Positions 1 through 64,000 of a stretch of DNA of 64,000 nucleotides are shown one piece after another. Below the pieces are notes generated by a model. That model made no database searches and was not told the origin of the DNA. It saw only the letters and a list, made by a program, of their open reading frames with translations. Every line of letters begins with the position of its first letter. The stretch's first letter is position 1. This stretch comes from Ancylobacter sp. WKF20. GTDB lineage: Bacteria > Pseudomonadota > Alphaproteobacteria > Rhizobiales > Xanthobacteraceae. The position numbers were made by a program, and so were the translations under genes. The stretch lies in NCBI RefSeq assembly GCF_029760895.1, contig NZ_CP121679.1:3516001-3580000 (forward strand), in the 5' to 3' direction.

Positions 1-206
1 TCGAGATGGTGCAGAAGACCGCCAGGCTCGGGGCGGGCGTGCTGGTGGCGGTCTCCGCCCCGACCGCGCTCGCCGTGCGCACGGCGGAGAAGGCCGGCAT
101 CACGCTCGCGGCAATCGCCCGCGACGACGGATTTGAAGTGTTTACCCACCCCCATCGCATCGCGGTCGGCGGGGCAGAACAGGAGCGTATCGCCCATGTC
201 GGCTAA
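1..206 (+). CDS. fdhD: FdhD/FdsC sulfurtransferase, C-terminal part (5' end outside window)
   Basis: Only the last ~68 codons are present; the frame is open to the left edge of the window and stops at 204-206. The visible residues (MVQKTARLGAGVLV, then SAPTALAVRTAEKAGITLA, then a GFEVFTHPHRI-like end) match the C-terminus of FdhD. This protein delivers sulfur to the molybdenum cofactor of formate dehydrogenase in the cytoplasm. The following fdsD gene overlaps its end by 11 nt. This is the usual tail of an NAD-dependent fds formate dehydrogenase operon, in which the FdhD homologue is also called FdsC. The catalytic subunits would lie to the left of the window. The catalytic cysteine is not in the visible part. 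Confidence 0.9.
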   Translation, partial: EMVQKTARLGAGVLVAVSAPTALAVRTAEKAGITLAAIARDDGFEVFTHPHRIAVGGAEQERIAHVG

Positions 207-486
207 TACGATGGAACGTCTCGTCTACATGGCGAACCAGATCGGCAAGTTCTTCGAGGTGCAGAAGCACGACCGGGCGGTGCCCGGCATCGCCAAGCAC
301 ATCAAGGATTTCTGGGACCCGCGCATGCGCGCCCGGATGGAAGACCATCTGGCGGCGGGTGGCGAGGGGCTCTCCCCGCTGGTGTTCGAGGCGCTGAAGA
401 CGCTGCCGCCGGTGAGCCGCGACACGATTCCGGCCGCGCACCCGACGCAGGACGTCCCCGGTCCGACCGCGCACGCCCATCACTGA
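196..486 (+). CDS. fdsD: NAD-dependent formate dehydrogenase delta subunit FdsD
   Basis: This 96-aa protein matches FdsD, the small delta subunit of the soluble molybdenum NAD-dependent formate dehydrogenase (FdsGBAD), which oxidises formate to CO2 with NAD. The conserved core runs MERLVYMANQIGKFF, then GIAKHIKDFWDPRMR around residues 31-45, then LSPLVFEALKTL near residue 65. The tail ends in a short His run (HAHH). The start chosen is the ATG at 196, which gives the family length and overlaps the fdhD stop by 11 nt, indicating translational coupling. An upstream in-frame ATG at 133 lies inside fdhD and is unlikely. FdsD is needed for enzyme activity in Ralstonia-type systems, though its exact job is not settled. 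Confidence 0.92.
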   Translation: MSANTMERLVYMANQIGKFFEVQKHDRAVPGIAKHIKDFWDPRMRARMEDHLAAGGEGLSPLVFEALKTLPPVSRDTIPAAHPTQDVPGPTAHAHH

Positions 487-760
487 GTCGCGCCTCCTAT
501 ATAGATCCCCGAATCCAGCGCCCGGCCCCGTGCCGGGCGTTGTCGTATCGGTAACCGGCGACCGTCGCGCTGCCGGCCGCTATCGGCTTCGCCCGCCGCT
601 GGCGCCGGGATGTTGGCGCCGGGATTTCCCTGCCGCGCGAAAGATGCTCCCATGAAGGGCGCGCGATTGAGGTGAAGCCTTCCGAAAGCACCATGCTTCT
701 GCCATCCGGCGGCGGCATGGCTGGTCCGTTGGGTGGGGCGGCGCGGCGGGAGCGGCTTGG

Positions 761-2596
761 ATGCACGGTGAAGGCCAGGGTTTTCTGATCGGGGCGCTGA
801 TCTTTCTCGCCACCGCCGTCGTCGCCGTGCCGATCGCCAAGCGCCTCGGCCTGTCGCCCATCGTCGGTTACCTGATCGCCGGCGTCGCCATCGGCCCCTC
901 GGGCCTCGGCGCCTTCCACGACCCCGAGCGGATCCTCACCGTGGCCGAAGTCGGCGTGGTGCTGCTGCTCTTCGTCATCGGGCTGGAACTGCAGGTCAGC
1001 CGGCTGCTCGCCATGCGCAAGGCGATCTTCGGCGTCGGCGCGGCGCAGCTCGTCTTCACCGGCATCGCCATCGCCTTCCTCACCCGCTTCGGCGGCGACG
1101 GCTTTGACTGGCGGGCCGCGGTGGTCGCCGGCCTCTCGCTCGCGCTCTCGGCGACGACGATCGCGCTGCAATTGCTGGAGGACAAGGGCGGCCTCGCCCA
1201 GCCCTATGGCCAGCGCACCTTCGCGGTGCTGCTGTTCCAGGATATGGCGGTGGTGCCGCTCATCGCCTTCATGCCGCTGCTCACCCCCGGCGACCATGAG
1301 GCGCAGAGCTTCACCCAGTCGGTCGGCCATGTGCTGGTGGTGATCGCGGCGATCGCCATCGTCATCGGCACCGGGCGCTATCTGCTCACCCCGCTGTTCC
1401 GCATCCTCGCCCGCTCCGGCGCGCGCGAGGTGATGACGGCGGCGGCGCTGCTGGTCGTGCTCGGCGCGGGCGCGCTGATGGCCTCGGTCGGCATGTCCAT
1501 GGCGATGGGCGCCTTCCTCGCCGGCGTCATGCTCTCCGAATCGAGCTTCCGCCATGAGCTGGAGGCCAATGTCGACGCCTTTCGCGGACTGCTGGTGGCG
1601 CTGTTCTTCATGGGCGTGGGCATGTCGATGAATCTCGACGTGGTTCTCGCCAATGCCCCGCTGCTGATCATCGGCACGCTGCTGGTCACGCTGGTGAAGG
1701 CGGTGTCGGTCTGGACGGTGTTCCGCGTCTCCGAGGGCTCCGAGGCCGACGCGGTGCGCTCGGCGACGCTGCTCACCCCGGCGGGCGAGTTCTCCTTCGT
1801 GCTGTTCCCGCTGGCGCTCGGGCTCGGGCTCATCACCGCCCGGCAGGGCGACATGCTCGCCGCCTGCGCCGCCATGACCATGCTGCTCGGCCCGCCCGTG
1901 GCGATGATCGGCGAGCGCCTCGCCCAGCGCATCGAAGCGCGCCAGCGCCATGACGAGCCGCCGGAGGCGGATTTCAGCGAGGCGCACGGCTCGGTGCTGG
2001 TGGTCGGCTTCGGCCGCTTCGGCCAGATCGCCTCGCAATGCCTGCTGGCGCAGGGACTTGAGGTCACCATCATCGACAATGATGTCGAGATGATCCAGAG
2101 CGCCGGCCGCTTCGGCTTCCGCATCTATTATGGCGACGGCACGCGGCTCGACGTTCTGCGGGCGGCGGGCGTCGAGCGGGCGCGGGTGGTGGCGATCTGC
2201 GTCGACCGGCGCGAGATCGCCGACCGCATCGTCGACATTCTGCAGGCCAATGTGCCGGCGGTGCGCCTGCATGTGCGCGCCTATGACCGCACCCACGCCA
2301 TTTCGCTGCGCGACAAGGGCGTGGATTTCGAGATGCGCGAGACCTTTGAATCCGCGCTCGCCTTTGGCGAGGCGACGCTGAGGGCGAGCGGCATCGACGC
2401 CGAGACGGCGCAGGCGACGGTGGTGGATGTGCGCCAGCGCGATCAGGAGCGGCTGCTGCGCCAGCGCCTGATGGTCACCGCCGACGGCCATATCGGGGTC
2501 GAGCCGGAGCCGCTGGTCGCGCCCGAGCGCCTTGCCCAGCCGCTCAACTCCGAGGCCGAGGACGTGCTCAAGCACGAGACCGAGTTTTCCGGCTGA
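761..2596 (+). CDS. Monovalent cation:proton antiporter-2 (KefB/KefC-type) with TrkA-N domain
   Basis: The product is a 611-aa inner-membrane protein of the CPA2 family. Residues ~5-385 form a hydrophobic, multi-helix Na+/H+ exchanger domain (LSPIVGYLIAGVAIGPSGLG near the N-terminus, then VVLLLFVIGLEL). From ~409 there is a cytoplasmic RCK/TrkA-N Rossmann domain with the nucleotide-binding GFGRFGQ motif and an acidic residue ending strand 2 (TIIDND). The architecture is that of glutathione-gated K+ efflux systems (KefB/KefC), which acidify the cytoplasm to protect against electrophiles. Whether this copy is glutathione-gated cannot be seen, and no KefF/KefG partner is adjacent. The ATG at 761 has a GGGAG-type ribosome site ~9 nt upstream. 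The gene stands alone, convergent with the HAD gene downstream. Confidence 0.9.
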   Translation: MHGEGQGFLIGALIFLATAVVAVPIAKRLGLSPIVGYLIAGVAIGPSGLGAFHDPERILTVAEVGVVLLLFVIGLELQVSRLLAMRKAIFGVGAAQLVFTGIAIAFLTRFGGDGFDWRAAVVAGLSLALSATTIALQLLEDKGGLAQPYGQRTFAVLLFQDMAVVPLIAFMPLLTPGDHEAQSFTQSVGHVLVVIAAIAIVIGTGRYLLTPLFRILARSGAREVMTAAALLVVLGAGALMASVGMSMAMGAFLAGVMLSESSFRHELEANVDAFRGLLVALFFMGVGMSMNLDVVLANAPLLIIGTLLVTLVKAVSVWTVFRVSEGSEADAVRSATLLTPAGEFSFVLFPLALGLGLITARQGDMLAACAAMTMLLGPPVAMIGERLAQRIEARQRHDEPPEADFSEAHGSVLVVGFGRFGQIASQCLLAQGLEVTIIDNDVEMIQSAGRFGFRIYYGDGTRLDVLRAAGVERARVVAICVDRREIADRIVDILQANVPAVRLHVRAYDRTHAISLRDKGVDFEMRETFESALAFGEATLRASGIDAETAQATVVDVRQRDQERLLRQRLMVTADGHIGVEPEPLVAPERLAQPLNSEAEDVLKHETEFSG

Positions 2597-2665
2597 TGGC
2601 GATGCGCGGCGGGCGCCCCAGCAAGCGCCCCCCTGTGCCCAAGCGCCCGCCGGCGCGCGCCGCTC

Positions 2666-3508
2666 TCAGCCCGCCGCGCGCGGCAGCACGAACTGCTCGA
2701 TGGCGTGAGCGACGCCGTCTTCCTCATTGGTGAGGGTCACGAGGTCGGCCTGCGCCTTCACCTCCGGCGCGCCATTGCCCATGGCGATGGCAAGGCCGGC
2801 GGTGCCGAACATCGGCAGGTCATTGGCCATGTCGCCGATCACCGCAACCTCCTCCACCGCCACCCCGTAATGCCGGGCGAAGGCGCGCACGGCATAGCCC
2901 TTGTCGGTGCCGGGCGGGGTGAGGTCGAGATATTTCGCCTGCGAGCGGCGGGCCGTGGCGCCGGCGCCAACCAGCGCCTGCAGCTCGGGCTCGCTCGCCG
3001 CCAGCATCTCGAAATCGGTCGAGGAGAACACGATCTTGCCGGCCCGCGTGACATGGTCGCCAAAGTCGCTCACCAGCGTCGGCGGGAAGGCGACGGTGCG
3101 GGTCTCGCCGGCGACATAAGGATTGTCGGGGTCGGTGAGATACCACTCATTGTCGGCGAACACCCAGACCGAGGCGCCGCGCGGCACCATCATGTCGAGG
3201 CCCTTCTGCACGGCGGCCGGGTCGATCAGCGTCTCCTCGACCAGGCTGTAATCGCCGCGCAGGATGGTGCCGCCATTGAAGCCGCCGAAAATGTCGAGGC
3301 CGAGGGCCTCGTTCAAGAGCCGCATGCCGCGCGGCGGGCGGGCGGAGACGGCGGCGAAGGCGACGCCGGCCGCGCGCAGGCGGCGCACCGCCTCCACCGT
3401 GGCGGGGGTGACCTCCTTGGCGCGGTTCACCAGCGTGCCGTCGACATCCGACACCATGAGGCGGATGCGCGAGGGCAGAGGCCGCTTGTCGGCACGTAAA
3501 TCGGTCAT
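2666..3508 (-). CDS. Cof-type HAD-IIB family phosphatase
   Basis: This 280-aa cytoplasmic protein has HAD motif I as SDVDGTL (nucleophile D21, acid/base D23) and motif IV as VIGDMANDLPMFG near residue 235. The large cap insert between them is of the Cof/YidA type. The family dephosphorylates sugar phosphates and related metabolites; the substrate here is unknown. The ATG at 3508 overlaps the stop of zwf in an ATGA junction, so it is the last gene of a gnd-zwf-HAD operon. This position is often held by pgl (6-phosphogluconolactonase) in other bacteria, but the sequence is HAD, not lactonase. A longer in-frame extension upstream of 3508 lies inside zwf and is not used. Confidence 0.9.
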   Translation of the reverse strand: MTDLRADKRPLPSRIRLMVSDVDGTLVNRAKEVTPATVEAVRRLRAAGVAFAAVSARPPRGMRLLNEALGLDIFGGFNGGTILRGDYSLVEETLIDPAAVQKGLDMMVPRGASVWVFADNEWYLTDPDNPYVAGETRTVAFPPTLVSDFGDHVTRAGKIVFSSTDFEMLAASEPELQALVGAGATARRSQAKYLDLTPPGTDKGYAVRAFARHYGVAVEEVAVIGDMANDLPMFGTAGLAIAMGNGAPEVKAQADLVTLTNEEDGVAHAIEQFVLPRAAG

Positions 3509-5046
3509 CGCGCGCGGTCCCTTTCGAGCGGCAGCCACTGGAAGCCATCCTGCGCCAGCATCACGTCCGACATGGCCGGGCCGTCGCTGCCGGCGGCATA
3601 AAACTGCACGTCGTTCTCGCCGCCGGCTACCGCTTCGAGGATCGGCTCCACAGCTTCCCAGCCGGCCTCGATGGTGTCGGCACGCTGGAACAGCGTGGGA
3701 TCGCCGCACAGGCAGTCATAGATCAGCGTCTCATAGCCGGTGCTGGGCGCCGCCTTGAAGTAGTCGGTGTATTTGAAATCCATCTGCACGTCGGAAAGCC
3801 GCACCTTGCGGCCGGGCACCTTGGCGGCGAAGCGCAGCGACACGCCCTCGTCCGGCTGCACATGGATCACCATCATGTTCGGCTTCAGCGCGGTCGGCAG
3901 ATGGCTGAACAGCACGCCCGGCGCGCGCTTGAACTGGATGGCGATCTCGGTGCGGCGCTTGGCCAGCGCCTTGCCGGTGCGCACATAGAACGGCACGCCG
4001 TTCCAGCGCCAGGAATCGACGAAGCATTTCAGCGCCAGATAGGTCTCCGTCCGGCTGTCCGGGTCGACATCCTTCTCGGCGCGATAATCCTTCACCGGCT
4101 GGCCGTTGACGAAGCCGGCGCGGTACTGGCCGCGCACCGCCGCGCCGATCGCCTCGCTCGGGCGCATGTGGCGGATGGCCTCGATCACCTTGGTCTTCTC
4201 GGTGCGCACCGCGTCGGCGTCGAACGAGTTCGGCGGCTCCATGGCGGTCATGGCGAGGAGCTGGAACATGTGATTCGGCACCATATCGCGCAGCGCGCCG
4301 GTGGTGTCGTAGAAGCCGCCGCGCTGCTCCACCGTCACCGTCTCGGCGGCGGTGATCTGCACGTGGTCGATATATTCCTTGGTCCAGATGGGCTCGAAGA
4401 TGCCGTTGCCGAAGCGCAGCGCCATCATGTTCTGGACCGTTTCCTTGCCGAGGAAATGGTCGATCCGGTAGATCTGCCGCTCATTGGCGATGGACAGCAG
4501 CCGCCGGTTGAGCGCGCGGGCCGAGGGCAGGTCGGTGCCGAAGGGCTTTTCCACCACGATATGGCGGAAGCCGCGCTCCTCCTTCAAAAGGCCGGCCGCG
4601 CCGAGCTGCTCGGCAATGGTGGCGAAGAAGCGCGGGGCCACCGCCAGATAGAACACCGCGTTGCAGGTGAGCTGGGCGCGCCCGTCCAGCCGCTCGCGGA
4701 TGCGCCCATAGGTGGCGGGATCCTCGAAATCGCCGGCCATGTAGCCGATGCGGTTCATCAGCCAGCGCCAGGTCTCGCCGCTGGTGTCGCAGGAGCCCGG
4801 CAGCTTGGCGATCTCCTCGGTGAGGAAGGCGCGGTACTCCTCCTCGCTGCGCTCGACATGATCGACGCCGATGATGGCGAAGTCGTCGGCGAGCACGCCC
4901 TCATTGGCGAGGTTGTAGAGCGAGGGCAGCAGCAGGCGCTTGGTGAGGTCACCCGAGGCGCCGAAGATGAAGAAGGTGGAGGCCGGTGCCGGCGCCGCAT
5001 CGGGCGCGAGAACCTTCTGGCCGAGAACGACGGTCTCGCTTCCCAT
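3505..5046 (-). CDS. zwf: Glucose-6-phosphate 1-dehydrogenase
   Basis: The 513-aa product is glucose-6-phosphate dehydrogenase, which oxidises glucose 6-phosphate to 6-phosphogluconolactone with NAD(P)+ and feeds the oxidative pentose phosphate and Entner-Doudoroff routes. The N-terminal coenzyme motif GASGDLTKRLLLPSL begins at G29, and the substrate-binding motif RIDHFLGKE lies near residue 195. The C-terminal domain is complete, with the typical end after the PLERDRAR stretch. The chosen ATG at 5046 lies 13 nt after the gnd stop. An in-frame GTG three codons upstream is also possible. The gene overlaps the downstream HAD gene by 4 nt, and the unit gnd-zwf-HAD reads as one operon. Confidence 0.96.
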   Translation of the reverse strand: MGSETVVLGQKVLAPDAAPAPASTFFIFGASGDLTKRLLLPSLYNLANEGVLADDFAIIGVDHVERSEEEYRAFLTEEIAKLPGSCDTSGETWRWLMNRIGYMAGDFEDPATYGRIRERLDGRAQLTCNAVFYLAVAPRFFATIAEQLGAAGLLKEERGFRHIVVEKPFGTDLPSARALNRRLLSIANERQIYRIDHFLGKETVQNMMALRFGNGIFEPIWTKEYIDHVQITAAETVTVEQRGGFYDTTGALRDMVPNHMFQLLAMTAMEPPNSFDADAVRTEKTKVIEAIRHMRPSEAIGAAVRGQYRAGFVNGQPVKDYRAEKDVDPDSRTETYLALKCFVDSWRWNGVPFYVRTGKALAKRRTEIAIQFKRAPGVLFSHLPTALKPNMMVIHVQPDEGVSLRFAAKVPGRKVRLSDVQMDFKYTDYFKAAPSTGYETLIYDCLCGDPTLFQRADTIEAGWEAVEPILEAVAGGENDVQFYAAGSDGPAMSDVMLAQDGFQWLPLERDRAR

Positions 5047-5059
5047 GGCTGTCACGCGG

Positions 5060-6040
5060 TCACTTGGACTTGAATTCGGAGTGGCCGCCGAACTGGAAGC
5101 GCATGGCCGACAGCAGCTTCTCGCCAAAGGTGTGGTCCTGGCGCGAGCGGAAGCGGGCGAACAGCGCGGCGGTGAGCACCTCGGCCGAGACCGCCTCCTC
5201 GACGGCGGCTTCCACCGTCCAGCGGCCCTCGCCGGAATCGGCGACCGCGCCGGAATAATCCGTCAGCTTCTCGTCGCTGGTCAGCGCGATGGCGGTGAGG
5301 TCGAGCAGCCAGGAGGAGACGACCGAGCCACGGCGCCAGACCTCGGCGATGTCGGCCATGTCCAGCGTGAAGCGCTCGTGCTCGGGCAGCTCGGCCGAGG
5401 CCTTGTTCTTGAGGATGTCGAATCCCTCGGCATAGGCCTGCATCAGCCCGTACTCGATGCCGTTATGGATCATCTTGACGAAATGGCCGGAGCCGGCCGG
5501 GCCGGTGTGGATGTAGCCCTGCTCGACGCGGGGGTCGCGCGCCTCGCGGCCGGGGGTGCGGGGAATGTCGCCGAGACCCGGGGCGAGGGCGGCGAAGATC
5601 GGGTCGAGCCGGTCGACCGCTTCCTTCTCGCCGCCGATCATCATGCAATAGCCGCGCTCGAGGCCCCAGACGCCGCCGGAGGTGCCGACATCGATATAGA
5701 CGATGCCGCTCTCGCGCAGGCTGGCGGCGCGGCGGATGTCGTCCTTGTAGAAGCTGTTGCCGCCGTCGATGATGACGTCGCCGGCGCTCAGCAGCCCGGC
5801 GAGCTCGTTGATGGTGCTCTCCGTCGGGCCGCCCGCCGGCAGCATGACCCACACCGCGCGCGGGGCATCGAGCTTGGCGACGACATCGGCGAGGCTGGTC
5901 GCGCCGGTGCTGCCCTCGCTCGCGAGGCCCTCGACCGCGGCGCTGTTGCGATCCCACACGACGCAGGAATGGCCAGCCTTGGTGAGACGGCGCGCGATGT
6001 TCCCACCCATGCGGCCAAGACCGACGATACCGAGCTGCAT
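5060..6040 (-). CDS. gnd: 6-phosphogluconate dehydrogenase (decarboxylating), short type
   Basis: This 326-aa enzyme converts 6-phosphogluconate to ribulose 5-phosphate and CO2. It has the N-terminal GLGRMGGN dinucleotide motif (residues 7-14), a [12 protein letters not shown] region after residue 110, and the catalytic block [14 protein letters not shown] near residue 185. The length is that of the short GntZ/YqeC-like class (about 300-330 aa), not the ~470-aa E. coli Gnd. Strand 2 ends in WDRN, an acidic position more typical of NAD-preferring members, but cofactor use is an inference. The start is the ATG at 6040, with GGAGG about 7 nt upstream; longer in-frame extensions lack this. It is the first gene of the gnd-zwf-HAD operon. 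Confidence 0.95.
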
Positions 6041-6265
6041 AGACCTGCCTCCGACTGTTGACATTGCCGGCCATGCCGGCACCGCTGCTGACGCCGGCAT
6101 TGCCGGCCGAGCGCACCCTAAGCCGCCCGTGCGACAATTGAAATGTCGCCCCTGCGCGCTTGGCTGAACATATCGTGGACGCCCGAGCGCGCGCAGCCTC
6201 AGAAACGGGGGGCTTACTGTCCAGTAGTGGACGTTCGCGCCGCGGCGTCTGCGCTATTGAGCGAC

Positions 6266-6484
6266 ATGCACAAGACCGAAGAAACCGCCCGTGCCATCTG
6301 CGCCCTCGATCTGCGCGCCCGCGGCGTCAGCGACGCGGAGCTGCCGGCGCTGGTCGACCGGTTCTGGCCGGTGCTCGCCAACGAGATCCGCCAGGGCATC
6401 ATGGAGGGCAGCTGGCCCTTCAGCGCGCAGGAAATCGAGGCGCTGACGCAGGATTACCGGCGCGTGCTGAAGCAGCGGCGCTAG
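6266..6484 (+). CDS. Small hypothetical protein (72 aa)
   Basis: I do not recognise the family. The predicted product is a soluble, helical 72-aa protein with balanced charge. It starts MHKTEETARAICALDLRARG and ends in an Arg-rich YRRVLKQRR. It has no signal peptide, cysteine pair or membrane segment. The start at 6266 lacks a strong Shine-Dalgarno; longer in-frame starts (to 6143) run into low-quality sequence between divergent promoters. Codon composition matches the chromosome, and the reading frame is closed cleanly before the autotransporter leader. It lies divergent from gnd. A 5-bp inverted repeat, GTCCA-GTAG-TGGAC (6219-6232), lies upstream and could be an operator. Function unknown. 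Confidence 0.55.
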   Translation: MHKTEETARAICALDLRARGVSDAELPALVDRFWPVLANEIRQGIMEGSWPFSAQEIEALTQDYRRVLKQRR

Positions 6485-6525
6485 GCCGCGCGCGCGGGTG
6501 ATCGGCATAAGACCCGCCTATCCCA

Positions 6526-6542
6526 TGTGATTTTAGGTCACA
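6526..6542. promoter_or_regulatory. Imperfect CRP/FNR-like palindrome upstream of the autotransporter
   Basis: TGTGA and TCACA half-sites flank a 7-nt spacer (TTTTAGG), about 90 nt before the autotransporter ATG. The consensus CRP spacing is 6 nt, so this is one base too wide. The region is also locally A+T-rich for this genome (ATTTTACC follows), which suits a promoter. It is suggestive only. Confidence 0.35.
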
Positions 6543-6633
6543 TTTTACCTTTCCCACCTGTTGGCTGCTCGATAGAGTTGCCGCGAGCGCCAGGAAACCC
6601 ATCAAGGGCCGGCGTGCGGCAACGGGGCAGGGC

Positions 6634-9600
6634 ATGACGGTAAAGGCGGGGAATGGCGCGCGCATCGATGTGCGGCGTGGGGATGTTTTTGCGCGCGCGG
6701 CGTCGGCCCGCTTGCGCCAGGGGCTGCTGGCGGGTGCCGCGCTGATCCCGATGCTCATGGGCGGTGGCGCTGCGCAGGCGGCACCCATGCCCAGTGCCTG
6801 CACGGTCACCGGAACGACGATGCTGACCGGCTGCGACGGCACTTATGCCAGCGTCGACATGACGCCCGGCACCGGCTCGCTGACCGTCGACAGTCTCGTC
6901 ACGGTCTCCGTCATCTATCCGTCGCCGCTCACGCTGGGGATCTACAACCAGACCGTCACGCTGACCGGCACGACGGTGCTGGACAACCCGGACTACAGCG
7001 CGCTGATCATGCAGTTCGGCACCGATCACGACGCTCACGTCATAGCCGTCACGGTCAACGCCACGGTCAACATCGGCAGCAACGTCGTGGCGACCGCGGA
7101 AGACGGTTTCGGCACCATCTGGGTGCGCAATGATTATGGCGGGTCGGTCACCATCGACAATGCCGGCACGATCACCTACACGGCGACGAACGACGGAGAC
7201 CTGGTTGCCGCGATCAGCGGCGTGACCAATTTCGGGCCGGTGACGATAACCAATAGCGGCGCGGTCACCTCCAACAATGCCTGGGGCATCTATGCCGACG
7301 GCAATTACCGCGGCCCGACCGACGGCCAGCGGGAGACGGTGTCCGTCACCAACACCGAGAGCGGCGTCGTCACCGCCTACACCGCCGGTATCCGCGTCAT
7401 CGACTATTACGGGCTGGCGGAGCTGACCAATGAGGGCACTGTCACCTCGACGCTTCGGCAGGCGCTGGTGGCCTGGTCGAACAATGGCGATACCACCATC
7501 ACCAATTCTGGCACCGCAACATCCCAAAATGACAATGCCGTCTATGCGATGACGGAGATCGGCAAGGTCACCGTCACCAATAGTGGCACGGTGACGGCCT
7601 ATGGCGACCCGACGCTCGACGCGGCTCATATCGCGCTGACCGAAACCCTCTCCGGCTTCAATGGCCTGCGCGGCACGGCCTACACGTCGGGCGATATCGA
7701 GATCACCAACGAGGCCACCGGCATCGTCAGTGCCGTTCGCGACGCCGCCATCCTCGCCGAAACGCCGGTCGGCGACATCACGATCACCAATGCCGGCCAG
7801 CTCACCGGCAAATATGGCATCGTCGCCAATAGCGGCTTCGCCACCGGCGGCAGCTCGGCCACGGTGCCGACCACGCAGGGCGACATCGACGTTACCAATA
7901 GCGGCCAAATCACCGCGACCGACCTTGCCGTGTCGCTCGATGCCACCACCAACCGGCTGGACAATAGCGGGACCATCGAGACCTCCGGCACGACAGCGGT
8001 TGAGACCGGCAATGGCAACAGCACGGTCATCAACAGCGGCACCATCGCCGCCGCGACCGCCAGCGACATCGCGGTCAGCATGGGCACGGGCAGCAACCGC
8101 TTCGTGCTCGCCGACACCGCGACGGTGACCGGCATCGTCACCAATGCGAGCAGCGGCAACACGCTGGAGCTGACCGGCAGCGCCTCGGGCACGTTCAACC
8201 TCGACAGCGTCAATGACACCGGCGCCTATCGCGGCTTCGGTAATCTTGAAAAGTCCGGCACCGGCACCTGGGTGCTCACCGGCGAGAGCCCGACGCTGAC
8301 CGGCACGGTCACCGTCTCGGCCGGCACGCTGCAGGTCGGCAATGGCGGCACGTCAGGAACCATCGCTGCCAATGTGTCGATCGCCAGTGGCGCCACGCTC
8401 ACCATCAACCGGTCGGACGATCTCGTCTTCGCCAATGTCATTTCCGGCACCGGCTCGCTGGTGAAGGACGGGGCGAACACGCTGACCCTGACCGGCGAGA
8501 ACACCTTCTCCGGCGTCGTCACCATCAATGCCGGCACGCTGCAGATCGGCAATGGCGGCGCGACCGGTTCGATTGCCGGCGACATCGTCAATAATGCCGC
8601 GCTCGTGTTCAACCGCACCGGCACCTACGACTTCCCCGGCACCATCACCGGCAGCGGCTCCGTCACCATTCTCTCCGGCACGGTGAACTTCATCGGCGCC
8701 TCCGGCTATACCGGGCCGATCGACGTGGCCGGCGCTGACCTCGTGCTGACGGAAGGCTCGACCTCCAGCTCCACCTTCACCGTCACCGGCGGTGGCGTGC
8801 TGAGCGGCGAGGGCACCATTGCCGGCCTCTCGGTGGGCAATGGCGGCAGCGTCGCGCCGGGCTATTCGCCGGGCACGCTCACCGTCGCCGGCAATGTCGA
8901 TTTCGGCGGCGGCTCGACCTATGTCGTCGACATCGCCGCCGACGGCACGCACGATCTGATCCTCGCGACCGGCACGGCGACGCTGAGCGGCGGCACGGTG
9001 CAGGTGGTGGCGGAGGCCGGCTATGTCACGCCGCTCGCGACCTACACCATCCTCACGGCGGGCGGCGGGCTCACCGGCACCTTCGACACGGTGAGCAGCA
9101 ATTTCGCCTTCCTCACGCCGATCCTCGGCTATGACGCCAGCAACGTCTATCTGACGCTGGCGCGCAACGACATCAGCTTCGCCAGCGTCGGCCAGACGGC
9201 GAACCAGCAGGCGACCGGCGCGGGCGTGGAAACCCTCGGCCTCGGCAACCCGGTCTATGACGCGGTGCTGTCGATCTCGACCACCAACGCTCCCATCGCC
9301 TTCGACGCCCTGTCGGGTGAGGCCTATGCGACGGTGACGACCATCTTCGCCCAGCAGTCGAGCTATCTGCGCGAGGCGGTGGGCGGGCGCGTGCGCCAGG
9401 GCTTCGCCGAGGACGCGGCGGCGAGCGGCCCGCAGACCGCGGCGCTGACGCCCGGCTCGGGCGCGGTGCTGTGGGCGCAGGGCTATGGCGCCTGGGGCAA
9501 CAATTCCAGCAATGGCAACGCCGCGAGCGCCGACAGCACTGTGGGCGGCTTCTTCGCCGGCGCCGACATCCCGCTCGGCGACAGCTGGCGGTTCGGCGTG

Positions 9601-10320
9601 CTGACCGGCTACAGCCGCTCGACCATCGACGTGGATGATCGCGGCTCCTCGGCCGACAGCGACAATTACGATCTCGGCCTGTATGGCGGCGCGCGCTATG
9701 GCGCGCTCGGCGTGCTGCTCGGCGCCTCCTACACCTGGCACGACGTGTCGATGAGCCGGAGCATCGCCTTCCCCGGCTATGCCGGGGCGGCGTCCTCCAG
9801 CTACGACGCCGCCACCGCCCAGCTCTTCGGCGAGCTGAGCTGGCGCGTGCCGGTGGCGCAGGCGCTGCCCGGCCTGCCGAGCACGGGCACGGGCGCCTAT
9901 GTCGAGCCCTTTGCCGGCCTTGCCTATGTGAGCCTCACCTCGGACGACTTCACCGAGACCGGCTCCACGGCGGCGCTGACCGGCTCGGCGGCCGATGAGA
10001 ACGTGTTCTACTCGACGCTGGGCATTCGCGCTGCGACCGAGGTGGAGCTGAAGGGTGGGGTGAAGGCGCGGCCCTATCTCAGCCTCGGCTGGCAATATGC
10101 CTTCGGTGATGTGGATCCGACGGCGACCCTCGCCTTCGCCTCGGGCAGCGCCGCCTTCCAGGTGTCGGGCCTGCCGATCGCCCAGAACACCGCGCTGGTC
10201 GGCCTCGGCCTTGATGTCGCGCTGTCGGACACGGTGCGGGCGGGCGTGAGCTATGGCGGCCAGTTCGCTTCGGATGCCAGCGACAACACCTTCAAGGGCT
10301 CGCTGAACATCCGCTTCTGA
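6634..10320 (+). CDS. Autotransporter (type Va) with passenger repeats and C-terminal beta-barrel
   Basis: This 1228-aa secreted protein has a long N-terminal signal region with a hydrophobic core (LLAGAALIPMLMGGGAAQAA, cleavage near residue 50). It is followed by a Thr/Gly/Asn-rich passenger rich in short ITNSGT-type repeats over residues ~190-460, typical of right-handed beta-helices. Two PATR-type units (GTGTWVLTGE..GTLQVGNGG and NTLTLTGENTFSG..GTLQIGNGG) lie near residues 540-650. A C-terminal autotransporter barrel starts near residue 940 (GAVLWAQGYGAWGN) and ends in the outer-membrane-type terminal Phe (NIRF). The barrel would insert in the outer membrane and export the passenger. Possible roles are adhesion or biofilm formation; there is no protease or lipase motif. 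The gene stands alone and is convergent with cfa. Confidence 0.92.
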   Translation: MTVKAGNGARIDVRRGDVFARAASARLRQGLLAGAALIPMLMGGGAAQAAPMPSACTVTGTTMLTGCDGTYASVDMTPGTGSLTVDSLVTVSVIYPSPLTLGIYNQTVTLTGTTVLDNPDYSALIMQFGTDHDAHVIAVTVNATVNIGSNVVATAEDGFGTIWVRNDYGGSVTIDNAGTITYTATNDGDLVAAISGVTNFGPVTITNSGAVTSNNAWGIYADGNYRGPTDGQRETVSVTNTESGVVTAYTAGIRVIDYYGLAELTNEGTVTSTLRQALVAWSNNGDTTITNSGTATSQNDNAVYAMTEIGKVTVTNSGTVTAYGDPTLDAAHIALTETLSGFNGLRGTAYTSGDIEITNEATGIVSAVRDAAILAETPVGDITITNAGQLTGKYGIVANSGFATGGSSATVPTTQGDIDVTNSGQITATDLAVSLDATTNRLDNSGTIETSGTTAVETGNGNSTVINSGTIAAATASDIAVSMGTGSNRFVLADTATVTGIVTNASSGNTLELTGSASGTFNLDSVNDTGAYRGFGNLEKSGTGTWVLTGESPTLTGTVTVSAGTLQVGNGGTSGTIAANVSIASGATLTINRSDDLVFANVISGTGSLVKDGANTLTLTGENTFSGVVTINAGTLQIGNGGATGSIAGDIVNNAALVFNRTGTYDFPGTITGSGSVTILSGTVNFIGASGYTGPIDVAGADLVLTEGSTSSSTFTVTGGGVLSGEGTIAGLSVGNGGSVAPGYSPGTLTVAGNVDFGGGSTYVVDIAADGTHDLILATGTATLSGGTVQVVAEAGYVTPLATYTILTAGGGLTGTFDTVSSNFAFLTPILGYDASNVYLTLARNDISFASVGQTANQQATGAGVETLGLGNPVYDAVLSISTTNAPIAFDALSGEAYATVTTIFAQQSSYLREAVGGRVRQGFAEDAAASGPQTAALTPGSGAVLWAQGYGAWGNNSSNGNAASADSTVGGFFAGADIPLGDSWRFGVLTGYSRSTIDVDDRGSSADSDNYDLGLYGGARYGALGVLLGASYTWHDVSMSRSIAFPGYAGAASSSYDAATAQLFGELSWRVPVAQALPGLPSTGTGAYVEPFAGLAYVSLTSDDFTETGSTAALTGSAADENVFYSTLGIRAATEVELKGGVKARPYLSLGWQYAFGDVDPTATLAFASGSAAFQVSGLPIAQNTALVGLGLDVALSDTVRAGVSYGGQFASDASDNTFKGSLNIRF

Positions 10321-10328
10321 CCCTCGCG

Positions 10329-10359
10329 CCGCCCGGTCCCATCGGGGCCGGCCGGGCGG
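10329..10359. terminator. GC-rich hairpin between convergent genes
   Basis: CCGCCCGG (10329-10336) pairs with CCGGGCGG (10352-10359), giving an 8-bp stem between the autotransporter stop and the cfa-like gene stop. There is no U-run on either side, so it is only a possible bidirectional terminator. Confidence 0.35.
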
Positions 10360-10362
10360 GTA

Positions 10363-11583
10363 TCAGCCGCGCAGCTTGTAGAGGCCGACGTCGATGACGC
10401 CGGCCCGGAAGCCGCCCTCGCAATAGGCGAGGTAATAGTCCCACAGCCGGCGAAACGATTCGCTGAAGCCGAGGCGCTGCACGTCCGGCCAGGACGCGTG
10501 GAAGCGCCGGCGCCACTCCGCCAGCGTCAGCGCATAGCCCATGCCGAAATGGTCGGCCCGCTCCAGCGTCAGCCCGGCATCCGCCGCCAGCCCGTCAATG
10601 GCGCTCTTGGTCGGCAGCATCCCGCCGGGGAAGATGTGGCGCTGGATGAAGTCCGGGTCGCGACGGTAGGAGTCGAACTTGTCCTCGGCGATGGTGATGA
10701 CCTGAAGCACGGCGATGCCGCCTTCCTTCAGCCGCTCGCGCAGCGCGCCGAAATAGACCGGCCAGTAGGTCTCGCCGACCGCCTCCATCATCTCGATGGA
10801 GACGATGCGGTCATAGCGACCATCGGCGTCGCGGTAGTCCTGAAGGCGCAGATCCACCTGATCGGACAGGCCGCGCTCGACCATGAGCTGCTCGGCATGG
10901 GCCAACTGCTCGCGCGACAGGGTAAGCCCGGTGACGCGCGCGCCGGCGTCGCCCATGGCGCCCGCAAGGCCGCCCCAGCCGCAGCCGATTTCCAGCACGC
11001 TGTCGCCCGCCTCAAGCTCCAGCAGATCGAGGATGCGGGCGATCTTGGCCTGCTGCGCGGCCTCCAGCGATTGGGTGCGGTCCTCGAACAGCGCCGAGGA
11101 ATAGGTCATGGAGGGGTCGAGCCAGAGCCGGTAGAAATCATTGCCGAGGTCGTAATGGAACGCGATGTTGCGGCGGCTTCCGCGCTTGGAATTGGCGTTC
11201 AGCGCATGGCTCAGCCGGTTCCACAGCCGCAGCGGCAGCATGGCGGCGATGGTGCGGGTCATCTGCGCCTGGTTGAGCGCGGCGAGCTCGATCAGGGCGG
11301 CGAGGTCCGGGCTGGTCCAGTCGCCGTCAATATAGGCGTCGGAGAAGCCGATATCGCCGCCGGCGAGCAGGCGGCGTATGGCGCGCCAGCGGTGCAGCAC
11401 CAGCGTCGCCTCGGGGCCCGCCTCGGCGCCGCGCCCGCTCAGGCGCTGGCCGCCGGGAAGCACCACGTGCAGCCGGCCCAGCGTCACGGTGGCGAGCAGG
11501 CGCGCGACCACCAGACGGCCGATGAACGAATCGCTGCGCGCCGGTTCGGCGGTGGCCGTAACGTGGTCGCTTTCAGTCAGCAT
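10363..11583 (-). CDS. Cyclopropane-fatty-acyl-phospholipid synthase-family SAM methyltransferase
   Basis: This 406-aa protein is of the CFA synthase/mycolic-acid methyltransferase family, which methylates unsaturated acyl chains in membrane phospholipids using S-adenosylmethionine. The SAM-binding motif is VLEIGCGWGGLAGAMG near residue 196. Family signatures IAFHYDLGNDFYRLW and MTYSSALF precede it, and SIEMMEAVGETYWPVYF follows. The ATG at 11583 overlaps the stop of the DUF1365 gene by 11 nt, and DUF1365 in turn overlaps the FAD oxidoreductase gene. It is therefore the third gene of an operon read from a RpoE-type promoter at 13886-13912. It could be a true cyclopropane synthase or a methylase making methyl-branched unsaturated acyl chains (UfaM-like); sequence alone does not decide. 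Confidence 0.92.
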   Translation of the reverse strand: MLTESDHVTATAEPARSDSFIGRLVVARLLATVTLGRLHVVLPGGQRLSGRGAEAGPEATLVLHRWRAIRRLLAGGDIGFSDAYIDGDWTSPDLAALIELAALNQAQMTRTIAAMLPLRLWNRLSHALNANSKRGSRRNIAFHYDLGNDFYRLWLDPSMTYSSALFEDRTQSLEAAQQAKIARILDLLELEAGDSVLEIGCGWGGLAGAMGDAGARVTGLTLSREQLAHAEQLMVERGLSDQVDLRLQDYRDADGRYDRIVSIEMMEAVGETYWPVYFGALRERLKEGGIAVLQVITIAEDKFDSYRRDPDFIQRHIFPGGMLPTKSAIDGLAADAGLTLERADHFGMGYALTLAEWRRRFHASWPDVQRLGFSESFRRLWDYYLAYCEGGFRAGVIDVGLYKLRG

Positions 11584-12478
11584 GCACGATCCTCGGGGTC
11601 TGCGGAGTGGACGGAAGGGGGACGGTGGCAAGCGGGCCTGGGAGTGGGACGGCGGGGAGCGAGACCGCGTCCGCCGGTGGCGGCGGGCGGCGCCGCAAGC
11701 CTATCCCCTTGGCCCAGATGAATAACGCCTCCCAGTGAATACCGGCCATCACTTTGAGCGTAAGCAGCGGATAGGAAAAGAGTGCCCGTGCCAGCGTGCC
11801 ATCGGTGAGCGGGCGGCGATGCGCGCGGTGGGCGGCGACGAGGACCGGGCCCTCGTGGTCATGGGCGGTGATGGCAACCGTGAAGGCCTCGCCCGGCGGC
11901 TCGACGCGGAAGGCGTAGTCGAGCCCCATATCCATGAAGGGCGAGACATAGAAGCACTTCGCCGCGCTCTGCCGGACCATGCCGCCGGTGCCCTCGCCGG
12001 GCGCCACCGGGATGAAATAGCTGTGGCGCTGGCCGAAGGTGTTGTTCACCTCATAGAGCAGGGCGGCGAGCGTGCCGTCCGCCCGGTGGCAGAAATAGAT
12101 GCTGAGCGGGTTGAAGGCGTAGCCGAACAGGCGCGGCATGGTCAGCAGGCGGATCGCCCCGCCATCGGGGGCGAGGCCGGCCTGGCGCATCACCTCTTCG
12201 GCATAGGCCTTGAGCGGCGTGCCGTCGCCGCGCCCGTAATCGGCGTCGTGCAGGCTGAACAGGTTGAAGCGGTTATGCGCGAACAGTCGCAGCCGCTTAT
12301 CGAGCGCCGGCAGTTCGTCGAGATCGACCAGCAGCGAGAACAGCCGGTAGCGCAGCCGGTGCTTGCGCGGGCGCAGCCGGGCATGGATCACCGCGCCGGC
12401 GTAAAGCGCGGAGCCGCGTGACAGACCTTCGGGCGCGGCCAACTCGCGGGCCGCGCCGGCTTGGTCGCCGCAGCTCAT
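11573..12478 (-). CDS. DUF1365 domain-containing protein
   Basis: The 301-aa product belongs to the DUF1365 family. The N-terminal signature (SALYAGAVIHARLRP, then RYRLFSLLVDLDEL) and the central FGYAFNPLSIYFC block around residue 120 are characteristic, followed by EVNNTFGQRHSY. No catalytic function is established for the family. It is almost always found beside an FAD-dependent amine-oxidase-like protein and a CFA-like methyltransferase, as here, so a role in modifying membrane fatty acids is inferred. The ATG at 12478 overlaps the preceding stop (ATGA), and its own stop lies inside the start of the cfa-like gene. There are no signal peptide or clear transmembrane spans except a weakly hydrophobic C-terminal stretch. 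A Pro-rich tail ends the protein. Confidence 0.88.
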   Translation of the reverse strand: MSCGDQAGAARELAAPEGLSRGSALYAGAVIHARLRPRKHRLRYRLFSLLVDLDELPALDKRLRLFAHNRFNLFSLHDADYGRGDGTPLKAYAEEVMRQAGLAPDGGAIRLLTMPRLFGYAFNPLSIYFCHRADGTLAALLYEVNNTFGQRHSYFIPVAPGEGTGGMVRQSAAKCFYVSPFMDMGLDYAFRVEPPGEAFTVAITAHDHEGPVLVAAHRAHRRPLTDGTLARALFSYPLLTLKVMAGIHWEALFIWAKGIGLRRRPPPPADAVSLPAVPLPGPLATVPLPSTPQTPRIVHAD

Positions 12479-13836
12479 GCCGCCACCCCGCCGCCGAACT
12501 GGCGGAAGGGCACGGGACCGACATGGATGCGCCCGCTCTCCTGCGCGACATTCCACGGCCGGCGCACGCCGCCCAGCGCCTCGGCGACGGCAAGGCCGGC
12601 CTGCAGCCCGTCCTCATGGAAGCCCGCGCCGAAATAGGCGCCGCAGAACCACACCCCGCCCTCGCCCTGCAGCGACCAGAGCCGCTTCTGGGCGGCCATG
12701 GCGCGGCCATCGAACAGCGGGTGGCGGTAGCTCTGGGTGTAGTGGACGGTCTCGGGATGCGGGTCCGTCAGCGGGTTGAGGGTGACGAAGAGCGGCGTCG
12801 AACCGGGGAGATTCTGCAGCTTGTTCATCCAGTAGGTGACGGAGAGCGCCCCCGGCCGGTCCTGCTGCGCCAGATAGTTCCACGCCGCCCAGGCGCGCCG
12901 GCGCACCGGCATGAGGCTCGGGTCGGAATGCAGCACGGTCTCGTTCACCGAATAGCTGAAGGCGCCCAGCACGTCCCGCTCGCGCGCGGTCGGCGCCTCG
13001 ATGAGGCGCAGCGCCTGGTCGGCGTGGCAGGCGAGCACCACCTCGTCGAAGCGGCGGTGATGGCCGTCCGCGTCGATCACCTCGACCCCGCGGGCGTCGC
13101 GCCGCACCGCCACGACGGGGGTGCGGGTGACCGCCTCGCCGCGCATGGCGCCGTGCAGCCGCTTCACATATTCCCGGCTGCCGCCGCGCACCGTGCGCCA
13201 GATCGGCCGGCCGGTGAGCTTCAACAGTCCGTGATTCGCGCAGAAGCGGGTGAAGGCGGTGAAGGGATAGCGCCCGACCTCGCCGGCCGGCGTCGACCAG
13301 ATGGCGGCGGCCATCGGGTAGAGATGGTCCTCGCGGAAGGCGAGGCTGTAGCCATTTGCGTCGAGATAGTCGGCAAGGCTGCCCTCGAAGCTCTCCGCGT
13401 CGCGCGGCGCCTCGCGGTAGAAGCGCAGCAGGTCGCGCAGCATGGCCCAGTGGCGCGGGCGGACCAGATTGCGCCGCTGCGCGAACAGGCCCGGCAGGTT
13501 GGCGCCGGAATATTCCAGCCGGCCGCCATCGAGCGAGACGGCAAAGGACATGTCGGTCGCCTGCGTGCCGACGCCCAGATGCTCGAACAGCGCGGTGAGG
13601 TTGGGATAGGTCGGGGTGTTGTAGACGATGAAGCCGGTATCGACCGCGAGCCCCGCGGCATCGCGGGTATGGGCATGGCCGCCCAGCCGCGGTTCGGCCT
13701 CATAGAGCGTCACATTATGGGCCTGCGACAGCAGCCAGGCGGCGGAGAGCCCGGAGACGCCGCTGCCCACCACGGCCACATCCAGTCGACGCGGCGGCGC
13801 GGGAGAAAGCGATGCAGGCTCGATACGCAAAGTCAC
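12475..13836 (-). CDS. FAD/NAD(P)-binding oxidoreductase (amine oxidase/desaturase-like)
   Basis: This 453-aa flavoprotein has the FAD Rossmann motif VVGSGVSGLSAAWLL (G24-x-G-x-x-G29), followed by the ADP-ribose-binding acidic residue in LYEAEPRLGGHAHT. It resembles phytoene-desaturase/amine-oxidase-type proteins that sit at the head of the FAD-DUF1365-CFA cluster. In alphaproteobacteria these clusters act on acyl chains, so oxidation or desaturation of a lipid is the likely role (inference). Translation starts at a GTG (13836). The -10 element of the promoter at 13886-13912 lies about 50 nt upstream, leaving a short leader. It is the first gene of the three-gene minus-strand operon, divergent from the sigma factor gene. 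Confidence 0.88.
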   Translation of the reverse strand: MTLRIEPASLSPAPPRRLDVAVVGSGVSGLSAAWLLSQAHNVTLYEAEPRLGGHAHTRDAAGLAVDTGFIVYNTPTYPNLTALFEHLGVGTQATDMSFAVSLDGGRLEYSGANLPGLFAQRRNLVRPRHWAMLRDLLRFYREAPRDAESFEGSLADYLDANGYSLAFREDHLYPMAAAIWSTPAGEVGRYPFTAFTRFCANHGLLKLTGRPIWRTVRGGSREYVKRLHGAMRGEAVTRTPVVAVRRDARGVEVIDADGHHRRFDEVVLACHADQALRLIEAPTARERDVLGAFSYSVNETVLHSDPSLMPVRRRAWAAWNYLAQQDRPGALSVTYWMNKLQNLPGSTPLFVTLNPLTDPHPETVHYTQSYRHPLFDGRAMAAQKRLWSLQGEGGVWFCGAYFGAGFHEDGLQAGLAVAEALGGVRRPWNVAQESGRIHVGPVPFRQFGGGVAA

Positions 13837-13885
13837 CGGCGATCTCCCAGACGAGGCAAGCGATAGGATCGAAGTTGTTTCCGCT

Positions 13886-13912
13886 ATACGCTACCGTGTT
13901 GACGATAGATCA
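13886..13912 (-). promoter_or_regulatory. Predicted RpoE (ECF11-type) promoter for the FAD-DUF1365-CFA operon
   Basis: On the minus strand TGATC (13912-13908) and CGTAT (13890-13886) are separated by exactly 17 nt. The same motif with the same spacing precedes rpoE and the DUF2177 gene. The first gene of the operon starts at 13836, so the leader would be about 40-45 nt. Confidence 0.75.
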
Positions 13913-13925
13913 CCGAGGTAAAAGG

Positions 13926-13952
13926 TGATCCGCCACCGAACCGGCGGCGTAT
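13926..13952 (+). promoter_or_regulatory. Predicted RpoE (ECF11-type) autoregulatory promoter of rpoE-chrR
   Basis: TGATC (13926-13930), a 17-nt spacer, then CGTAT (13948-13952). The -35 element lies 13 nt from the divergent -35 element of the FAD operon, so the two promoters are back to back. An ATG at 13951 lies inside the -10 element, so it cannot be the translation start of rpoE if this promoter is used. Confidence 0.75.
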
Positions 13953-14028
13953 GAGGGGCATGAATGCAGAGCCAGCCATCCATCGGTCGAGACGTTCGGG
14001 AAGCCGTACTGGGTTGCGGAGTCCCATT

Positions 14029-14607
14029 GTGACGGATGTTGCCTTGAGCGGCGCCATGCCGAATGGGGAAGAATTCGACCGGCTGATCGCCCAGATCGCG
14101 TCTGACCGCGACAAACAGGCGTTCGCCTTGCTCTACAAGCATTTCGCGCCGCGGCTGAAAGCCTTTCTGCTGCGCTCGGGCCTCCCCAATGCCGTGGCGG
14201 AGGAACTGGCGCAGGAGGCCATGCTTTCGGTCTGGCGCAAGGCCACCTATTTCGATCCGCAACGCGCCGGGGCAGCGACGTGGATCTTCACCATCGCCCG
14301 TAACCTGCGGATCGACTATCTGCGGCGCGACCGGACCACCTCCGCTCCCGATGTGGAGCCGGAAGAGACGGTCGACGACGTCCAGAATGGCGAAACCTTC
14401 CTGATACGGACCGAGCGCGAGGAACGCCTGCGCATTGCCATGAAGAGCCTCTCTCCCGAACAGGCGACGATCGTCCGCCTCTCCTTCTTCAACGAAAAAC
14501 CCCACTCGGAAATCGCCAGCGAACTCGGCCTGCCGCTCGGCACGGTCAAGTCGCGCGTGCGCCTTGCCCTCGGCAAGCTGCGCGCCATGCTGGAGGGTCA
14601 GCTTTGA
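14029..14607 (+). CDS. rpoE: RNA polymerase ECF sigma factor, RpoE (ECF11, ChrR-controlled)
   Basis: This 192-aa sigma-70 family protein of the ECF type has region 2 (AEELAQEAMLSVWRKA, then TWIFTIARNLRIDYLR) and region 4 with a helix-turn-helix (HSEIASELGLPLGTVKSRV). The adjacent zinc anti-sigma gene identifies it as the ECF11 group, whose Rhodobacter sphaeroides member responds to singlet oxygen and organic hydroperoxides. The start is taken as the GTG at 14029, with GCGGAG about 8 nt upstream. An upstream ATG at 13951 falls in the -10 box; an internal ATG at 14056 is also possible. The stop overlaps the chrR start. Likely targets in this window are its own gene, the divergent lipid operon and the DUF2177 gene. 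Confidence 0.93.
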   Translation: MTDVALSGAMPNGEEFDRLIAQIASDRDKQAFALLYKHFAPRLKAFLLRSGLPNAVAEELAQEAMLSVWRKATYFDPQRAGAATWIFTIARNLRIDYLRRDRTTSAPDVEPEETVDDVQNGETFLIRTEREERLRIAMKSLSPEQATIVRLSFFNEKPHSEIASELGLPLGTVKSRVRLALGKLRAMLEGQL

Positions 14608-15260
14608 GCATCCAGCATCATCCCAGCGACGAAACCCTGCTGCGCTACGCCGCCGGCCGCCTGCCGACCGCGCCGAGCCTCGTGATCGCCACCCATCTTG
14701 CCAGCTGCCCGGCCTGCCAGGCGCGCGTCGGCACCTTCGAGGCCATGGGCGGCGCCCTCTTGGAGCAGGTGACGCCCGAGCCGATGGAGCCGGAGGCGCT
14801 CGCCCGCCTTCTCGCGCAGATCGACGCGCCGCAGGCCCCGCGCCGCCCAACTCCGCCGCGCAAGCCGGCGCCGACCCTGCCCGGTGGCATCCCGCTGCCC
14901 GCGCCCCTGCGCGGGTGCGAGATGGGCCGATGGCGATGGCTCGGTCCGGGGGTGCGGGCAAGCTCGCTCACCTTGCCTTATGACCGCTCCGCGCGGCTCA
15001 CCTTGCTGCGCGTCGGGCCCGGCCGGAAGCTGCCCGAGCACGGCCATACCGGGCTGGAATTCACCCAGATCATCACCGGCTCCTTCTCCGACGGCTTCGG
15101 CCAATACCGGCCGGGCGACCTCAGCGAGATGGATGCGGAGATCGACCACCAGCCCGTGGTCGATCCTGATGGCGAATGCATCTGCCTTACCGCCATGGAA
15201 GGCGAGATGCGCATTGGCGGCATGTTTGGCCGCCTGCTGACCTCCATCGCGCGCATCTGA
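14604..15260 (+). CDS. chrR: Zinc-dependent anti-sigma factor ChrR
   Basis: The 218-aa ChrR-family protein holds RpoE inactive in the cytoplasm until singlet oxygen or related stress. The N-terminal anti-sigma domain has the zinc ligands at H6, H31, C35 and C38 (HLASCPAC), the same spacing as the Rhodobacter protein. A Pro-rich linker (residues ~75-100) leads to a C-terminal cupin domain with candidate second-metal ligands H146, H148, E152 and H182. That domain is needed for the stress response in the known system. Translation starts at a TTG that overlaps the rpoE stop (TTGA); GGAGGG six nt upstream supports it. The two proteins are thus translationally coupled, with a weak start for the inhibitor. 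Confidence 0.94.
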   Translation: MSIQHHPSDETLLRYAAGRLPTAPSLVIATHLASCPACQARVGTFEAMGGALLEQVTPEPMEPEALARLLAQIDAPQAPRRPTPPRKPAPTLPGGIPLPAPLRGCEMGRWRWLGPGVRASSLTLPYDRSARLTLLRVGPGRKLPEHGHTGLEFTQIITGSFSDGFGQYRPGDLSEMDAEIDHQPVVDPDGECICLTAMEGEMRIGGMFGRLLTSIARI

Positions 15261-15276
15261 CCGGGAGCCGACCCTG

Positions 15277-16098
15277 ATGGCCGGCACCCTCGCACTCCTT
15301 CTGCTCGCGGCCCTCGGCGTCATGGCGCTGGCCATGACGCTCGCCTGGGTGCTTGCGCGGCGCACCGGCAGCCATGGCTGGGTCGATACGGTCTGGTCCT
15401 TCGCGGTCGGGCTGACAGCCGTGACGCTGGCGCTTCTGCCGCTCACCCCCGAATCACCCACGCTGCGGCAGATCGTGGTGGCCGCCGCCGCCGGCCTGTG
15501 GTCGCTGCGGCTCGGCTCGCATATCCTCGCCCGCACGCTGAAGGGCGGCGACGATCCCCGCTATGCGGAACTGGTGCGCGAATGGGGGCCGTCGGCGCCG
15601 AGCCGGCTGTTTCTTTTTCTGCAGATTCAGGCGGTTTGCGGTCTCATCCTCGCCGGCGCGGTGATGGCGGCGGCGCATGCGCCCATGCCCTTCGGCAGCG
15701 TGTGGGACATTCTGGGGCTGCTCGTCATCGTCGTCGCGGTGGCCGGCGAGGGGCTGGCCGACCGCCAGCTCGCGGCCTTCCGGGCCAATCCCTCCAATCG
15801 CGGCAAGGTCTGCGACGTCGGTCTGTGGGGCGTGAGCCGTCATCCGAACTATTTCTTCGAATGGATGGCGTGGGTCGCCTACCCGCTCTTCGCCATCGAC
15901 ACCGGCGGCGATTATCTCGTCGGCTATGCGGCATTGGCCGGGCCGGCGCTGATGTACTGGTTGCTGGTCCATGCCTCCGGCATTCCGCCGACCGAGGCGC
16001 ATATGCTGCGCTCGCGCGGCGACGCCTTCCGCGCCTATATGGCCCGCGTCAACAGCTTTTGGCCCGGCCCGCCGAAGAAGCCCGGTCGGGGCCGCTAG
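15277..16098 (+). CDS. DUF1295 membrane protein (steroid 5-alpha-reductase-like)
   Basis: This 273-aa inner-membrane protein has six or so hydrophobic helices and the C-terminal family signature GVSRHPNYFFEWMAWV near residue 185, ending with a short basic tail. DUF1295 proteins belong to the same clan as steroid 5-alpha reductases and isoprenylcysteine methyltransferases, so NAD(P)H-dependent reduction or methylation of a lipid is plausible but unproven. The ATG lies 17 nt after chrR with GGGAG just upstream, so it is the third gene of the rpoE operon and expected to be induced with it. Homologues recur in RpoE-ChrR and FAD-DUF1365-CFA gene clusters. It is convergent with the DUF2177 gene, with only 4 nt between the stops. 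Confidence 0.9.
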   Translation: MAGTLALLLLAALGVMALAMTLAWVLARRTGSHGWVDTVWSFAVGLTAVTLALLPLTPESPTLRQIVVAAAAGLWSLRLGSHILARTLKGGDDPRYAELVREWGPSAPSRLFLFLQIQAVCGLILAGAVMAAAHAPMPFGSVWDILGLLVIVVAVAGEGLADRQLAAFRANPSNRGKVCDVGLWGVSRHPNYFFEWMAWVAYPLFAIDTGGDYLVGYAALAGPALMYWLLVHASGIPPTEAHMLRSRGDAFRAYMARVNSFWPGPPKKPGRGR

Positions 16099-16102
16099 AG
16101 CC

Positions 16103-16519
16103 TTAGAGCCCCATCCAGCGCCCGAGGCCGCGCGCCGCGAGAAAGCCGAGCGTGGCGGAGACGCCGGTGGCGAAAGTGCCCCAGCTCATGTCGATGACGG
16201 TGAGGGCGGTCGGCCAGTTCTTCAGCGTCGCCTGGTTGGTCAGGTCATAGGTGCCATAGGCCATCAGCCCGAACAGCAGGCCATAGACCAGCGCCGTCGT
16301 CCATTTGCCCGACACGATGGCGGGATGGATGGCGAAGATCACGATGCCGACAATGTACATCAGGTAGAAGATGGCGGCCGGGGCGAGACTGAACCCGTCC
16401 TGCGCCAGATCGCCCATCAGCGGCCGGTAGATCCGCGTCGCCATGGTGCCGAGCCAGACCGAATCAAGCGCGAGAAACGCGAGCCCGGTGGCGAGATAGG
16501 AGAGGACGTAAATCGCCAT
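16103..16519 (-). CDS. DUF2177 membrane protein
   Basis: This 138-aa protein is made of four hydrophobic helices and matches DUF2177 (N-terminal AIYVLSYLATGLAFLALDSVWLG; central YGTYDLTNQATLKNW is the most conserved family block; MSWGTFATG follows). The function of the family is unknown, but it recurs beside CFA, DUF1365 and RpoE/ChrR genes. The start is the ATG at 16519, preceded by GGGGA. A perfect copy of the RpoE-type promoter motif lies at 16549-16575, giving a leader of roughly 20-25 nt. The gene is convergent with the DUF1295 gene and is a separate transcription unit of the same predicted regulon. Confidence 0.88.
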   Translation of the reverse strand: MAIYVLSYLATGLAFLALDSVWLGTMATRIYRPLMGDLAQDGFSLAPAAIFYLMYIVGIVIFAIHPAIVSGKWTTALVYGLLFGLMAYGTYDLTNQATLKNWPTALTVIDMSWGTFATGVSATLGFLAARGLGRWMGL

Positions 16520-16548
16520 GGCGTTTCCCCGCGGGTGACAGACCGGAG

Positions 16549-16575
16549 ATACGGCCCGCCCGGCGCGACGGATCA
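16549..16575 (-). promoter_or_regulatory. Predicted RpoE (ECF11-type) promoter for the DUF2177 gene
   Basis: On the minus strand TGATC (16575-16571) and CGTAT (16553-16549) are again separated by 17 nt. This is the third identical motif in 2.7 kb, and it faces a gene of the same functional group with its start 30 nt downstream. Confidence 0.7.
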
Positions 16576-16655
16576 ACGCGGGCCCGTGCCAACGGTTGCA
16601 AGCGCGTCAGGAACTATGGGGATGTCGGGGTCGATCACGCGGGATCGGGGAGATT

Positions 16656-16731
<76 letters not shown>

Positions 16732-16841
16732 ACCGGGGGTTGCCGGGCTGCGCGCTGCCGAAACAGGCGCTTGGGTTCTTACCCGGCGGCCGCTCCGGCA
16801 AGTGGCCGGGGCGGGATGGTCGTAAACCACATGGAGGATGA

Positions 16842-19438
<2,597 letters not shown>

Positions 19439-19450
19439 GGGGTTTTGGCG

Positions 19451-19975
19451 ATGGCCGATGAGGGTGAAAAGCGGTTCGATGAGGTGAACAGTCAGGCCAA
19501 TGAGTCCAATCGGGCCGATGCGTCCACCGCGCCGCGCCCGGCCTCGCTCCCCCTGCCCGAGGCGCTGCCGCAGGACCGCCGGGCGCGCGGCGAAATCCTG
19601 CTCGCCGCCATCACCGGGCGTTCGGGCGCGCAGGTGATGGCGAGCCTCGCCGACATCGCGCCCGACTTTGCCGGTTACATTTTCGAGTTCGGCTATGGCG
19701 ACATCTATGCCCGGCCGGGGCTCGATCTGCGCACCCGGCTCATCGCCACCGTCGCCGGCCTGGTCTGCCTCGGCCATGCCGAGCGCGAGCTTGAGGTGCA
19801 TATCGGCTCGGCGCTGAATTGCGGCGCGAGCCGGGAGGAGGTGGTGGAGGCGATCATGCAGATGGCGCTCTATGCCGGCTTTCCGGCGGCGCTGAACGCG
19901 CTGATGGTCGCCAAGCGCGTCTTCGCCGCTCGCGATGCGGACGCGACGCCCGCCGACACCCCGCCCGCGCCCTGA
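19451..19975 (+). CDS. Carboxymuconolactone decarboxylase family protein
   Basis: The 174-aa protein has a low-complexity ~45-residue N-terminal extension, then a CMD domain with the 4-carboxymuconolactone decarboxylase-type block LEVHIGSALNCGASREEVVE and QMALYAGFPAALNAL. There is no CxxC pair, so it is not an AhpD-like peroxidase. The most likely role is a lyase/decarboxylase of the protocatechuate-type family, but no other aromatic-degradation genes are nearby, so the substrate is unknown. The ATG at 19451 is preferred; a TTG two codons upstream is in frame. It lies 12 nt after cmk and 3 nt before cobF, so it may be co-transcribed with aroA-cmk. Confidence 0.85.
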   Translation: MADEGEKRFDEVNSQANESNRADASTAPRPASLPLPEALPQDRRARGEILLAAITGRSGAQVMASLADIAPDFAGYIFEFGYGDIYARPGLDLRTRLIATVAGLVCLGHAERELEVHIGSALNCGASREEVVEAIMQMALYAGFPAALNALMVAKRVFAARDADATPADTPPAP

Positions 19976-19978
19976 GCC

Positions 19979-20776
19979 ATGCGCAGCTTGCTCGTCATCG
20001 GCATCGGCATGGGCGAGGCGGGCCATCTCACCTTCCGCGCCGCGGACGCCATGGCCCGCGCCGACCTGTTCCTGCTGCTCGACAAGGGCGAGGCGGCGCA
20101 GCCTTTAGTGGCCCGCCGGGCGGCGCTGATCGCCCGTTTCGGCAAGCCCGGCCATCGCCTCGTCGAGCTGGCGAGCCCGCGCCGTGTGCGCCCCGTTTTA
20201 CCGGGCGAGGGGGAGAAAGAGGCGGGCCGCGCCGCCTATCAGGCGAGCGTCGCCGCCTGGCATGGCGAGCGCGCGACGCTGTTCGCGGGGCTGATCCGCG
20301 ACATGGGGGCGGAGGAGACGGCGGCGCTGCTCGTCTGGGGCGACCCGATGCTCTACGATTCCACCCTGCGCGTGGCCGAGAGTGCGGCGGCGCTGCTCAC
20401 GGCCGAGGGCCATGAGGGCTTTGCGCTGGAGGTCGAGCCGGGGCTGACGGCGCTGCAACTGCTCTGCGCCGCCCACCGCATCCCGCTCAACGGCATCGGC
20501 GCGCCGGTGCTCGTCACCACCGGGCGGCGCGTGGCGGAGGCGACGCCCGATACCGCCGATTTCGCCGTGCTGCTGGATGACGGCACCGGCCTTGCCGCGC
20601 TTCATGCCCGCGGCTGGGCGGGCACGGTGTTCTGGGCCGCCAATCTCGGCACGGAAGACGAACGCCTGATTGCCGGCCCGCTGCCGGCGGTGGCGGACGC
20701 CATCCGCGCCGCGCGGGCGGAGGTGAAGGCGCGGGCCGGCTGGGTGATGGATGTCTGGCTCGCGCGGGCGGGCTGA
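19979..20776 (+). CDS. cobF: Precorrin-6A synthase (deacetylating)
   Basis: The 265-aa tetrapyrrole methyltransferase-family protein matches CobF of the aerobic cobalamin pathway. CobF methylates C1 of precorrin-5 with loss of acetate. The N-terminal motif VIGIGMGEAGHLTFRAADAM, the central VWGDPMLYDSTLRV and VEPGLTALQLLCAAHRIPLN are characteristic of the family. The start at 19979 lies 3 nt after the CMD stop. This is a lone cob gene; no other cobalamin gene is in the window, so the remaining pathway must be elsewhere. The presence of CobF implies the oxygen-dependent route of B12 synthesis. Confidence 0.9.
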   Translation: MRSLLVIGIGMGEAGHLTFRAADAMARADLFLLLDKGEAAQPLVARRAALIARFGKPGHRLVELASPRRVRPVLPGEGEKEAGRAAYQASVAAWHGERATLFAGLIRDMGAEETAALLVWGDPMLYDSTLRVAESAAALLTAEGHEGFALEVEPGLTALQLLCAAHRIPLNGIGAPVLVTTGRRVAEATPDTADFAVLLDDGTGLAALHARGWAGTVFWAANLGTEDERLIAGPLPAVADAIRAARAEVKARAGWVMDVWLARAG

Positions 20777-20911
20777 CGGGGCTCCGGGACGTCTGGCTGC
20801 GCCTCAGACCTTCGCGCCGGGCGGGTTCGGGCGCAGAATGACGGCGTGAGGCTGGCGCGCTGCCGTTGACGGGCGCCGCGCCTTCCCCGCGCTGCTCAAC
20901 GGAGACGTGCC

Positions 20912-21196
20912 ATGGCCCTTCCCGTCGATCCCGCTTCCCCTGACGCGACGCGGCGCGTGACGCGGCTGGCCGCCTCGCCCGCCCATCCCGCGCAGCCGCC
21001 GGAGCCGGAAGCCTTCACCCACCCGGAGGAACTGCGCGCCAGCGCCGAGATGCGCCTCGGCCCGCTCGTCCTCACCAGCACCGCCCGCGCCACCCCCGCC
21101 GGGCTGGTGGCCGTCGGGGTGATGACGGGGCTCATATTGCTGGGTGTCGCGGCGGTGGTGCGGGCGAGGGGCGGACTAGTTAATGGTCGTTCTTAA
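20912..21196 (+). CDS. Small predicted single-pass membrane protein, C-terminus at island junction
   Basis: The 94-aa product has a Pro/Ala-rich N-terminal half and one hydrophobic helix near residues 64-86 (LVAVGVMTGLILLGVAAVV) followed by RARGG. Its family is not recognised. A GGAGA ribosome site lies 6 nt before the ATG. The last ~6 codons (VNGRS) run into the A+T-rich segment that begins near 21178, and the stop overlaps the 3' end of the gene on the other strand by 21 nt. The C-terminus may therefore have been replaced when that segment was acquired. Confidence 0.6.
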   Translation: MALPVDPASPDATRRVTRLAASPAHPAQPPEPEAFTHPEELRASAEMRLGPLVLTSTARATPAGLVAVGVMTGLILLGVAAVVRARGGLVNGRS

Positions 21197-22444
21197 TGCC
21201 GGAAAATAAACAGAAACTGGCGTTTCCATTTCTGTTGTAGATTCAAGAGCTCGACGTGCATGAGTAGCAACATCGGCTCGGTATATTTCGATGTTGGGGA
21301 CAAACGTATAGATATCAGCATCGTCTATTTCTATCGTTCTCATTTGATTTACGTCGAAAGGTATCTTGTTCGCCTTTCGTATTATTTGAACGATAGGCAT
21401 TCGAGTCGCATGGCGAATTGCAAGTTCGTAAAATACATTTGGATTATGAAATGACAAATCGGCGACGACGAGCCGTGATCGTAATATATATTCCATTATC
21501 TGACGTGTTATCATTCCGGGATCGCCAATCGTATCCGCACGAACAACACGTAGTCCAAGCTGTGTAATAGCTGGTTCAACTATACTTCCAAGGAATAAAT
21601 CTGAGTGCTTTCTTGTGTCGCTGCCCGCCTCTCCTATGGGCGCGATATAGAAACATACGTCGTCAAAATTGACGGTCTCCGAACTCCGGGCAGGCAATGA
21701 CGCCGGACCAATCGCTGGGGGAGGGTTATTCACGTCAGCATGTGATTTGTGCACCAACGGCGTCGCGGGCAAACTATCTAGAAGATGGTCGATTGTTAAA
21801 ATTCGCTCTGCGCCAGACAGTACTTGCAGTAAGCCGACAGTCCGAAGATTTACGATGAATATATCGATCGCTTCGTCACTCAACTCTTCTGGAACGCCGA
21901 TTTCACAAATGGCATCCGTCAGAGCTGATTTTGCCGGCATTCGATTACCGACAAAGCGGTTATAAATAATTTTGAATGGCTCAATATTTTCAATTCCCAG
22001 AGAAATTTTTGCTTTTGCGCGCTCTCGCTCGTTAGCATTATCGCCTACAATGATAAGAGCGGAAGATGTTAATTCAATTTGCTCAGAAGCAAAACTGGAT
22101 TTAACTAGTCCATACTTAAATGCGTTTGTGATGCTATCTCGGCTGGCGCTGCTTTCTGGTGATTTTCCGATATGATTGTAGTAAGAAAGCTTTCTTACCG
22201 GAGCACCGGCACCAAAATCATACACGCTGCGTGCAAACATGATTGCATCGTCAAAAGTCGATGGAGGATAGGTCCGGTTAGATTTTCGACGACGCTTTTT
22301 TGGCGATGATGCCTCTGGATCTATTATGGACTCGCCGAAGGCGGATGAAGCGGATGGATCTGCCGCTGTTCCTGCGTCGGAAGTCGCCGCGCCTGCAGAG
22401 TTCGACGGAACGGATCCGCTTTCCGACTCTGGTTCGTCCATCAT
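21176..22444 (-). CDS. Putative single-gene defence effector with nucleoside-deoxyribosyltransferase/TIR-like C-terminal domain
   Basis: The 422-aa protein has three parts. Residues 1-57 are acidic and Ser/Ala-rich, ending in a basic cluster (KKRRRK, 49-54). Residues ~60-240 form a helical, possibly winged-helix region (YPPSTFDDAIMFARSVY; SYYNHIGKSPESSASRDSI). Residues ~262-400 form an alpha/beta domain with FYIAPIGEAGSDTRKHSD, RADTIGDPG and VVADLSFHNPNVFYELAIRH. The last two motifs resemble nucleoside 2-deoxyribosyltransferase/TIR-like folds, in which an Asp and a Glu help cleave nucleotides. Relatives occur in anti-phage gene neighbourhoods, so defence by NAD or nucleotide depletion is an inference. 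The gene is far richer in A+T than its neighbours and stands alone, which implies transfer. The start at 22444 is probable; a second Met follows directly. Confidence 0.7.
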   Translation of the reverse strand: MMDEPESESGSVPSNSAGAATSDAGTAADPSASSAFGESIIDPEASSPKKRRRKSNRTYPPSTFDDAIMFARSVYDFGAGAPVRKLSYYNHIGKSPESSASRDSITNAFKYGLVKSSFASEQIELTSSALIIVGDNANERERAKAKISLGIENIEPFKIIYNRFVGNRMPAKSALTDAICEIGVPEELSDEAIDIFIVNLRTVGLLQVLSGAERILTIDHLLDSLPATPLVHKSHADVNNPPPAIGPASLPARSSETVNFDDVCFYIAPIGEAGSDTRKHSDLFLGSIVEPAITQLGLRVVRADTIGDPGMITRQIMEYILRSRLVVADLSFHNPNVFYELAIRHATRMPIVQIIRKANKIPFDVNQMRTIEIDDADIYTFVPNIEIYRADVATHARRALESTTEMETPVSVYFPALRTTIN

Positions 22445-22586
22445 ATACCCCCGTGCTCAGTAATGATCGTATCCAAGGGGAATGATTCATTCGATTTTAC
22501 CATTCGATCAAGGGGCAGTTACGAAGCGCGGTGCCCTCCCCACAGTCTTTGATAGCAGAACCAATGTTGTAGCTCACGCCCCTCCC

Positions 22587-24263
22587 TCACTCCGCCGCGA
22601 AGGGGATCACCTTGCACGGCTCGCCGAACTGGGCGCGGTTGGCGCGGCAGAAGGCGCGGAAGTCGGGGGCGGGCATGGCGCGGGCGAACAGCCAGCCTTG
22701 CGCCATCTCGACGCCGCGCTCGCGCAGGAAGGCGGCCTGCTCGGGCCGCTCCACCCCTTCGGCGACCACGGTGAGGTGCAGCTCGCGCGCCATGGCGAGG
22801 ATGTGCTCGGTGACATGGCAGGTCGGCGCCTGGGTGCCGAGCGAATCGACGAAGCTCTTGTCGATCTTGAGCGCATCGACCGGCAGGCGCTGGAGATATC
22901 TCAGGCCCGAATAGCCGGTGCCGAAATCGTCGATGGCGACGAGATGGCCGCGCCGGCGCGCCTCCACCAGCGTCGCATGGGTGCCGTCAATATCGACGAA
23001 GCCGCGCTCGGTCGCCTCCAGCCAGATCTGCCGGGGCGCGATGCCGGTGCCCGCCAGCTGGCGCGCCAGCACGCCGAGCACACGGCCGGAGGACAGGTCG
23101 TCGGCGCAGATATTGATGGCGACATGCAGGAACGGGTCGGCGCGCAGCACGGGGCCGAGATCGGCGATGATGGCGGCGATCATCTGGTCGGTGATCGGCA
23201 GGATCAGCCCGGTCTCCTCGGCGAGCGGGATGAACAGGTCCGGCCGCTCCAGCTCGCCATCCGGCCGGCGCCAGCGCACCAGCGCCTCCGCCCCGAGGCA
23301 GCGCCCGGTCGAAAGCTCCATGATCGGCTGATAATGGGCGATGAACTCGCGGTGCCGCACGGCGGCCGCCAGTTCCCCGCGCGGCGAGAGCCGCTGGCGC
23401 AGCGCCCAGACCGAGGCGGCGCCGAACAGCAGTGCCAGCACCAAAGCGAGCGGCAGCAGAAGCGCGCGTTGCGCCTCGAGATGCGCGAGGAAGCCGAGCG
23501 GCGGGGCGTGGGCGATGACGACCCAGTTCGGCGAGAGAGCGACGGCGTGCAGCCCATCCGTGTCGAGCGGCGCGGGCGGGTCCATCTGCCGGCCGATCGG
23601 GCCGATGCCGGACGTGCCATGCGCCGTGACGAGGCGCAGCCCTGAGGCCGTGCTCAGCTCGATCACGTCGTTGCCATTGTCCACCGGCCCGACGAAGCGC
23701 CGCTGATCGACCAGCGCGTGATGCCCGCCCAGCCGCATGATCAGCGTCGGCCGCCCGCCGGATTCGCCGAGCACCCAGTTGATGGAAAGGCCAGTGCCGT
23801 CCGGCGCCGTGGTGTCGATGGCGGCGAGCGGCTGCCGCTTCATGACGAGGCCGAACGCGTTGCATTCGACGATCTCGCCCGCGCCATAGGCGAGGTTGTC
23901 GACCGCCAGCGATGTTCGGGTGATCTCGCGCAGACGCTCGATATGGGCGGGCGAGCAGGGGCTGAAATCGGTGCGGTCGATCGTCCGCAGCGCCGCGGCC
24001 GCCTCGGCATAGACCGCCTCGGCATGGGCGAGGGCATGGGCCGCGCGCGTGTCCAGGCCCGCCTGCCGGCTCTCCACCGCGAGGCGCCAGGAGGCCATCA
24101 GCGTCGCGGCCAGCGGCACCGCCGTGCCGATGCCGACGACGGCGACCGCGAGCATCAGGCTGCGCCAGCGCTTCACCCGTTTTCTCCACACGGCCTTTCG
24201 CCCCCGGGACAGAGCCCGGCGTCGCTGAAGGTCGTTCTCTCGGCCCTCTGCGGAACGCGTCAC
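22587..24263 (-). CDS. CSS-motif EAL domain cyclic-di-GMP phosphodiesterase (PdeC-like)
   Basis: The 558-aa membrane protein has a basic N-terminus, a first transmembrane helix near residues 36-57, and a ~190-residue periplasmic domain. That domain carries the CSS-type motif SPCSPAHIERLR near residue 102 and a second Cys (ECNAFG) near residue 131. A second helix lies near 270-290, followed by a cytoplasmic EAL domain (EAL near 325). All usual catalytic elements are present: EALVRW, INICAD, LEATERG, DDFGTGYS, LKIDKSF, VAEGVE and AQGW. It should hydrolyse c-di-GMP, with activity tuned by the redox state of the periplasmic cysteines as in PdeC-type enzymes. The GTG at 24263 is used; a GTG at 24190 is an alternative. 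The gene is divergent from rpsA. Confidence 0.9.
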   Translation of the reverse strand: MTRSAEGRENDLQRRRALSRGRKAVWRKRVKRWRSLMLAVAVVGIGTAVPLAATLMASWRLAVESRQAGLDTRAAHALAHAEAVYAEAAAALRTIDRTDFSPCSPAHIERLREITRTSLAVDNLAYGAGEIVECNAFGLVMKRQPLAAIDTTAPDGTGLSINWVLGESGGRPTLIMRLGGHHALVDQRRFVGPVDNGNDVIELSTASGLRLVTAHGTSGIGPIGRQMDPPAPLDTDGLHAVALSPNWVVIAHAPPLGFLAHLEAQRALLLPLALVLALLFGAASVWALRQRLSPRGELAAAVRHREFIAHYQPIMELSTGRCLGAEALVRWRRPDGELERPDLFIPLAEETGLILPITDQMIAAIIADLGPVLRADPFLHVAINICADDLSSGRVLGVLARQLAGTGIAPRQIWLEATERGFVDIDGTHATLVEARRRGHLVAIDDFGTGYSGLRYLQRLPVDALKIDKSFVDSLGTQAPTCHVTEHILAMARELHLTVVAEGVERPEQAAFLRERGVEMAQGWLFARAMPAPDFRAFCRANRAQFGEPCKVIPFAAE

Positions 24264-24938
24264 CTCAGCAATCCAACCCTAACGTACCACATGGCGTGCC
24301 CCACGGCGCGGCCGGCCCTGTCCTGGAACCGGCGCGGCGACCTTAAAGGGCGCAAGCTGGCGTCAGGCTGGTGCCACGGCCCGGCTGCCGATCCCATCGC
24401 GCGCGCTTAGGTCGTGCGACACGGTGGAAGTGGTAAGGCGTTCCGGTCGGGCGGCCAAGCGGACAAGTACGCATGACGTTGCGCCAGCTCGGGCGCGAAC
24501 CGCCGCGCCGGGTGACGCGCGCGCCGCCGCGCCGGCGCTGGCCCGATCACCGCGCTGTGCCTTGCGCCGGGCCGGTTCCTGCGCTATTGCAACGCCCGTC
24601 CGGGCGCCCCAACTATGGGCGATCGCGGGCGGGCCGGGAGCGCGGGATGCGCGTCTCCCGCAAGCTGGAGGCGAGCCCGCTCCCGACGCGCATCGCGCCC
24701 GCCGCCGATCGGACGATGTTCACGTCGCCGCGGCCGGCCAGAGATAACGATGTTTCACGGTCCCGGCGGCCCGCTCATCCCGAGCGATGCCGGGCCGTTG
24801 TCACCGCCTGCGTTTCGACCACCACGGCCATTGCGCCGGGCCCCGTGCGGGGTTGCTCCGGGAACTGCCAGGTCCCGAAGCCCGCGGTGGGCGAAACGAT
24901 CCCAACCCCGTCCGGCGCATTGGCAACATGGAGTCTTG
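24264..24938. other. Long non-coding upstream region of rpsA
   Basis: 675 bp between the divergent EAL gene and rpsA hold no supported gene. The rpsA frame stays open upstream but its translation is Arg/Ala/Pro-rich with no family similarity, so it is treated as noise. A small CCCCG-TG-CGGGG palindrome lies near 24839. The rpsA Shine-Dalgarno GGAG (24930-24933) is the only clear signal. The region probably contains the rpsA promoter and an mRNA leader, and S1 is known to autoregulate through its leader in other bacteria. Confidence 0.5.
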
Positions 24939-26645
24939 ATGTCCGCTACTCAAACCCTCAGCGCCGCGCGCGACGATTTCGCCGCGATGCTCGAAGAGAG
25001 CTTCAACCACACCGAGCCGGCCGAAGGCGCGGTGGTCAAGGGCATTGTCGTCGCGATCGAGAAGGATCTCGCGATCATCGACATCGGCCTGAAGACCGAA
25101 GGCCGCGTGGCGCTGCGCGAATTCGCCGGCCCGGGCCGTGACCAGCAGATCAAGGTCGGCGACGAGGTCGAGGTCTATCTCGAGCGCGTCGAGAACGCGC
25201 TGGGCGAAGCCGTCCTGTCGCGCGACAAGGCCCGCCGCGAAGAGAGCTGGGTCCGCCTCGAAAAGGCGTTCAACGCCCAGGAGAAGGTCACGGGCGTGAT
25301 CTTCAACCAGGTGAAGGGCGGCTTCACCGTCGATCTCGACGGCGCCGTGGCCTTCCTGCCGCGCTCGCAGGTGGACATCCGTCCGATCCGCGACGTCGGC
25401 CCGCTGATGCACAACCCGCAGCCCTTCCAGATCCTCAAGATGGATCGTCGCCGCGGCAACATCGTCGTCTCGCGCCGCACGGTTCTCGAAGAGACCCGCG
25501 CCGAGCAGCGTCACGAGCTGGTGCAGAACCTCGAAGAGGGTCAGGTCATCGACGGCGTGGTCAAGAACATCACCGATTACGGTGCGTTCGTGGACCTCGG
25601 CGGCATTGACGGCCTGCTGCATGTCACCGACATCGCCTGGCGCCGCGTGAACCACCCGACCGAAGTGCTGAACATCGGCCAGACGGTCAAGGTGAAGATC
25701 ATCAAGATCAACCACGAGACGCACCGCATCTCGCTGGGCATGAAGCAGCTCCTCGGCGATCCGTGGGAGGGCATCGAGGCCAAGTACCCGGTGCAGGCCC
25801 GCTTCAAGGGTCGCGTCACCAACATCACCGACTACGGCGCGTTCGTCGAGCTGGAGCCGGGGATCGAGGGCCTCATCCACGTTTCCGAGATGAGCTGGAC
25901 CAAGAAGAACGTCCACCCCGGCAAGATCGTCGCCACCTCTCAGGAAGTGGAAGTCGCGATCCTCGAGGTCGATCCGGTCAAGCGCCGCATCTCGCTCGGT
26001 CTCAAGCAGACCCTGCAGAACCCGTGGGATGCCTTCGCCGAGAAGTATCCGGCGGGCGCCACCGTCGAGGGCGAGGTCAAGAACAAGACCGAGTTCGGCC
26101 TGTTCCTGGGTCTCGACGGCGACGTGGACGGCATGGTCCACCTCTCCGACCTCGACTGGAACCGTCCGGGCGAGCAGGTCATCGACGAGTTCAAGAAGGG
26201 CGACGTGATCAAGGCGGTCGTTCTCGACGTGGATGTCGAGAAGGAGCGCATCTCGCTCGGCGTGAAGCAGCTCGCCGGCGACCCCTTCCAGGACGCGGGC
26301 GAACTCCGCAAGGGCGCCATCGTCACCTGCGAAGTCATCGATGTGAAGGATGGCGGCGTCGACGTGAAGATCGCCGGCACCGACATGACCACCTTCGTGA
26401 AGCGCTCGGAACTGGCCCGCGACCGCGGCGACCAGCGTCCGGACCGTTTCGCCGTGGGCGAGAAGTTCGACGCCCGCGTCATCCTGTTCGACCGCAAGGC
26501 GCGCAAGGTGCAGGTCTCCATCAAGGCGCTTGAAATCGCCGAGGAGAAGGAAGCCGTGGCGCAGTTCGGCTCGCAGGACTCGGGCGCTTCGCTCGGCGAC
26601 ATCCTGGGCGCCGCGCTCAAGAAGGCCTCCGAGAAGGCCGACTGA
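24939..26645 (+). CDS. rpsA: 30S ribosomal protein S1
   Basis: The 568-aa protein has six S1 RNA-binding repeats, the number found in full-length proteobacterial S1. The repeats start near residue 28 (EGAVVKGIVVAIEKDLAIID), and repeats 3 and 4 share the ITDYGAFVDLGGIDGLLHVTD and ITDYGAFVELEPGIEGLIHVSE blocks. S1 binds mRNA to the 30S subunit for initiation. The ATG at 24939 has GGAG 6 nt upstream and gives the family length. Codon use is strongly biased, as expected for a highly expressed gene. Its usual neighbour cmk is 5.5 kb away, and the usual downstream ihfB/sppA are absent. A strong terminator follows. Confidence 0.97.
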   Translation: MSATQTLSAARDDFAAMLEESFNHTEPAEGAVVKGIVVAIEKDLAIIDIGLKTEGRVALREFAGPGRDQQIKVGDEVEVYLERVENALGEAVLSRDKARREESWVRLEKAFNAQEKVTGVIFNQVKGGFTVDLDGAVAFLPRSQVDIRPIRDVGPLMHNPQPFQILKMDRRRGNIVVSRRTVLEETRAEQRHELVQNLEEGQVIDGVVKNITDYGAFVDLGGIDGLLHVTDIAWRRVNHPTEVLNIGQTVKVKIIKINHETHRISLGMKQLLGDPWEGIEAKYPVQARFKGRVTNITDYGAFVELEPGIEGLIHVSEMSWTKKNVHPGKIVATSQEVEVAILEVDPVKRRISLGLKQTLQNPWDAFAEKYPAGATVEGEVKNKTEFGLFLGLDGDVDGMVHLSDLDWNRPGEQVIDEFKKGDVIKAVVLDVDVEKERISLGVKQLAGDPFQDAGELRKGAIVTCEVIDVKDGGVDVKIAGTDMTTFVKRSELARDRGDQRPDRFAVGEKFDARVILFDRKARKVQVSIKALEIAEEKEAVAQFGSQDSGASLGDILGAALKKASEKAD

Positions 26646-26670
26646 TCGAGCCATCACGCTCTGACGACGG

Positions 26671-26706
26671 AAACGGCCGGTGCCTCGCACCGGCCGTTTT
26701 CATTTT
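26671..26706 (+). terminator. Intrinsic terminator after rpsA
   Basis: AAACGGCCGGTGC and GCACCGGCCGTTT form a perfect 13-bp stem with a 3-nt loop (CTC), followed by TTTTCATTTT. It lies 25 nt after the rpsA stop. Confidence 0.92.
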
Positions 26707-26756
26707 GGGCCTGCGAGCGCTTCCAGGAAGAGCGCAGGACGCCTGCGGGAAGACGT

Positions 26757-27240
26757 GGATGGCCGGGCCAAGCCCAGGGACGACGGCGCGTGGGGAGTGA
26801 TGCCGTCATCCCGGACGGCCAAAGGCCGATCCGGGATCGGGCTCCAGCTCATGATCGGTCGACGATCCCGGCTCTACGCTCATCATCTGCTGACGATCCC
26901 GGCTCTGCGCTGCGCTCCGGCCGGGATGACGGCTGTTACTGGGTGGCAGCCGGGATGACGGCGGAAAGGTTGGGTGTCGTCCGGGCGGGCGGTTCCAACC
27001 TTCACAACGTCATCCCCGGACTTGGTCCGGGGATCCACGACGTCGTCCAGGTGCGCCGGTGGCAGGTCGTGGATGGCCGGGTCAAGCCCGGCCATGACGG
27101 TGTGATGGGGGGGGGCTGTGCGTGGCTATCCATCCCCGTCATCCCGGACGGCCAAAGGCCGAGCCGGGATCGCGTGCCGCCCTGTCACCGTGTGACGATC
27201 CCGGCTCTGCGCTGCGCTCCGGCCGGGATGACGGCTGTTA
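26757..27240. repeat. Cluster of palindromic intergenic repeats (REP/BIME-like) upstream of polA
   Basis: This 484-bp non-coding stretch contains three kinds of short palindromes. Two long units run from GTCATCCCGG to CCGGGATGAC (26805-26932 and 27140-27234), each containing an inner stem GACGGCCAAAGGCCG. One unit is of the type GTCATCCCCGGACTTGGTCC (27009). Two are of the type GGATGGCCGGGTCAAGCCCGG (26757, degenerate; 27071, good). The same units recur after polA, at 48208 and at 52965, always between genes. The rest of the interval to polA (27241-27389) shows nothing beyond a GC-rich leader. Confidence 0.85.
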
Positions 27241-27389
27241 CGGCGCGCGGCCGTGATGAGGGCTGAACGATTGGGCGTCGTCCGGCGGGCGCTTCCAAGC
27301 TTCGCGCCGCCATCCCGTCTCCCGCACCGCCGCCCCCTTGCCCCGGCGCGGCGGGGGAGGCATCGTGCGCGCCCGTAACGGAGCCCTCC

Positions 27390-30341
27390 ATGCCCGAGCA
27401 TGACCCGCTGGAAGCCGGCGACCACGTCGTCCTGATCGACGGTTCCGCCTATATCTTCCGCGCCTATCACGCGCTGCCCCCGCTCACCCGCTCTTCCGAC
27501 AAGCTGCCGGTCGGGGCGGTGGCGGGCTTCTGCAACATGCTGTGGAAGCTGGTGCGGGCCGGAAATAACGGCTCTGGGTTCTCGCCCAAGCCGACGCATC
27601 TCGCCGTCGTGTTCGACAAGTCCGAGCAGACCTTCCGCAAGGACATTTACCCGCTCTACAAGGCGCAGCGCCCGGACCTGCCGGAGGATCTGCGCCCGCA
27701 ATTCCCGCTGATCCGCGAGGCGACGCGCGCTTTCGACCTCGCCTGCGTCGAGCAGGCCGGCTTCGAGGCGGACGATTTGATGGCGACCTATGCCGAGCAG
27801 GCCAAGGCCAAGGGCGCGCTGGTCACCATCATTTCCTCCGACAAGGATCTGATGCAGCTGGTCGACGATCGGGTGCGAATGTACGACCCGATGAAGGACA
27901 AGGCGATCGGGCCGGACGAGGTGATGGAGAAGTTCGGCGTTGCCCCGGAGAAGGTGGTCGACGTGCAGTCGCTCGCCGGTGATTCGGTCGACAACGTGCC
28001 GGGCGTGCCGGGTATCGGCATCAAGACGGCGGCACAGCTCCTCGCCGAATTCGGCGATCTCGACACGCTGCTCGCCCGCGCCGGTGAGATCAAGCAGACC
28101 AAGCGCCGCGAGAATTTGATCGAGTTCGCCGACCAGGCCCGCCTGTCGCGCGAGCTGGTGACGCTGAAGCGCGATGTGGCGCTCGACGTGCCGCTCGACG
28201 ACATCGCCGTGGTCGAGCCCGAGGGCAAGAAGCTGATCGCCTTCTTGAAGGCGATGGAATTCACCACGCTCACCCGCCGCGTCGGCGAGGCCTATGAGAT
28301 CGACATCGCCGCCATCGAGCCCGATTCCGGCTTGAAGGCGGGCGGGCATGAGGGCGGGCTCGTGAGCGCCGGGCTCGACCCGGACACCGGCGTCTCCGCC
28401 GCGCCGGCGGATGTCGACGCGACGCCCGCGGGCGAGGCCGCGCTCACCCCCGCCGCGCTCTCGGCGCAGCGGCAGGCGCAGGCCACCGCCATCCCGGTCG
28501 ACCGCTCCAAATATGAGACGGTGCGCACGCTGGAGCGGTTGCAGGACTGGGTCATCCGCGCCTTTGAGGCCGGCGTCGTGGCGGTGGATACCGAGACGAC
28601 CGGCCTCGACCCGCTGACCGCCGATCTCGTCGGCGTCTCGCTCGCCATTGGCCCGAACGCGGCCTGCTACATCCCGCTGACCCATAAGGGCGGCGATGAC
28701 GGGCTGTTCAGCGAGGGGCTGCTGCCCGAGCAGATTCCGGTCGGCGCGGCCATCGACGCGCTGAAGCCGCTGCTCGAACATCCCGGCGTCCTCAAGGTCG
28801 GCCAGAACCTGAAATATGACTGGCTGGTGCTGAAGCGCTGGGGCATCGAGGTCGGCCCGTATGACGACACGATGCTGATCTCCTATGTGCTCGACGCCGG
28901 TGCCTCGCCCCATGGCATGGACCCCCTGTCCATGCGCTGGCTCGGCCACACGCCGATCAAGTTCGAGGAGGTCTGCGGCAAGGGGAAGGGGCAGATCAGC
29001 TTCGACCGGGCGCCCATCGACCGGGCGAGCGAATATGCCGCCGAGGACGCGGATGTGACGCTCCGGCTCTGGCGGGTGCTCAAGCCCCGCCTGCCGGCCG
29101 AGGGCAAGACCAGCGTCTATGAGACGCTGGAGCGCCCGCTCGTCACCGTGCTCGCCCGCATGGAGACGCGCGGCATCATCATTGACCGGCAGATGCTCTC
29201 GCGCCTCTCCGGCGAGTTCGCGCAAGGCATGGCGCGGCTGGAGGCGGAAATCTCCGCCATGGCCGGGGAGAGCTTCAACCCCGGCTCGCCCAAGCAGCTC
29301 GGCGATATATTGTTCGGCAAGATGCAGATCCCCGGCGGGCGCAAGACCCCGACGGGGGCCTGGTCCACCGGCGCCGATGTGCTGGAGGAACTGGCCGAGC
29401 AGGGCCATGAACTGCCCCGCCGCATTCTCGACTGGCGCCAGCTGCAGAAGCTGAAATCCACCTATGCCGACGCGCTGCCCGGCTATGCCGACGCCAATAA
29501 TCGCGTCCACACCTCCTTCGCGCTGGCGGCCACCACCACGGGCCGGCTCTCCTCCTCCGAGCCGAACCTGCAGAACATCCCGGTGCGCACCGAGGAAGGC
29601 CGCAAGATCCGCAAGGCCTTCATCGCCGCGCCCGGCCACAAGCTGATCTCGGCCGATTATTCGCAGATCGAATTGCGGCTGCTCGCCGAGATCGCCGAGG
29701 TGCCGGCGCTGCGCCAGGCCTTCCAGGACGGGCTGGACATCCACGCCATGACGGCGTCGGAAATGTTCGGCGTGCCGATCGAGGGGATGCCGTCCGAGGT
29801 GCGCCGGCGCGCCAAGGCGATCAATTTCGGCATCATCTATGGCATCTCGGCCTTCGGCCTCGCCAACCAGCTCTCCATCCCGCGCGAGGAGGCGGGCGCC
29901 TATATCAAGCGCTATTTCGAGCGCTTCCCCGGCATCCGCGCCTATATGGACGAGACGCGCCTGTTCGCCCGCGACCATGGCTATGTGGAAACCCTGTTCG
30001 GCCGGCGCTGCCATTACCCGGACATCAACGCCAAGAACCCGTCGATCCGCGCCTTCAATGAGCGCGCGGCGATCAATGCACGACTTCAGGGCTCGGCGGC
30101 CGACATCATCCGCCGCGCCATGGTGGGCATGGAAGCCGCGCTGGAGGCCGCCAACCTCTCCGCGCGGATGCTGCTGCAGGTGCATGACGAACTGATCTTC
30201 GAGGTGCCCGATGCCGAGATCGAGGCCACTATCCCCGTCGTCCGCGCCGTGATGGAACGCGCCCCGCTCCCCGCCGTGGCGCTCCGTGTGCCGCTGAAGG
30301 TCGATGCGCGCGCGGCGGAGAACTGGGACGAGGCGCATTGA
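27390..30341 (+). CDS. polA: DNA polymerase I
   Basis: The 983-aa DNA polymerase has all three domains. The 5'-3' exonuclease spans residues 1-~290 (VLIDGSAYIFRAYHAL; LAGDSVDNVPGVPGIG). The 3'-5' proofreading exonuclease lies around 370-570, with its DxE motif intact (VAVDTETTGLDP near 398). The polymerase domain runs from ~600 with motif A (ISADYSQIELRLLAEI, ~752), motif B (RRRAKAINFGIIYG, ~808) and motif C (QVHDELIFEV, ~930). It fills gaps in repair and removes Okazaki primers. The 60-residue linker at ~305-365 is Ala/Pro-rich. The ATG at 27390 has GGAG 9 nt upstream. The gene is flanked on both sides by palindromic repeats. Confidence 0.97.
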   Translation: MPEHDPLEAGDHVVLIDGSAYIFRAYHALPPLTRSSDKLPVGAVAGFCNMLWKLVRAGNNGSGFSPKPTHLAVVFDKSEQTFRKDIYPLYKAQRPDLPEDLRPQFPLIREATRAFDLACVEQAGFEADDLMATYAEQAKAKGALVTIISSDKDLMQLVDDRVRMYDPMKDKAIGPDEVMEKFGVAPEKVVDVQSLAGDSVDNVPGVPGIGIKTAAQLLAEFGDLDTLLARAGEIKQTKRRENLIEFADQARLSRELVTLKRDVALDVPLDDIAVVEPEGKKLIAFLKAMEFTTLTRRVGEAYEIDIAAIEPDSGLKAGGHEGGLVSAGLDPDTGVSAAPADVDATPAGEAALTPAALSAQRQAQATAIPVDRSKYETVRTLERLQDWVIRAFEAGVVAVDTETTGLDPLTADLVGVSLAIGPNAACYIPLTHKGGDDGLFSEGLLPEQIPVGAAIDALKPLLEHPGVLKVGQNLKYDWLVLKRWGIEVGPYDDTMLISYVLDAGASPHGMDPLSMRWLGHTPIKFEEVCGKGKGQISFDRAPIDRASEYAAEDADVTLRLWRVLKPRLPAEGKTSVYETLERPLVTVLARMETRGIIIDRQMLSRLSGEFAQGMARLEAEISAMAGESFNPGSPKQLGDILFGKMQIPGGRKTPTGAWSTGADVLEELAEQGHELPRRILDWRQLQKLKSTYADALPGYADANNRVHTSFALAATTTGRLSSSEPNLQNIPVRTEEGRKIRKAFIAAPGHKLISADYSQIELRLLAEIAEVPALRQAFQDGLDIHAMTASEMFGVPIEGMPSEVRRRAKAINFGIIYGISAFGLANQLSIPREEAGAYIKRYFERFPGIRAYMDETRLFARDHGYVETLFGRRCHYPDINAKNPSIRAFNERAAINARLQGSAADIIRRAMVGMEAALEAANLSARMLLQVHDELIFEVPDAEIEATIPVVRAVMERAPLPAVALRVPLKVDARAAENWDEAH

Positions 30342-30378
30342 GGGGGCGGCGCTCGCGCTGCCGACCATCCCTTAACCC

Positions 30379-30615
30379 GTCATCCCGGCCAAGCGTAGCG
30401 CGAGCCGGGATCGTCACCCGGTGACAAGCCGGCACGCGATCCCGGCTCGGCCTTCGGCCGTCCGGGATGACGATCTCCCGCCCACGCACCGTCATGGCCG
30501 GGCTTGACCCGGCCATCCACGTCTGTGGCCGGGAGCGTCGGGACCAATGTCGTGGATCCCCGGGCCAAGCCCGGGGATGACGGGTTAAGGGGATTTCGGC
30601 CGTCCGGGATGACGG
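30379..30615. repeat. Cluster of palindromic intergenic repeats downstream of polA
   Basis: This 237-bp interval between polA and truA is almost wholly made of the same units as upstream of polA, mostly in opposite order. A GTCATCCCGG...CCGGGATGAC composite (30379-30471) comes first, with the inner stem GGCTCGGCCTTCGGCCGTCC. Then come GTCATGGCCGGGCTTGACCC (30492) and TGGATCCCCGGGCCAAGCCC (30553), and finally half of a long unit (CGGCCGTCCGGGATGACGG, ending at 30615). Confidence 0.85.
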
Positions 30616-30654
30616 CGCCGCCGTCCGGCGCTACAGAGCGGGCAGGAAAGCATC

Positions 30655-31407
30655 ATGCCGCGCTACAAGCTCACCATCGAATATGACGGCACGCCTTTTG
30701 TCGGCTGGCAGATCCAGGCGGCGGGGGAGAGCGTGCAGGGCGCCCTCGCCCGCGCGGTGGAGCGTTTCACCGGCGAGGTGGTGACGGTGCATGGCGCCGG
30801 GCGCACCGATGCGGGCGTCCATGCCACCGGGCAGGTGGCGCATGTGGAACTCACCAAGGACTGGAAACCCGACACGGTGCGCGACGCGATCAACGCGCAT
30901 CTGCGCCCGCACCCGGTCGCGGTGCTTGCGGCCGAGCGGGCGGCGGAGGATTTCCACGCCCGCTTCTCGGCGACCGGGCGGCGCTATGTCTACCGCATCA
31001 TCGCCCGCCGGCCCTCGCTCGTGCTCCAGCGCGACCGGGCGTGGCGGGTGCTGCGCCCACTCGATGCGCAAGCGATGGCCGAGGGCGCGGCGCGGCTGAT
31101 CGGCCGGCATGATTTCACGACGTTCCGCGCCATTGGCTGCCAGGCCGCCTCGCCGGTGAAGACGCTGGACCGGCTGGACGTCGAGACCGTGCCGATCGAG
31201 GGGCCGGGCATGGAGATCCGCGTGCATGCGCAGGCGCGCTCCTTCCTCCACCATCAGGTGCGCTCCATCGTGGGCACGCTGGTGAAGGTCGGCGAGGGCG
31301 CGTGGACGGCCGATGATGTCAGCGCGGCGCTGGAGGCGCGGGACCGCACGCGCTGCGGCCCGATGGCACCCTCCGCCGGACTTTATCTGGCGGAAGTGAC
31401 CTACTGA
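30655..31407 (+). CDS. truA: tRNA pseudouridine(38-40) synthase
   Basis: The 250-aa TruA converts uridines 38-40 in tRNA anticodon arms to pseudouridine. The catalytic Asp is D52 in the motif [17 protein letters not shown], and the C-terminal signature [13 protein letters not shown] is present near residue 198. The start at 30655 is an ATG with AGGAAAG 4 nt upstream. The length is typical (245-270 aa). It follows the repeat cluster after polA, so it probably has its own promoter. It is convergent with the small gene at 31417. Confidence 0.96.
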
Positions 31408-31416
31408 ACGTCGGCC

Positions 31417-31728
31417 CTATTCGGCGGCCAGGCGGAAACGCGGCACCGAGGACGGGTGCCCGGCGCGGTAGCGGCACCAGTCGGCATAGGGCGTGGCGAG
31501 GTCGATGTGGAAGCGCTCGCGGGCGATGATGTCGGCGGCCTCGGCCGGCGAGACGCGCACGCAGATGGCGCGGTCGCGCACCTCAAGGACTTCAGCCTCG
31601 CTCAGCGGCCCGCCCTTGGCGGCTTCCAGCGCTTCGAGCACGTCCACCAGGGCCGGCACCGCGACGATGACGAGCCGCGGGGACGCGGGCGATGACGCTT
31701 CCCGGCGGCGAAACAGATCAAGAATCAA
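31417..31728 (-). CDS. Hypothetical protein (103 aa)
   Basis: I do not recognise the family. The product is a soluble 103-aa protein, starting MILDLFRRREASS, with a Val/Ala-rich helix (LVIVAVPALVDVLEALEAA) and a C-terminal WCRYRAGHPSSVPRF block. Translation starts at a TTG (31728) with GGAGGA about 12 nt upstream, and there is no internal Met. It lies 72 nt downstream of the dihydroorotase gene's stop on the other side of a small gap, but since both are on the minus strand and pyrC ends at 31801, co-transcription after pyrC is possible. Composition is normal for the chromosome. Confidence 0.55.
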   Translation of the reverse strand: MILDLFRRREASSPASPRLVIVAVPALVDVLEALEAAKGGPLSEAEVLEVRDRAICVRVSPAEAADIIARERFHIDLATPYADWCRYRAGHPSSVPRFRLAAE

Positions 31729-31800
31729 CAGGCAATCCTCCTCCCCCAGCCCCGGCCAACGGGGCGGAGGGGAAAAGGTTCCCGATTCGGCGCCGGCCGC

Positions 31801-33174
31801 TCAGCCCAGCCGTTCGAGCAGGCTCGGCGTGCGGCTGGCGGTGGAGGCCCCCAGCGCCTCGACGAAGCGGATCGGCGCGCCGGAGGCAGGGGTGACGAGC
31901 TCGCCCTCCCACATCACCCGGTTGCCGCGAATGAAGGTGCCGACCGGCCAGCCGGTGACCTCGACCCCATCATAGGGCGTCCAGCCGGGCTTGGAGGCGA
32001 TCCAGCCATTGCGGATGGTCTCGCGGCGCTTCAGGTCGACAATGGTGAAGTCCGCGTCATAGCCCACCGCGATGCGGCCCTTGGTGGCGATGCCGAAGAT
32101 GCGGGCGGGGCCGGCGCTGGAGAGATCGACGAAACGCTCCAGCGACAGGCGGCCGGCATTCACATGATCGAGCATCATCGGCACGAAGGTCTGCACGCCG
32201 GTCATGCCCGAGGGGCTGTCCGGGTAGGGCTTGGCCTTTTCTTCCAGCGTGTGCGGGGCGTGGTCGGAGCCCAGCACGTCGACGACTCCCTCGGCCAGAC
32301 CCCGCCACAGCGCCGCCTTGTGGCGGGCCTCGCGGACGGGCGGGTTCATCTGCACCAGCGAGCCGAGACGGGCGTACCAGTCCGCATCCATGGTGAGGTG
32401 GTGCGGGGTGACCTCGACGGTGGCGACATCCTTGTGGCCGCGCAGGAACTCGATCTCCTCGGCCGAGGTGATGTGCAGCACATGGACGCGCTTGCCCTCC
32501 TCGCGGGCGAGATTCACCAGGCGCGTTGTGGCGGTCAGCGCGGCGATCTCGTCGCGCCAGACCGGGTGGGACGACGCATCGCCCGGCACGCGCAGATCGC
32601 GGCGCTCGGCAAGGCGCGGCTCATCCTCGCAATGGAAGGCGGCGCGGCGGCGGATCACCTTGAGGATCGCCCGCACGCCCGGATCATCCGCCACCAGCAG
32701 CGAGCCGGTGGAGGAGCCGATGAACACCTTCACGCCGGCGGCGCCGGGCAGCATTTCCAGCTCCGGCAGATCCTTCACATTGTCATGCGTGCCGCCGACG
32801 AAGAAGGCGAAGTCGCAATGCATGCGTCCGGTGGCGCGGCGGATCTTGTCGGCCAACGCGTCGCCCGAGGTGGTGAGCGGGTTGGTGTTGGGCATCTCGA
32901 ACACGCCGGTGACGCCGCCCATCACCGCCGCGCGCGAGCCGCTCTCCAGGTCTTCCTTGTGCTCCATGCCCGGCTCGCGGAAGTGGACCTGCGTGTCGAT
33001 CACGCCGGGCAGGAGGGTGAGGCCGGTGCAGTCGATCGTCTCGCCCGCCTGCGAGGGGTCGAACGAACCGATGCCGGCGATGCGGCCGGCGCGCACGCCG
33101 ACGTCGCGGGCGGCGACGCCGTCCTGATTCACCACCGTGCCGCCCTTGAGCAGAAGATCGAACGTCTCGGTCAT
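31801..33174 (-). CDS. pyrC: Dihydroorotase (class I-type, PyrC)
   Basis: The 457-aa amidohydrolase would interconvert carbamoyl aspartate and dihydroorotate in pyrimidine synthesis. The family body is complete: GVIDTQVHFREPGMEHKEDL near residue 57, GVKVFIGSSTGSLL with the metal-bridging Lys, AAFHCEDE, RVHVLHITSAEE, and DVLGSDHAPHTLEEKAKPY with the catalytic Asp. The first His of the usual HxH metal pair is Gln62 (QVH, with H64 kept). As far as I recall this is normal for the alphaproteobacterial subfamily, but it leaves activity less certain. The ATG at 33174 gives the family start; further upstream frame is noise over the kinase gene. No pyrB is adjacent. Confidence 0.88.
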   Translation of the reverse strand: MTETFDLLLKGGTVVNQDGVAARDVGVRAGRIAGIGSFDPSQAGETIDCTGLTLLPGVIDTQVHFREPGMEHKEDLESGSRAAVMGGVTGVFEMPNTNPLTTSGDALADKIRRATGRMHCDFAFFVGGTHDNVKDLPELEMLPGAAGVKVFIGSSTGSLLVADDPGVRAILKVIRRRAAFHCEDEPRLAERRDLRVPGDASSHPVWRDEIAALTATTRLVNLAREEGKRVHVLHITSAEEIEFLRGHKDVATVEVTPHHLTMDADWYARLGSLVQMNPPVREARHKAALWRGLAEGVVDVLGSDHAPHTLEEKAKPYPDSPSGMTGVQTFVPMMLDHVNAGRLSLERFVDLSSAGPARIFGIATKGRIAVGYDADFTIVDLKRRETIRNGWIASKPGWTPYDGVEVTGWPVGTFIRGNRVMWEGELVTPASGAPIRFVEALGASTASRTPSLLERLG

Positions 33175-33292
33175 GATGTTCCCTCGCCGGTGATGTGAAT
33201 GGCCCGCGCAAGCCTCGCCCTGCGCCCAGAATACCGCGCTCTTACGCCATTCCGCGCCGGAGGTGAACGCCGCGATGCGGGCGCGCCGCCGG

Positions 33293-34348
33293 TCAGGGCG
33301 TGAGCGCGAACAGCACGCGCACCACCGTGCCGCGCTCCGGCGCCGGGCGGGGGCTGAACTGCGCCTCGCCGCCGAGCTGGGTGGCGAGGCCCTGGATGAT
33401 TCGCAGGCCGAGACCGCGGTTGCGCACGCTCTCCACCGCCTCCGGCATGCCGCGCCCGTCATCGGCGATGGCGATCTCGTAGCGCCCGGCCTCCTGTGGC
33501 GTGACGCGGATGACGATCTCGCCCGGCCGCCCCTTCTCGAAGGCATGCTTGAGCGAATTGGTGACGATCTCCGCCACCAGCATGGAGAGCGTGGTGAGCT
33601 GAGTGACGTTGAGCGGCAGGTCGGGCGCGACCACATCGCAGGTGATCGCCTCGGCGCCGGAGGCGGTGACGAGATCGCAGCACAGTTCACGCAGGAACTG
33701 GCCGGTCGGCATGTCGAGCCGCTCGGGCGCGTAGAGCTGGCGGTGGATGCGGGCGATGGTGTCGAGCCGGGCGCGCGCCTCGTCGAGGGCGGTCACCGCC
33801 TGGCTGGCATCTTCCTTCACCTTGCGCTTCTGCAGCGTCAGCAGCGCGGCGACGAACTGCATGTTGTTGGCGACGCGATGCTGCAGCTCCTGGAACATGG
33901 TGCGCTGGTTCTCATAGAGCCGCGCCGTGACCGCCTGTTCCGCCCGCAGCTTGTCCGCCGCGCCGAAGGTGAAGTGGATCAGCGCGATGTCGATGGAGGC
34001 GATGACGACGAAGAAGCCGAGCGCCAGCAGCGCCTGGCCGTTCAGTTCCATGTCGGTCATCGGGCCGATGAAGAACACCCAGGCCGCCAGCGTCGACAGC
34101 GCCGCGCAGATGATTCCGGGCCGCAGGCCGCAGAAGAAGGTGGTGAGGATCACCGCCGGGAAGAAGGTGAGGAAGGGAAAGCCCGGCGGCAGCACGCTGT
34201 CCACCGCGAAGCGCAGCGCGAGCGCGAAGGCGAACATGGCGAGGCCGCAGGCATCCGCCAGCCAGCGCCGTTCGCGCAGCGGCCGGGCGAATCGCACCAG
34301 CCGCCAGAACAGGGACTCCGCCGGCACGCCCGGCGACATATCAGCCAT
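33293..34348 (-). CDS. Membrane sensor histidine kinase, HisKA_2 type with DUF4118-like sensor
   Basis: The 351-aa protein has four hydrophobic helices in residues ~30-130 (LADACGLAMFAFALALRF; FLTFFPAVILTTFFCG), as in DUF4118/KdpD-type sensor regions. The dimerisation/phosphoacceptor segment MFQELQHRVANNMQ has His157 as the likely phosphorylation site. The C-terminal ATPase domain has MLVAEIVTNSLKHAFEKG, ADDGRGMP and GLGLRIIQGLATQLGG. HRVxN is the HisKA_2/HWE-type signature, common in alphaproteobacterial stress and light signalling. No response regulator is adjacent, so it is an orphan. It is divergent from a Crp/Fnr gene with 225 bp between, and the intergenic space shows no other gene. Confidence 0.88.
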   Translation of the reverse strand: MADMSPGVPAESLFWRLVRFARPLRERRWLADACGLAMFAFALALRFAVDSVLPPGFPFLTFFPAVILTTFFCGLRPGIICAALSTLAAWVFFIGPMTDMELNGQALLALGFFVVIASIDIALIHFTFGAADKLRAEQAVTARLYENQRTMFQELQHRVANNMQFVAALLTLQKRKVKEDASQAVTALDEARARLDTIARIHRQLYAPERLDMPTGQFLRELCCDLVTASGAEAITCDVVAPDLPLNVTQLTTLSMLVAEIVTNSLKHAFEKGRPGEIVIRVTPQEAGRYEIAIADDGRGMPEAVESVRNRGLGLRIIQGLATQLGGEAQFSPRPAPERGTVVRVLFALTP

Positions 34349-34573
34349 TCAGCGCCCGTGACGCGGTCCCGCAACCATGGCGTTGCGCCGGATGGCGGCG
34401 GGCGGTCGCCCCGAGGTGGTCACGTCGGCACATCGGCAACATCCCCACTGGTCAGCCGTTCCGGGCGCGTAATCTGCCGGGTTTTACCGCGCCCGTCACC
34501 GCTCATCTGCATCCTAGTGAACAAAGCGGCGTGCTCCCGCGTTAATCGCGCATCCGAGGGACGAGGCCCCGCC

Positions 34574-35392
34574 ATGAAGCGCGATACCACCGCCGAAGAT
34601 ACGCAGCACGGCACGTTCAGCGAACCGTCGTCCGGCGGCAACAACCTCTTGGGCGCGTTGCGCCCGGCCGATTTCGCGCTGCTGCGCGGGGCGCTGCGCC
34701 GCCTCGACCGGCCGGCGGGGGCGGTGCTCTACGAGCCGGGTGACGATGTGCGTCATGTCTATTTTCCCTGCGGGCCGACGCTGGTGTCCTTCATGGTTCT
34801 GCTGGCCGACGGGCGTCCCGTCGAGGTGACCACGATCGGGCGCGAGGGCGCGGTGGGCGGCATTGTCAGCCAGGGGCGCCTGCCGGCCTATGCGCGCGCG
34901 GTCGTTCAGCTCGGGGGGCCGCTGCTGCGGCTCGACACGGCCGAGCTGGAACGCGCCAAGGACGCCTCGCCGGCGCTTCAGCACCTGTTCGCGCGCTATG
35001 CCGATTGCCTGCTCGCGCAGGTGTTCCAGTCGGTCGCCTGCAACGCCGCCCATTCCATCGAGCAGCGCACCGCCAAATGGCTGATCGCCGCGCTCGACCG
35101 CACGGGCGAGGACAGCGTGCGCCTGACGCAGGAACAGCTCGCCGCCATGCTGGCGGTCGGGCGCTCCTATATCAGCCGCGTCATCCAGCAATTGCGCGAC
35201 AGCGGGGCGGTGGAGCCCAAGCGCGGGCGGCTGAACATCCGCGACGCGCAGCGCCTGCGCTCCATGAGCTGCGGCTGCCATGGCGTGGTGCGCCGGCATT
35301 TCGACGATGTGCTCGGCGGCGTCTACCCGACCGGCAACGAGGTTGCCGGCGGCGGGTCGATCATCACCAACGGCCCGTCCTTCCGGCCCTGA
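34574..35392 (+). CDS. Crp/Fnr family transcriptional regulator
   Basis: The 272-aa regulator has an N-terminal cyclic-nucleotide-binding-like beta domain (GAVLYEPGDDVRHVYFP; VTTIGREGAVGG) and a C-terminal winged helix with recognition region LAAMLAVGRSYISRVIQQL. The effector pocket lacks the Arg/Ser phosphate cassette of true cAMP receptors. No Fe-S cysteines occur near the N-terminus, so ligand and signal are unknown. A cysteine group (SCGCHG) near residue 236 is typical of a subgroup common in Hyphomicrobiales. The ATG at 34574 is preceded by GAGGGACGAGG. It is divergent from the histidine kinase, which might be functionally linked (inference). Confidence 0.88.
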   Translation: MKRDTTAEDTQHGTFSEPSSGGNNLLGALRPADFALLRGALRRLDRPAGAVLYEPGDDVRHVYFPCGPTLVSFMVLLADGRPVEVTTIGREGAVGGIVSQGRLPAYARAVVQLGGPLLRLDTAELERAKDASPALQHLFARYADCLLAQVFQSVACNAAHSIEQRTAKWLIAALDRTGEDSVRLTQEQLAAMLAVGRSYISRVIQQLRDSGAVEPKRGRLNIRDAQRLRSMSCGCHGVVRRHFDDVLGGVYPTGNEVAGGGSIITNGPSFRP

Positions 35393-35487
35393 ACGGAGCG
35401 GTGAAGACCCCGGTGGCGACGCGCCGCATGGCTCCTGTGTCGCGCCGGGCCTTGTCTGCCCGGCCCGAGCATGGCACGACGCGGGCC

Positions 35488-36366
35488 ATGGAATCGCACG
35501 CCGCCCCGCCGATCGTCACCGCCTTCGCCGATCTCGCCCCGCGCTACGATGTCGTGCTCTGCGACATCTGGGGCGTGCTGCATAACGGCGTCGCCGCCTT
35601 CCCTCCGGCGGGCGACGCCCTCGCGCGCGCCCGCGCCGCCGGCACGACGGTGATCCTCGTCTCCAACGCCCCGCGTCCCGCCGATGCGGTGGCGCAGATC
35701 CTCGACGGGCTGGGCGTCCCGCGCGACGCCTATGACGCCATCGTCACCTCCGGCATGGTCACCATGTCGCTGCTGGGCGACCGGCCGGGCACGAAGATGT
35801 GGCATCTCGGTCCCGAGCGCGACCTCGGCATCTATGACGGGCTGAACCTCACTCAGACTGGGCTCGAGGACGCCGAGCTGATCGTCTGCACCGGCCTGTT
35901 CGACGACACCACCGAGACGCCGGCCGACTATGCCGAGACGCTGAAGACTGCGAAGGCGCGCAATCTGCCCTTCATCTGCGCCAATCCCGACATTGTGGTG
36001 GAGCGCGGCGGCGACCTCATCTGGTGCGCCGGGGCCATTGCCGAGGCCTATGCGGAGCTCGGCGGCGATGTCGTGTTCTGCGGCAAGCCGCACCGGCCGA
36101 TCTACGAGACCGCCTTCGCTACCGCCACGCGGCTGCGCGGCGCGGCGCCCGACAAGGCGCGGATGATCGCCATTGGCGACGCGCTGCGCACGGATCTCGC
36201 CGGCGCGCTCGGCTTCGGCATTGACTGCCTGTTCGTCGCCGCCGGCATCCATGCCGGCGAGCTCGGGCTTGAGCATGGCGCCGAGGTCGACCCCGCCGCC
36301 CTCGCCCGGCTTATGGCCGACGGGCCCGGCCAGCCGGCTGCGGTGACGACGCGGCTTTCGTGGTGA
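35488..36366 (+). CDS. TIGR01459 family HAD-IIA hydrolase
   Basis: The 292-aa HAD subclass IIA protein has motif I VLCDIWGVLHNG near residue 22 (Asp nucleophile; Trp instead of the second Asp spacing, as in this subfamily). SNAPRP serves as motif II, KPHRPIYETA contains the motif III Lys, and AIGDALRTDLAGA serves as motif IV. The family is related to NagD and 4-nitrophenylphosphatase proteins; the substrate is unknown. The chosen ATG at 35488 matches the family start; the frame extends upstream but over the end of the Crp/Fnr gene. It precedes ribF, the usual arrangement in Hyphomicrobiales, where this HAD protein may act on flavin phosphates (inference). Confidence 0.9.
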   Translation: MESHAAPPIVTAFADLAPRYDVVLCDIWGVLHNGVAAFPPAGDALARARAAGTTVILVSNAPRPADAVAQILDGLGVPRDAYDAIVTSGMVTMSLLGDRPGTKMWHLGPERDLGIYDGLNLTQTGLEDAELIVCTGLFDDTTETPADYAETLKTAKARNLPFICANPDIVVERGGDLIWCAGAIAEAYAELGGDVVFCGKPHRPIYETAFATATRLRGAAPDKARMIAIGDALRTDLAGALGFGIDCLFVAAGIHAGELGLEHGAEVDPAALARLMADGPGQPAAVTTRLSW

Positions 36367-36425
36367 TTGACGCCCCGGCCGCGCGGGACCACTAAAGGGG
36401 CACCTGTTCTTTCGTGCCGGGCGAC

Positions 36426-37376
36426 ATGACCCACGCTCCCGCCTCTGCCCACGCTTTCCCCGTGCTGCGCACCGCTGGCCCGCTGCCGGAGGCGCTCGCC
36501 CATCCCGTCATCGCCATCGGCAATTTCGACGGGGTGCATCGCGGCCATCGCGCGGTGATCGGCACCGCCATCGATCAGGCGCGCTCACTCGGCCGGCCGG
36601 CGCTGGCCATGAGTTTCGAGCCGCACCCGCGCGCCTTCTTCCGCCCGGACGAGCCGATGTTCCGCCTGACGCCGGAGCCGATGAAGCTGCGGCGCCTCGC
36701 CGAGACGGGCCTCGACGGCGCCATCGTGCTGCCCTTCGACGCCGCCATTGCCGGGCTGGAGGCGGAAGCCTTCGTCGCCGACCTGCTGGTCGGCCGGCTC
36801 GGCGTCTCCATGGTGGTGGCCGGCTACGACTTCCATTTCGGCAAGGGGCGGGGCGGCTCGCCGGCCTTTCTGCGCGAGGCCGGGCAGCGCCACGGCTTCC
36901 CGGTCGAGATCGTGCCGCCGCTGCTCGACGAGGGCGCGCAGATTTCCTCCAGCGTCATCCGCGCCGCGCTGGCGCAGGGGCGCGTCGAGCAGGCCGCGCA
37001 CATGCTCGGCGCGCCCTGGGCGGTCGAGGCCGAGGTGATCCATGGCGACAAGCGCGGGCGCGAGCTCGGCTACCCGACCGCCAATATGCGGCTCGACCCG
37101 GCGACCACCCTCGCCCACGGTATCTATGCGGTGACGGTGACGATCGACGGGGTGACGCATAAGGGCGTGGCGAGTCATGGCCGCCGCCCGACCTTCGACG
37201 ACGGCGCGCCGCGGCTGGAAACCTTCATCTTCGACTTTGCCGGCGATCTCTATGGCCGCGTGCTCACCGTCGCCTTCCACGCCTATCTGCGCCCCGAGCT
37301 GAAATTCGACAGCATCGACGCGCTGATCGCCCAGATGGACATCGACAGCGCCCGGGCCAAGGCGGCGCTGGCCTAA
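36426..37376 (+). CDS. ribF: Bifunctional riboflavin kinase/FAD synthetase
   Basis: The 316-aa RibF makes FMN from riboflavin and then FAD. The N-terminal FAD synthetase domain has VIAIGNFDGVHRGHRAVIG near residue 30 and AGYDFHFGKGRGGSP near 135. The C-terminal riboflavin kinase domain has GRELGYPTANM and SHGRRPTFDD. The ATG at 36426 is used; an in-frame GTG at 36414 lies nearer to the AAAGGGG at 36394-36400 and is a real alternative (320 aa). It follows the HAD gene by 59 nt. In many relatives ileS and lspA follow directly; here a LysR/oxidoreductase pair is inserted. Confidence 0.95.
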   Translation: MTHAPASAHAFPVLRTAGPLPEALAHPVIAIGNFDGVHRGHRAVIGTAIDQARSLGRPALAMSFEPHPRAFFRPDEPMFRLTPEPMKLRRLAETGLDGAIVLPFDAAIAGLEAEAFVADLLVGRLGVSMVVAGYDFHFGKGRGGSPAFLREAGQRHGFPVEIVPPLLDEGAQISSSVIRAALAQGRVEQAAHMLGAPWAVEAEVIHGDKRGRELGYPTANMRLDPATTLAHGIYAVTVTIDGVTHKGVASHGRRPTFDDGAPRLETFIFDFAGDLYGRVLTVAFHAYLRPELKFDSIDALIAQMDIDSARAKAALA

Positions 37377-37389
37377 GCTCGGCGCTCGC

Positions 37390-38283
37390 CTAAAGCTCGG
37401 CGGCCAGCGCGTCGAGCGCGACGCGCAGCTTCAGCGGCATATGCGGGCCCGTCGGCCAGAGCGCCTGCGTGGAGAAGATGCGGGCGGGCATCCCCTTGAG
37501 CAGCGGCACCAGCGCGCCGGCATTCACCCGGTCGCGGATCAGCCAGCAGGGCAGCCAGGCGAGACCATGCCCGGCGGTCGCGGCATCGGCGATGGATTCG
37601 ACATCGTCGAAGCGCAGCCGGCTCGGTGGCGTGGCCGTCAGCGGCGGGCCGTCCGCCTGCGGGAACTCCCAGGGCCTCACCCCGCCGTCCACCGCATAGA
37701 CGATGGCGGCGTGGTGCTTGAGATCGTCGAGGCCCGCCGGCGTGCCATGCGCGGCGAGATAGGCCGGCGCGGCGCAGACCACCATGCGCTGCTGCCCGAG
37801 GGTCCGGGTGGTCAGCCCGGTGCCGTGGAACGCGCCCGGCGCGCCGTTGCGGATGGCGAGGTCGTAGCCATCCGCCAGCACATCGACCACCGCATCGGAA
37901 AAATGCACGTCGATGGTGAGGCGAGGGTGGTGCGCCACGAGCTCGGCTAGGATCGGCGCGACGCAGCGGCGGCCAAAGAGCAGGGGCGCGGTGACACGCA
38001 GCCGCCCGACCGCCGCGTGCCGGCCGGAATCGAGCGCGGTTCGCGCCACCCGCAACTCGTCCAGCGCCCGCAGGCAGTGCTGGTAATAGAGCTGCCCATC
38101 TTCGGTGAGGGTCTGGCTGCGCGTGGTGCGGTGGAACAGCCGGAGCTGGAGCCGGGCCTCCAGCCGCGCCACCGTCTTGGCCACCGCCGAGCGCGTAAGG
38201 CCGCGCCGCCCGGCTGCCGCCGAGAAGCTGCCGGATTCGACGACCGCGACGAAGACGTCGATGCCCGCCAGCACCTCGCTCAT
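37390..38283 (-). CDS. LysR family transcriptional regulator
   Basis: The 297-aa LysR regulator has an N-terminal winged helix (FVAVVESGSFSAAAGRRGLT; SAVAKTVARLEARLQLRLF) and a C-terminal substrate-binding domain with the KAPAYL-like AAPAYLAAHG segment near residue 160. The start is the ATG at 38283. A TTG at 38316 is in frame but lies within the palindrome at 38296-38316, so it is unlikely. It is divergent from the alcohol-dehydrogenase-like gene (113 bp between), the classical arrangement for a regulator of its neighbour. The stop is 14 nt after ribF's stop on the opposite strand. The inducer is unknown. Confidence 0.9.
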   Translation of the reverse strand: MSEVLAGIDVFVAVVESGSFSAAAGRRGLTRSAVAKTVARLEARLQLRLFHRTTRSQTLTEDGQLYYQHCLRALDELRVARTALDSGRHAAVGRLRVTAPLLFGRRCVAPILAELVAHHPRLTIDVHFSDAVVDVLADGYDLAIRNGAPGAFHGTGLTTRTLGQQRMVVCAAPAYLAAHGTPAGLDDLKHHAAIVYAVDGGVRPWEFPQADGPPLTATPPSRLRFDDVESIADAATAGHGLAWLPCWLIRDRVNAGALVPLLKGMPARIFSTQALWPTGPHMPLKLRVALDALAAEL

Positions 38284-38295
38284 GAAGGCCTCCCA

Positions 38296-38316
38296 TTGGC
38301 GCCAGATGTTCGCCAA
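38296..38316. promoter_or_regulatory. LysR-type operator candidate (TTGGCG-N9-CGCCAA)
   Basis: A perfect 6-bp inverted repeat, TTGGCG and CGCCAA, separated by 9 nt, with the T-N11-A core of LysR sites. It lies 13 bp upstream of the regulator's start and within the 113-bp divergent spacer. A second possible half-site is the direct repeat ATCGCAA at 38331-38348. The site would suit autorepression of the lysR gene. Confidence 0.6.
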
Positions 38317-38396
38317 AGCCGAGAAATTCTATCGCAACTGGATCGCAAATCTCAACGCTAGGCTCGTCGTCAGTTCAAGCTTTGTGGAGACCGACG

Positions 38397-39458
38397 ATGG
38401 TGGACGAGATGGAAACGAGCGGCGCAACGGCAGAGGCCGGTCTCATGCGCCGCTGGGAGATGGACGGCTTCGGTCGTGACCGGCTGGAACTTCGGCAGGT
38501 GCCGGTGCCGCAGCCCGGCCCCGGCGAGGTTCTGGTGAAGATGGCCGCCGTGTCGCTCAACTACCGCGACCGGCTGATCATCGCCGATGGCGTTGGCGCC
38601 CCGCTCGACTTTCCCTTCACGCCGGCCTCGGACCTTGCCGGGACGGTGACCGCGCTGGGCACGGGCGCCCGCCGCTTCGCGCCCGGCGACCCGGTCATCT
38701 CCACCTTCTTTCCCGGCTGGATCGACGGCCTGCCAGAAGGGGATTCGGCCCATCCGCACTATCAGTCACTGGGCGGCGCTTATCCCGGCGTGCTGGCGGA
38801 TTATGTGGCGCTGCCCGAGGACTGGCTGGTGCGCGCACCTGACACGCTGACGCCGGACGAGGCGAGCACGCTGTCCTGCGCCGGCCTGACCGCCTGGTTC
38901 GGTCTGGTCGAGCGCGGCGGGCTGAAGGCGGGCGACACCGTGCTGGTGGAGGGCACGGGCGGTGTCGCGCTGGCCGGGCTTGCCATCGCCCGCGCGCATG
39001 GCGCCCGCACCATCGTGGTCTCCAGCAGCGCCGCCAAGCTGGAACGCGCGCGGGCGCTCGGCGCCGCTATCGGCATCGACCGCACGCAGGGCGACTGGGT
39101 GGAGGCGGTGCGGGCCGCCACGGGCGGACGCGGCGCCGACCATATCCTCGCGCTTGCCGGCGGCGCGACGCTCGGCCGGGCGGTGGAGGTGGCGGCGATT
39201 GGCGGGCGCATCGCGCAGATCGGCGTCATCGAGGGCTTCGAGGCCAGCCTGCCGCTCGGCCCGCTGATGCTGAAGCAGATCACCCTCAACGGCATCGGCG
39301 TCGGCCATCGCCGGGCGCTGGAGGATCTCGTCCGGGCGGTGGACACATCCGGGATCAAGCCGGTGATCGACGCCCGCTACCCCCTCGCCGCGCTGCCGGC
39401 CGCGCTCGACCATCTCGATCGCGGCGCCTTCGGCAAGATCGTGGTGACGCCGGATTAG
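38397..39458 (+). CDS. MDR-family NAD(P)-dependent alcohol dehydrogenase/quinone reductase
   Basis: The 353-aa medium-chain dehydrogenase/reductase has an N-terminal GroES-like domain (QPGPGEVLVKMAAVSLNYRD) and a coenzyme-binding motif VLVEGTGGVALAGLAIA near residue 182. The catalytic zinc Cys/His cluster and the structural zinc cysteines of classical alcohol dehydrogenases are absent. This is therefore a zinc-independent member, probably a quinone- or enone-reductase; the substrate is unknown. The ATG at 38397 has GGAG about 8 nt upstream. Expression is likely controlled by the divergent LysR. It interrupts the ribF-ileS neighbourhood. Confidence 0.87.
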   Translation: MVDEMETSGATAEAGLMRRWEMDGFGRDRLELRQVPVPQPGPGEVLVKMAAVSLNYRDRLIIADGVGAPLDFPFTPASDLAGTVTALGTGARRFAPGDPVISTFFPGWIDGLPEGDSAHPHYQSLGGAYPGVLADYVALPEDWLVRAPDTLTPDEASTLSCAGLTAWFGLVERGGLKAGDTVLVEGTGGVALAGLAIARAHGARTIVVSSSAAKLERARALGAAIGIDRTQGDWVEAVRAATGGRGADHILALAGGATLGRAVEVAAIGGRIAQIGVIEGFEASLPLGPLMLKQITLNGIGVGHRRALEDLVRAVDTSGIKPVIDARYPLAALPAALDHLDRGAFGKIVVTPD

Positions 39459-39589
39459 CGGTGGAGGCCCGCAGGCGGGGACGGACGGGAGAGCCGTCCC
39501 GCCTCGCCTGTTGCGCCCGTTCCCTTTGCGCCGCCCTTGCACCGCCTCGGCGCTGCGCTTAAACCGTGCGGCGAGTGAAGGAGCGCGTC

Positions 39590-42500
39590 ATGACGAGCCG
39601 CAACAGTGATGGTCGGAACCCTGCGGGCGCGGCGAGCGAGGCCGGCGCGGCGCAGGGCCACGATTATTCGTCCACCCTGTTCCTGCCGCAGACCGAGTTT
39701 CCGATGCGCGCGGGCCTGCCGCAGCGCGAGCCGGAATTGCTGGCGCGCTGGGAGCGGATCGACCTCTATGGCCGGCAGCGCAAGGCCGGCGCCGGCAAGC
39801 CGCGCTTCGTGCTGCATGACGGCCCGCCCTACGCCAATGGCAACATCCATATCGGCCACGCGCTGAACAAGATCCTCAAGGACGTGGTGGTGCGCTCGCA
39901 GGGCGCGCTCGGCCATGACTCCAACTATGTGCCGGGCTGGGACTGCCACGGCCTGCCGATCGAGTGGAAGATCGAGGAGCAGTACCGCGCCAAGGGCAAG
40001 AACAAGGACGAGGTGCCGGTCGTCGAATTCCGCCAGGAATGCCGCGCCTTCGCGCAGGGCTGGATCGACATCCAGCGCGCCGAGTTCAAGCGCCTCGGCG
40101 TCGAGGGCGACTGGTCGCACCCCTATGTGACGATGAGCTATGACGCGGAAGCGCAGATCGCCCGCGAGATCATCAAATTCGCCGAGAACGGCCTGCTCTA
40201 TCGCGGTTCCAAGCCCGTCATGTGGTCGGTGGTCGAGCGCACCGCCCTGGCCGAGGCCGAGGTCGAGTATCACGACCACCAGTCGACCACGATCTTCGTG
40301 AAATTCCCGGTCACCGGCTATCGCGAGCGCGTGGCGGCGAGCGGCGGGCTGCAGGCGCCGGACCAGGCGGACGACATCCACCTGTTCCCCTCCTATGAGG
40401 GCGCCTCCGTCGTCATCTGGACGACGACGCCCTGGACCATCCCCGGCAACCGCGCCATCGCCTTCTCTGAGAACGTGACTTACGCGGTCTATGAGGTGAC
40501 CGAGGCCGCGCCGGACAATTGGGCGAAGGTCGGCGAGCATTTCATCCTCGCCGACAAACTGGCCGAGGAGGTGTTCAAGGCCGCCCGCGTCACCGGCTAT
40601 GAGCGCCGCAAGGAGGTGGACCCGACCCACCTCGTCTGCGCCCACCCGCTGCGCGGCGTCGAGGGCACGACGGGCTATTTCGACTTCCCCGTGCCGGTCG
40701 TTCCGGGCGATTTCGTCACCGACGATACCGGCACCGGCTTCGTCCATATCGCGCCGGGCCATGGCGCGGATGACTTCAACCTCTACATCGCCGAGCGGCT
40801 CGGCGACGTGCCGCACACGGTCGGGCCGGACGGGCGCTATTACGAGCACGTCCCGCTCTTCGCCGGCGCCCGCGTCATGGACGACAAGGGCAAGGACGGC
40901 GACGCCAATGACGCCGTGATCAAGGCGCTGGCCGCGGCCGGCAAGCTGATCGCGCGCGGCCGGCTGAAGCACCAGTACCCGCATAGCTGGCGCTCCAAGG
41001 CGCCGATCATTTTCCGCAACACGCCGCAATGGTTCATCGCGATGGACAAGGACATCGCGGCGGCGGATGGCTCGTCCACCACGGGCGACACGCTGCGCGC
41101 CCGCGCGCTCGGCGGTATCGCCGGCGTGCAGTGGGTGCCGGCGAGCGGGCAGAACCGCATCACCGGCATGATCGAGAACCGGCCGGACTGGGTGGTCTCG
41201 CGCCAGCGCGCCTGGGGCGTGCCGATCGCCGTCTTCGTGCGCGATACCGGCGATGGCAATGTCGAGATCCTGCGTGATGAGGCGGTCAATGCCCGCATCG
41301 CCGAGGCCTTCGCCAGCGAGGGCGCGGATGCCTGGTACAAGGAAGGCGCCGCCCAGCGCTTCCTCGGCACCGACTACAGCGCCAATGAATGGCACAAGGT
41401 CGATGACATCCTCGACGTGTGGTTCGATTCCGGCTCCACCCACGCCTTCACGCTGGAAGTGCGCGAGGATCTCAAGGTCAACCGGGCCTTCTCCGGCGGG
41501 CCGGACCGGGTGATGTATCTGGAAGGCTCGGACCAGCATCGCGGCTGGTTCCATTCGTCCCTGCTGGAGAGCTGCGGCACGCGCGCCCGGCCGCCCTATG
41601 ACGTCGTGCTGACCCATGGCTTCGTGCTCGACGAGCAGGGCCGCAAGATGTCGAAATCGGTCGGCAACGTCGTCGCCCCGCAGGAGGTCATCAAATCCTC
41701 CGGCGCCGACATCCTGCGCCTGTGGGTCTGCGCCTCCGACTATTCGGACGATCTGCGCATCGGCCCGGAGATCCTGAAGACCACGGTCGAGACCTACCGC
41801 AAGCTGCGCAACACGCTGCGCTGGCTGCTCGGCTCGCTGCATCATTACCGCGAGGCCGAGCGCATCGCGCTCTCCGAGATGCCCGCGCTGGAGCGCATGG
41901 TGCTGCACCGTCTCGCCGAGCTCGACAAGACCGTGCGCGAGGCCTACGCGGCCTTCGACTTCAAGCGCGTGCACGCCGCGCTGTCGGCCTTCATGACGAC
42001 GGAGCTGTCGGCCTTCTATTTCGACGTGCGCAAGGACGCGCTCTATTGCGACCCGATCTCCTCGGTGACGCGCCGGGCGTGCCTGACCGTGCTCGACGAG
42101 GTGTTCAACCGCCTCGTCGTGTGGCTGGCGCCGATCCTGCCCTTCACGGCGGAAGAGACCTGGCTGGCGCGCTTCCCCTCCGAGACCGGCTCGGTGCATC
42201 TGGTCACCTTCCCGGAAACGCCGGCCAAGTGGCGCGACGAGACGCTGGCCGATGAATGGCGCAAGATCCGCCAGGTGCGGCGCGTCGTGCTCGGCGCGCT
42301 GGAAGTGGAACGCGCGGCCAAGCGCATCGGCTCCTCGCTGGAGGCGGCGCCGGTCATCCATGTGTCCGACCCGAACCTGTTCGCGGCGGTGAGCGCGGTG
42401 GAACTGGCGGAAGTCTGCATCACCTCCGACGCCCATCTGATGCCCGACGAGGGCCCGGCGGACGCCTTCCGGCTCGACGACGTGCCGGGTGTGGCGGTGG

Positions 42501-42646
42501 TGCCGGCCCGTGCGCAGGGCCATAAATGCGCCCGCTCCTGGAAGATCTCGCCGCTGGTCGGCACCGACCCGGAATACCCGGATGTGACCCCGCGCGACGC
42601 CCTGGCGCTGCGCGAGCTCGCGGCGGCGCGCCGGGCGGCCGAGTGA
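39590..42646 (+). CDS. ileS: Isoleucyl-tRNA synthetase
   Basis: The 1018-aa class I enzyme charges tRNA-Ile. HIGH is at 87-90 ([11 protein letters not shown]) and KMSKS at 686-690 ([10 protein letters not shown]), with the CP1 editing domain ([19 protein letters not shown]) between them. The C-terminal zinc-binding site of the E. coli enzyme is degraded: KCxRCW is KCARSW here, and no other Cys follows. The start is the ATG at 39590 with AAGGAG 7 nt upstream. A start at 39566 is in frame but lacks a ribosome site. It is followed by lspA at 22 nt, the usual pairing in bacteria. Confidence 0.97.
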
Positions 42647-42668
42647 CGGCGGGGTGGCGGGTTCCGCG

Positions 42669-43157
42669 ATGAAGCTGCGCTTTTCCGGCCCGCTCACGCT
42701 CTATGGCGGGCTGTTCGCCCTCGCCGCGCTGGTGATCGACCAGGCCTCGAAGCTTGCCGTGGTGCACGGCGTCGATTTCGGGCCGAACGGCATCGTCACC
42801 GTCACGCCGTTCTTCGATCTCGTGCGGGCGTGGAACACCGGCATCAGCTACGGCCTGTTCTCGCAGGGGCTGGATGGCTGGTGGGTGCTGGGTGGGCTGA
42901 AGGTCGTGGCCGCCGTGCTGTTCTGGTTCTGGCTGGCGCGGGTCGACCGGCGGATCGAGGCGGCGGCGCTCGGCCTGCTGATCGGCGGGGCGCTCGGCAA
43001 CGCCATCGACCGCGCGGCCTATGGCGCGGTGTTCGACTTCGTGTCGCTGCACGCGTTCGGCTTCTACTGGTACGTGTTCAACCTGTCCGACATGGCCATT
43101 GTTGCCGGTGTGGGCCTGCTTCTGTATGACTCCTTCCGCGGCGGCGCCGTAAAATAG
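42669..43157 (+). CDS. lspA: Lipoprotein signal peptidase (signal peptidase II)
   Basis: The 162-aa inner-membrane aspartyl protease has four hydrophobic helices and removes signal peptides from prolipoproteins. Family motifs are VIDQASKLAV near residue 26, AWNTGISYGLF near 59, and the two catalytic Asp blocks GNAIDRAAYGAVFDF (~115) and YVFNLSDMAIVAG (~141). The ATG at 42669 lies 22 nt after ileS, so it is in the same operon. A lipobox protein, a likely substrate, is encoded 4 kb downstream at 47146. Confidence 0.96.
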   Translation: MKLRFSGPLTLYGGLFALAALVIDQASKLAVVHGVDFGPNGIVTVTPFFDLVRAWNTGISYGLFSQGLDGWWVLGGLKVVAAVLFWFWLARVDRRIEAAALGLLIGGALGNAIDRAAYGAVFDFVSLHAFGFYWYVFNLSDMAIVAGVGLLLYDSFRGGAVK

Positions 43158-43250
43158 CCGTCCTGACGTGAGACCAGAGCCGCCGACGCCGTGCACGCCT
43201 GCCCCAGGGGCATGGCATGGGCTGCCTCCGATGCCGCAGGAGACGACCGG

Positions 43251-43916
43251 ATGATGAAGCGACCCCTTCCGATGCGCGCCCGCCTGATGGTCGGCGCTTT
43301 TGGCGTGGCCGTTCTGTTCGCCGCCGCGCCGGCTTCGGCGCAGGAAGACAATTTCACCGAGCAGCTGCTGACCAGCTTCGGCCTCGTGGCGCCGACGCCG
43401 CCGGACATCAAGTACCGCGAGCGCGCCCCGCTGGTCGTGCCGCCGAGCGGCGACGTGCTGCCGCCCCCGCGCGAGGGCGACGACGTCACCCAGAATCCCG
43501 CCTGGCCGAAGGACGAGGACGTCGTCCGCCGCCAGGCCGCCGAAAAGGCCGCCAAGACCCCGACCATCTTCAGCGACAAGCAGGCGACGCGTGCCCTGAC
43601 GCCGAGGGAAGTCGCCACCGGCACCAACCCGAACGCCGTCTATAATGGCCCTGCCGCGGCTCGCAACAACGCCTCGCGCGAGGACTGGCTGCAGCCCAAG
43701 CAGATGGGCTTCCTCGGCTGGGGCAACAAGCAGGCCGAGAAGCCGCTGACCTTCAACGGCGAACCGCCGCGCGAAAAGCTGTATGAGCCGCCGCCGGGTC
43801 TGCAGACCCCCGCGCCGAACGCGCCTTATGGCGTGGTGGCCGAGCGGCCCGAGGATAAGGGCTGGAACCTGCCCGACTGGTTCAGCCGCACGCAGAAGAA
43901 CAACGACCGCAATTGA
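43251..43916 (+). CDS. Secreted/periplasmic hypothetical protein
   Basis: The 221-aa protein has a clear signal peptide (MMKRPLPMRARLM basic part, hydrophobic VGAFGVAVLFAAA, cleavage after PASA), then a Pro/Asn-rich, largely hydrophilic and probably disordered chain. Recurrent motifs include PPPREGDD, QNPAWPKDEDV, TNPNAVYNGP and GLQTPAPNAPYG. I do not recognise a named domain. Similar proteins sit between lspA and the M16 peptidase genes in Hyphomicrobiales, suggesting a conserved neighbourhood role. The ATG at 43251 has AGGAGA 9 nt upstream; further in-frame starts at 43191 are weaker. It is followed by a strong terminator. Confidence 0.75.
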   Translation: MMKRPLPMRARLMVGAFGVAVLFAAAPASAQEDNFTEQLLTSFGLVAPTPPDIKYRERAPLVVPPSGDVLPPPREGDDVTQNPAWPKDEDVVRRQAAEKAAKTPTIFSDKQATRALTPREVATGTNPNAVYNGPAAARNNASREDWLQPKQMGFLGWGNKQAEKPLTFNGEPPREKLYEPPPGLQTPAPNAPYGVVAERPEDKGWNLPDWFSRTQKNNDRN

Positions 43917-43942
43917 GCGCCTGCGCCCTCCTTCTTTCCTGA

Positions 43943-43976
43943 AAACGCCCCGTCGGCCTCCGGCGGGGCGTTTGCG
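43943..43976 (+). terminator. Intrinsic terminator after the lspA group
   Basis: AAACGCCCCG (43943-43952) pairs with CGGGGCGTTT (43964-43973) around an 11-nt loop, followed by GCGTTTG. It lies 27 nt after the stop of the preceding gene and closes the ileS-lspA unit. Confidence 0.85.
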
Positions 43977-44147
43977 TTTGCCCGCCTCGAACCCGCGTCC
44001 GAAGGGTGGCGCACCGGCGCGGCTCACAGGGGATTGAACCGCCGGCTCATTCTCGCCACGCGATCTGTGGCAGAGTTGCAACCCTGAAGCGGCGGCCGGG
44101 CCTTCCGGTTTCGCCGGCAACGCTTAAATCGGATACCGTGACCGCAC

Positions 44148-45560
44148 ATGCTGTCTGGAACTTCGCCGTCTGGAACCCTGTCGACTGGAAAGCTGATGTC
44201 CGCCGTGATGCTGATTGCCGCCTCGCTCGCCTCGACCACAGCCGCCCGCGCGGGCGATGTCGCCGAGTTCACGCTCGACAATGGCATGCAGGTCGTGGTC
44301 GTGCCCGATCACCGCGCGCCGGTGGTCACCCACATGGTGTGGTACCGCGTCGGCTCGGCCGATGAGGTGGCCGGAAAGTCCGGCATCGCCCATTTCCTTG
44401 AGCACCTGATGTTCAAGGGCACCGCCAAGCACCCGGCGGGCGAGTTCTCGCAGGTGGTGGCGACGCTGGGCGGGCAGGAGAACGCCTTCACCTCGCAGGA
44501 CTACACCGCCTATTTCCAGCGCGTCGCCAAGGAGCATCTCGGCCGCGTCATGGAGTTCGAGGCCGACCGCATGACCGGCCTCGTGCTTACCGACGAGGTG
44601 GTGCTGCCCGAGCGCGACGTGGTGCTGGAAGAGCGCCGCATGCGCACTGATAACGACCCGGCCGCGCAGCTCTCCGAGGCCGCGCAGGCGGCGATGTTCG
44701 TCAACCACCCCTATGGCCACCCGATCATCGGCTGGGAAGACGAGATCCGCGAGCTCAACCGCGCCGACGCGCTGGCCTTCTATGAGCGTTTCTACACGCC
44801 GAACAACGCGATCCTCGTGGTCGCCGGCGATGTCGAGCCGGCCGAAGTGAAGGCCCTCGCCGAGGCGACCTATGGCAAGGTGGCGCGCCGGGCGGAGACC
44901 GCGCTGCGTGATCGCCCGCAGGAGCCGACGCCGCGCGCCGAGCGCCGCCTGGTGCTGGCGGACCCGCGCGTCGGCCAGCCGAGCCTCGGGCGCACCTATC
45001 TCGTGCCGTCCTATCGCATGGACAAGAAGGAGAGCGTCGCCCTCGACGTGCTCTCGCAGGTGCTGGGTGGCGGCGCCACCGGGCGCCTCTACCGCGCGCT
45101 GGTGGTCGACAAGGCGATCGCCGCCAATGCGGGGGCCTGGTACCAGTCGACCGCGCTCGACGCCACGCGCTTCGGCGTGTCGGTGAGCCCGCGTCCGGAA
45201 GTCACCATGGAGGCGCTGGAGACCGCGCTTGACGAGGTGATCGGCACGCTCGCCAAGGACGGGCCGGACGCCGCCGAGCTGGAGCGCGCCAAGACCCGCC
45301 TCGTTGCCGAGGCGATCTATGCGCAGGACAATCAGGCGACGCTCGCCCGTATCTACGGCGCCGCGCTCACCACCGGCTCCACCGCCGAGGACGTGAAGGT
45401 GTGGCCCGACATGGTGAAGCAGGTCACCGCCGAGGAGGTGCGCGACGTCGCCCGGCGTTACCTCGTCCCGGCCCGCGCCGTGACCAGCGAGCTGCGCCAG
45501 GTCGCCCCGCAGCCGACCAACCCGCAGCCCGCCTCCTCCCAGCCGGAGAAGCGTTCATGA
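44148..45560 (+). CDS. M16 family zinc metallopeptidase, catalytic subunit
   Basis: The 470-aa periplasmic M16B (insulinase/mitochondrial processing peptidase-like) protein carries the inverted zinc motif HFLEH (H82, E85, H86) and a downstream glutamate in VVLEERRMRTDND near residue 165. A signal peptide precedes GDVAEFTLDNGMQVVVV. The ATG at 44148 gives a long n-region; the ATG at 44196 would give a classical signal peptide (SAVMLIAASLASTTAARA) and is equally plausible. The stop overlaps the next gene's start by 4 nt. Together the two would form a heterodimer, as in bacterial M16 pairs. The substrate is unknown. Confidence 0.93.
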   Translation: MLSGTSPSGTLSTGKLMSAVMLIAASLASTTAARAGDVAEFTLDNGMQVVVVPDHRAPVVTHMVWYRVGSADEVAGKSGIAHFLEHLMFKGTAKHPAGEFSQVVATLGGQENAFTSQDYTAYFQRVAKEHLGRVMEFEADRMTGLVLTDEVVLPERDVVLEERRMRTDNDPAAQLSEAAQAAMFVNHPYGHPIIGWEDEIRELNRADALAFYERFYTPNNAILVVAGDVEPAEVKALAEATYGKVARRAETALRDRPQEPTPRAERRLVLADPRVGQPSLGRTYLVPSYRMDKKESVALDVLSQVLGGGATGRLYRALVVDKAIAANAGAWYQSTALDATRFGVSVSPRPEVTMEALETALDEVIGTLAKDGPDAAELERAKTRLVAEAIYAQDNQATLARIYGAALTTGSTAEDVKVWPDMVKQVTAEEVRDVARRYLVPARAVTSELRQVAPQPTNPQPASSQPEKRS

Positions 45561-46957
45561 ACGGGCTCGCGCGCCTGTCCCCCGCCGCGCCCGTTTCCGC
45601 CCGTCTCTCCAAGGCCCTCAAGGCCCTCGCCCCGGTTGTTGCCGCCATGACCATTGCCCTCGCCCCCGTCACCCCCGCCCAGTCGGAGACTACCCGCATC
45701 CAGCGCGTGGTGAGCCCCGGCGGCATCGAGGCCTGGCTGGTGCATGACACCACCCTGCCGCTGGTCGCCATGGAAGTGGCCTTCATCGGCGGCGCGGCGC
45801 AGGATCCGGCGCAGAAGCCCGGCACCGCCAATCTCATGGCCTCGCTGCTCGACGAGGGCGCCGGCGATCTCGACGCCCGCGCCTTCCAGGACCGCATGGC
45901 GGAGAAAGCGATCGAGCTGCGCTTCGACGCCTCGCGCGATTCCGTCGGCGGCTCGCTGCGGACGCTGTCGGAGAATATCGGCCCGGCCTTCGAGCTGATG
46001 CGCCTTGCGGTCAGCGCCCCGCGCTTCGACGACGAGGCGGTGGAGCGCATCCGCCAGGGCCAGCTCGCGGGCCTGCGCCGGCGGATGAACGACCCCTCGA
46101 CACTGGCGAGCCTCGGCTGGTCGGCGACGGCCTTCCCCAACCATCCCTATGGCCGCCCGGTCGCCGGCACGCTGGAGAGCGTGCCGACCATCAGCCGCGC
46201 CGATCTCGCCGGCTTTGCCACGCGCACGCTGGCGCGCGACAATCTCAAGATCGCCGTGGTCGGCGACATCGACGCGGCGACGCTCGCCCCGGCGCTCGAC
46301 CAGATGTTCGGTGCGCTCCCGGCCAAGGCCCAGCTCACCCCCGTGCCCGACATCGTGCCGCAGGGGCTCGGCACCACCGTGGTGAAGGAACTCGATGTTC
46401 CGCAGACCTCGGTGATCTTCGGCGGCATCGGTTTGATGCGCGACGACCCGGACTTCATCCCGGCCTTCGTGCTCAACCACATGCTCGGCGGCTCGGCCTT
46501 CTCCTCGCGCCTGTTCAAGGAAGTGCGCGAGAAGCGCGGCCTTGCCTATTCGGTCTATAGCCACCTCGCCCCGCTCGACCACGCCGCGCTGATCCTCGGC
46601 GGCACCGCCACCAAGAACGACCGGACGGCGGAATCCATCGAGCTGATCCGCGCGGAATATCTCAAGCTGCTGACCGACGGGCCGAGCCCGGCGGAGCTGG
46701 AGGACGCCAAGAGTTACCTCATCGGCTCCTTCGCGCTGCGCTTCGACAGCTCGGCCAAGGTCGCCTCCCAGCTCCTGCAGATGCAGATCGACAACCTCGG
46801 CATCGACTATATCGACCGGCGCAACGCGCTGGTCGCCGCCGTGACGCTGGACGACATCAAGCGCGTCGCCGCCAGGCTGCGCGAGAACCCGGCGCTGCTG
46901 TTCTCGCTGGTCGGCAAGCCCACGGGTATTGCGCCCACCCCCGCGCAGGGCGGCTGA
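45557..46957 (+). CDS. M16 family peptidase-like protein, non-catalytic partner
   Basis: The 466-aa protein has the M16 fold (MEVAFIGGAAQDPAQKPGTA; GGSAFSSRLFKEVREKRGLAYSVY near residue 315) but no HxxEH. The equivalent segment reads GTANLMASLLDEGA, so it should not bind zinc or cleave by itself. The R/Y-type motif of inactive subunits is kept in the GLAYSVYS block. The N-terminal signal peptide spans residues 1-~43. It starts ATG, overlapping the stop of the catalytic partner (ATGA), which implies equal stoichiometry. It is followed by a terminator. Confidence 0.92.
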   Translation: MNGLARLSPAAPVSARLSKALKALAPVVAAMTIALAPVTPAQSETTRIQRVVSPGGIEAWLVHDTTLPLVAMEVAFIGGAAQDPAQKPGTANLMASLLDEGAGDLDARAFQDRMAEKAIELRFDASRDSVGGSLRTLSENIGPAFELMRLAVSAPRFDDEAVERIRQGQLAGLRRRMNDPSTLASLGWSATAFPNHPYGRPVAGTLESVPTISRADLAGFATRTLARDNLKIAVVGDIDAATLAPALDQMFGALPAKAQLTPVPDIVPQGLGTTVVKELDVPQTSVIFGGIGLMRDDPDFIPAFVLNHMLGGSAFSSRLFKEVREKRGLAYSVYSHLAPLDHAALILGGTATKNDRTAESIELIRAEYLKLLTDGPSPAELEDAKSYLIGSFALRFDSSAKVASQLLQMQIDNLGIDYIDRRNALVAAVTLDDIKRVAARLRENPALLFSLVGKPTGIAPTPAQGG

Positions 46958-46974
46958 GCCCTCTCATCTCCGGC

Positions 46975-47003
46975 AACGCCGGCCTCACGGCCGGCGTTTT
47001 CCT
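46975..47003 (+). terminator. Intrinsic terminator after the M16 pair
   Basis: AACGCCGGCC (46975-46984) and GGCCGGCGTT (46989-46998) form a perfect 10-bp stem with loop TCAC, followed by TTCC. The palindrome also ends in TTTT (46997-47000). It lies 18 nt after the stop. Confidence 0.88.
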
Positions 47004-47145
47004 GCCACGCAAACTCCTTCCGGGGCATGTTCCCCCCGCGCGTGATCGCCTGCTATAAGAGCCGCCGGTCGAATGTGTCGAAGGGGCCGGGCTCCGCTGT
47101 GCCGGGGTCGTGGCGGTCTTACCAGCCTCGGCGGGGAGTATGTGT

Positions 47146-48174
47146 ATGCGTGGAGCTGAACTGCTGAACCTGAGCCGCCCGCGGGGCGAGGGGCGGGGCC
47201 TTCGTGACGCCCTGATGCTCCTCCCCCTTGGCCTGTTGCTGGCCGGCTGTGCCGGTGCCGGCATTGGCGGCGGTGGCGGCAATGAAGGCCCGATGGGAAC
47301 CGGCAATGCCGGCAATCAGGGCCTGTTCGGCTCGCAGATCCAGACCACCACGGTCGAAGCCACGGCCAACACGACCGGGCCCGCCGGCGACACCTCCGAC
47401 TTCTCCTGCCCCACCGTCGAGGTGCGCGGCGGCGCGGCGGCCTATCAGGTGACCGAGCCGGGCGATGGCGGCGTGCGCTACCAGGCGACGCTCGGCCAGT
47501 TCTCGCGCGAGTGCCGCTACAGCTCGCCGGACATGACCATGCGCGTGGGCATTCAGGGCCGCGTGCTGCTCGGCGCCAAGGGCGGGCCGGGCCGGGTGAC
47601 CGTGCCGATCCGCGTCGCTGTCGTGCATGAGGGCCCGACGCCGCAGTCGATCTGGACGAAGTTCTATTCCGTGCCGGTGGAGATCGGCCCGAGCGTGCTG
47701 CAGGTCGACTTCGCCCTGGTGGCCGACGACATCAGCTTCCCGCGCCCGAGCTCCGACGTGCTCGACAAGTATGTCGTCTATGTCGGCTTCGATCCGCAGG
47801 GCGCCAATGAGAAGCCGGCGGCGCGTCCGCGCCCGGCGCAGCAGCAGACCCGTCCGCGTCCGGCGACCCCGGCGCCCGCCACCAGCGCGGCGCCTGCCGC
47901 GACCCGCCCGGCGGCAGCGACCACGCCGCCCCGTACCGCGCCCGCCGCGCAGACCACCCCGGTTCAGGCGGCGCCGGCCACCGCCGCGCCGGCCGCGACC
48001 GCCCCGGTCCGCACCGTGCCGACGACGCCGGCCGCAACGGCTCCCGCCGGTCCTGCCACTACCGCTCCTGCACCGGCTGCCGCCGCGCCCGCTCCGGCGG
48101 CTCCGGCCGCCAGCAGCAGCGATAACCAATGGATCGGCGCGCCCGCGCCCTCCACGGGCACCTTCGCGCAGTAA
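47146..48174 (+). CDS. Predicted lipoprotein with Ala/Pro/Thr-rich tail
   Basis: The 342-aa lipoprotein has a lipobox LLAGC at residues 31-35 (Cys35 acylated) after a hydrophobic h-region. Its body of ~160 residues contains a conserved-looking SCPTVEVRGGAAAYQ, SRECRYSSPDMTMRVGI and GIQGRVLLGAKGGPG. The last ~90 residues are almost entirely Ala, Pro and Thr (PATTAPAPA-type), a disordered tail that may reach across the envelope. The ATG at 47146 is 8 nt after GGGGAG; the ATG at 47140 is too close to the ribosome site. I do not recognise a named domain. A GC-rich gap before the next gene holds palindromic repeats. Confidence 0.8.
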   Translation: MRGAELLNLSRPRGEGRGLRDALMLLPLGLLLAGCAGAGIGGGGGNEGPMGTGNAGNQGLFGSQIQTTTVEATANTTGPAGDTSDFSCPTVEVRGGAAAYQVTEPGDGGVRYQATLGQFSRECRYSSPDMTMRVGIQGRVLLGAKGGPGRVTVPIRVAVVHEGPTPQSIWTKFYSVPVEIGPSVLQVDFALVADDISFPRPSSDVLDKYVVYVGFDPQGANEKPAARPRPAQQQTRPRPATPAPATSAAPAATRPAAATTPPRTAPAAQTTPVQAAPATAAPAATAPVRTVPTTPAATAPAGPATTAPAPAAAAPAPAAPAASSSDNQWIGAPAPSTGTFAQ

Positions 48175-48207
48175 CACGGCCGGGCCGCGCCGCCCGCCTC
48201 GTGAACC

Positions 48208-48348
48208 GTCATGCCGGCCGGCCGATGGCCGAGCCGGGATCGCGTTCTGCCTCGTCCCGCCCGGCGCTCGCCTGCCCTTGGTCATGCCTGGGCGCCGACG
48301 GACGAACGGCACTGTGATGGATCCCCGGATCAAGTCCGGGGATGACGC
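48208..48348. repeat. Palindromic intergenic repeats (third cluster)
   Basis: Two units of the dispersed family lie between two convergent genes: a degenerate GTCATGCCGG...GAGCCGGGATCGCG unit (48208-48244) and GGATCCCCGGATCAAGTCC with GGGGATGACG (48319-48348). They match the polA-flanking clusters with several mismatches, suggesting an older insertion. Confidence 0.75.
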
Positions 48349-48400
48349 CGTGCGGAGTGCAGCCGGGTGAGAGTCCTGCGGGCGTGCCCCGCTCCCCGGC

Positions 48401-49771
48401 TCATTCCTCGTCGAAATGACCCTTGCGGATGCGGCGCACGCCGCTCCAGATGGTCAGCGCCACCAGCGGCACGGCGATGGCGGTCACCAGCCCGATATCG
48501 ACATGCAGTCCCCACGCCTCGAAGCGCGCGTGAAGCCCTTCGAGGGCGTAATGCAGCAGGCTGATGACGTAATAGGAAATGGCCGCGACCGAGAGGCCTT
48601 CGACGGTCTGCTGCAGGCGTAGCTGCATGCGCGCGCGCCGGTTCATCGAGCGCAGCAGGTCGCGGTTCTGCTGCTCCAGCTCGACATCGACCCGGGTGCG
48701 CAGCAGGTTGGCGGCGCTCGACAGCTTGACCGACAGCCCCGCCTGCCGCTGCTCGATGGCCTGACAGGTGCGCATGGCCGGTTGCAGCCGGCGCGAGAGG
48801 AATTCCTGCCAGGTCGGGTGGCCGGAAATCGGCTGCTCGCCGATCGCCTGCAGCCGGTCGCCGACGATCTCCTCATAGGCCCGTGTCGCGCCGAAGCGGA
48901 ACAGCGAGGCGGCGGCGTCCGCCTCCAGCTCGGAGGCCAGCGTGGTCAGCGCGTCGAGCAGCTTGTTGTTGGCCGCCAGCCCCTCGGTGTCGCGCATCTC
49001 GCGGGTGAGGGTGCTCAGCTCGTTCTCGATCCGCGCCACGGTGGGGGCGAGACGCTGCGCTTCCGGCAGGCCGAGCAGAGCCAGGGTGCGGTAGGTCTCG
49101 ACCTCCAGCACGCGCTGGATCAGCGCGCCGGCGGCGTCATCCGTCATGCCCCGGTCGCGCACCAGGATGCGCACGAAGCCCGACGGGTCCGGCTGAAAAT
49201 CGGTGGCGATCTCGGCAAGGCCGTCCTCGACATCCGAACGCGCGAGGCTCGCGCGGTCGAACAGCCGGTCGAGCGGCAGCGCGTCGGCGGTGTCGGTCAC
49301 CAGTTGCAGATCGACCGCGACCAGCAGCGGGCCGGGCTGCGGCACCTGCAGCAGCGTGCGGGCGAGACTCCCGGAAGAGGGGTGGAAGGGCAGGCCGCCC
49401 TCGGTCAGATCCTCGGCCGGCAGCTCCCACGTATAGGTGGTGAATTCGGCGTGGCGCTCCCAGCGCAGCACGGCGCCGCCAAAGGCTACGCGATGCTGCT
49501 TGGCGTCCCGGTGCGGGCCGGACTGGCCGCGCGCGACACAGAGCGCGGCGAAGGCGGCACGGTCGGCCTTTGCCTGCGCGCGGTCGACGAGAAAGGCGAC
49601 ATGGAGGATGCGCGCCGGCGTGCTCACCGGCACGAAGGGTCGCGCATGCAGCTCGGCGAGAACCGGCGCGCGCAGCGGATGATCGTAGAAAGCGCCGGCA
49701 TTAGGCAGGCTCGGCCCGGCATCGCTGCGCCCGGCGGCGAGCCCTGAAGTGGCGGAGGGACTGGTCGTCAC
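48401..49771 (-). CDS. DUF3422 membrane protein
   Basis: The 456-aa protein matches DUF3422 (N-terminal block HPLRAPVLAELHARPF near residue 28; central FRFGATRAYEEIV; C-terminal MNRRARMQLRLQQTVEGLSVAAISYYV). It has a soluble, helical N-terminal part and two C-terminal hydrophobic helices near residues 390-440, so it is predicted to be inner-membrane anchored. Function unknown. The start is a GTG at 49771, chosen for the AGGGAG 9 nt upstream; an ATG at 49852 is also in frame. The gene is divergent from the hydrolase gene, with 257 bp between. Confidence 0.88.
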   Translation of the reverse strand: MTTSPSATSGLAAGRSDAGPSLPNAGAFYDHPLRAPVLAELHARPFVPVSTPARILHVAFLVDRAQAKADRAAFAALCVARGQSGPHRDAKQHRVAFGGAVLRWERHAEFTTYTWELPAEDLTEGGLPFHPSSGSLARTLLQVPQPGPLLVAVDLQLVTDTADALPLDRLFDRASLARSDVEDGLAEIATDFQPDPSGFVRILVRDRGMTDDAAGALIQRVLEVETYRTLALLGLPEAQRLAPTVARIENELSTLTREMRDTEGLAANNKLLDALTTLASELEADAAASLFRFGATRAYEEIVGDRLQAIGEQPISGHPTWQEFLSRRLQPAMRTCQAIEQRQAGLSVKLSSAANLLRTRVDVELEQQNRDLLRSMNRRARMQLRLQQTVEGLSVAAISYYVISLLHYALEGLHARFEAWGLHVDIGLVTAIAVPLVALTIWSGVRRIRKGHFDEE

Positions 49772-50028
49772 GGTCTCTGGCTCCCTGTTCGCCCGCTGTC
49801 CCGGCTCTCCGCCGCCGCGCGTGGAACTTTGGACGGTACCAGTCGGTTGCATGCGCACGTCGCTCTGGCAAGAGGCTGGGACGTGCGGCATCGGGCGCGG
49901 GTTTACCCGTCATCGCCTGTTGCCCGCCCGCATCAGCCGCGTTGCTAAGTCAGAACGGAACAAAATTCGTTTGATTTGCCGCGTTCGCGGGAGTCATGAA
50001 CAATGTTGGTCAATTCGGGAATCGGGAC

Positions 50029-50781
50029 ATGAAGTTCGCGCGGTCTTGGGCTCTTGCCGTCGTCGCTCTCGTCGCGGCGCTGATGACGTTTCTTCCGGCC
50101 GCCGCGAACGCCCAGAGCCAGAACCGCAACGCCCCGCAGGTGCGCGTCTATCTGATGCGCGGGCTGGCCAACATCTTCTCCTTCGGCATGGACGACCTGA
50201 CCGCCAAGCTCAACGCGCGCGGCATCAAGGCGAGCGTGCATTCCTATGTCGACTGGCAGACGCTGGCCAATGTTGCGATCGAGGATGCCCGGGCCGGCAA
50301 GCGCCGCCCGACCCCGGTCATCATCATCGGCCATTCGCTGGGCGCCGATGCGGCGGTCGACATGGGCAACAAGGTGAGCGCCGCCGGCATTCCCGTGCCG
50401 CTGGTCGTCACCTTCGATCCGGTGTCGATGAAGACCGCCTCGGCCAAGATCGGCAAGGTGGTGAACTATTATCAGTCCGGCGGCGCCGGCAAGGCGGTGT
50501 CCGGCCCGCGCGTCGACAATGTCGACCTCACCGGCGCCGGGCAGCTGACCCATTTCAACATCGAGAAGGCGGCCGAGCTGCATCTGCGGGTCATCGCCAT
50601 GATCGAGAAGCCGGCACGCCCGCGCGCGCCGCGCCCGGCCCCGCAGGTTGCCGCTCCCGCGCCGGCGACCCCGGCGGCCACCGCTCCCTCCGCTGCGGTG
50701 ACAGCGCCGTCCGCGACCGAGACCGCCGCCGCCCCCGCCACGCCCGTGGCCGAGCCGGCGGTGATCCGCGCACCCAACTGA
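50029..50781 (+). CDS. Secreted alpha/beta-hydrolase-like protein
   Basis: The 250-aa protein has a signal peptide (FARSWALAVVALVAALMTF, cleavage after AAANA near residue 28). Its core has the nucleophile elbow IIIGHSLGADAAVDM, with the Ser near residue 103, and the fold elements VRVYLMRGLANIFSFGMDD and TFDPVSM. A possible catalytic His lies in LTHFNIEKA. The last ~50 residues are Ala/Pro/Thr-rich, like the tail of the lipoprotein at 47146. A hydrolase of lipids or thioesters is plausible, but the substrate is unknown. The ATG at 50029 is used; an ATG at 49996 is in frame. Confidence 0.8.
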   Translation: MKFARSWALAVVALVAALMTFLPAAANAQSQNRNAPQVRVYLMRGLANIFSFGMDDLTAKLNARGIKASVHSYVDWQTLANVAIEDARAGKRRPTPVIIIGHSLGADAAVDMGNKVSAAGIPVPLVVTFDPVSMKTASAKIGKVVNYYQSGGAGKAVSGPRVDNVDLTGAGQLTHFNIEKAAELHLRVIAMIEKPARPRAPRPAPQVAAPAPATPAATAPSAAVTAPSATETAAAPATPVAEPAVIRAPN

Positions 50782-50800
50782 GGCGCGCGTCCCGCCCTCT

Positions 50801-51199
50801 TCAGGCGGCGACCACCGAGAACACCACGAAGGTGTGCATGTCGCCGTCCTCCTCGCGCACCGAGACATACTCGCCCGGCACGAAGGCGTGGTCGCCGAAG
50901 CGGTAGCCCGCCTCGTCATCCTCGCTCGCCCCCGGCTCATAATCGAACACCCAGGTCGCCCCGTGCGTCCCGCCCGCGCGATGGACGAGATGGCCGTGCT
51001 CGGGCGCGTCATGGTCCCAGAAGCGGGTGACGGTGCAGCGCTCCCGAAGCCCCTTCCACGCCGCGAGGTCGATATGGCCGGCGGCGTCGAGCGGGGCGAG
51101 GAACTCATAGCCATGGCGCGCGCTGCCGGCGGGGAATTCCGGCGAGCGGGCGAGATGCAGGCGGATGCGCTGCAGCGTGGCGGTGTCGACCTCGGACAT
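50801..51199 (-). CDS. Conserved-looking hypothetical protein (132 aa)
   Basis: This compact soluble 132-aa protein has no signal peptide. It is rich in aromatic and acidic residues (YEFLAPLDAAGHIDLAAWK; WDHDAPEHGHLVHRAGG; VFDYEPGASEDDEAGYRFG; HAFVPGEYVSVRE). It has the look of a beta-rich small enzyme or binding protein, and the HxH-rich stretch could bind a metal, but the family is not recognised. The ATG at 51199 is supported by AAGGAGG about 9 nt upstream. It is convergent with the hydrolase gene and divergent from glcD. Confidence 0.75.
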   Translation of the reverse strand: MSEVDTATLQRIRLHLARSPEFPAGSARHGYEFLAPLDAAGHIDLAAWKGLRERCTVTRFWDHDAPEHGHLVHRAGGTHGATWVFDYEPGASEDDEAGYRFGDHAFVPGEYVSVREEDGDMHTFVVFSVVAA

Positions 51200-51442
51200 G
51201 GGATGTTTCCTCCTTATCGGGACCGCGCCCCGTTTGCCGAGGCTGCGTCTGCCTAGAATGATGCACATGGCGCCGCCTTGATCCCGCGCAAGGGCGGGCC
51301 GCACCGGATCGTCGGGCGACGAAGGTGTGAAGGGGTGCGTGGTCATTTTTTTTGACCATGGTGTACCGAGCCGCTATTCCCTAGAATGGGTCGAAACCGC
51401 AGGCACGTCCGGTCAACGGCGCGTGGTCAGGGGAGAAACGCC

Positions 51443-52939
51443 ATGTCCGGTCTCGTCATGCCCGCGCCGAAGGCCGATGTGCTGGCCCGCCGGGCCGAGA
51501 TCATCGCCGCCCTGCGCGCCATCGTGCCGGGCGAGGGGGTGATCGATTCCCTGAACGAAATGCGCCCCTATGAGAGCGACGGCGTCACCGCCTATCGCCA
51601 GCTGCCGCTCGCCGTGGTGCTGCCCTCGACCACCGAGCAGGTCTCGCAGGTTCTGGCCTATGCCAATGCCAATGGCATTCCGGTCGTGCCGCGCGGGGCG
51701 GGCACCTCGCTCTCCGGCGGCGCGCTGCCGCTGGCCGACGGCATTCTGCTCGGCATGGGCAAGTTCAACCGCATTCTCGACATCGACTTCGCCAACCGCA
51801 CGGTGACGGCGCAGCCGGGCGTGACCAATCTCGGCATCACCACCGCCGTGGCGCATGAGGGCTTCTATTACGCGCCCGACCCCTCCTCGCAGATCGCCTG
51901 CACGATCGGTGGCAATGTCGGCGAGAACTCCGGCGGCGTGCATTGCCTGAAATACGGCCTCACCACCAATAATGTGCTGGGCGTCGAGATGGTGCTGATC
52001 ACCGGCGAGGTGGTGCGCCTCGGCGGGCAGCACCTCGATTCCGGCGGGCTGGACCTGCTCGGCCTCATCGTCGGCTCGGAGGGGCTGCTCGGCGTCGTCA
52101 CCGAGGTGACGGTGCGCATCCTCAAGAAGCCGGAGACGGCGCGCGCCGTGCTGGTGGGCTTTCCCTCCTCCGAGGCGGCGGGGGCATGCGTCGCCGCCAT
52201 CATCGCCGCCGGCATCATTCCCGGCGGCATGGAGATGATGGACCGCATGATGGTCCACGCCGCCGAGGCCTTTCTCGGTGCCGGCTACCCGCTCGATGTC
52301 GAGGCGCTGCTCATCGTCGAGCTGGATGGGCCGGAAGCGGAGGTGAACCACCTCATCGAGCGCGTCGCGCAGATCGCCGGCACGCTCGGCTGCCAGACAT
52401 TGCGCGCCTCGACCAGCGAGGAGGAGCGCGTCGCCTTCTGGGCCGGGCGCAAGGCGGCCTTCCCCGCGGTCGGCCGCATCTCGCCGGATTATCTCTGCAT
52501 GGACGGCACCATTCCGCGCAAGGCGCTGCCCGAGGTGCTCCGCCGCATGGAGGCGATGTCGGAGAAATACGGCCTCAAATGCGGCAATGTCTTCCATGCC
52601 GGCGACGGCAATCTCCACCCGCTGATCTGCTACGACGCCAACAAACCCGGCGAGCTCGACAAGGCGGAAGCCTTCGGCGCCGACATATTGCTGCTCTGCG
52701 TCGAGGTGGGCGGCGTGCTCACTGGCGAGCATGGCGTGGGCGTCGAGAAGCGTGACCTCATGCCTTCCATGTTCAACGAGATCGACCTCGCCCATCAGCA
52801 GCGGCTGAAATGCGCCTTCGATCCCGAGGCGCTGCTCAACCCCGGCAAGGTGTTCCCGGTGCTTCACCGCTGCGCCGAACTCGGCCGCATGCATGTCTCC
52901 GGCGGCAAGCTGCCCTTCCCCGACATTCCGAGGTTCTGA
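51443..52939 (+). CDS. glcD: Glycolate oxidase FAD-linked subunit GlcD
   Basis: The 498-aa FAD-binding PCMH-type subunit of glycolate oxidase (GlcDEF) oxidises glycolate (or D-lactate) to glyoxylate at the inner membrane. FAD-binding segment VPRGAGTSLSGGALPLADG lies near residue 80, IGGNVGENSGGVHCLKYG near 160, and GNVFHAGDGNLHPL, with metal-binding His residues, near 385. The ATG at 51443 has GGGGAGA 6 nt upstream. Although glcE and glcF follow, a 1.6-kb block (repeat cluster plus a deaminase gene) lies between glcD and glcE. No GlcC regulator is adjacent. Confidence 0.95.
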   Translation: MSGLVMPAPKADVLARRAEIIAALRAIVPGEGVIDSLNEMRPYESDGVTAYRQLPLAVVLPSTTEQVSQVLAYANANGIPVVPRGAGTSLSGGALPLADGILLGMGKFNRILDIDFANRTVTAQPGVTNLGITTAVAHEGFYYAPDPSSQIACTIGGNVGENSGGVHCLKYGLTTNNVLGVEMVLITGEVVRLGGQHLDSGGLDLLGLIVGSEGLLGVVTEVTVRILKKPETARAVLVGFPSSEAAGACVAAIIAAGIIPGGMEMMDRMMVHAAEAFLGAGYPLDVEALLIVELDGPEAEVNHLIERVAQIAGTLGCQTLRASTSEEERVAFWAGRKAAFPAVGRISPDYLCMDGTIPRKALPEVLRRMEAMSEKYGLKCGNVFHAGDGNLHPLICYDANKPGELDKAEAFGADILLLCVEVGGVLTGEHGVGVEKRDLMPSMFNEIDLAHQQRLKCAFDPEALLNPGKVFPVLHRCAELGRMHVSGGKLPFPDIPRF

Positions 52940-52964
52940 TGCACGGGCCCGCCTGTCCCAACCC

Positions 52965-53097
52965 GTCATCCCGGCCGGAGCGCGATCTTCCCAGGTCATC
53001 CTGGACGGTGCGCAGCACCGATCCGGGATCGCTTGCCGGCTTGCGCGGCGGTCGGCGATCCCGGCTCTGCGCGCTCACGCGCTGCGGCCGGGATGAC
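52965..53097. repeat. Palindromic intergenic repeats (fourth cluster)
   Basis: A composite of two inverted units lies between glcD and the deaminase gene. It starts GTCATCCCGGCCGGAGCGCG and ends GCGCTGCGGCCGGGATGAC, with the inner pieces GATCCGGGATCG and CGATCCCGGCTC. It has the same arrangement as the copies around polA. Confidence 0.8.
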
Positions 53098-53120
53098 AGA
53101 GCATGGGGACGGCGCGCCCG

Positions 53121-54536
53121 ATGACCACCCTCCTCGTCCGCAATGCCACCGTTCTCGTCACCATGGACGGCGCCCGGCGCGAGATTGCCGGCGGTGGGAT
53201 TTTCGCGCGCGATGGCATGATCGTCGAGGTCGGCCCGAGCGAGACACTGCCGGCGACCGCCGACACGGTGATGGACCTTGCCGGCCATGTGGTGCTGCCC
53301 GGCCTGGTCAATTGCCACCACCATCTCGACCAGACGCTGACGCGCAATCTGCCGGCGGCGCAGAACGTGAATCTGTTCCGCTGGCTGAAGGCGCATTACC
53401 GGCTCTGGGCGGCGCGCACGCCGGAGGCATCGCGCACCGCGACACTGGTCGGCCTCGCCGAACTCGCGCTCAGCGGCTGCACCACCGCCTTCGACCACGC
53501 CTATGTGTTCCGCAATGGCTGCAAGGTCGATGACCAGATCGGTGCCGCCCGCGAGATCGGCCTGCGCTTCATGGTCTCGCGCGGCTCGATGTCGCTCGGC
53601 CAGTCCAAGGGCGGCCTGCCGCCGGATGACTGCGTGGAGCGGGAAGAGGACATCCTGGCCGATAGCGAGCGCGTCATCGCCCGCTATCACGATGCCGCGC
53701 CCGGCGCGCTCCTGCAGATCGCGCTCGCCCCCTGCTCGCCCTTCTCGGTGACGCCCGGCCTGATGCGGGATTCCGCGACCCTCGCCCGCGCCAAGGGCGT
53801 GCGCCTGCACACGCATCTGGCCGAGACCATCGATGAGGAACGCTACACGCTGGAGCGCTTCGGCAAGCGCCCCGTGGCCTATATGGAAGAACTGGGCTGG
53901 CTCGGCGACGATGTCTGGTTCGCCCATGCGGTGCATGTGAACGATCACGAGATCGGCTGCTTCGCCGGCGCGGGCGTCGGCGTGTGCCATTGCCCGTCTT
54001 CCAATATGCGCCTCGCCTCCGGCATCGCCCCGGTGAAGGCCTATCGGCGCGCCGGGGTGAAGGTCGGGCTCGGTGTCGATGGTTCGGCGTCGAACGACGG
54101 CAACAACCTGCTCACCGAGGCGCGGCAGGCCATGCTGCTGGCGCGGCTGCAGATCTCCCTGCGCCCGCCGGAGGGGCCGGACACCACGCTGTCGACCTCC
54201 GATCCGTCGCGCGATGCGGAATGGATGAGCGCGCGCGAGGCGCTGGAACTCGCCACGCTCGGCGGCGCCTCGGTGCTCGGGCGCAGCGATATCGGCGCGC
54301 TGGAGCCTGGCAAATGCGCGGATTTCTTCGCGCTCAGGCTCGACGATGTCGCCTTTGCCGGCGGCCTGTCCGATCCCGTCGCCGCCGCCTTGTTCTGCAC
54401 GCCCGGTCCCGCCGCCTTCACCGTGGTCCACGGCCGCCCGGTGGTGGCGGAGGGGCGGATCGTCACCATCGACCTGCCGGCGGTGGTCGCCGAGCATAAC
54501 CGACATGCCGCGCGGCTCGCCGCGCTCGCGGAGTAA
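53121..54536 (+). CDS. 8-oxoguanine deaminase (amidohydrolase)
   Basis: This 471-aa amidohydrolase-superfamily enzyme would convert 8-oxoguanine to urate. The metal-binding HxH region reads LVNCHHHLDQTLTRN near residue 62. Further ligands or catalytic residues lie in LHTHLAET, WFAHAVHV and VGLGVDGSASND. The HHHxxQTLTR pattern is the signature of the 8-oxoguanine deaminase branch, not cytosine or atrazine-type deaminases, but the substrate needs test. The ATG at 53121 is used; an ATG at 53103 is in frame. It is 3 nt upstream of glcE, so the deaminase, glcE and glcF are likely co-transcribed. Urate breakdown ends in glyoxylate, which gives a metabolic link to glycolate oxidase. Confidence 0.85.
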   Translation: MTTLLVRNATVLVTMDGARREIAGGGIFARDGMIVEVGPSETLPATADTVMDLAGHVVLPGLVNCHHHLDQTLTRNLPAAQNVNLFRWLKAHYRLWAARTPEASRTATLVGLAELALSGCTTAFDHAYVFRNGCKVDDQIGAAREIGLRFMVSRGSMSLGQSKGGLPPDDCVEREEDILADSERVIARYHDAAPGALLQIALAPCSPFSVTPGLMRDSATLARAKGVRLHTHLAETIDEERYTLERFGKRPVAYMEELGWLGDDVWFAHAVHVNDHEIGCFAGAGVGVCHCPSSNMRLASGIAPVKAYRRAGVKVGLGVDGSASNDGNNLLTEARQAMLLARLQISLRPPEGPDTTLSTSDPSRDAEWMSAREALELATLGGASVLGRSDIGALEPGKCADFFALRLDDVAFAGGLSDPVAAALFCTPGPAAFTVVHGRPVVAEGRIVTIDLPAVVAEHNRHAARLAALAE

Positions 54537-54539
54537 GCC

Positions 54540-55799
54540 ATGAGTGCCCTGCTTGAGGAGCCGACCGCCACCGAACGGCTCTGCCCGCGCGACGAGGCCG
54601 AGGTGGTGGAGGCCGTCGCCTGGGCGGTGTCGAACGGGCGCACGCTCGATGTCGCCGGGGCCGGTTCCAAGGCCGGGCTCGGGCGCCACATCCAGACCGA
54701 TGCGACGCTGGAGCTGAAGGCACTCACTGGCGTGACGCTCTATGAGCCGGAAGAACTGGTGCTGAGCGCGCGCGCCGGCACGCCGATCGCCGAGATCGAG
54801 GCGCTCGTGGCGGCCTCCAACCAGATGATGGCCTTCGAGCCAATGGATTACGGTCCGCTGCTCGGCCAGCCGGCGGGCGGCGGCACGCTGGGCGGGGTGA
54901 TGGCCTGCAACCTCGCCGGCCCGCGCCGGCCGAGCGCGGGCGCGGCGCGCGACCATGCGCTGGGCGTGCGCGCCGTCTCCGGTCGCGCCGAGGCCTTCAA
55001 GGCCGGCGGGCGGGTGGTGAAGAACGTCACCGGCTATGATCTGCCGCGCGGCCTTTCCGGCTCGCACGGCACGCTCGCCGCCTTCACCGAGCTCACCATC
55101 AAGGTGCTGCCGGGCCCGGAGACGGTGGAGACGCTGCTCATCCTCGGGCTGGACGACGCAGCCGCCGCCAGCGCCATGAGCGCGGCGATGGGCTCCTATT
55201 ACGACGTGTCCGGCGCCGCGCATCTGCCGGCCGACATCGCCGGCCTTGTGCCGGCGGTGGCCGGGGCGGGGCGCGCCGTGACGGCGCTGCGGCTGGAAGG
55301 GGTGAAGCCCTCCATCCTGCACCGGCGCGGCAAGCTGGAGGCGCTGCTCGGCGGGCGTGGCGAACTCTCCTTCCTCGACGCCGACGCTTCCCGCGCCTTC
55401 TGGCGCACGGTGCGCGATGTGGAGCCCTTCGCGCTCACTTCGGGCGAGACTCTGGACGCTGGCCCCGCCATCTGGCGGGTCTCGGTCGCGCCCATGGCGG
55501 GGGCGGCCGTGGTGGCGGCGCTGCGACCTCTCGGCGTGCGGGCGCTTTATGACTGGGCCGGCGGCCTTGTCTGGATCGCCCTGCCGGACGGCACGCCGCG
55601 CGCCGCCGAGGTCCGTGCCGCCGTCGCGGCGACGGGCGGCGGGCACGCGACACTGATCCGCGCCAGCGCCAGCGCGCGGGCGAGCGAGCAAGTGTTCCAG
55701 CCGCTCGATCCCGTCACCAAGGCGCTGGTGACGCGGATGAAGGATGGCTTCGACCCGGCGCGGGTGCTCAGCCCCGGCCGCATGTATGCGGGAGTCTAG
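54540..55799 (+). CDS. glcE: Glycolate oxidase subunit GlcE
   Basis: The 419-aa FAD-binding subunit of glycolate oxidase has the N-terminal flavin-binding fold (VLSARAGTPIAEIEALVAA; PLLGQPAGGGTLGGVMACN near residue 105; VKNVTGYDLPRGLSGSHG). The C-terminus ends in FDPARVLSPGRMYAGV, the family signature. It acts with GlcD and GlcF. The start is the ATG at 54540, 3 nt after the deaminase stop (TAAGCCATG). glcF follows 3 nt after its stop, so the genes are tightly coupled. Confidence 0.94.
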   Translation: MSALLEEPTATERLCPRDEAEVVEAVAWAVSNGRTLDVAGAGSKAGLGRHIQTDATLELKALTGVTLYEPEELVLSARAGTPIAEIEALVAASNQMMAFEPMDYGPLLGQPAGGGTLGGVMACNLAGPRRPSAGAARDHALGVRAVSGRAEAFKAGGRVVKNVTGYDLPRGLSGSHGTLAAFTELTIKVLPGPETVETLLILGLDDAAAASAMSAAMGSYYDVSGAAHLPADIAGLVPAVAGAGRAVTALRLEGVKPSILHRRGKLEALLGGRGELSFLDADASRAFWRTVRDVEPFALTSGETLDAGPAIWRVSVAPMAGAAVVAALRPLGVRALYDWAGGLVWIALPDGTPRAAEVRAAVAATGGGHATLIRASASARASEQVFQPLDPVTKALVTRMKDGFDPARVLSPGRMYAGV

Positions 55800-55802
55800 G
55801 CC

Positions 55803-57128
55803 ATGCAGACCAGTTTCTCCCTCGCCCAGCTTGCCGATCCGCAGACCGCCCGCTCCGAACAGGTGCTGCGCGCGTGCGTCCATTGCGGCTTCTGCACCGC
55901 CACCTGCCCGACCTATGTGCTGCTGGGGGATGAATTGGATTCCCCGCGCGGACGAATCTACCTCATCAAGGACATGCTGGAGAACGACCGGCCGGCGACG
56001 GCCGAGGTCGCCAAGCATATTGACCGCTGCCTGTCCTGCCTGTCCTGCATGACCACCTGCCCCTCGGGCGTGCATTACATGCACTTGGTCGATCACGCGC
56101 GCGACCATATCGAGAAGACCTATGAGCGGCCCTTTGCCGACCGGATGATCCGCGCGCTGCTCGCCCGCGTGCTGCCGAGCCGCCGGCTGTTCCGGCTGGC
56201 CATTGGTGGTGCGATGGTGGCCAAGCCCTTCGCCGGCCTGTTCGATTCCATCCCCGCACTGCGCCCGCTCGCGGCCATGCTGCGCCTTGCGCCGGCGCGC
56301 CCCGCCACGCGTTCGGCCAGCGAGGGCGAGCGGCGCTTTCCGGCGAAGGGCCCGCGCCGCGCCCGCGTCGCGCTGCTCGATGGCTGCGCACAGCCGGTGC
56401 TGCGCCCGGAGATCGACGAGGCGGCGATCCGGCTGATGACGCGCATGGGCGTCGAGATCGTCCGACCCGTGGGCGGCGGCTGCTGCGGCTCGCTGACCCA
56501 CCATATGGGCAAGGAGGAGCCGGCGCTCGCCAATGCCCGCGCCAATGTCGATGCCTGGTGGCGCGAAATTCAGGGCGAGGGGCTCGACGCCATCCTTGTG
56601 ACTACCTCGGGCTGCGGCACGACGATCAAGGATTACGGCCACATGCTGCGCACCGACCCGGCCTATGCCGAGAGGGCGGCGAAGGTCTCGGCGCTGGCAA
56701 AGGATGTGAGCGAGTTTCTCGCCGAGCGCGAGCTACCGGTGCCGGTAATCCCGGCCGGGCTGCGCGTCGCCTATCACTCCGCCTGCTCGCTGCAGCACGG
56801 GCAGAAGGTGCGCACCGCGCCCAAGGCGCTGCTCGCGAAGACCGGCTTCACCGTGCTGGAACCCGCCGAGGGCCATCTGTGCTGCGGCTCGGCCGGCACC
56901 TACAACATTCTCCAGCCGGAAATCGCCGGGAAGCTGCGCGCCCGCAAGGTCGCCAATATCGAGCGTACCCAGCCGCAGATCATCGCCGCCGGAAACATCG
57001 GCTGCATGACGCAGATCGGCGGCGGCACCTCGATCCCTGTCGTGCATACGGTGGAATTGCTGGACTGGGCGACCGGCGGGCCCTCGCCCTTCCCCGTCCC
57101 CCTCCTTCCGGCTGTGGCGGCGGAGTGA
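55803..57128 (+). CDS. glcF: Glycolate oxidase iron-sulfur subunit GlcF
   Basis: The 441-aa subunit passes electrons from glycolate oxidase to the quinone pool through two [4Fe-4S] clusters. The first ferredoxin-type motif is CVHCGFCTATCP near residue 23 and the second is CLSCLSCMTTCP near residue 75. Two CCG domains follow, with PVGGGCCGSLTHHMGKE near 223 and EGHLCCGSAGTYN near 358. All cluster cysteines are present. The ATG at 55803 lies 3 nt after glcE (TAGGCCATG). The small monooxygenase-like gene follows after 4 nt. Confidence 0.95.
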   Translation: MQTSFSLAQLADPQTARSEQVLRACVHCGFCTATCPTYVLLGDELDSPRGRIYLIKDMLENDRPATAEVAKHIDRCLSCLSCMTTCPSGVHYMHLVDHARDHIEKTYERPFADRMIRALLARVLPSRRLFRLAIGGAMVAKPFAGLFDSIPALRPLAAMLRLAPARPATRSASEGERRFPAKGPRRARVALLDGCAQPVLRPEIDEAAIRLMTRMGVEIVRPVGGGCCGSLTHHMGKEEPALANARANVDAWWREIQGEGLDAILVTTSGCGTTIKDYGHMLRTDPAYAERAAKVSALAKDVSEFLAERELPVPVIPAGLRVAYHSACSLQHGQKVRTAPKALLAKTGFTVLEPAEGHLCCGSAGTYNILQPEIAGKLRARKVANIERTQPQIIAAGNIGCMTQIGGGTSIPVVHTVELLDWATGGPSPFPVPLLPAVAAE

Positions 57129-57132
57129 ACCG

Positions 57133-57486
57133 ATGATCGCGGTGATTTTCGAGGTCTGGCCGGCCGAGGGTGAGCGGGCGCATTATCTGGAACTGGCCGC
57201 CGCGCTGCGCGCGGACCTCATGGGCCGCGACGGCTTCATCTCGGTGGAGCGCTTCGAGAGCCTGACCGAGCCCGGCAAGTTGCTCTCGCTCTCCTTCTGG
57301 CGCGACGAGGAGGCGGTGCGCGCCTGGCGCTGCCTGCCGTCGCACCGCAGCGCGCAGGCCGAGGGGCGCGGCGGCGTCTTCGCCAATTACCGGCTGCGCG
57401 TTTCCAGTGTGCTGCGCGATTACGGCATGGAGGCGCGGGACGAGGCGCCGCAGGACAGCCGTGCGGTGAATCTGCCGGCGCCCTAA
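57133..57486 (+). CDS. Antibiotic biosynthesis monooxygenase (ABM) family protein
   Basis: The 117-aa ABM/dimeric alpha-beta barrel protein has the pattern AVIFEVWPAEGERAHYLELA, then DGFISVERFESL and LLSLSFWRDEEAVRAWR. HRSAQAEGRGGVFANYRLRV closes the domain. Family members are small monooxygenases or dimeric ligand binders without metal; the substrate here is unknown. It starts 4 nt after glcF, so it belongs to the glcEF transcript, possibly handling a reactive aldehyde product (inference). A 70-nt gap follows before the asparaginase gene. Confidence 0.88.
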   Translation: MIAVIFEVWPAEGERAHYLELAAALRADLMGRDGFISVERFESLTEPGKLLSLSFWRDEEAVRAWRCLPSHRSAQAEGRGGVFANYRLRVSSVLRDYGMEARDEAPQDSRAVNLPAP

Positions 57487-57556
57487 CGGCGCGACAACAG
57501 GGCAGCGCCCGGCTATAGGGAGCAGAGTTTCGCCCGCAGCTCGCCGGACTCCGCCC

Positions 57557-58555
57557 ATGGCCACCTCGCCGCTTCCCCGCCTTCTCGTCCTGTCGCTGGG
57601 CGGTACGATCACCATGACCGGCTCGGGCGCCGGCGGCATCGCGCCGACGCTGGGTGCCGCCGAGCTGGTGGCCGCCGTGCCGGGCCTTGCGGAGGTCGCG
57701 GACATCGAGGCGCGCTCGCCCTTCAAGGTCGGCAGTTCCTCGCTGACGGTGGAGAACATCCTTTCCGTCGCCGCCGCGATCGAGGCCGGCTTCAATGGCG
57801 ACATTGACGGCGCCGTGGTCATCCAGGGCACGGACACGATCGAGGAGACGGCTTTCCTCCTCGATATCCTGCTGCGCGGGCCCAAGCCCGTGGTGGTGGT
57901 CGGCGCCATGCGCGGACCCCAGCAGCCGGGTGCGGATGGCCCGGCCAATCTGCTGGCGGCCGCCTTGGTGGCGGCGAGCCCGGCGGCGCGCGGGCTCGGC
58001 ACGCTGGTGGTGCTGAATGACGAGATCCACGCCGCGCGTTTCGTGCGCAAGGCCCATACCAGCCTCACCTCGGCCTTCGCCTCGGACAATGGCGGTCCGC
58101 TCGGGCTGGTGGCGGAAGGGCGCGTGCGGATTCTCACCCGCGTCGCCCCGCTCGACCTGCCGCCCTTGGCCATCGCCGGGGGCGAGGTGCCGGCGGTGGC
58201 GCTCATCAAGATCGGCATGGGCGATGACGGCCGGCTGATCGCCGCGACGCCGGGCCTCGGCTTTGCCGGCCTCGTCATCGAGGGCGCGGGCGCCGGCCAT
58301 GTGCCCGGCCCGGTGGCGGAGATCGTCGGCGAGGTCGCCGCGCACCTTCCCGTGCTGCTGGCGAGCCGGACCCTGTCCGGCCCCGCCTTCGAGCGCACCT
58401 ATGGCTATCCCGGCTCGGAGATCGACCTCATCGGGCGCGGCGCGCTCGCCGCTGGCTTCCTGCCCGGCCCGAAGGCGCGGCTCGTCCTCATGCTCGCCCT
58501 GCGCGCCGGGTGGAACCGGCCGACGCTGGAGAGGGCGCTCGCCGCCTTTGCCTGA
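57557..58555 (+). CDS. L-asparaginase (type I/II-like)
   Basis: The 332-aa asparaginase hydrolyses asparagine to aspartate and ammonia. The N-terminal LSLGGTITMTG has the nucleophile Thr near residue 18, and the second motif is VVIQGTDTIEETAFLL near residue 88. The C-terminal part (ASRTLSGPAFERTYGYPGS) is complete. No signal peptide is seen, so it is probably cytoplasmic. The ATG at 57557 lies 70 nt after the ABM gene. Its placement next to the glycolate and purine-breakdown genes fits nitrogen scavenging. It is convergent with mbfA, with 6 nt between stops. Confidence 0.93.
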   Translation: MATSPLPRLLVLSLGGTITMTGSGAGGIAPTLGAAELVAAVPGLAEVADIEARSPFKVGSSSLTVENILSVAAAIEAGFNGDIDGAVVIQGTDTIEETAFLLDILLRGPKPVVVVGAMRGPQQPGADGPANLLAAALVAASPAARGLGTLVVLNDEIHAARFVRKAHTSLTSAFASDNGGPLGLVAEGRVRILTRVAPLDLPPLAIAGGEVPAVALIKIGMGDDGRLIAATPGLGFAGLVIEGAGAGHVPGPVAEIVGEVAAHLPVLLASRTLSGPAFERTYGYPGSEIDLIGRGALAAGFLPGPKARLVLMLALRAGWNRPTLERALAAFA

Positions 58556-58561
58556 GCGGGG

Positions 58562-59518
58562 TCAGGACGAGCCGATGAAGATGCCGGCGAGCAGCACGAG
58601 GATGCCGCCCAGCACCACCTGCACGATGGCCGAGGTGAACGGCGTCTCCATGTAGCGCATGCGCACATAGGCGATGGCGGCGAGTTCGATGGCGACGACG
58701 ACGCCGGCGACGGCGGTCGCGGTCCAGAAATCCGGGATCAGATAGGGCAGGGTATGGCCGAGCCCGCCCAGCATGGTCATCACACCGCAGGCAATGCCGC
58801 GCGGCCAGGGGCTGCCGCGCCCGGTGATGGCGCCATCATCCGATAGGCCCTCGGTGAGGCCCATGGAGATACCCGCGCCGATGGAGGCGGCGAGGCCGAC
58901 GAGGAAGGCGGCCCAGCTATCCTGGGTGGCGAAGGCGGCGGCGAAGATCGGCGCCAGCGTCGAGATCGAGCCGTCGATCAGCCCGGCGAGGCCCGGCTGG
59001 ACGATCTGCAGCACGAAGATGCGGTGTGCCGCCTCGTCCTCGGTCTCCTTGGCGCCGCTGGTCTCGATCTGCCCGCCGAGCTCCTGCGCCAGCGTCTCGT
59101 GCTTGCCCTCGGCCTCGGCGAGGTCGGCCAGAAGCTGGCGGGTATCGGCGTCACGGGTGCGGCCGGCGGCCTTGATGTAGAATTGCTGCGCCTCGTACTC
59201 CATCACCTCGGCCTGCCGGCGCACCGTGTCGATGCGCAGCGTCTCGAGGAGCCAGATCGGGTCGCGCTTCAGAAAGCCCTTCACGTCCTGCCGGGTGATG
59301 TAGGGCAGTTCGCCGCCGAACCGGTGAGTGAACATCTCATGCAGCGCGTGGCGGTGGCCGTGTTCTTCATGCGCCATGCGCTCGAACAGGGCGGCGGTGG
59401 CCGGATAATCGGCCTTCAACCGGTTGGCGAACTGGAGATAGATGCGCGCATCCTCCTCCTCGCTGGAGATGGCGAGCGCCAGGATCTCGGCTTCGGACAG
59501 GTCGTGAAAACGCTTCAT
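58562..59518 (-). CDS. mbfA: Membrane-bound ferritin MbfA (rubrerythrin-VIT fusion)
   Basis: The 318-aa fusion has an N-terminal rubrerythrin-like di-iron domain (SSEEEDARIYLQF near residue 18, MAHEEHGHRHALHEM near 47, EYEAQQFY near 107, EAEGKHE near 136). The C-terminal vacuolar iron transporter (VIT) membrane domain begins near residue 170, with about five hydrophobic helices (PGLAGLIDGSISTLAPIF; MGLTEGLSDDGA). MbfA exports iron and protects against peroxide and acid stress in Bradyrhizobium and Agrobacterium. It starts ATG at 59518. An iron-control box lies 9 bp upstream (59527-59549), so Irr control is predicted. Confidence 0.94.
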   Translation of the reverse strand: MKRFHDLSEAEILALAISSEEEDARIYLQFANRLKADYPATAALFERMAHEEHGHRHALHEMFTHRFGGELPYITRQDVKGFLKRDPIWLLETLRIDTVRRQAEVMEYEAQQFYIKAAGRTRDADTRQLLADLAEAEGKHETLAQELGGQIETSGAKETEDEAAHRIFVLQIVQPGLAGLIDGSISTLAPIFAAAFATQDSWAAFLVGLAASIGAGISMGLTEGLSDDGAITGRGSPWPRGIACGVMTMLGGLGHTLPYLIPDFWTATAVAGVVVAIELAAIAYVRMRYMETPFTSAIVQVVLGGILVLLAGIFIGSS

Positions 59519-59526
59519 GTGCCCCT

Positions 59527-59549
59527 CATATTAGAATTATTCTAATATG
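59527..59549. promoter_or_regulatory. Iron control element (ICE/Irr box) upstream of mbfA
   Basis: A perfect 10-bp inverted repeat, CATATTAGAA and TTCTAATATG, separated by TTA. The core TTAGAA-N3-TTCTAA matches the known Irr-binding ICE motif of Hyphomicrobiales. It starts 9 nt before the mbfA start codon, so a bound Irr would block transcription under low iron. Confidence 0.85.
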
Positions 59550-59689
59550 TAGGCGCCCTTCCTGTCCAATCCCTGTCGGCGGACGTCAGCCCCGCGGACG
59601 GACGTGGCAATGGGATACCCGACGATCCGCAAGTCTCAAGCAAGCCAGTTGGCGTCTTCTCCGGGCAACACCATTTTAGGAGTCCCCCG

Positions 59690-61714
59690 ATGTTGGGAAT
59701 GCGCCTTGGGATCGCGTGGAAGCTGGGCATCATGTCCGGCCTGCTGATCCTTCTCTCCGCCAGCGTGATCCTCAGCCGCCATATCGCCATCAGCGGGATC
59801 GAGGCGGCGGACGCGGTCGCTCTCCGCCAGAGCCAGATTCTCAAGGAGGCCGAGCAGGTCTCCATTGCGCTGGCCAATATTCGCCAGAACGAGACCCGCC
59901 TGCAGCTCTCCTTCGCCAATCCGCGCAATGACGAGTTCCTGCGCAAGGTGAAGGTCGACATTGCCGGCGCGCAGTCCCGGCTTGACCGGCTCATGGAACT
60001 CGAAACCCATGACGACGACCGCGAGGTCTTCCGCAAGCTGAAGGAGAGGCTGCGCGACGTCGGCGCCGTGTCGGCGGAGATCCGCAAGTCGCAGGCGGTC
60101 CAGCTCAACGCGGTGGACAGCCGCGGCGCCCTCGCCATGCGCGTGCGCACTGGCTTCTCTACCCTCTATGGTCAGCTGCTCGAAGCCGAGCAGCCGGACA
60201 TGGCGAGCAATGTGCAGCCGCTCGACCAGCTCGTCGACGCCATCAACCTCGCCGCCGCGCTGTTCATTCTGGAAGGCGACACCACCAAGTTGCCGCTCAT
60301 CGTCTCCATGCAGGCCCGCGCCGAGCAGGTGCTGAAGGATGTCGGCGACCAGTTCGGCAGCAATGCGATGATCGCCAACACGATGGAGACGATCCGCAAG
60401 GATTTCGCGGACTATGTCGCGACGATCAACGAAGGCATCAGTGAAATCCAGAGCCGGGCCAAGCTCGTCGCCGAGCGCAGCGACCCGGCGTTGGAGGAAG
60501 CGACGCGCCTGCTGACCGATGTGACCAAGGAGAGCACCGACCAGGCTATCGAGGCGCAGATCGCCTCGGACGAGGCGCTGGCCACCGGCATGGCGCAGAT
60601 CCTCATCTTCTCGGTCATCGCCATTCTCGCCGCCATTGCCGCCGCCATTTATTCCTTCCTCGGCATCGCCCGCCCGGTGCGTGACGTCAGCGAGGCGATG
60701 GAGCATGTGTCGGGTGGCGATCTCACCGCCGAGATCCCCCATGCCGCGCGCCGCGACGAGATCGGCGACCAGGCCCGCTGCCTCACTCTGTTCCGCGACA
60801 GCCTGGCCCAGGCCGAGCGCGAGCGGGAGGAGAAGCTGCTGGCCGAGCAGGTGGCGGCGACGCGCCGGCGCGAGGAGATGCACCAGCTCGCCAACCAGTT
60901 CGAGGCGGCGGTCGGCGCCGTCGTCGATACCGTCGCCACGGCGGCGAGCGAGCTGCAGACCGCCTCGGAAAGCCTCAACGCCACCGCCGACGAGACCACC
61001 GCCCAGGCGGCCTCGGTCGCCACCGCGGCCCAGCTCGCCACCTCCAACGTGCAGGCGGTCGCCGCCGCCATCGAGGAGCTGTCGGCCTCGGCGCATGAGA
61101 TCGGCGAGCGGCTGCACCAGTCCACCACCATGACCGAGCGTGCCGTTACCGAGGTCGATTCGACGAGTGGCCAGATGACGCATCTGCGCTCGGCGGCGGA
61201 ACAGATCGGCACCATCATCAGCCTGATCGATACCATTGCCGGCCAGACCAACATGCTCGCGCTCAACGCCACCATCGAGTCGGCCCGCGCCGGCGAGGCG
61301 GGTCGCGGCTTCGCCGTGGTGGCGCAGGAGGTGAAGACGCTGGCCGGCCAGACGGCCACCGCCACCGCCGGCATCTCCGAGCGCGTCTCCGGCATCCAGG
61401 CCTCGACCGGGGATGTGCTGGGCTCGATCACCGGCTTCAGCCGGACCATCGCGGAGCTGCGCGCCTCGGCCTCGGCCATCGCCGCGGCCATGGCCGAGCA
61501 GCAGGCCACCACCTCGGAGGTTGCCCGCTCGATCCAGCAGGCGGCGAACGGGACCAAGGAAGTGACGAGCAGCATGGGTGCGGTGGAGAAGGCCGCGCAG
61601 GCCTCCTCGGTCGCCGCCCATCAGGTGCTGTCCTTCGCCCGCGACCTGTCGCAGCAGGCGGTCGCGCTGCGCAAGGAAGTGCACAGCTTCGTCGAGACGG
61701 TGCGCGCCGCCTGA
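59690..61714 (+). CDS. Methyl-accepting chemotaxis protein
   Basis: The 674-aa chemoreceptor has a first transmembrane helix near residues 12-32 and a long periplasmic helical sensor of ~270 residues (helical bundle with many Glu/Arg/Gln; no PAS or CHASE motif recognised). A second helix lies near 303-326 ([20 protein letters not shown]), followed by a HAMP domain ([20 protein letters not shown] near 350). The C-terminal signalling domain has the conserved hairpin tip [19 protein letters not shown] near residue 515. No CheR-binding pentapeptide is seen at the C-terminus. The ATG at 59690 has TAGGAG 7 nt upstream. No other chemotaxis gene is nearby, so it is an orphan receptor. Confidence 0.92.
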
Positions 61715-61746
61715 GGCGCGCAGCCGGCGACATTCGGCGGATAGCA

Positions 61747-61774
61747 AAAAGGGCGGCCTCGCGGCCGCCCTTTT
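61747..61774. terminator. Bidirectional intrinsic terminator between MCP gene and pnp
   Basis: AAAAGGGCGGCC (61747-61758) pairs with GGCCGCCCTTTT (61763-61774) around the loop TCGC, a perfect 12-bp stem. The A-run on one side and T-run on the other serve both convergent genes. Confidence 0.9.
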
Positions 61775-61827
61775 CGATTCCGTCAGGAGGAAGAAGCCGG
61801 GCCGAGGCCCGGCGCTCCCCGTGGGCC

Positions 61828-63975
61828 TCAGTCGGCGGCCGGCTCGTCGGCCTTGGCCTTCGCCTCGAGATCCTCGCCGGTCTCCTGGTCGACGACCTTC
61901 ATGGACAGGCGGGTCTTGCCGCGCTCGTCGAAGCCGAGCAGCTTGACCTTGACCTTCTCGCCTTCCTTGACGACGTCGGAGGGCTTCGCCACGCGCTCCT
62001 TGGCGAGCTGCGAGACGTGCACGAGGCCGTCCTTGGCGCCGAAGAAGTTCACGAAGGCGCCGAAATCGACCACCTTCACCACCGTGCCCTCGTAGATCTG
62101 GCCGATCTCGGGCTCGGAGGCGATGGACTTGATCCAGTTCAGCGCGGCCTTGATCGACTCGCCCGAGGCGGAGGCAACCTTCACGGTGCCGTCGTCCTCG
62201 ATGTTGATCTTGGCGCCGGTCTTCTCGACGATCTCGCGGATCACCTTGCCGCCCGAGCCGATCACTTCACGGATCTTGTCGACCGGGATCTGGATCACCT
62301 CGATGCGCGGGGCATGCTCGCCGAGTTCGGCGCGGGCGCCGGTCAGCGCCTTGCTCATCTCGCCGAGGATGTGCGCGCGGCCATCCTTCGCCTGGCCGAG
62401 GGCGACCTTCATGATCTCCTCGGTGATGCCGGCGATCTTGATGTCCATCTGAAGGGCGGTGACGCCCTTCTCGGTGCCGGCCACCTTGAAGTCCATGTCG
62501 CCGAGATGATCCTCGTCGCCGAGGATGTCGGTCAGCACCGCGAAGCGCTCACCCTCGAGGATGAGGCCCATGGCGATGCCGGCCACCGGACGGCGCAGCG
62601 GCACGCCGGCATCCATCAGCGCCAGCGAGGTGCCGCAGACGGTCGCCATTGAGGAGGAGCCGTTCGACTCCAGGATCTCGGACACCGCGCGCAGCGTGTA
62701 GGGGAACTCATGCGCGGGCGGCAGGATCGGGCGGATGGCGCGCCAGGCGAGCTTGCCATGACCGATCTCGCGACGGCCGGGCGAACCCATGCGGCCGGTC
62801 TCGCCGACCGAGAAGGGGGGGAAGTTGTAGTGCAGCAGGAAGCGCTCCTTGTAGGTGCCTTCCAGGCTGTCGATGTACTGCTCGTCTTCGCCGGTGCCGA
62901 GCGTGGCGACGACCAGGGCCTGCGTCTCGCCGCGGGTGAACAGCGAGGAGCCATGGGCGCGCGGCAGCACGCCGACTTCGGAGACGATCGGGCGCACGGT
63001 CTTGGTGTCGCGGCCGTCGATGCGGATCCCCTCGTCGAGGATGGTCCAGCGGACGATCTTGGCCTCGAGCTCCTTGAGCACTTCGCCAAGGGTCTGGGCG
63101 TCCGGCACGTCCTTGCCCTCGGCGGCGAGCGCGGCGTAATGCGCCTTCGCCTTGGACTTGGCGGCGCCGACGGCTTCGTAGCGGTCCTGCTTGCGGGCGA
63201 TCTTGTAGGCGTCGCGCAGGTCCGCCTCGATCAGGCCGCGCAGCTCGGTCTCGAGCGCGGAATGGTCGGGAGCGCTGAACTCGCGCGGCTCCTTGGCGGC
63301 CTTCTCGGCGAGACGGATGATCGCGTCGATCACCGGCTGGAAGTGGCGGTGGCCGAACATGACCGCGCCGAGCATGACTTCCTCGGACAGCTCCTTGGCT
63401 TCCGATTCGACCATCAGCACGGCGTCGGCGGTGCCGGCGACCACGAGGTCGAGCGCCGATTCCTTGACCTCGTCGACGGTCGGGTTCAGCACATACTCAT
63501 TGTCGATGAAGCCGACACGGGCGCCGCCGATCGGGCCCATGAAGGGCACGCCCGACAGAGTGAGCGCGGCGGACGCGGCGACCATGGCGACCACGTCCGG
63601 GTCGTTTTCGAGATCGTGCGAGAGCACGGTCACGACGACCTGGGTGTCGTTCTTGTAGCCTTCGGCGAAGAGCGGGCGGATCGGGCGGTCGATGAGGCGG
63701 GAGACCAGCGTCTCCTTCTCGCTCGGACGGCCTTCACGCTTGAAATAGCCGCCGGGAATGCGGCCGGCCGCGTAGGCCTTTTCCTGGTAGTTCACGGTCA
63801 GCGGGAAGAAGTCCTGGCCGGGCTTCGGCGCCTTGGCCGAGACGGCGGTGGCGAGCACGGTGGTGTCGCCATAGGTCGCGAGCACGGCGCCATCGGCCTG
63901 GCGCGCCATGCGGCCGGTCTCGAGGACGAGCGTGCGCCCACCCCAGTCGAGTTCCTCGCGGTGAATATCGAACAT
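61828..63975 (-). CDS. pnp: Polyribonucleotide nucleotidyltransferase (PNPase)
   Basis: The 715-aa 3'-5' exoribonuclease of the RNA degradosome uses phosphate to degrade RNA. It has two RNase PH domains ([21 protein letters not shown] near residue 60; [19 protein letters not shown] near 345), the second with [20 protein letters not shown] and intact catalytic Asp residues near 490. They are followed by a KH domain ([18 protein letters not shown] near 565) and a C-terminal S1 domain ([19 protein letters not shown] near 625). The start at 63975 is the family ATG (MFDIHREEL). The usual partner rpsO would be upstream, beyond the window. Confidence 0.97.
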
Positions 63976-64000
63976 GTCTGTCTCTGGCTTTCCGAAACGG

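Follow-up and report, generated by a model that had tools for sequence, protein, structure and literature searches.

The best described relatives of the locus examined here are sigmaE-ChrR systems of the ECF11 group. In Rhodobacter sphaeroides such a system governs a core regulon (Dufour 2008, as relayed by PMC5507510 and PMC6852236), and the zinc ligands of ChrR are H6, H31, C35 and C38 in the ZAS domain and H141, H143, E147 and H177 in the cupin domain (PMC6852236). In the same organism ufaM, ufaD and ufaO are enough for furan fatty acid synthesis, UfaO being a DUF1365 protein, and 9M5-FuFA has been shown to be produced there by the R. palustris set RPA2571-2570-2569, which corresponds to ufaD, ufaO and ufaM (Lemke 2020, PMC7380195). 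The PSPTO_1043/1042 regulon of Pseudomonas syringae has the motif TGATCC-N16-CGTA, with its lipid genes inside one photolyase locus (PMC5507510). Stenotrophomonas maltophilia carries rpoEc-chrR-chrA and a nine-gene lipid cluster that also includes inner-membrane proteins of unknown function, a system reported for tolerance of superoxide rather than singlet oxygen (PMC11832516).

The locus that we compared with these systems lies in a window of 64,000 nucleotides from Ancylobacter sp. WKF20, the whole stretch of DNA analysed. As far as the available portions of the sources go, it resembles the R. sphaeroides system in its sigma factor, its ZAS-cupin anti-sigma factor with eight zinc ligands, its motif type, its ufaD/ufaO/ufaM families and a photolyase, but has a DUF1295 gene in the rpoE operon and a DUF2177 gene with its own promoter, both absent from the eight conserved genes of the core regulon by the annotations in Table 2 of PMC5507510. 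It shares enzyme families with the furan pathways of R. sphaeroides and R. palustris, and with R. palustris the gene order too (PMC7380195). Motif, photolyase and lipid genes are common to P. syringae, for which the available text of PMC5507510 names no DUF2177, and a ChrR-controlled FAD/CFA cluster is common to S. maltophilia, although there the NAD(P)-binding chrA follows chrR, whereas here DUF1295 does (PMC11832516).

The initial annotation had predicted that one RpoE-ChrR switch turns on seven genes at this locus. This reading is supported by the sequence of the pair, by the published motif and by conservation of that motif upstream of rpoE, ufaD and DUF2177 in relatives; it is also mostly known already, as it corresponds to the ECF11 sigmaE-ChrR core regulon. 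We very probably have here a stress switch of the ECF11 sigmaE-ChrR kind together with its furan-fatty-acid genes. What appears to be new is that the comparison ties two uncharacterised membrane families, DUF2177 and DUF1295, to the RpoE-ChrR regulon. A search of titles and abstracts, with partial journal coverage and hence as weak evidence of novelty, returned no paper placing DUF2177, or DUF1295 with DUF1365, in an ECF11 regulon.

The sigma/anti-sigma pair and the ufa-like operon

The rpoE gene (13960..14607, + strand) encodes an ECF sigma factor with Sigma70_r2 and r4 domains, whose best PDB match is R. sphaeroides RpoE (2q1z_A, E 1.1e-41). The longest open reading frame begins at an ATG at 13951, which falls within the -10 element described below and is therefore unusable as a start from this promoter; of the in-frame ATGs considered instead, the start is probably 13960 or 14056. 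The adjoining chrR (14604..15260, +) encodes a zinc-binding cupin-domain anti-sigma factor, which scores 220 bits against TIGR02451 (cut-off 124.5) and 204 bits against the stricter equivalog NF051881, under its cut-off of 300; each of the eight zinc ligands has its counterpart in the alignment with 2z2s_B (E 1.8e-42). By sequence, the pair is RpoE/ChrR, and with TGATC-N17-CGTA upstream of rpoE it is presumably autoregulated. The third gene of the operon, encoding a DUF1295 membrane protein (15277..16098, +), starts 16 nt after chrR, so that the predicted count of seven genes holds.

Three genes on the opposite strand form one run: a ufaD-like FAD-dependent enzyme of the amine-oxidase family, predicted to be a fatty acyl desaturase (12475..13836, -; PF01593, 89.8 bits); a ufaO-like DUF1365 protein, predicted to be a furan-forming oxygenase (11573..12478, -; PF07103, 275.4 bits); and a ufaM-like SAM-dependent fatty acyl methylase of the CMAS family (10363..11631, -; PF02353, 285.6 bits; given as the longest open reading frame, with its start unsettled). 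These assignments rest on family and gene order rather than on alignment to the tested proteins RSP1091/RSP1090/RSP2144 or RPA2571-2569. Most likely, the operon matches ufaD-ufaO-ufaM and its product is furan membrane lipids. One may postulate instead ordinary cyclopropane lipids as the product of the CFA-like enzyme, with the FAD and DUF1365 proteins otherwise engaged and no furan lipid formed; the closest named NCBIfam models are indeed cyclopropane synthases, all matched below their cut-offs, but order and families equal those of the R. palustris set that makes 9M5-FuFA (PMC7380195), and we consider this alternative improbable.

A shared promoter motif

As the initial annotation had reported, TGATC-N17-CGTAT occurs three times in the window, each time with a spacer of exactly 17 nt: before rpoE (13926..13952, +), before the divergent FAD operon (13886..13912, -) and before the DUF2177 gene (16549..16575, -). 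Only 0.11 matches are expected (sd 0.35), and three or more arose in 0 of 100 shuffles. The proposed genome-wide scan (G000; 4,630,237 bases, 4.63 Mb) returned five matches, and the chance of finding three of these inside 2.7 kb is about 1e-5. Relaxing the pattern to TGATC-N(16/17/18/19)-CGTA gave 13, 24, 13 and 15 genomic sites (65 in total), an excess at the 17-nt spacer.

The -10 element, read initially as CGTAT, survives only as CGTA. In 65 distinct promoters from relatives, picked for an exact TGATC-N17-CGTA, the base that follows is A in 17%, C in 34%, G in 22% and T in 28%, while the two bases 3' of TGATC are constrained (C 91% or T 9%, then G 65% or A 34%). This suggests TGATCYR-N15-CGTA as the refined motif, for which the window has three matches against 0.01 expected. 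Allowing up to one mismatch gives five matches against 2.01 expected, and lone single-mismatch sites therefore prove nothing. CTAG is rare in many bacteria; a reversed-pattern control contains it and was for that reason judged too lenient, and shuffles, alternative spacings and genomes lacking ChrR served as controls instead.

All three window sites fit the refined motif exactly and are each followed by T. The putative sigmaE-type promoters of rpoE-chrR-DUF1295 and of the DUF2177 gene both read TGATCCG-N15-CGTA, and that of the divergent ufaD-ufaO-ufaM operon reads TGATCTA-N15-CGTA. The -10 element ends 29 nt upstream of the DUF2177 ATG (16519) and 49 nt upstream of the ufaD GTG (13836). The rpoE and ufaD -35 elements are separated by 13 nt, a back-to-back arrangement unlike the R. 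sphaeroides and R. palustris pathway as described in the available text of PMC7380195, and a distance of 12-13 nt recurs in 14 of the 22 relative loci that have a divergent motif pair. An Rfam scan of 10000-18000 matched a tRNA alone.

Across 34 ChrR loci of relatives, the exact motif lies upstream of rpoE in 26/30 loci where that gene was found, of ufaD in 23/28 and of DUF2177 in 19/24, and the spacer sequences differ among these conserved sites. Motif, gene families and conservation are direct observations. A short two-part pattern could in principle occur three times by chance, and two more exact sites do exist in the genome, one of them (306055) inside coding sequence; the expected counts per window (0.11, and 0.01 with the refined pattern) speak against such an accident, however, and conservation with differing spacers refutes it, leaving it a negligible probability.

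DUF2177 and its link to ChrR

The DUF2177 gene (16103..16519, -; PF09945, 157.8 bits) encodes a membrane protein modelled with four helices (pLDDT 96.0). Within the genus, ChrR above cut-off and DUF2177 occur together in the same 19 of 30 genomes (our own included) and are both absent from the same 11. In a wider set, the DUF2177 motif at up to one mismatch is present in 27/37 genomes with ChrR and 0/19 without, where "without ChrR" means no match above the TIGR02451 cut-off and includes genomes with weaker matches such as G313 (71.5 bits) and G022 (22.9 bits). Fisher values assume that relatives are independent of one another, and the count by genus is the fairer one (9/18 with ChrR versus 0/15 without, p 0.001). 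Counted by upstream region, with the spacer held at N17 and a background of 3% per 200 nt, genomes with ChrR carry the motif in 28/38 (22/38 exact) and lack it at one mismatch in 10/38; where the genome has no ChrR above cut-off, the count is 0/19. This association of the motif with ChrR presence is observed. The motif also stays with DUF2177 genes unlinked to chrR (exact in L156, one mismatch in L086 and L094), and it is exact in five loci where module genes were not found within 8 kb (L326, L327, L328, L331 and L340).

These patterns bear on whether the motif is read by some other ECF sigma factor encoded in this genome, its adjacency to rpoE being incidental. Motif-like sites before folE and the photolyase gene persist in congeners without ChrR, each in 4/11, as such a reading would have it. 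Against it stand the presence of the motif upstream of the rpoE gene in 26 of 30 loci, its absence from all 19 DUF2177 upstream regions of genomes lacking ChrR over cut-off, and its identity with the ChIP-seq motif of the P. syringae RpoE-ChrR homologue; we judge a different sigma factor very unlikely.

With RpoE as the reader, ChrR would keep the sigma factor inactive until singlet oxygen or organic hydroperoxides led to ChrR removal. Polymerase with freed RpoE would then read TGATCYR-N15-CGTA promoters, namely those of its own rpoE-chrR-DUF1295 operon, the back-to-back ufaD-ufaO-ufaM operon and the DUF2177 gene, and the ufa products would methylate, desaturate and oxygenate phospholipid vaccenoyl chains to give a furan fatty acid. 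Inducer, ChrR turnover and furan product are carried over by analogy from R. sphaeroides and R. palustris.

Possible roles of DUF1295 and DUF2177

A role for DUF1295 and DUF2177 alongside the furan lipid is suggested by linkage alone. Of at least 595 DUF2177 loci, the 80 with the highest identity are named; among these, a sample valid for near relatives only, ufaD is near DUF2177 in 61 and DUF1295 in 57. Some loci of Rhizobium/Agrobacterium, Novosphingobium and Caulobacter have the module next to another ECF sigma factor, which is paired with an RskA-type anti-sigma factor, and judging by these neighbours the regulator of the lipid module has been exchanged there. DUF2177 is still with ufa genes in six loci with a different neighbouring sigma factor, and DUF1295 is too in five of them. 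Among the literature matches listed, with partial journal coverage, none describes the RskA pairing.

The same four families recur in a eukaryote under another regulator: SAK1-dependent singlet-oxygen genes of Chlamydomonas include CFA2, DUF1365, DUF2177 and DUF1295, with wild-type inductions of 4.05, 3.50, 3.25 and 3.04 (log2, ratio column as read; PMC4067076). In the main text of that paper each of the three DUF families appears once, in the induction table. The comparison gives DUF2177 and DUF1295 a concrete context, in a lipid module that can stay intact beside a different sigma/anti-sigma pair and whose gene set seems to recur in a green alga.

As ufaM, ufaD and ufaO suffice for synthesis, DUF1295 and DUF2177 should act after or around it, in turnover, repair or signalling. 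Singlet oxygen attack on a furan ring leaves an ene-dione. We tentatively suggest, as a possibility that we hold at well under even confidence, that both supply the missing steps after synthesis in an ancient furan-lipid module for singlet oxygen, one that stays together while its regulator (ChrR-ECF11, RskA-ECF or, in green algae, SAK1) can be exchanged. In it DUF1295 might reduce the furan-derived ene-dione, thereby repairing or resetting the signal, and DUF2177 might be a small membrane partner through which the state of the lipids is coupled to UfaO or to the response. DUF1295 has a membrane fold like that of steroid 5-alpha-reductase (the SRD5A / sterol reductase family), and RHPNYFxE and D162 are conserved in our alignment (A3) and partly common to 7c83; the fold is also that of a SAM methyltransferase (ICMT), so it does not by itself point to NADPH-dependent reduction of an enone.

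Alternatively, both proteins could be mere neighbours carried along with the module, which we hold to be unlikely to about the same degree as the proposal just made. The sufficiency of the three ufa genes in R. sphaeroides would fit, as would the 19 of those 80 DUF2177 loci with no ufaD seen within 8 kb. Yet DUF2177 has its own sigmaE-type site even when unlinked, its company with ufa genes and mostly DUF1295 outlasts a change of sigma factor, and both families are induced by singlet oxygen in Chlamydomonas (PMC4067076). Two counts weigh against the main reading: of the 40 named loci that have chrR no more than 8 kb away, 13 have neither a DUF2177 motif of their own nor a same-strand module gene within 250 nt upstream, and DUF1295 genes outside the chrR operon have their own motif in only 4/34 (2 exact).

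Candidate targets elsewhere in the genome

Two further genes are likely RpoE targets on the evidence of their upstream sequence. The photolyase motif is present in 17/19 congeners with ChrR (10 exact) versus 4/11 others (0 exact); in this genome its first -35 base is C, which is likewise tolerated at PSPTO_0744 of P. syringae (PMC5507510). An alpha/beta hydrolase homologue (G000:3,011,279-3,012,214) lies directly downstream of an exact motif, and a hydrolase 58% identical to it stands between chrR and DUF1295 in congener L103, which suggests relocation. The initial annotation had named neither these two members nor furan fatty acids as the likely product, nor the known status of the regulon.

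The folE motif is present in 15/19 congeners with ChrR (14 exact) and also in 4/11 others (2 exact), mostly 62-68 nt upstream and with a conserved spacer; folE is thus at most a possible target, and a pterin cofactor for UfaO is only an idea. Because congeners lacking ChrR retain folE and photolyase sites, the motif is an imperfect proxy for ChrR.

Of two other candidates, PTPS was rejected and rpoH is not supported. The exact site before PTPS (306055) is inside the upstream coding sequence, the conservation of its spacer is of the kind expected for coding DNA, and its TGATCG departs from the refined motif (G there in 0/65 relatives' promoters). PTPS is present in 25 of the 30 congeners, and in these the counts do lean with ChrR (exact, 14/18 with versus 2/7 without; up to one mismatch, 16/18 versus 3/7, p 0.03). 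An exact site about 180-200 nt upstream of rpoH is found only in 3/19 congeners with ChrR and 0/11 others, the three being our own genome and its two nearest, and the TGATCTC of the site in our own genome likewise departs from the refined motif; there is no convincing sign in this genome of the sigmaE-to-rpoH cascade known from R. sphaeroides.

Of the 24 genomic N17 sites, 10 fit TGATCYR: the three in the window, those of folE and the hydrolase, and five others. Three of the five (2123887, 4389758 and 4504625) are called coding by our open reading frame heuristic; that at 2668267 lies 215 nt upstream of a protein whose dCache match falls below the cut-off, and the first base of that at 1190771 is 157 nt ahead of the start adopted for an open reading frame that we take to be UvrA-like.

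Three promoter sites and a refined motif

The initial annotation proposed that TGATC-N17-CGTAT occurs before rpoE (13926-13952, plus strand), before the divergent FAD operon (13886-13912, minus strand) and before a DUF2177 gene (16549-16575, minus strand), and that a single RpoE-ChrR regulon lies behind the three sites. The sites are real and exact; three were found versus 0.11 expected, and none of 100 shuffles reached three. A genome-wide scan, also proposed there, returned five sites in 4,630,237 bases (one contig). When the final T was dropped, TGATC-N-CGTA occurred 13, 24, 13 and 15 times at spacers of 16, 17, 18 and 19 nt, respectively (65 in total); the 24 sites at 17 nt, compared with 13-15 at the other spacers, suggest about ten genuine sites at that spacing.

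We then refined the motif from 65 distinct promoters that precede rpoE, ufaD or DUF2177 in relatives. As these had been chosen by an exact TGATC-N17-CGTA and were therefore pre-selected on nine letters, only positions outside those letters are informative; they give TGATC, C (91%) or T (9%), G (65%) or A (34%), N15 and CGTA. The last T of the proposed CGTAT is not part of the motif, the base after CGTA being free (A 17%, C 34%, G 22%, T 28%). This refined pattern has three matches in the window versus 0.01 expected. The motif itself is already published: for Vibrio cholerae, PMC5241685 writes TGATC-N18-CGTAT in its running text but allows N16-18 in a legend, and for Pseudomonas syringae, ChIP-seq gave TGATCC-N16-CGTA (PMC5507510), with spacing equal to that of the window's sites.

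The two divergent -35 elements (13886-13952) are 13 nt apart. Of the 22 relative loci that have such a pair of divergent motifs, 14 show a distance of 12-13 nt; polymerases bound at both elements may interfere or cooperate.

An RpoE-ChrR system beside predicted furan fatty acid genes

The rpoE product matched sigma-70 regions 2 and 4 in a profile search, and its best PDB match was Rhodobacter sphaeroides RpoE (2q1z_A, E 1.1e-41), followed by SigK (5.4e-18). ChrR scored over the TIGR02451 cut-off (220 versus 124.5 bits) and aligned to 2z2s_B across most of its own length, keeping all eight zinc ligands named in PMC6852236. DUF1295 begins 16 nt behind chrR and lies tail to tail with the DUF2177 gene. 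In the opposite direction to rpoE run genes of the FAD amine-oxidase, DUF1365 and CMAS families, with overlapping ends. In family and order, the features on which we compared them, they equal Rhodopseudomonas palustris RPA2571-2570-2569 (ufaD, ufaO, ufaM), which according to PMC7380195 perform, when expressed in R. sphaeroides, the same conversion of cis-vaccenoyl chains to a methyl furan fatty acid as that species' own UfaM (RSP2144, a SAM-dependent methylase), UfaD (RSP1091, a desaturase) and UfaO (RSP1090, a DUF1365 protein). Furan-gene mutants are described in PMC6852236 as defective in increasing sigmaE activity under singlet oxygen; the divergent layout would therefore bring the two sides of a feedback loop next to each other.

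Among 61 genomes, including this one, ChrR over the cut-off occurred in 35 and DUF2177 in 28; in the 30 genus members both were present in the same 19 and absent from the same 11. Across 34 ChrR loci from other genomes examined in detail, the exact motif preceded rpoE in 26/30, ufaD in 23/28 and DUF2177 in 19/24 loci where that gene was found, and the spacer sequences varied. Together with the sigma factor and ChrR matches, this conservation supports one regulon behind the three sites. The system is of a known kind, its regulation predicted from sequence throughout; what is added is the refined motif, a link between the furan-lipid response and the DUF2177 and DUF1295 families, and a proposed regulator exchange.

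Two neighbouring features were also observed. A 1228-residue ORF (6634-10320, plus strand) ends tail to tail with ufaM and looks autotransporter-like by eye, with repeats and then a possible barrel domain. A tRNA gene (16659-16731, minus strand) precedes the DUF2177 promoter in the same orientation; read-through from it could therefore be a second source of DUF2177, independent of stress.

The DUF2177 motif and the presence of ChrR

In an even sample of the phylum (299 genomes), DUF2177 occurred in 41, ChrR over the cut-off in 65 and both in 22, versus 8.9 expected (Fisher 1.1e-6). We compiled 57 DUF2177 upstream regions, of which 29 cover every match in the 61 genomes and 28 were added from the phylum sample, where 12 more matches had no locus. 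With N17 and up to one mismatch, the motif was present in 28/38 regions from ChrR-positive genomes (ChrR over the cut-off) versus 0/19 from others (exact, 22/38 versus 0/19); in the ChrR loci, with genuine sites counted too, the background rate for a 200-nt stretch was 3.3% (exact, 1.3%). The pattern held per genome (27/37 versus 0/19) and per genus (9/18 versus 0/15, p 0.001). It also extended to DUF2177 genes distant from chrR, with an exact motif in L156, where chrR is on another contig, and one mismatch in L086 and L094.

A contig scan with a 20-member DUF2177 alignment gave at least 595 candidate loci, of which we considered the best 80. Within 8 kb of DUF2177 in these 80 were ufaD (61), ufaO (59), DUF1295 (57), chrR (40) and ufaM (39), and the exact motif preceded DUF2177 in 23/40 loci with chrR near and 8/40 without. 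The 40 with chrR near comprised 25 with the motif (up to one mismatch), two in which a module gene lies no more than 250 nt ahead of DUF2177, and 13 with neither. DUF1295 lay behind chrR in 23 of its 57 loci and had its own motif in 4 of the 34 others (exact in L267 and L289). Five of the eight exact-motif loci without chrR near (L326 and L327 from Roseibium, L328, L331 and L340) show no module gene near either, so adjacent genes are not the source of the motif. On an independently annotated Shinella plasmid (L288), sigma factor, ChrR, DUF1295, CFA-like protein, DUF2177, DUF1365 and FAD enzyme occur together with catalase. In L376 (NZ_CP093338.1, 405825-422223), the module and a catalase lie on an 893 kb Shinella plasmid.

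Probable further targets

Before a photolyase gene (G000:702657-704096 in the window's own genome), CGATCCG-N15-CGTA starts 63 nt ahead of the gene's start, and a site with up to one mismatch was found in 17/19 ChrR-positive congeners (10 exact) versus 4/11 others (none exact), p 0.004. Four congener loci examined (L095, L102, L103, L113) have an ORF of 292-298 residues with similar starts between chrR and DUF1295; that of L103, the one scanned, is an alpha/beta hydrolase. The window's genome lacks it at that place and encodes a homologue elsewhere (58% identity; L159:680-1615, minus strand in L159 coordinates; G000:3,011,279-3,012,214), directly behind an exact TGATCCG-N15-CGTA; hydrolase and motif lie in G000 3,011,279-3,012,248. 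A possible target is folE (GTP cyclohydrolase I; G000:1485949-1486680, locus L030), with an exact motif starting 66 nt upstream, a site found also in 4/11 congeners without ChrR over the cut-off (two exact). Comparison of upstream sites among congeners did not support rpoH or PTPS as targets.

A proposed regulator exchange

Nine of the best 80 of at least 595 DUF2177 loci had an rpoE-like match without a chrR match. In eight, an ORF of 235-246 residues follows the sigma gene (L276, L277 and L285, Agrobacterium/Rhizobium; L280 and L287, one Novosphingobium genome; L337, Caulobacter sp.; L336 and L342, Agrobacterium); the ninth, L319, ends at a contig edge. All five ORFs scanned (L276, L280, L285, L336, L337) matched RskA_C (PF10099) at 68.5-79.5 bits (cut-off 29.4). 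TGAAA-N18-CGTA precedes both DUF1295 and ufaD in L276, L277 and L285, and was found in 6/29 upstream regions (at most five in 30 random sets); it is a weak hint of a promoter for the neighbouring sigma factor, weak because these three loci are related. Among the eight loci, ufaD and ufaO are found in six (none seen in L336 or L342) and DUF1295 in seven (none seen in L337), and a different ECF sigma factor stands beside the module or its DUF1295/DUF2177 part, as at L276:8001-9810. This is most simply read as a re-wiring of the furan module, along with DUF1295 and DUF2177, to another type of sigma/anti-sigma pair.
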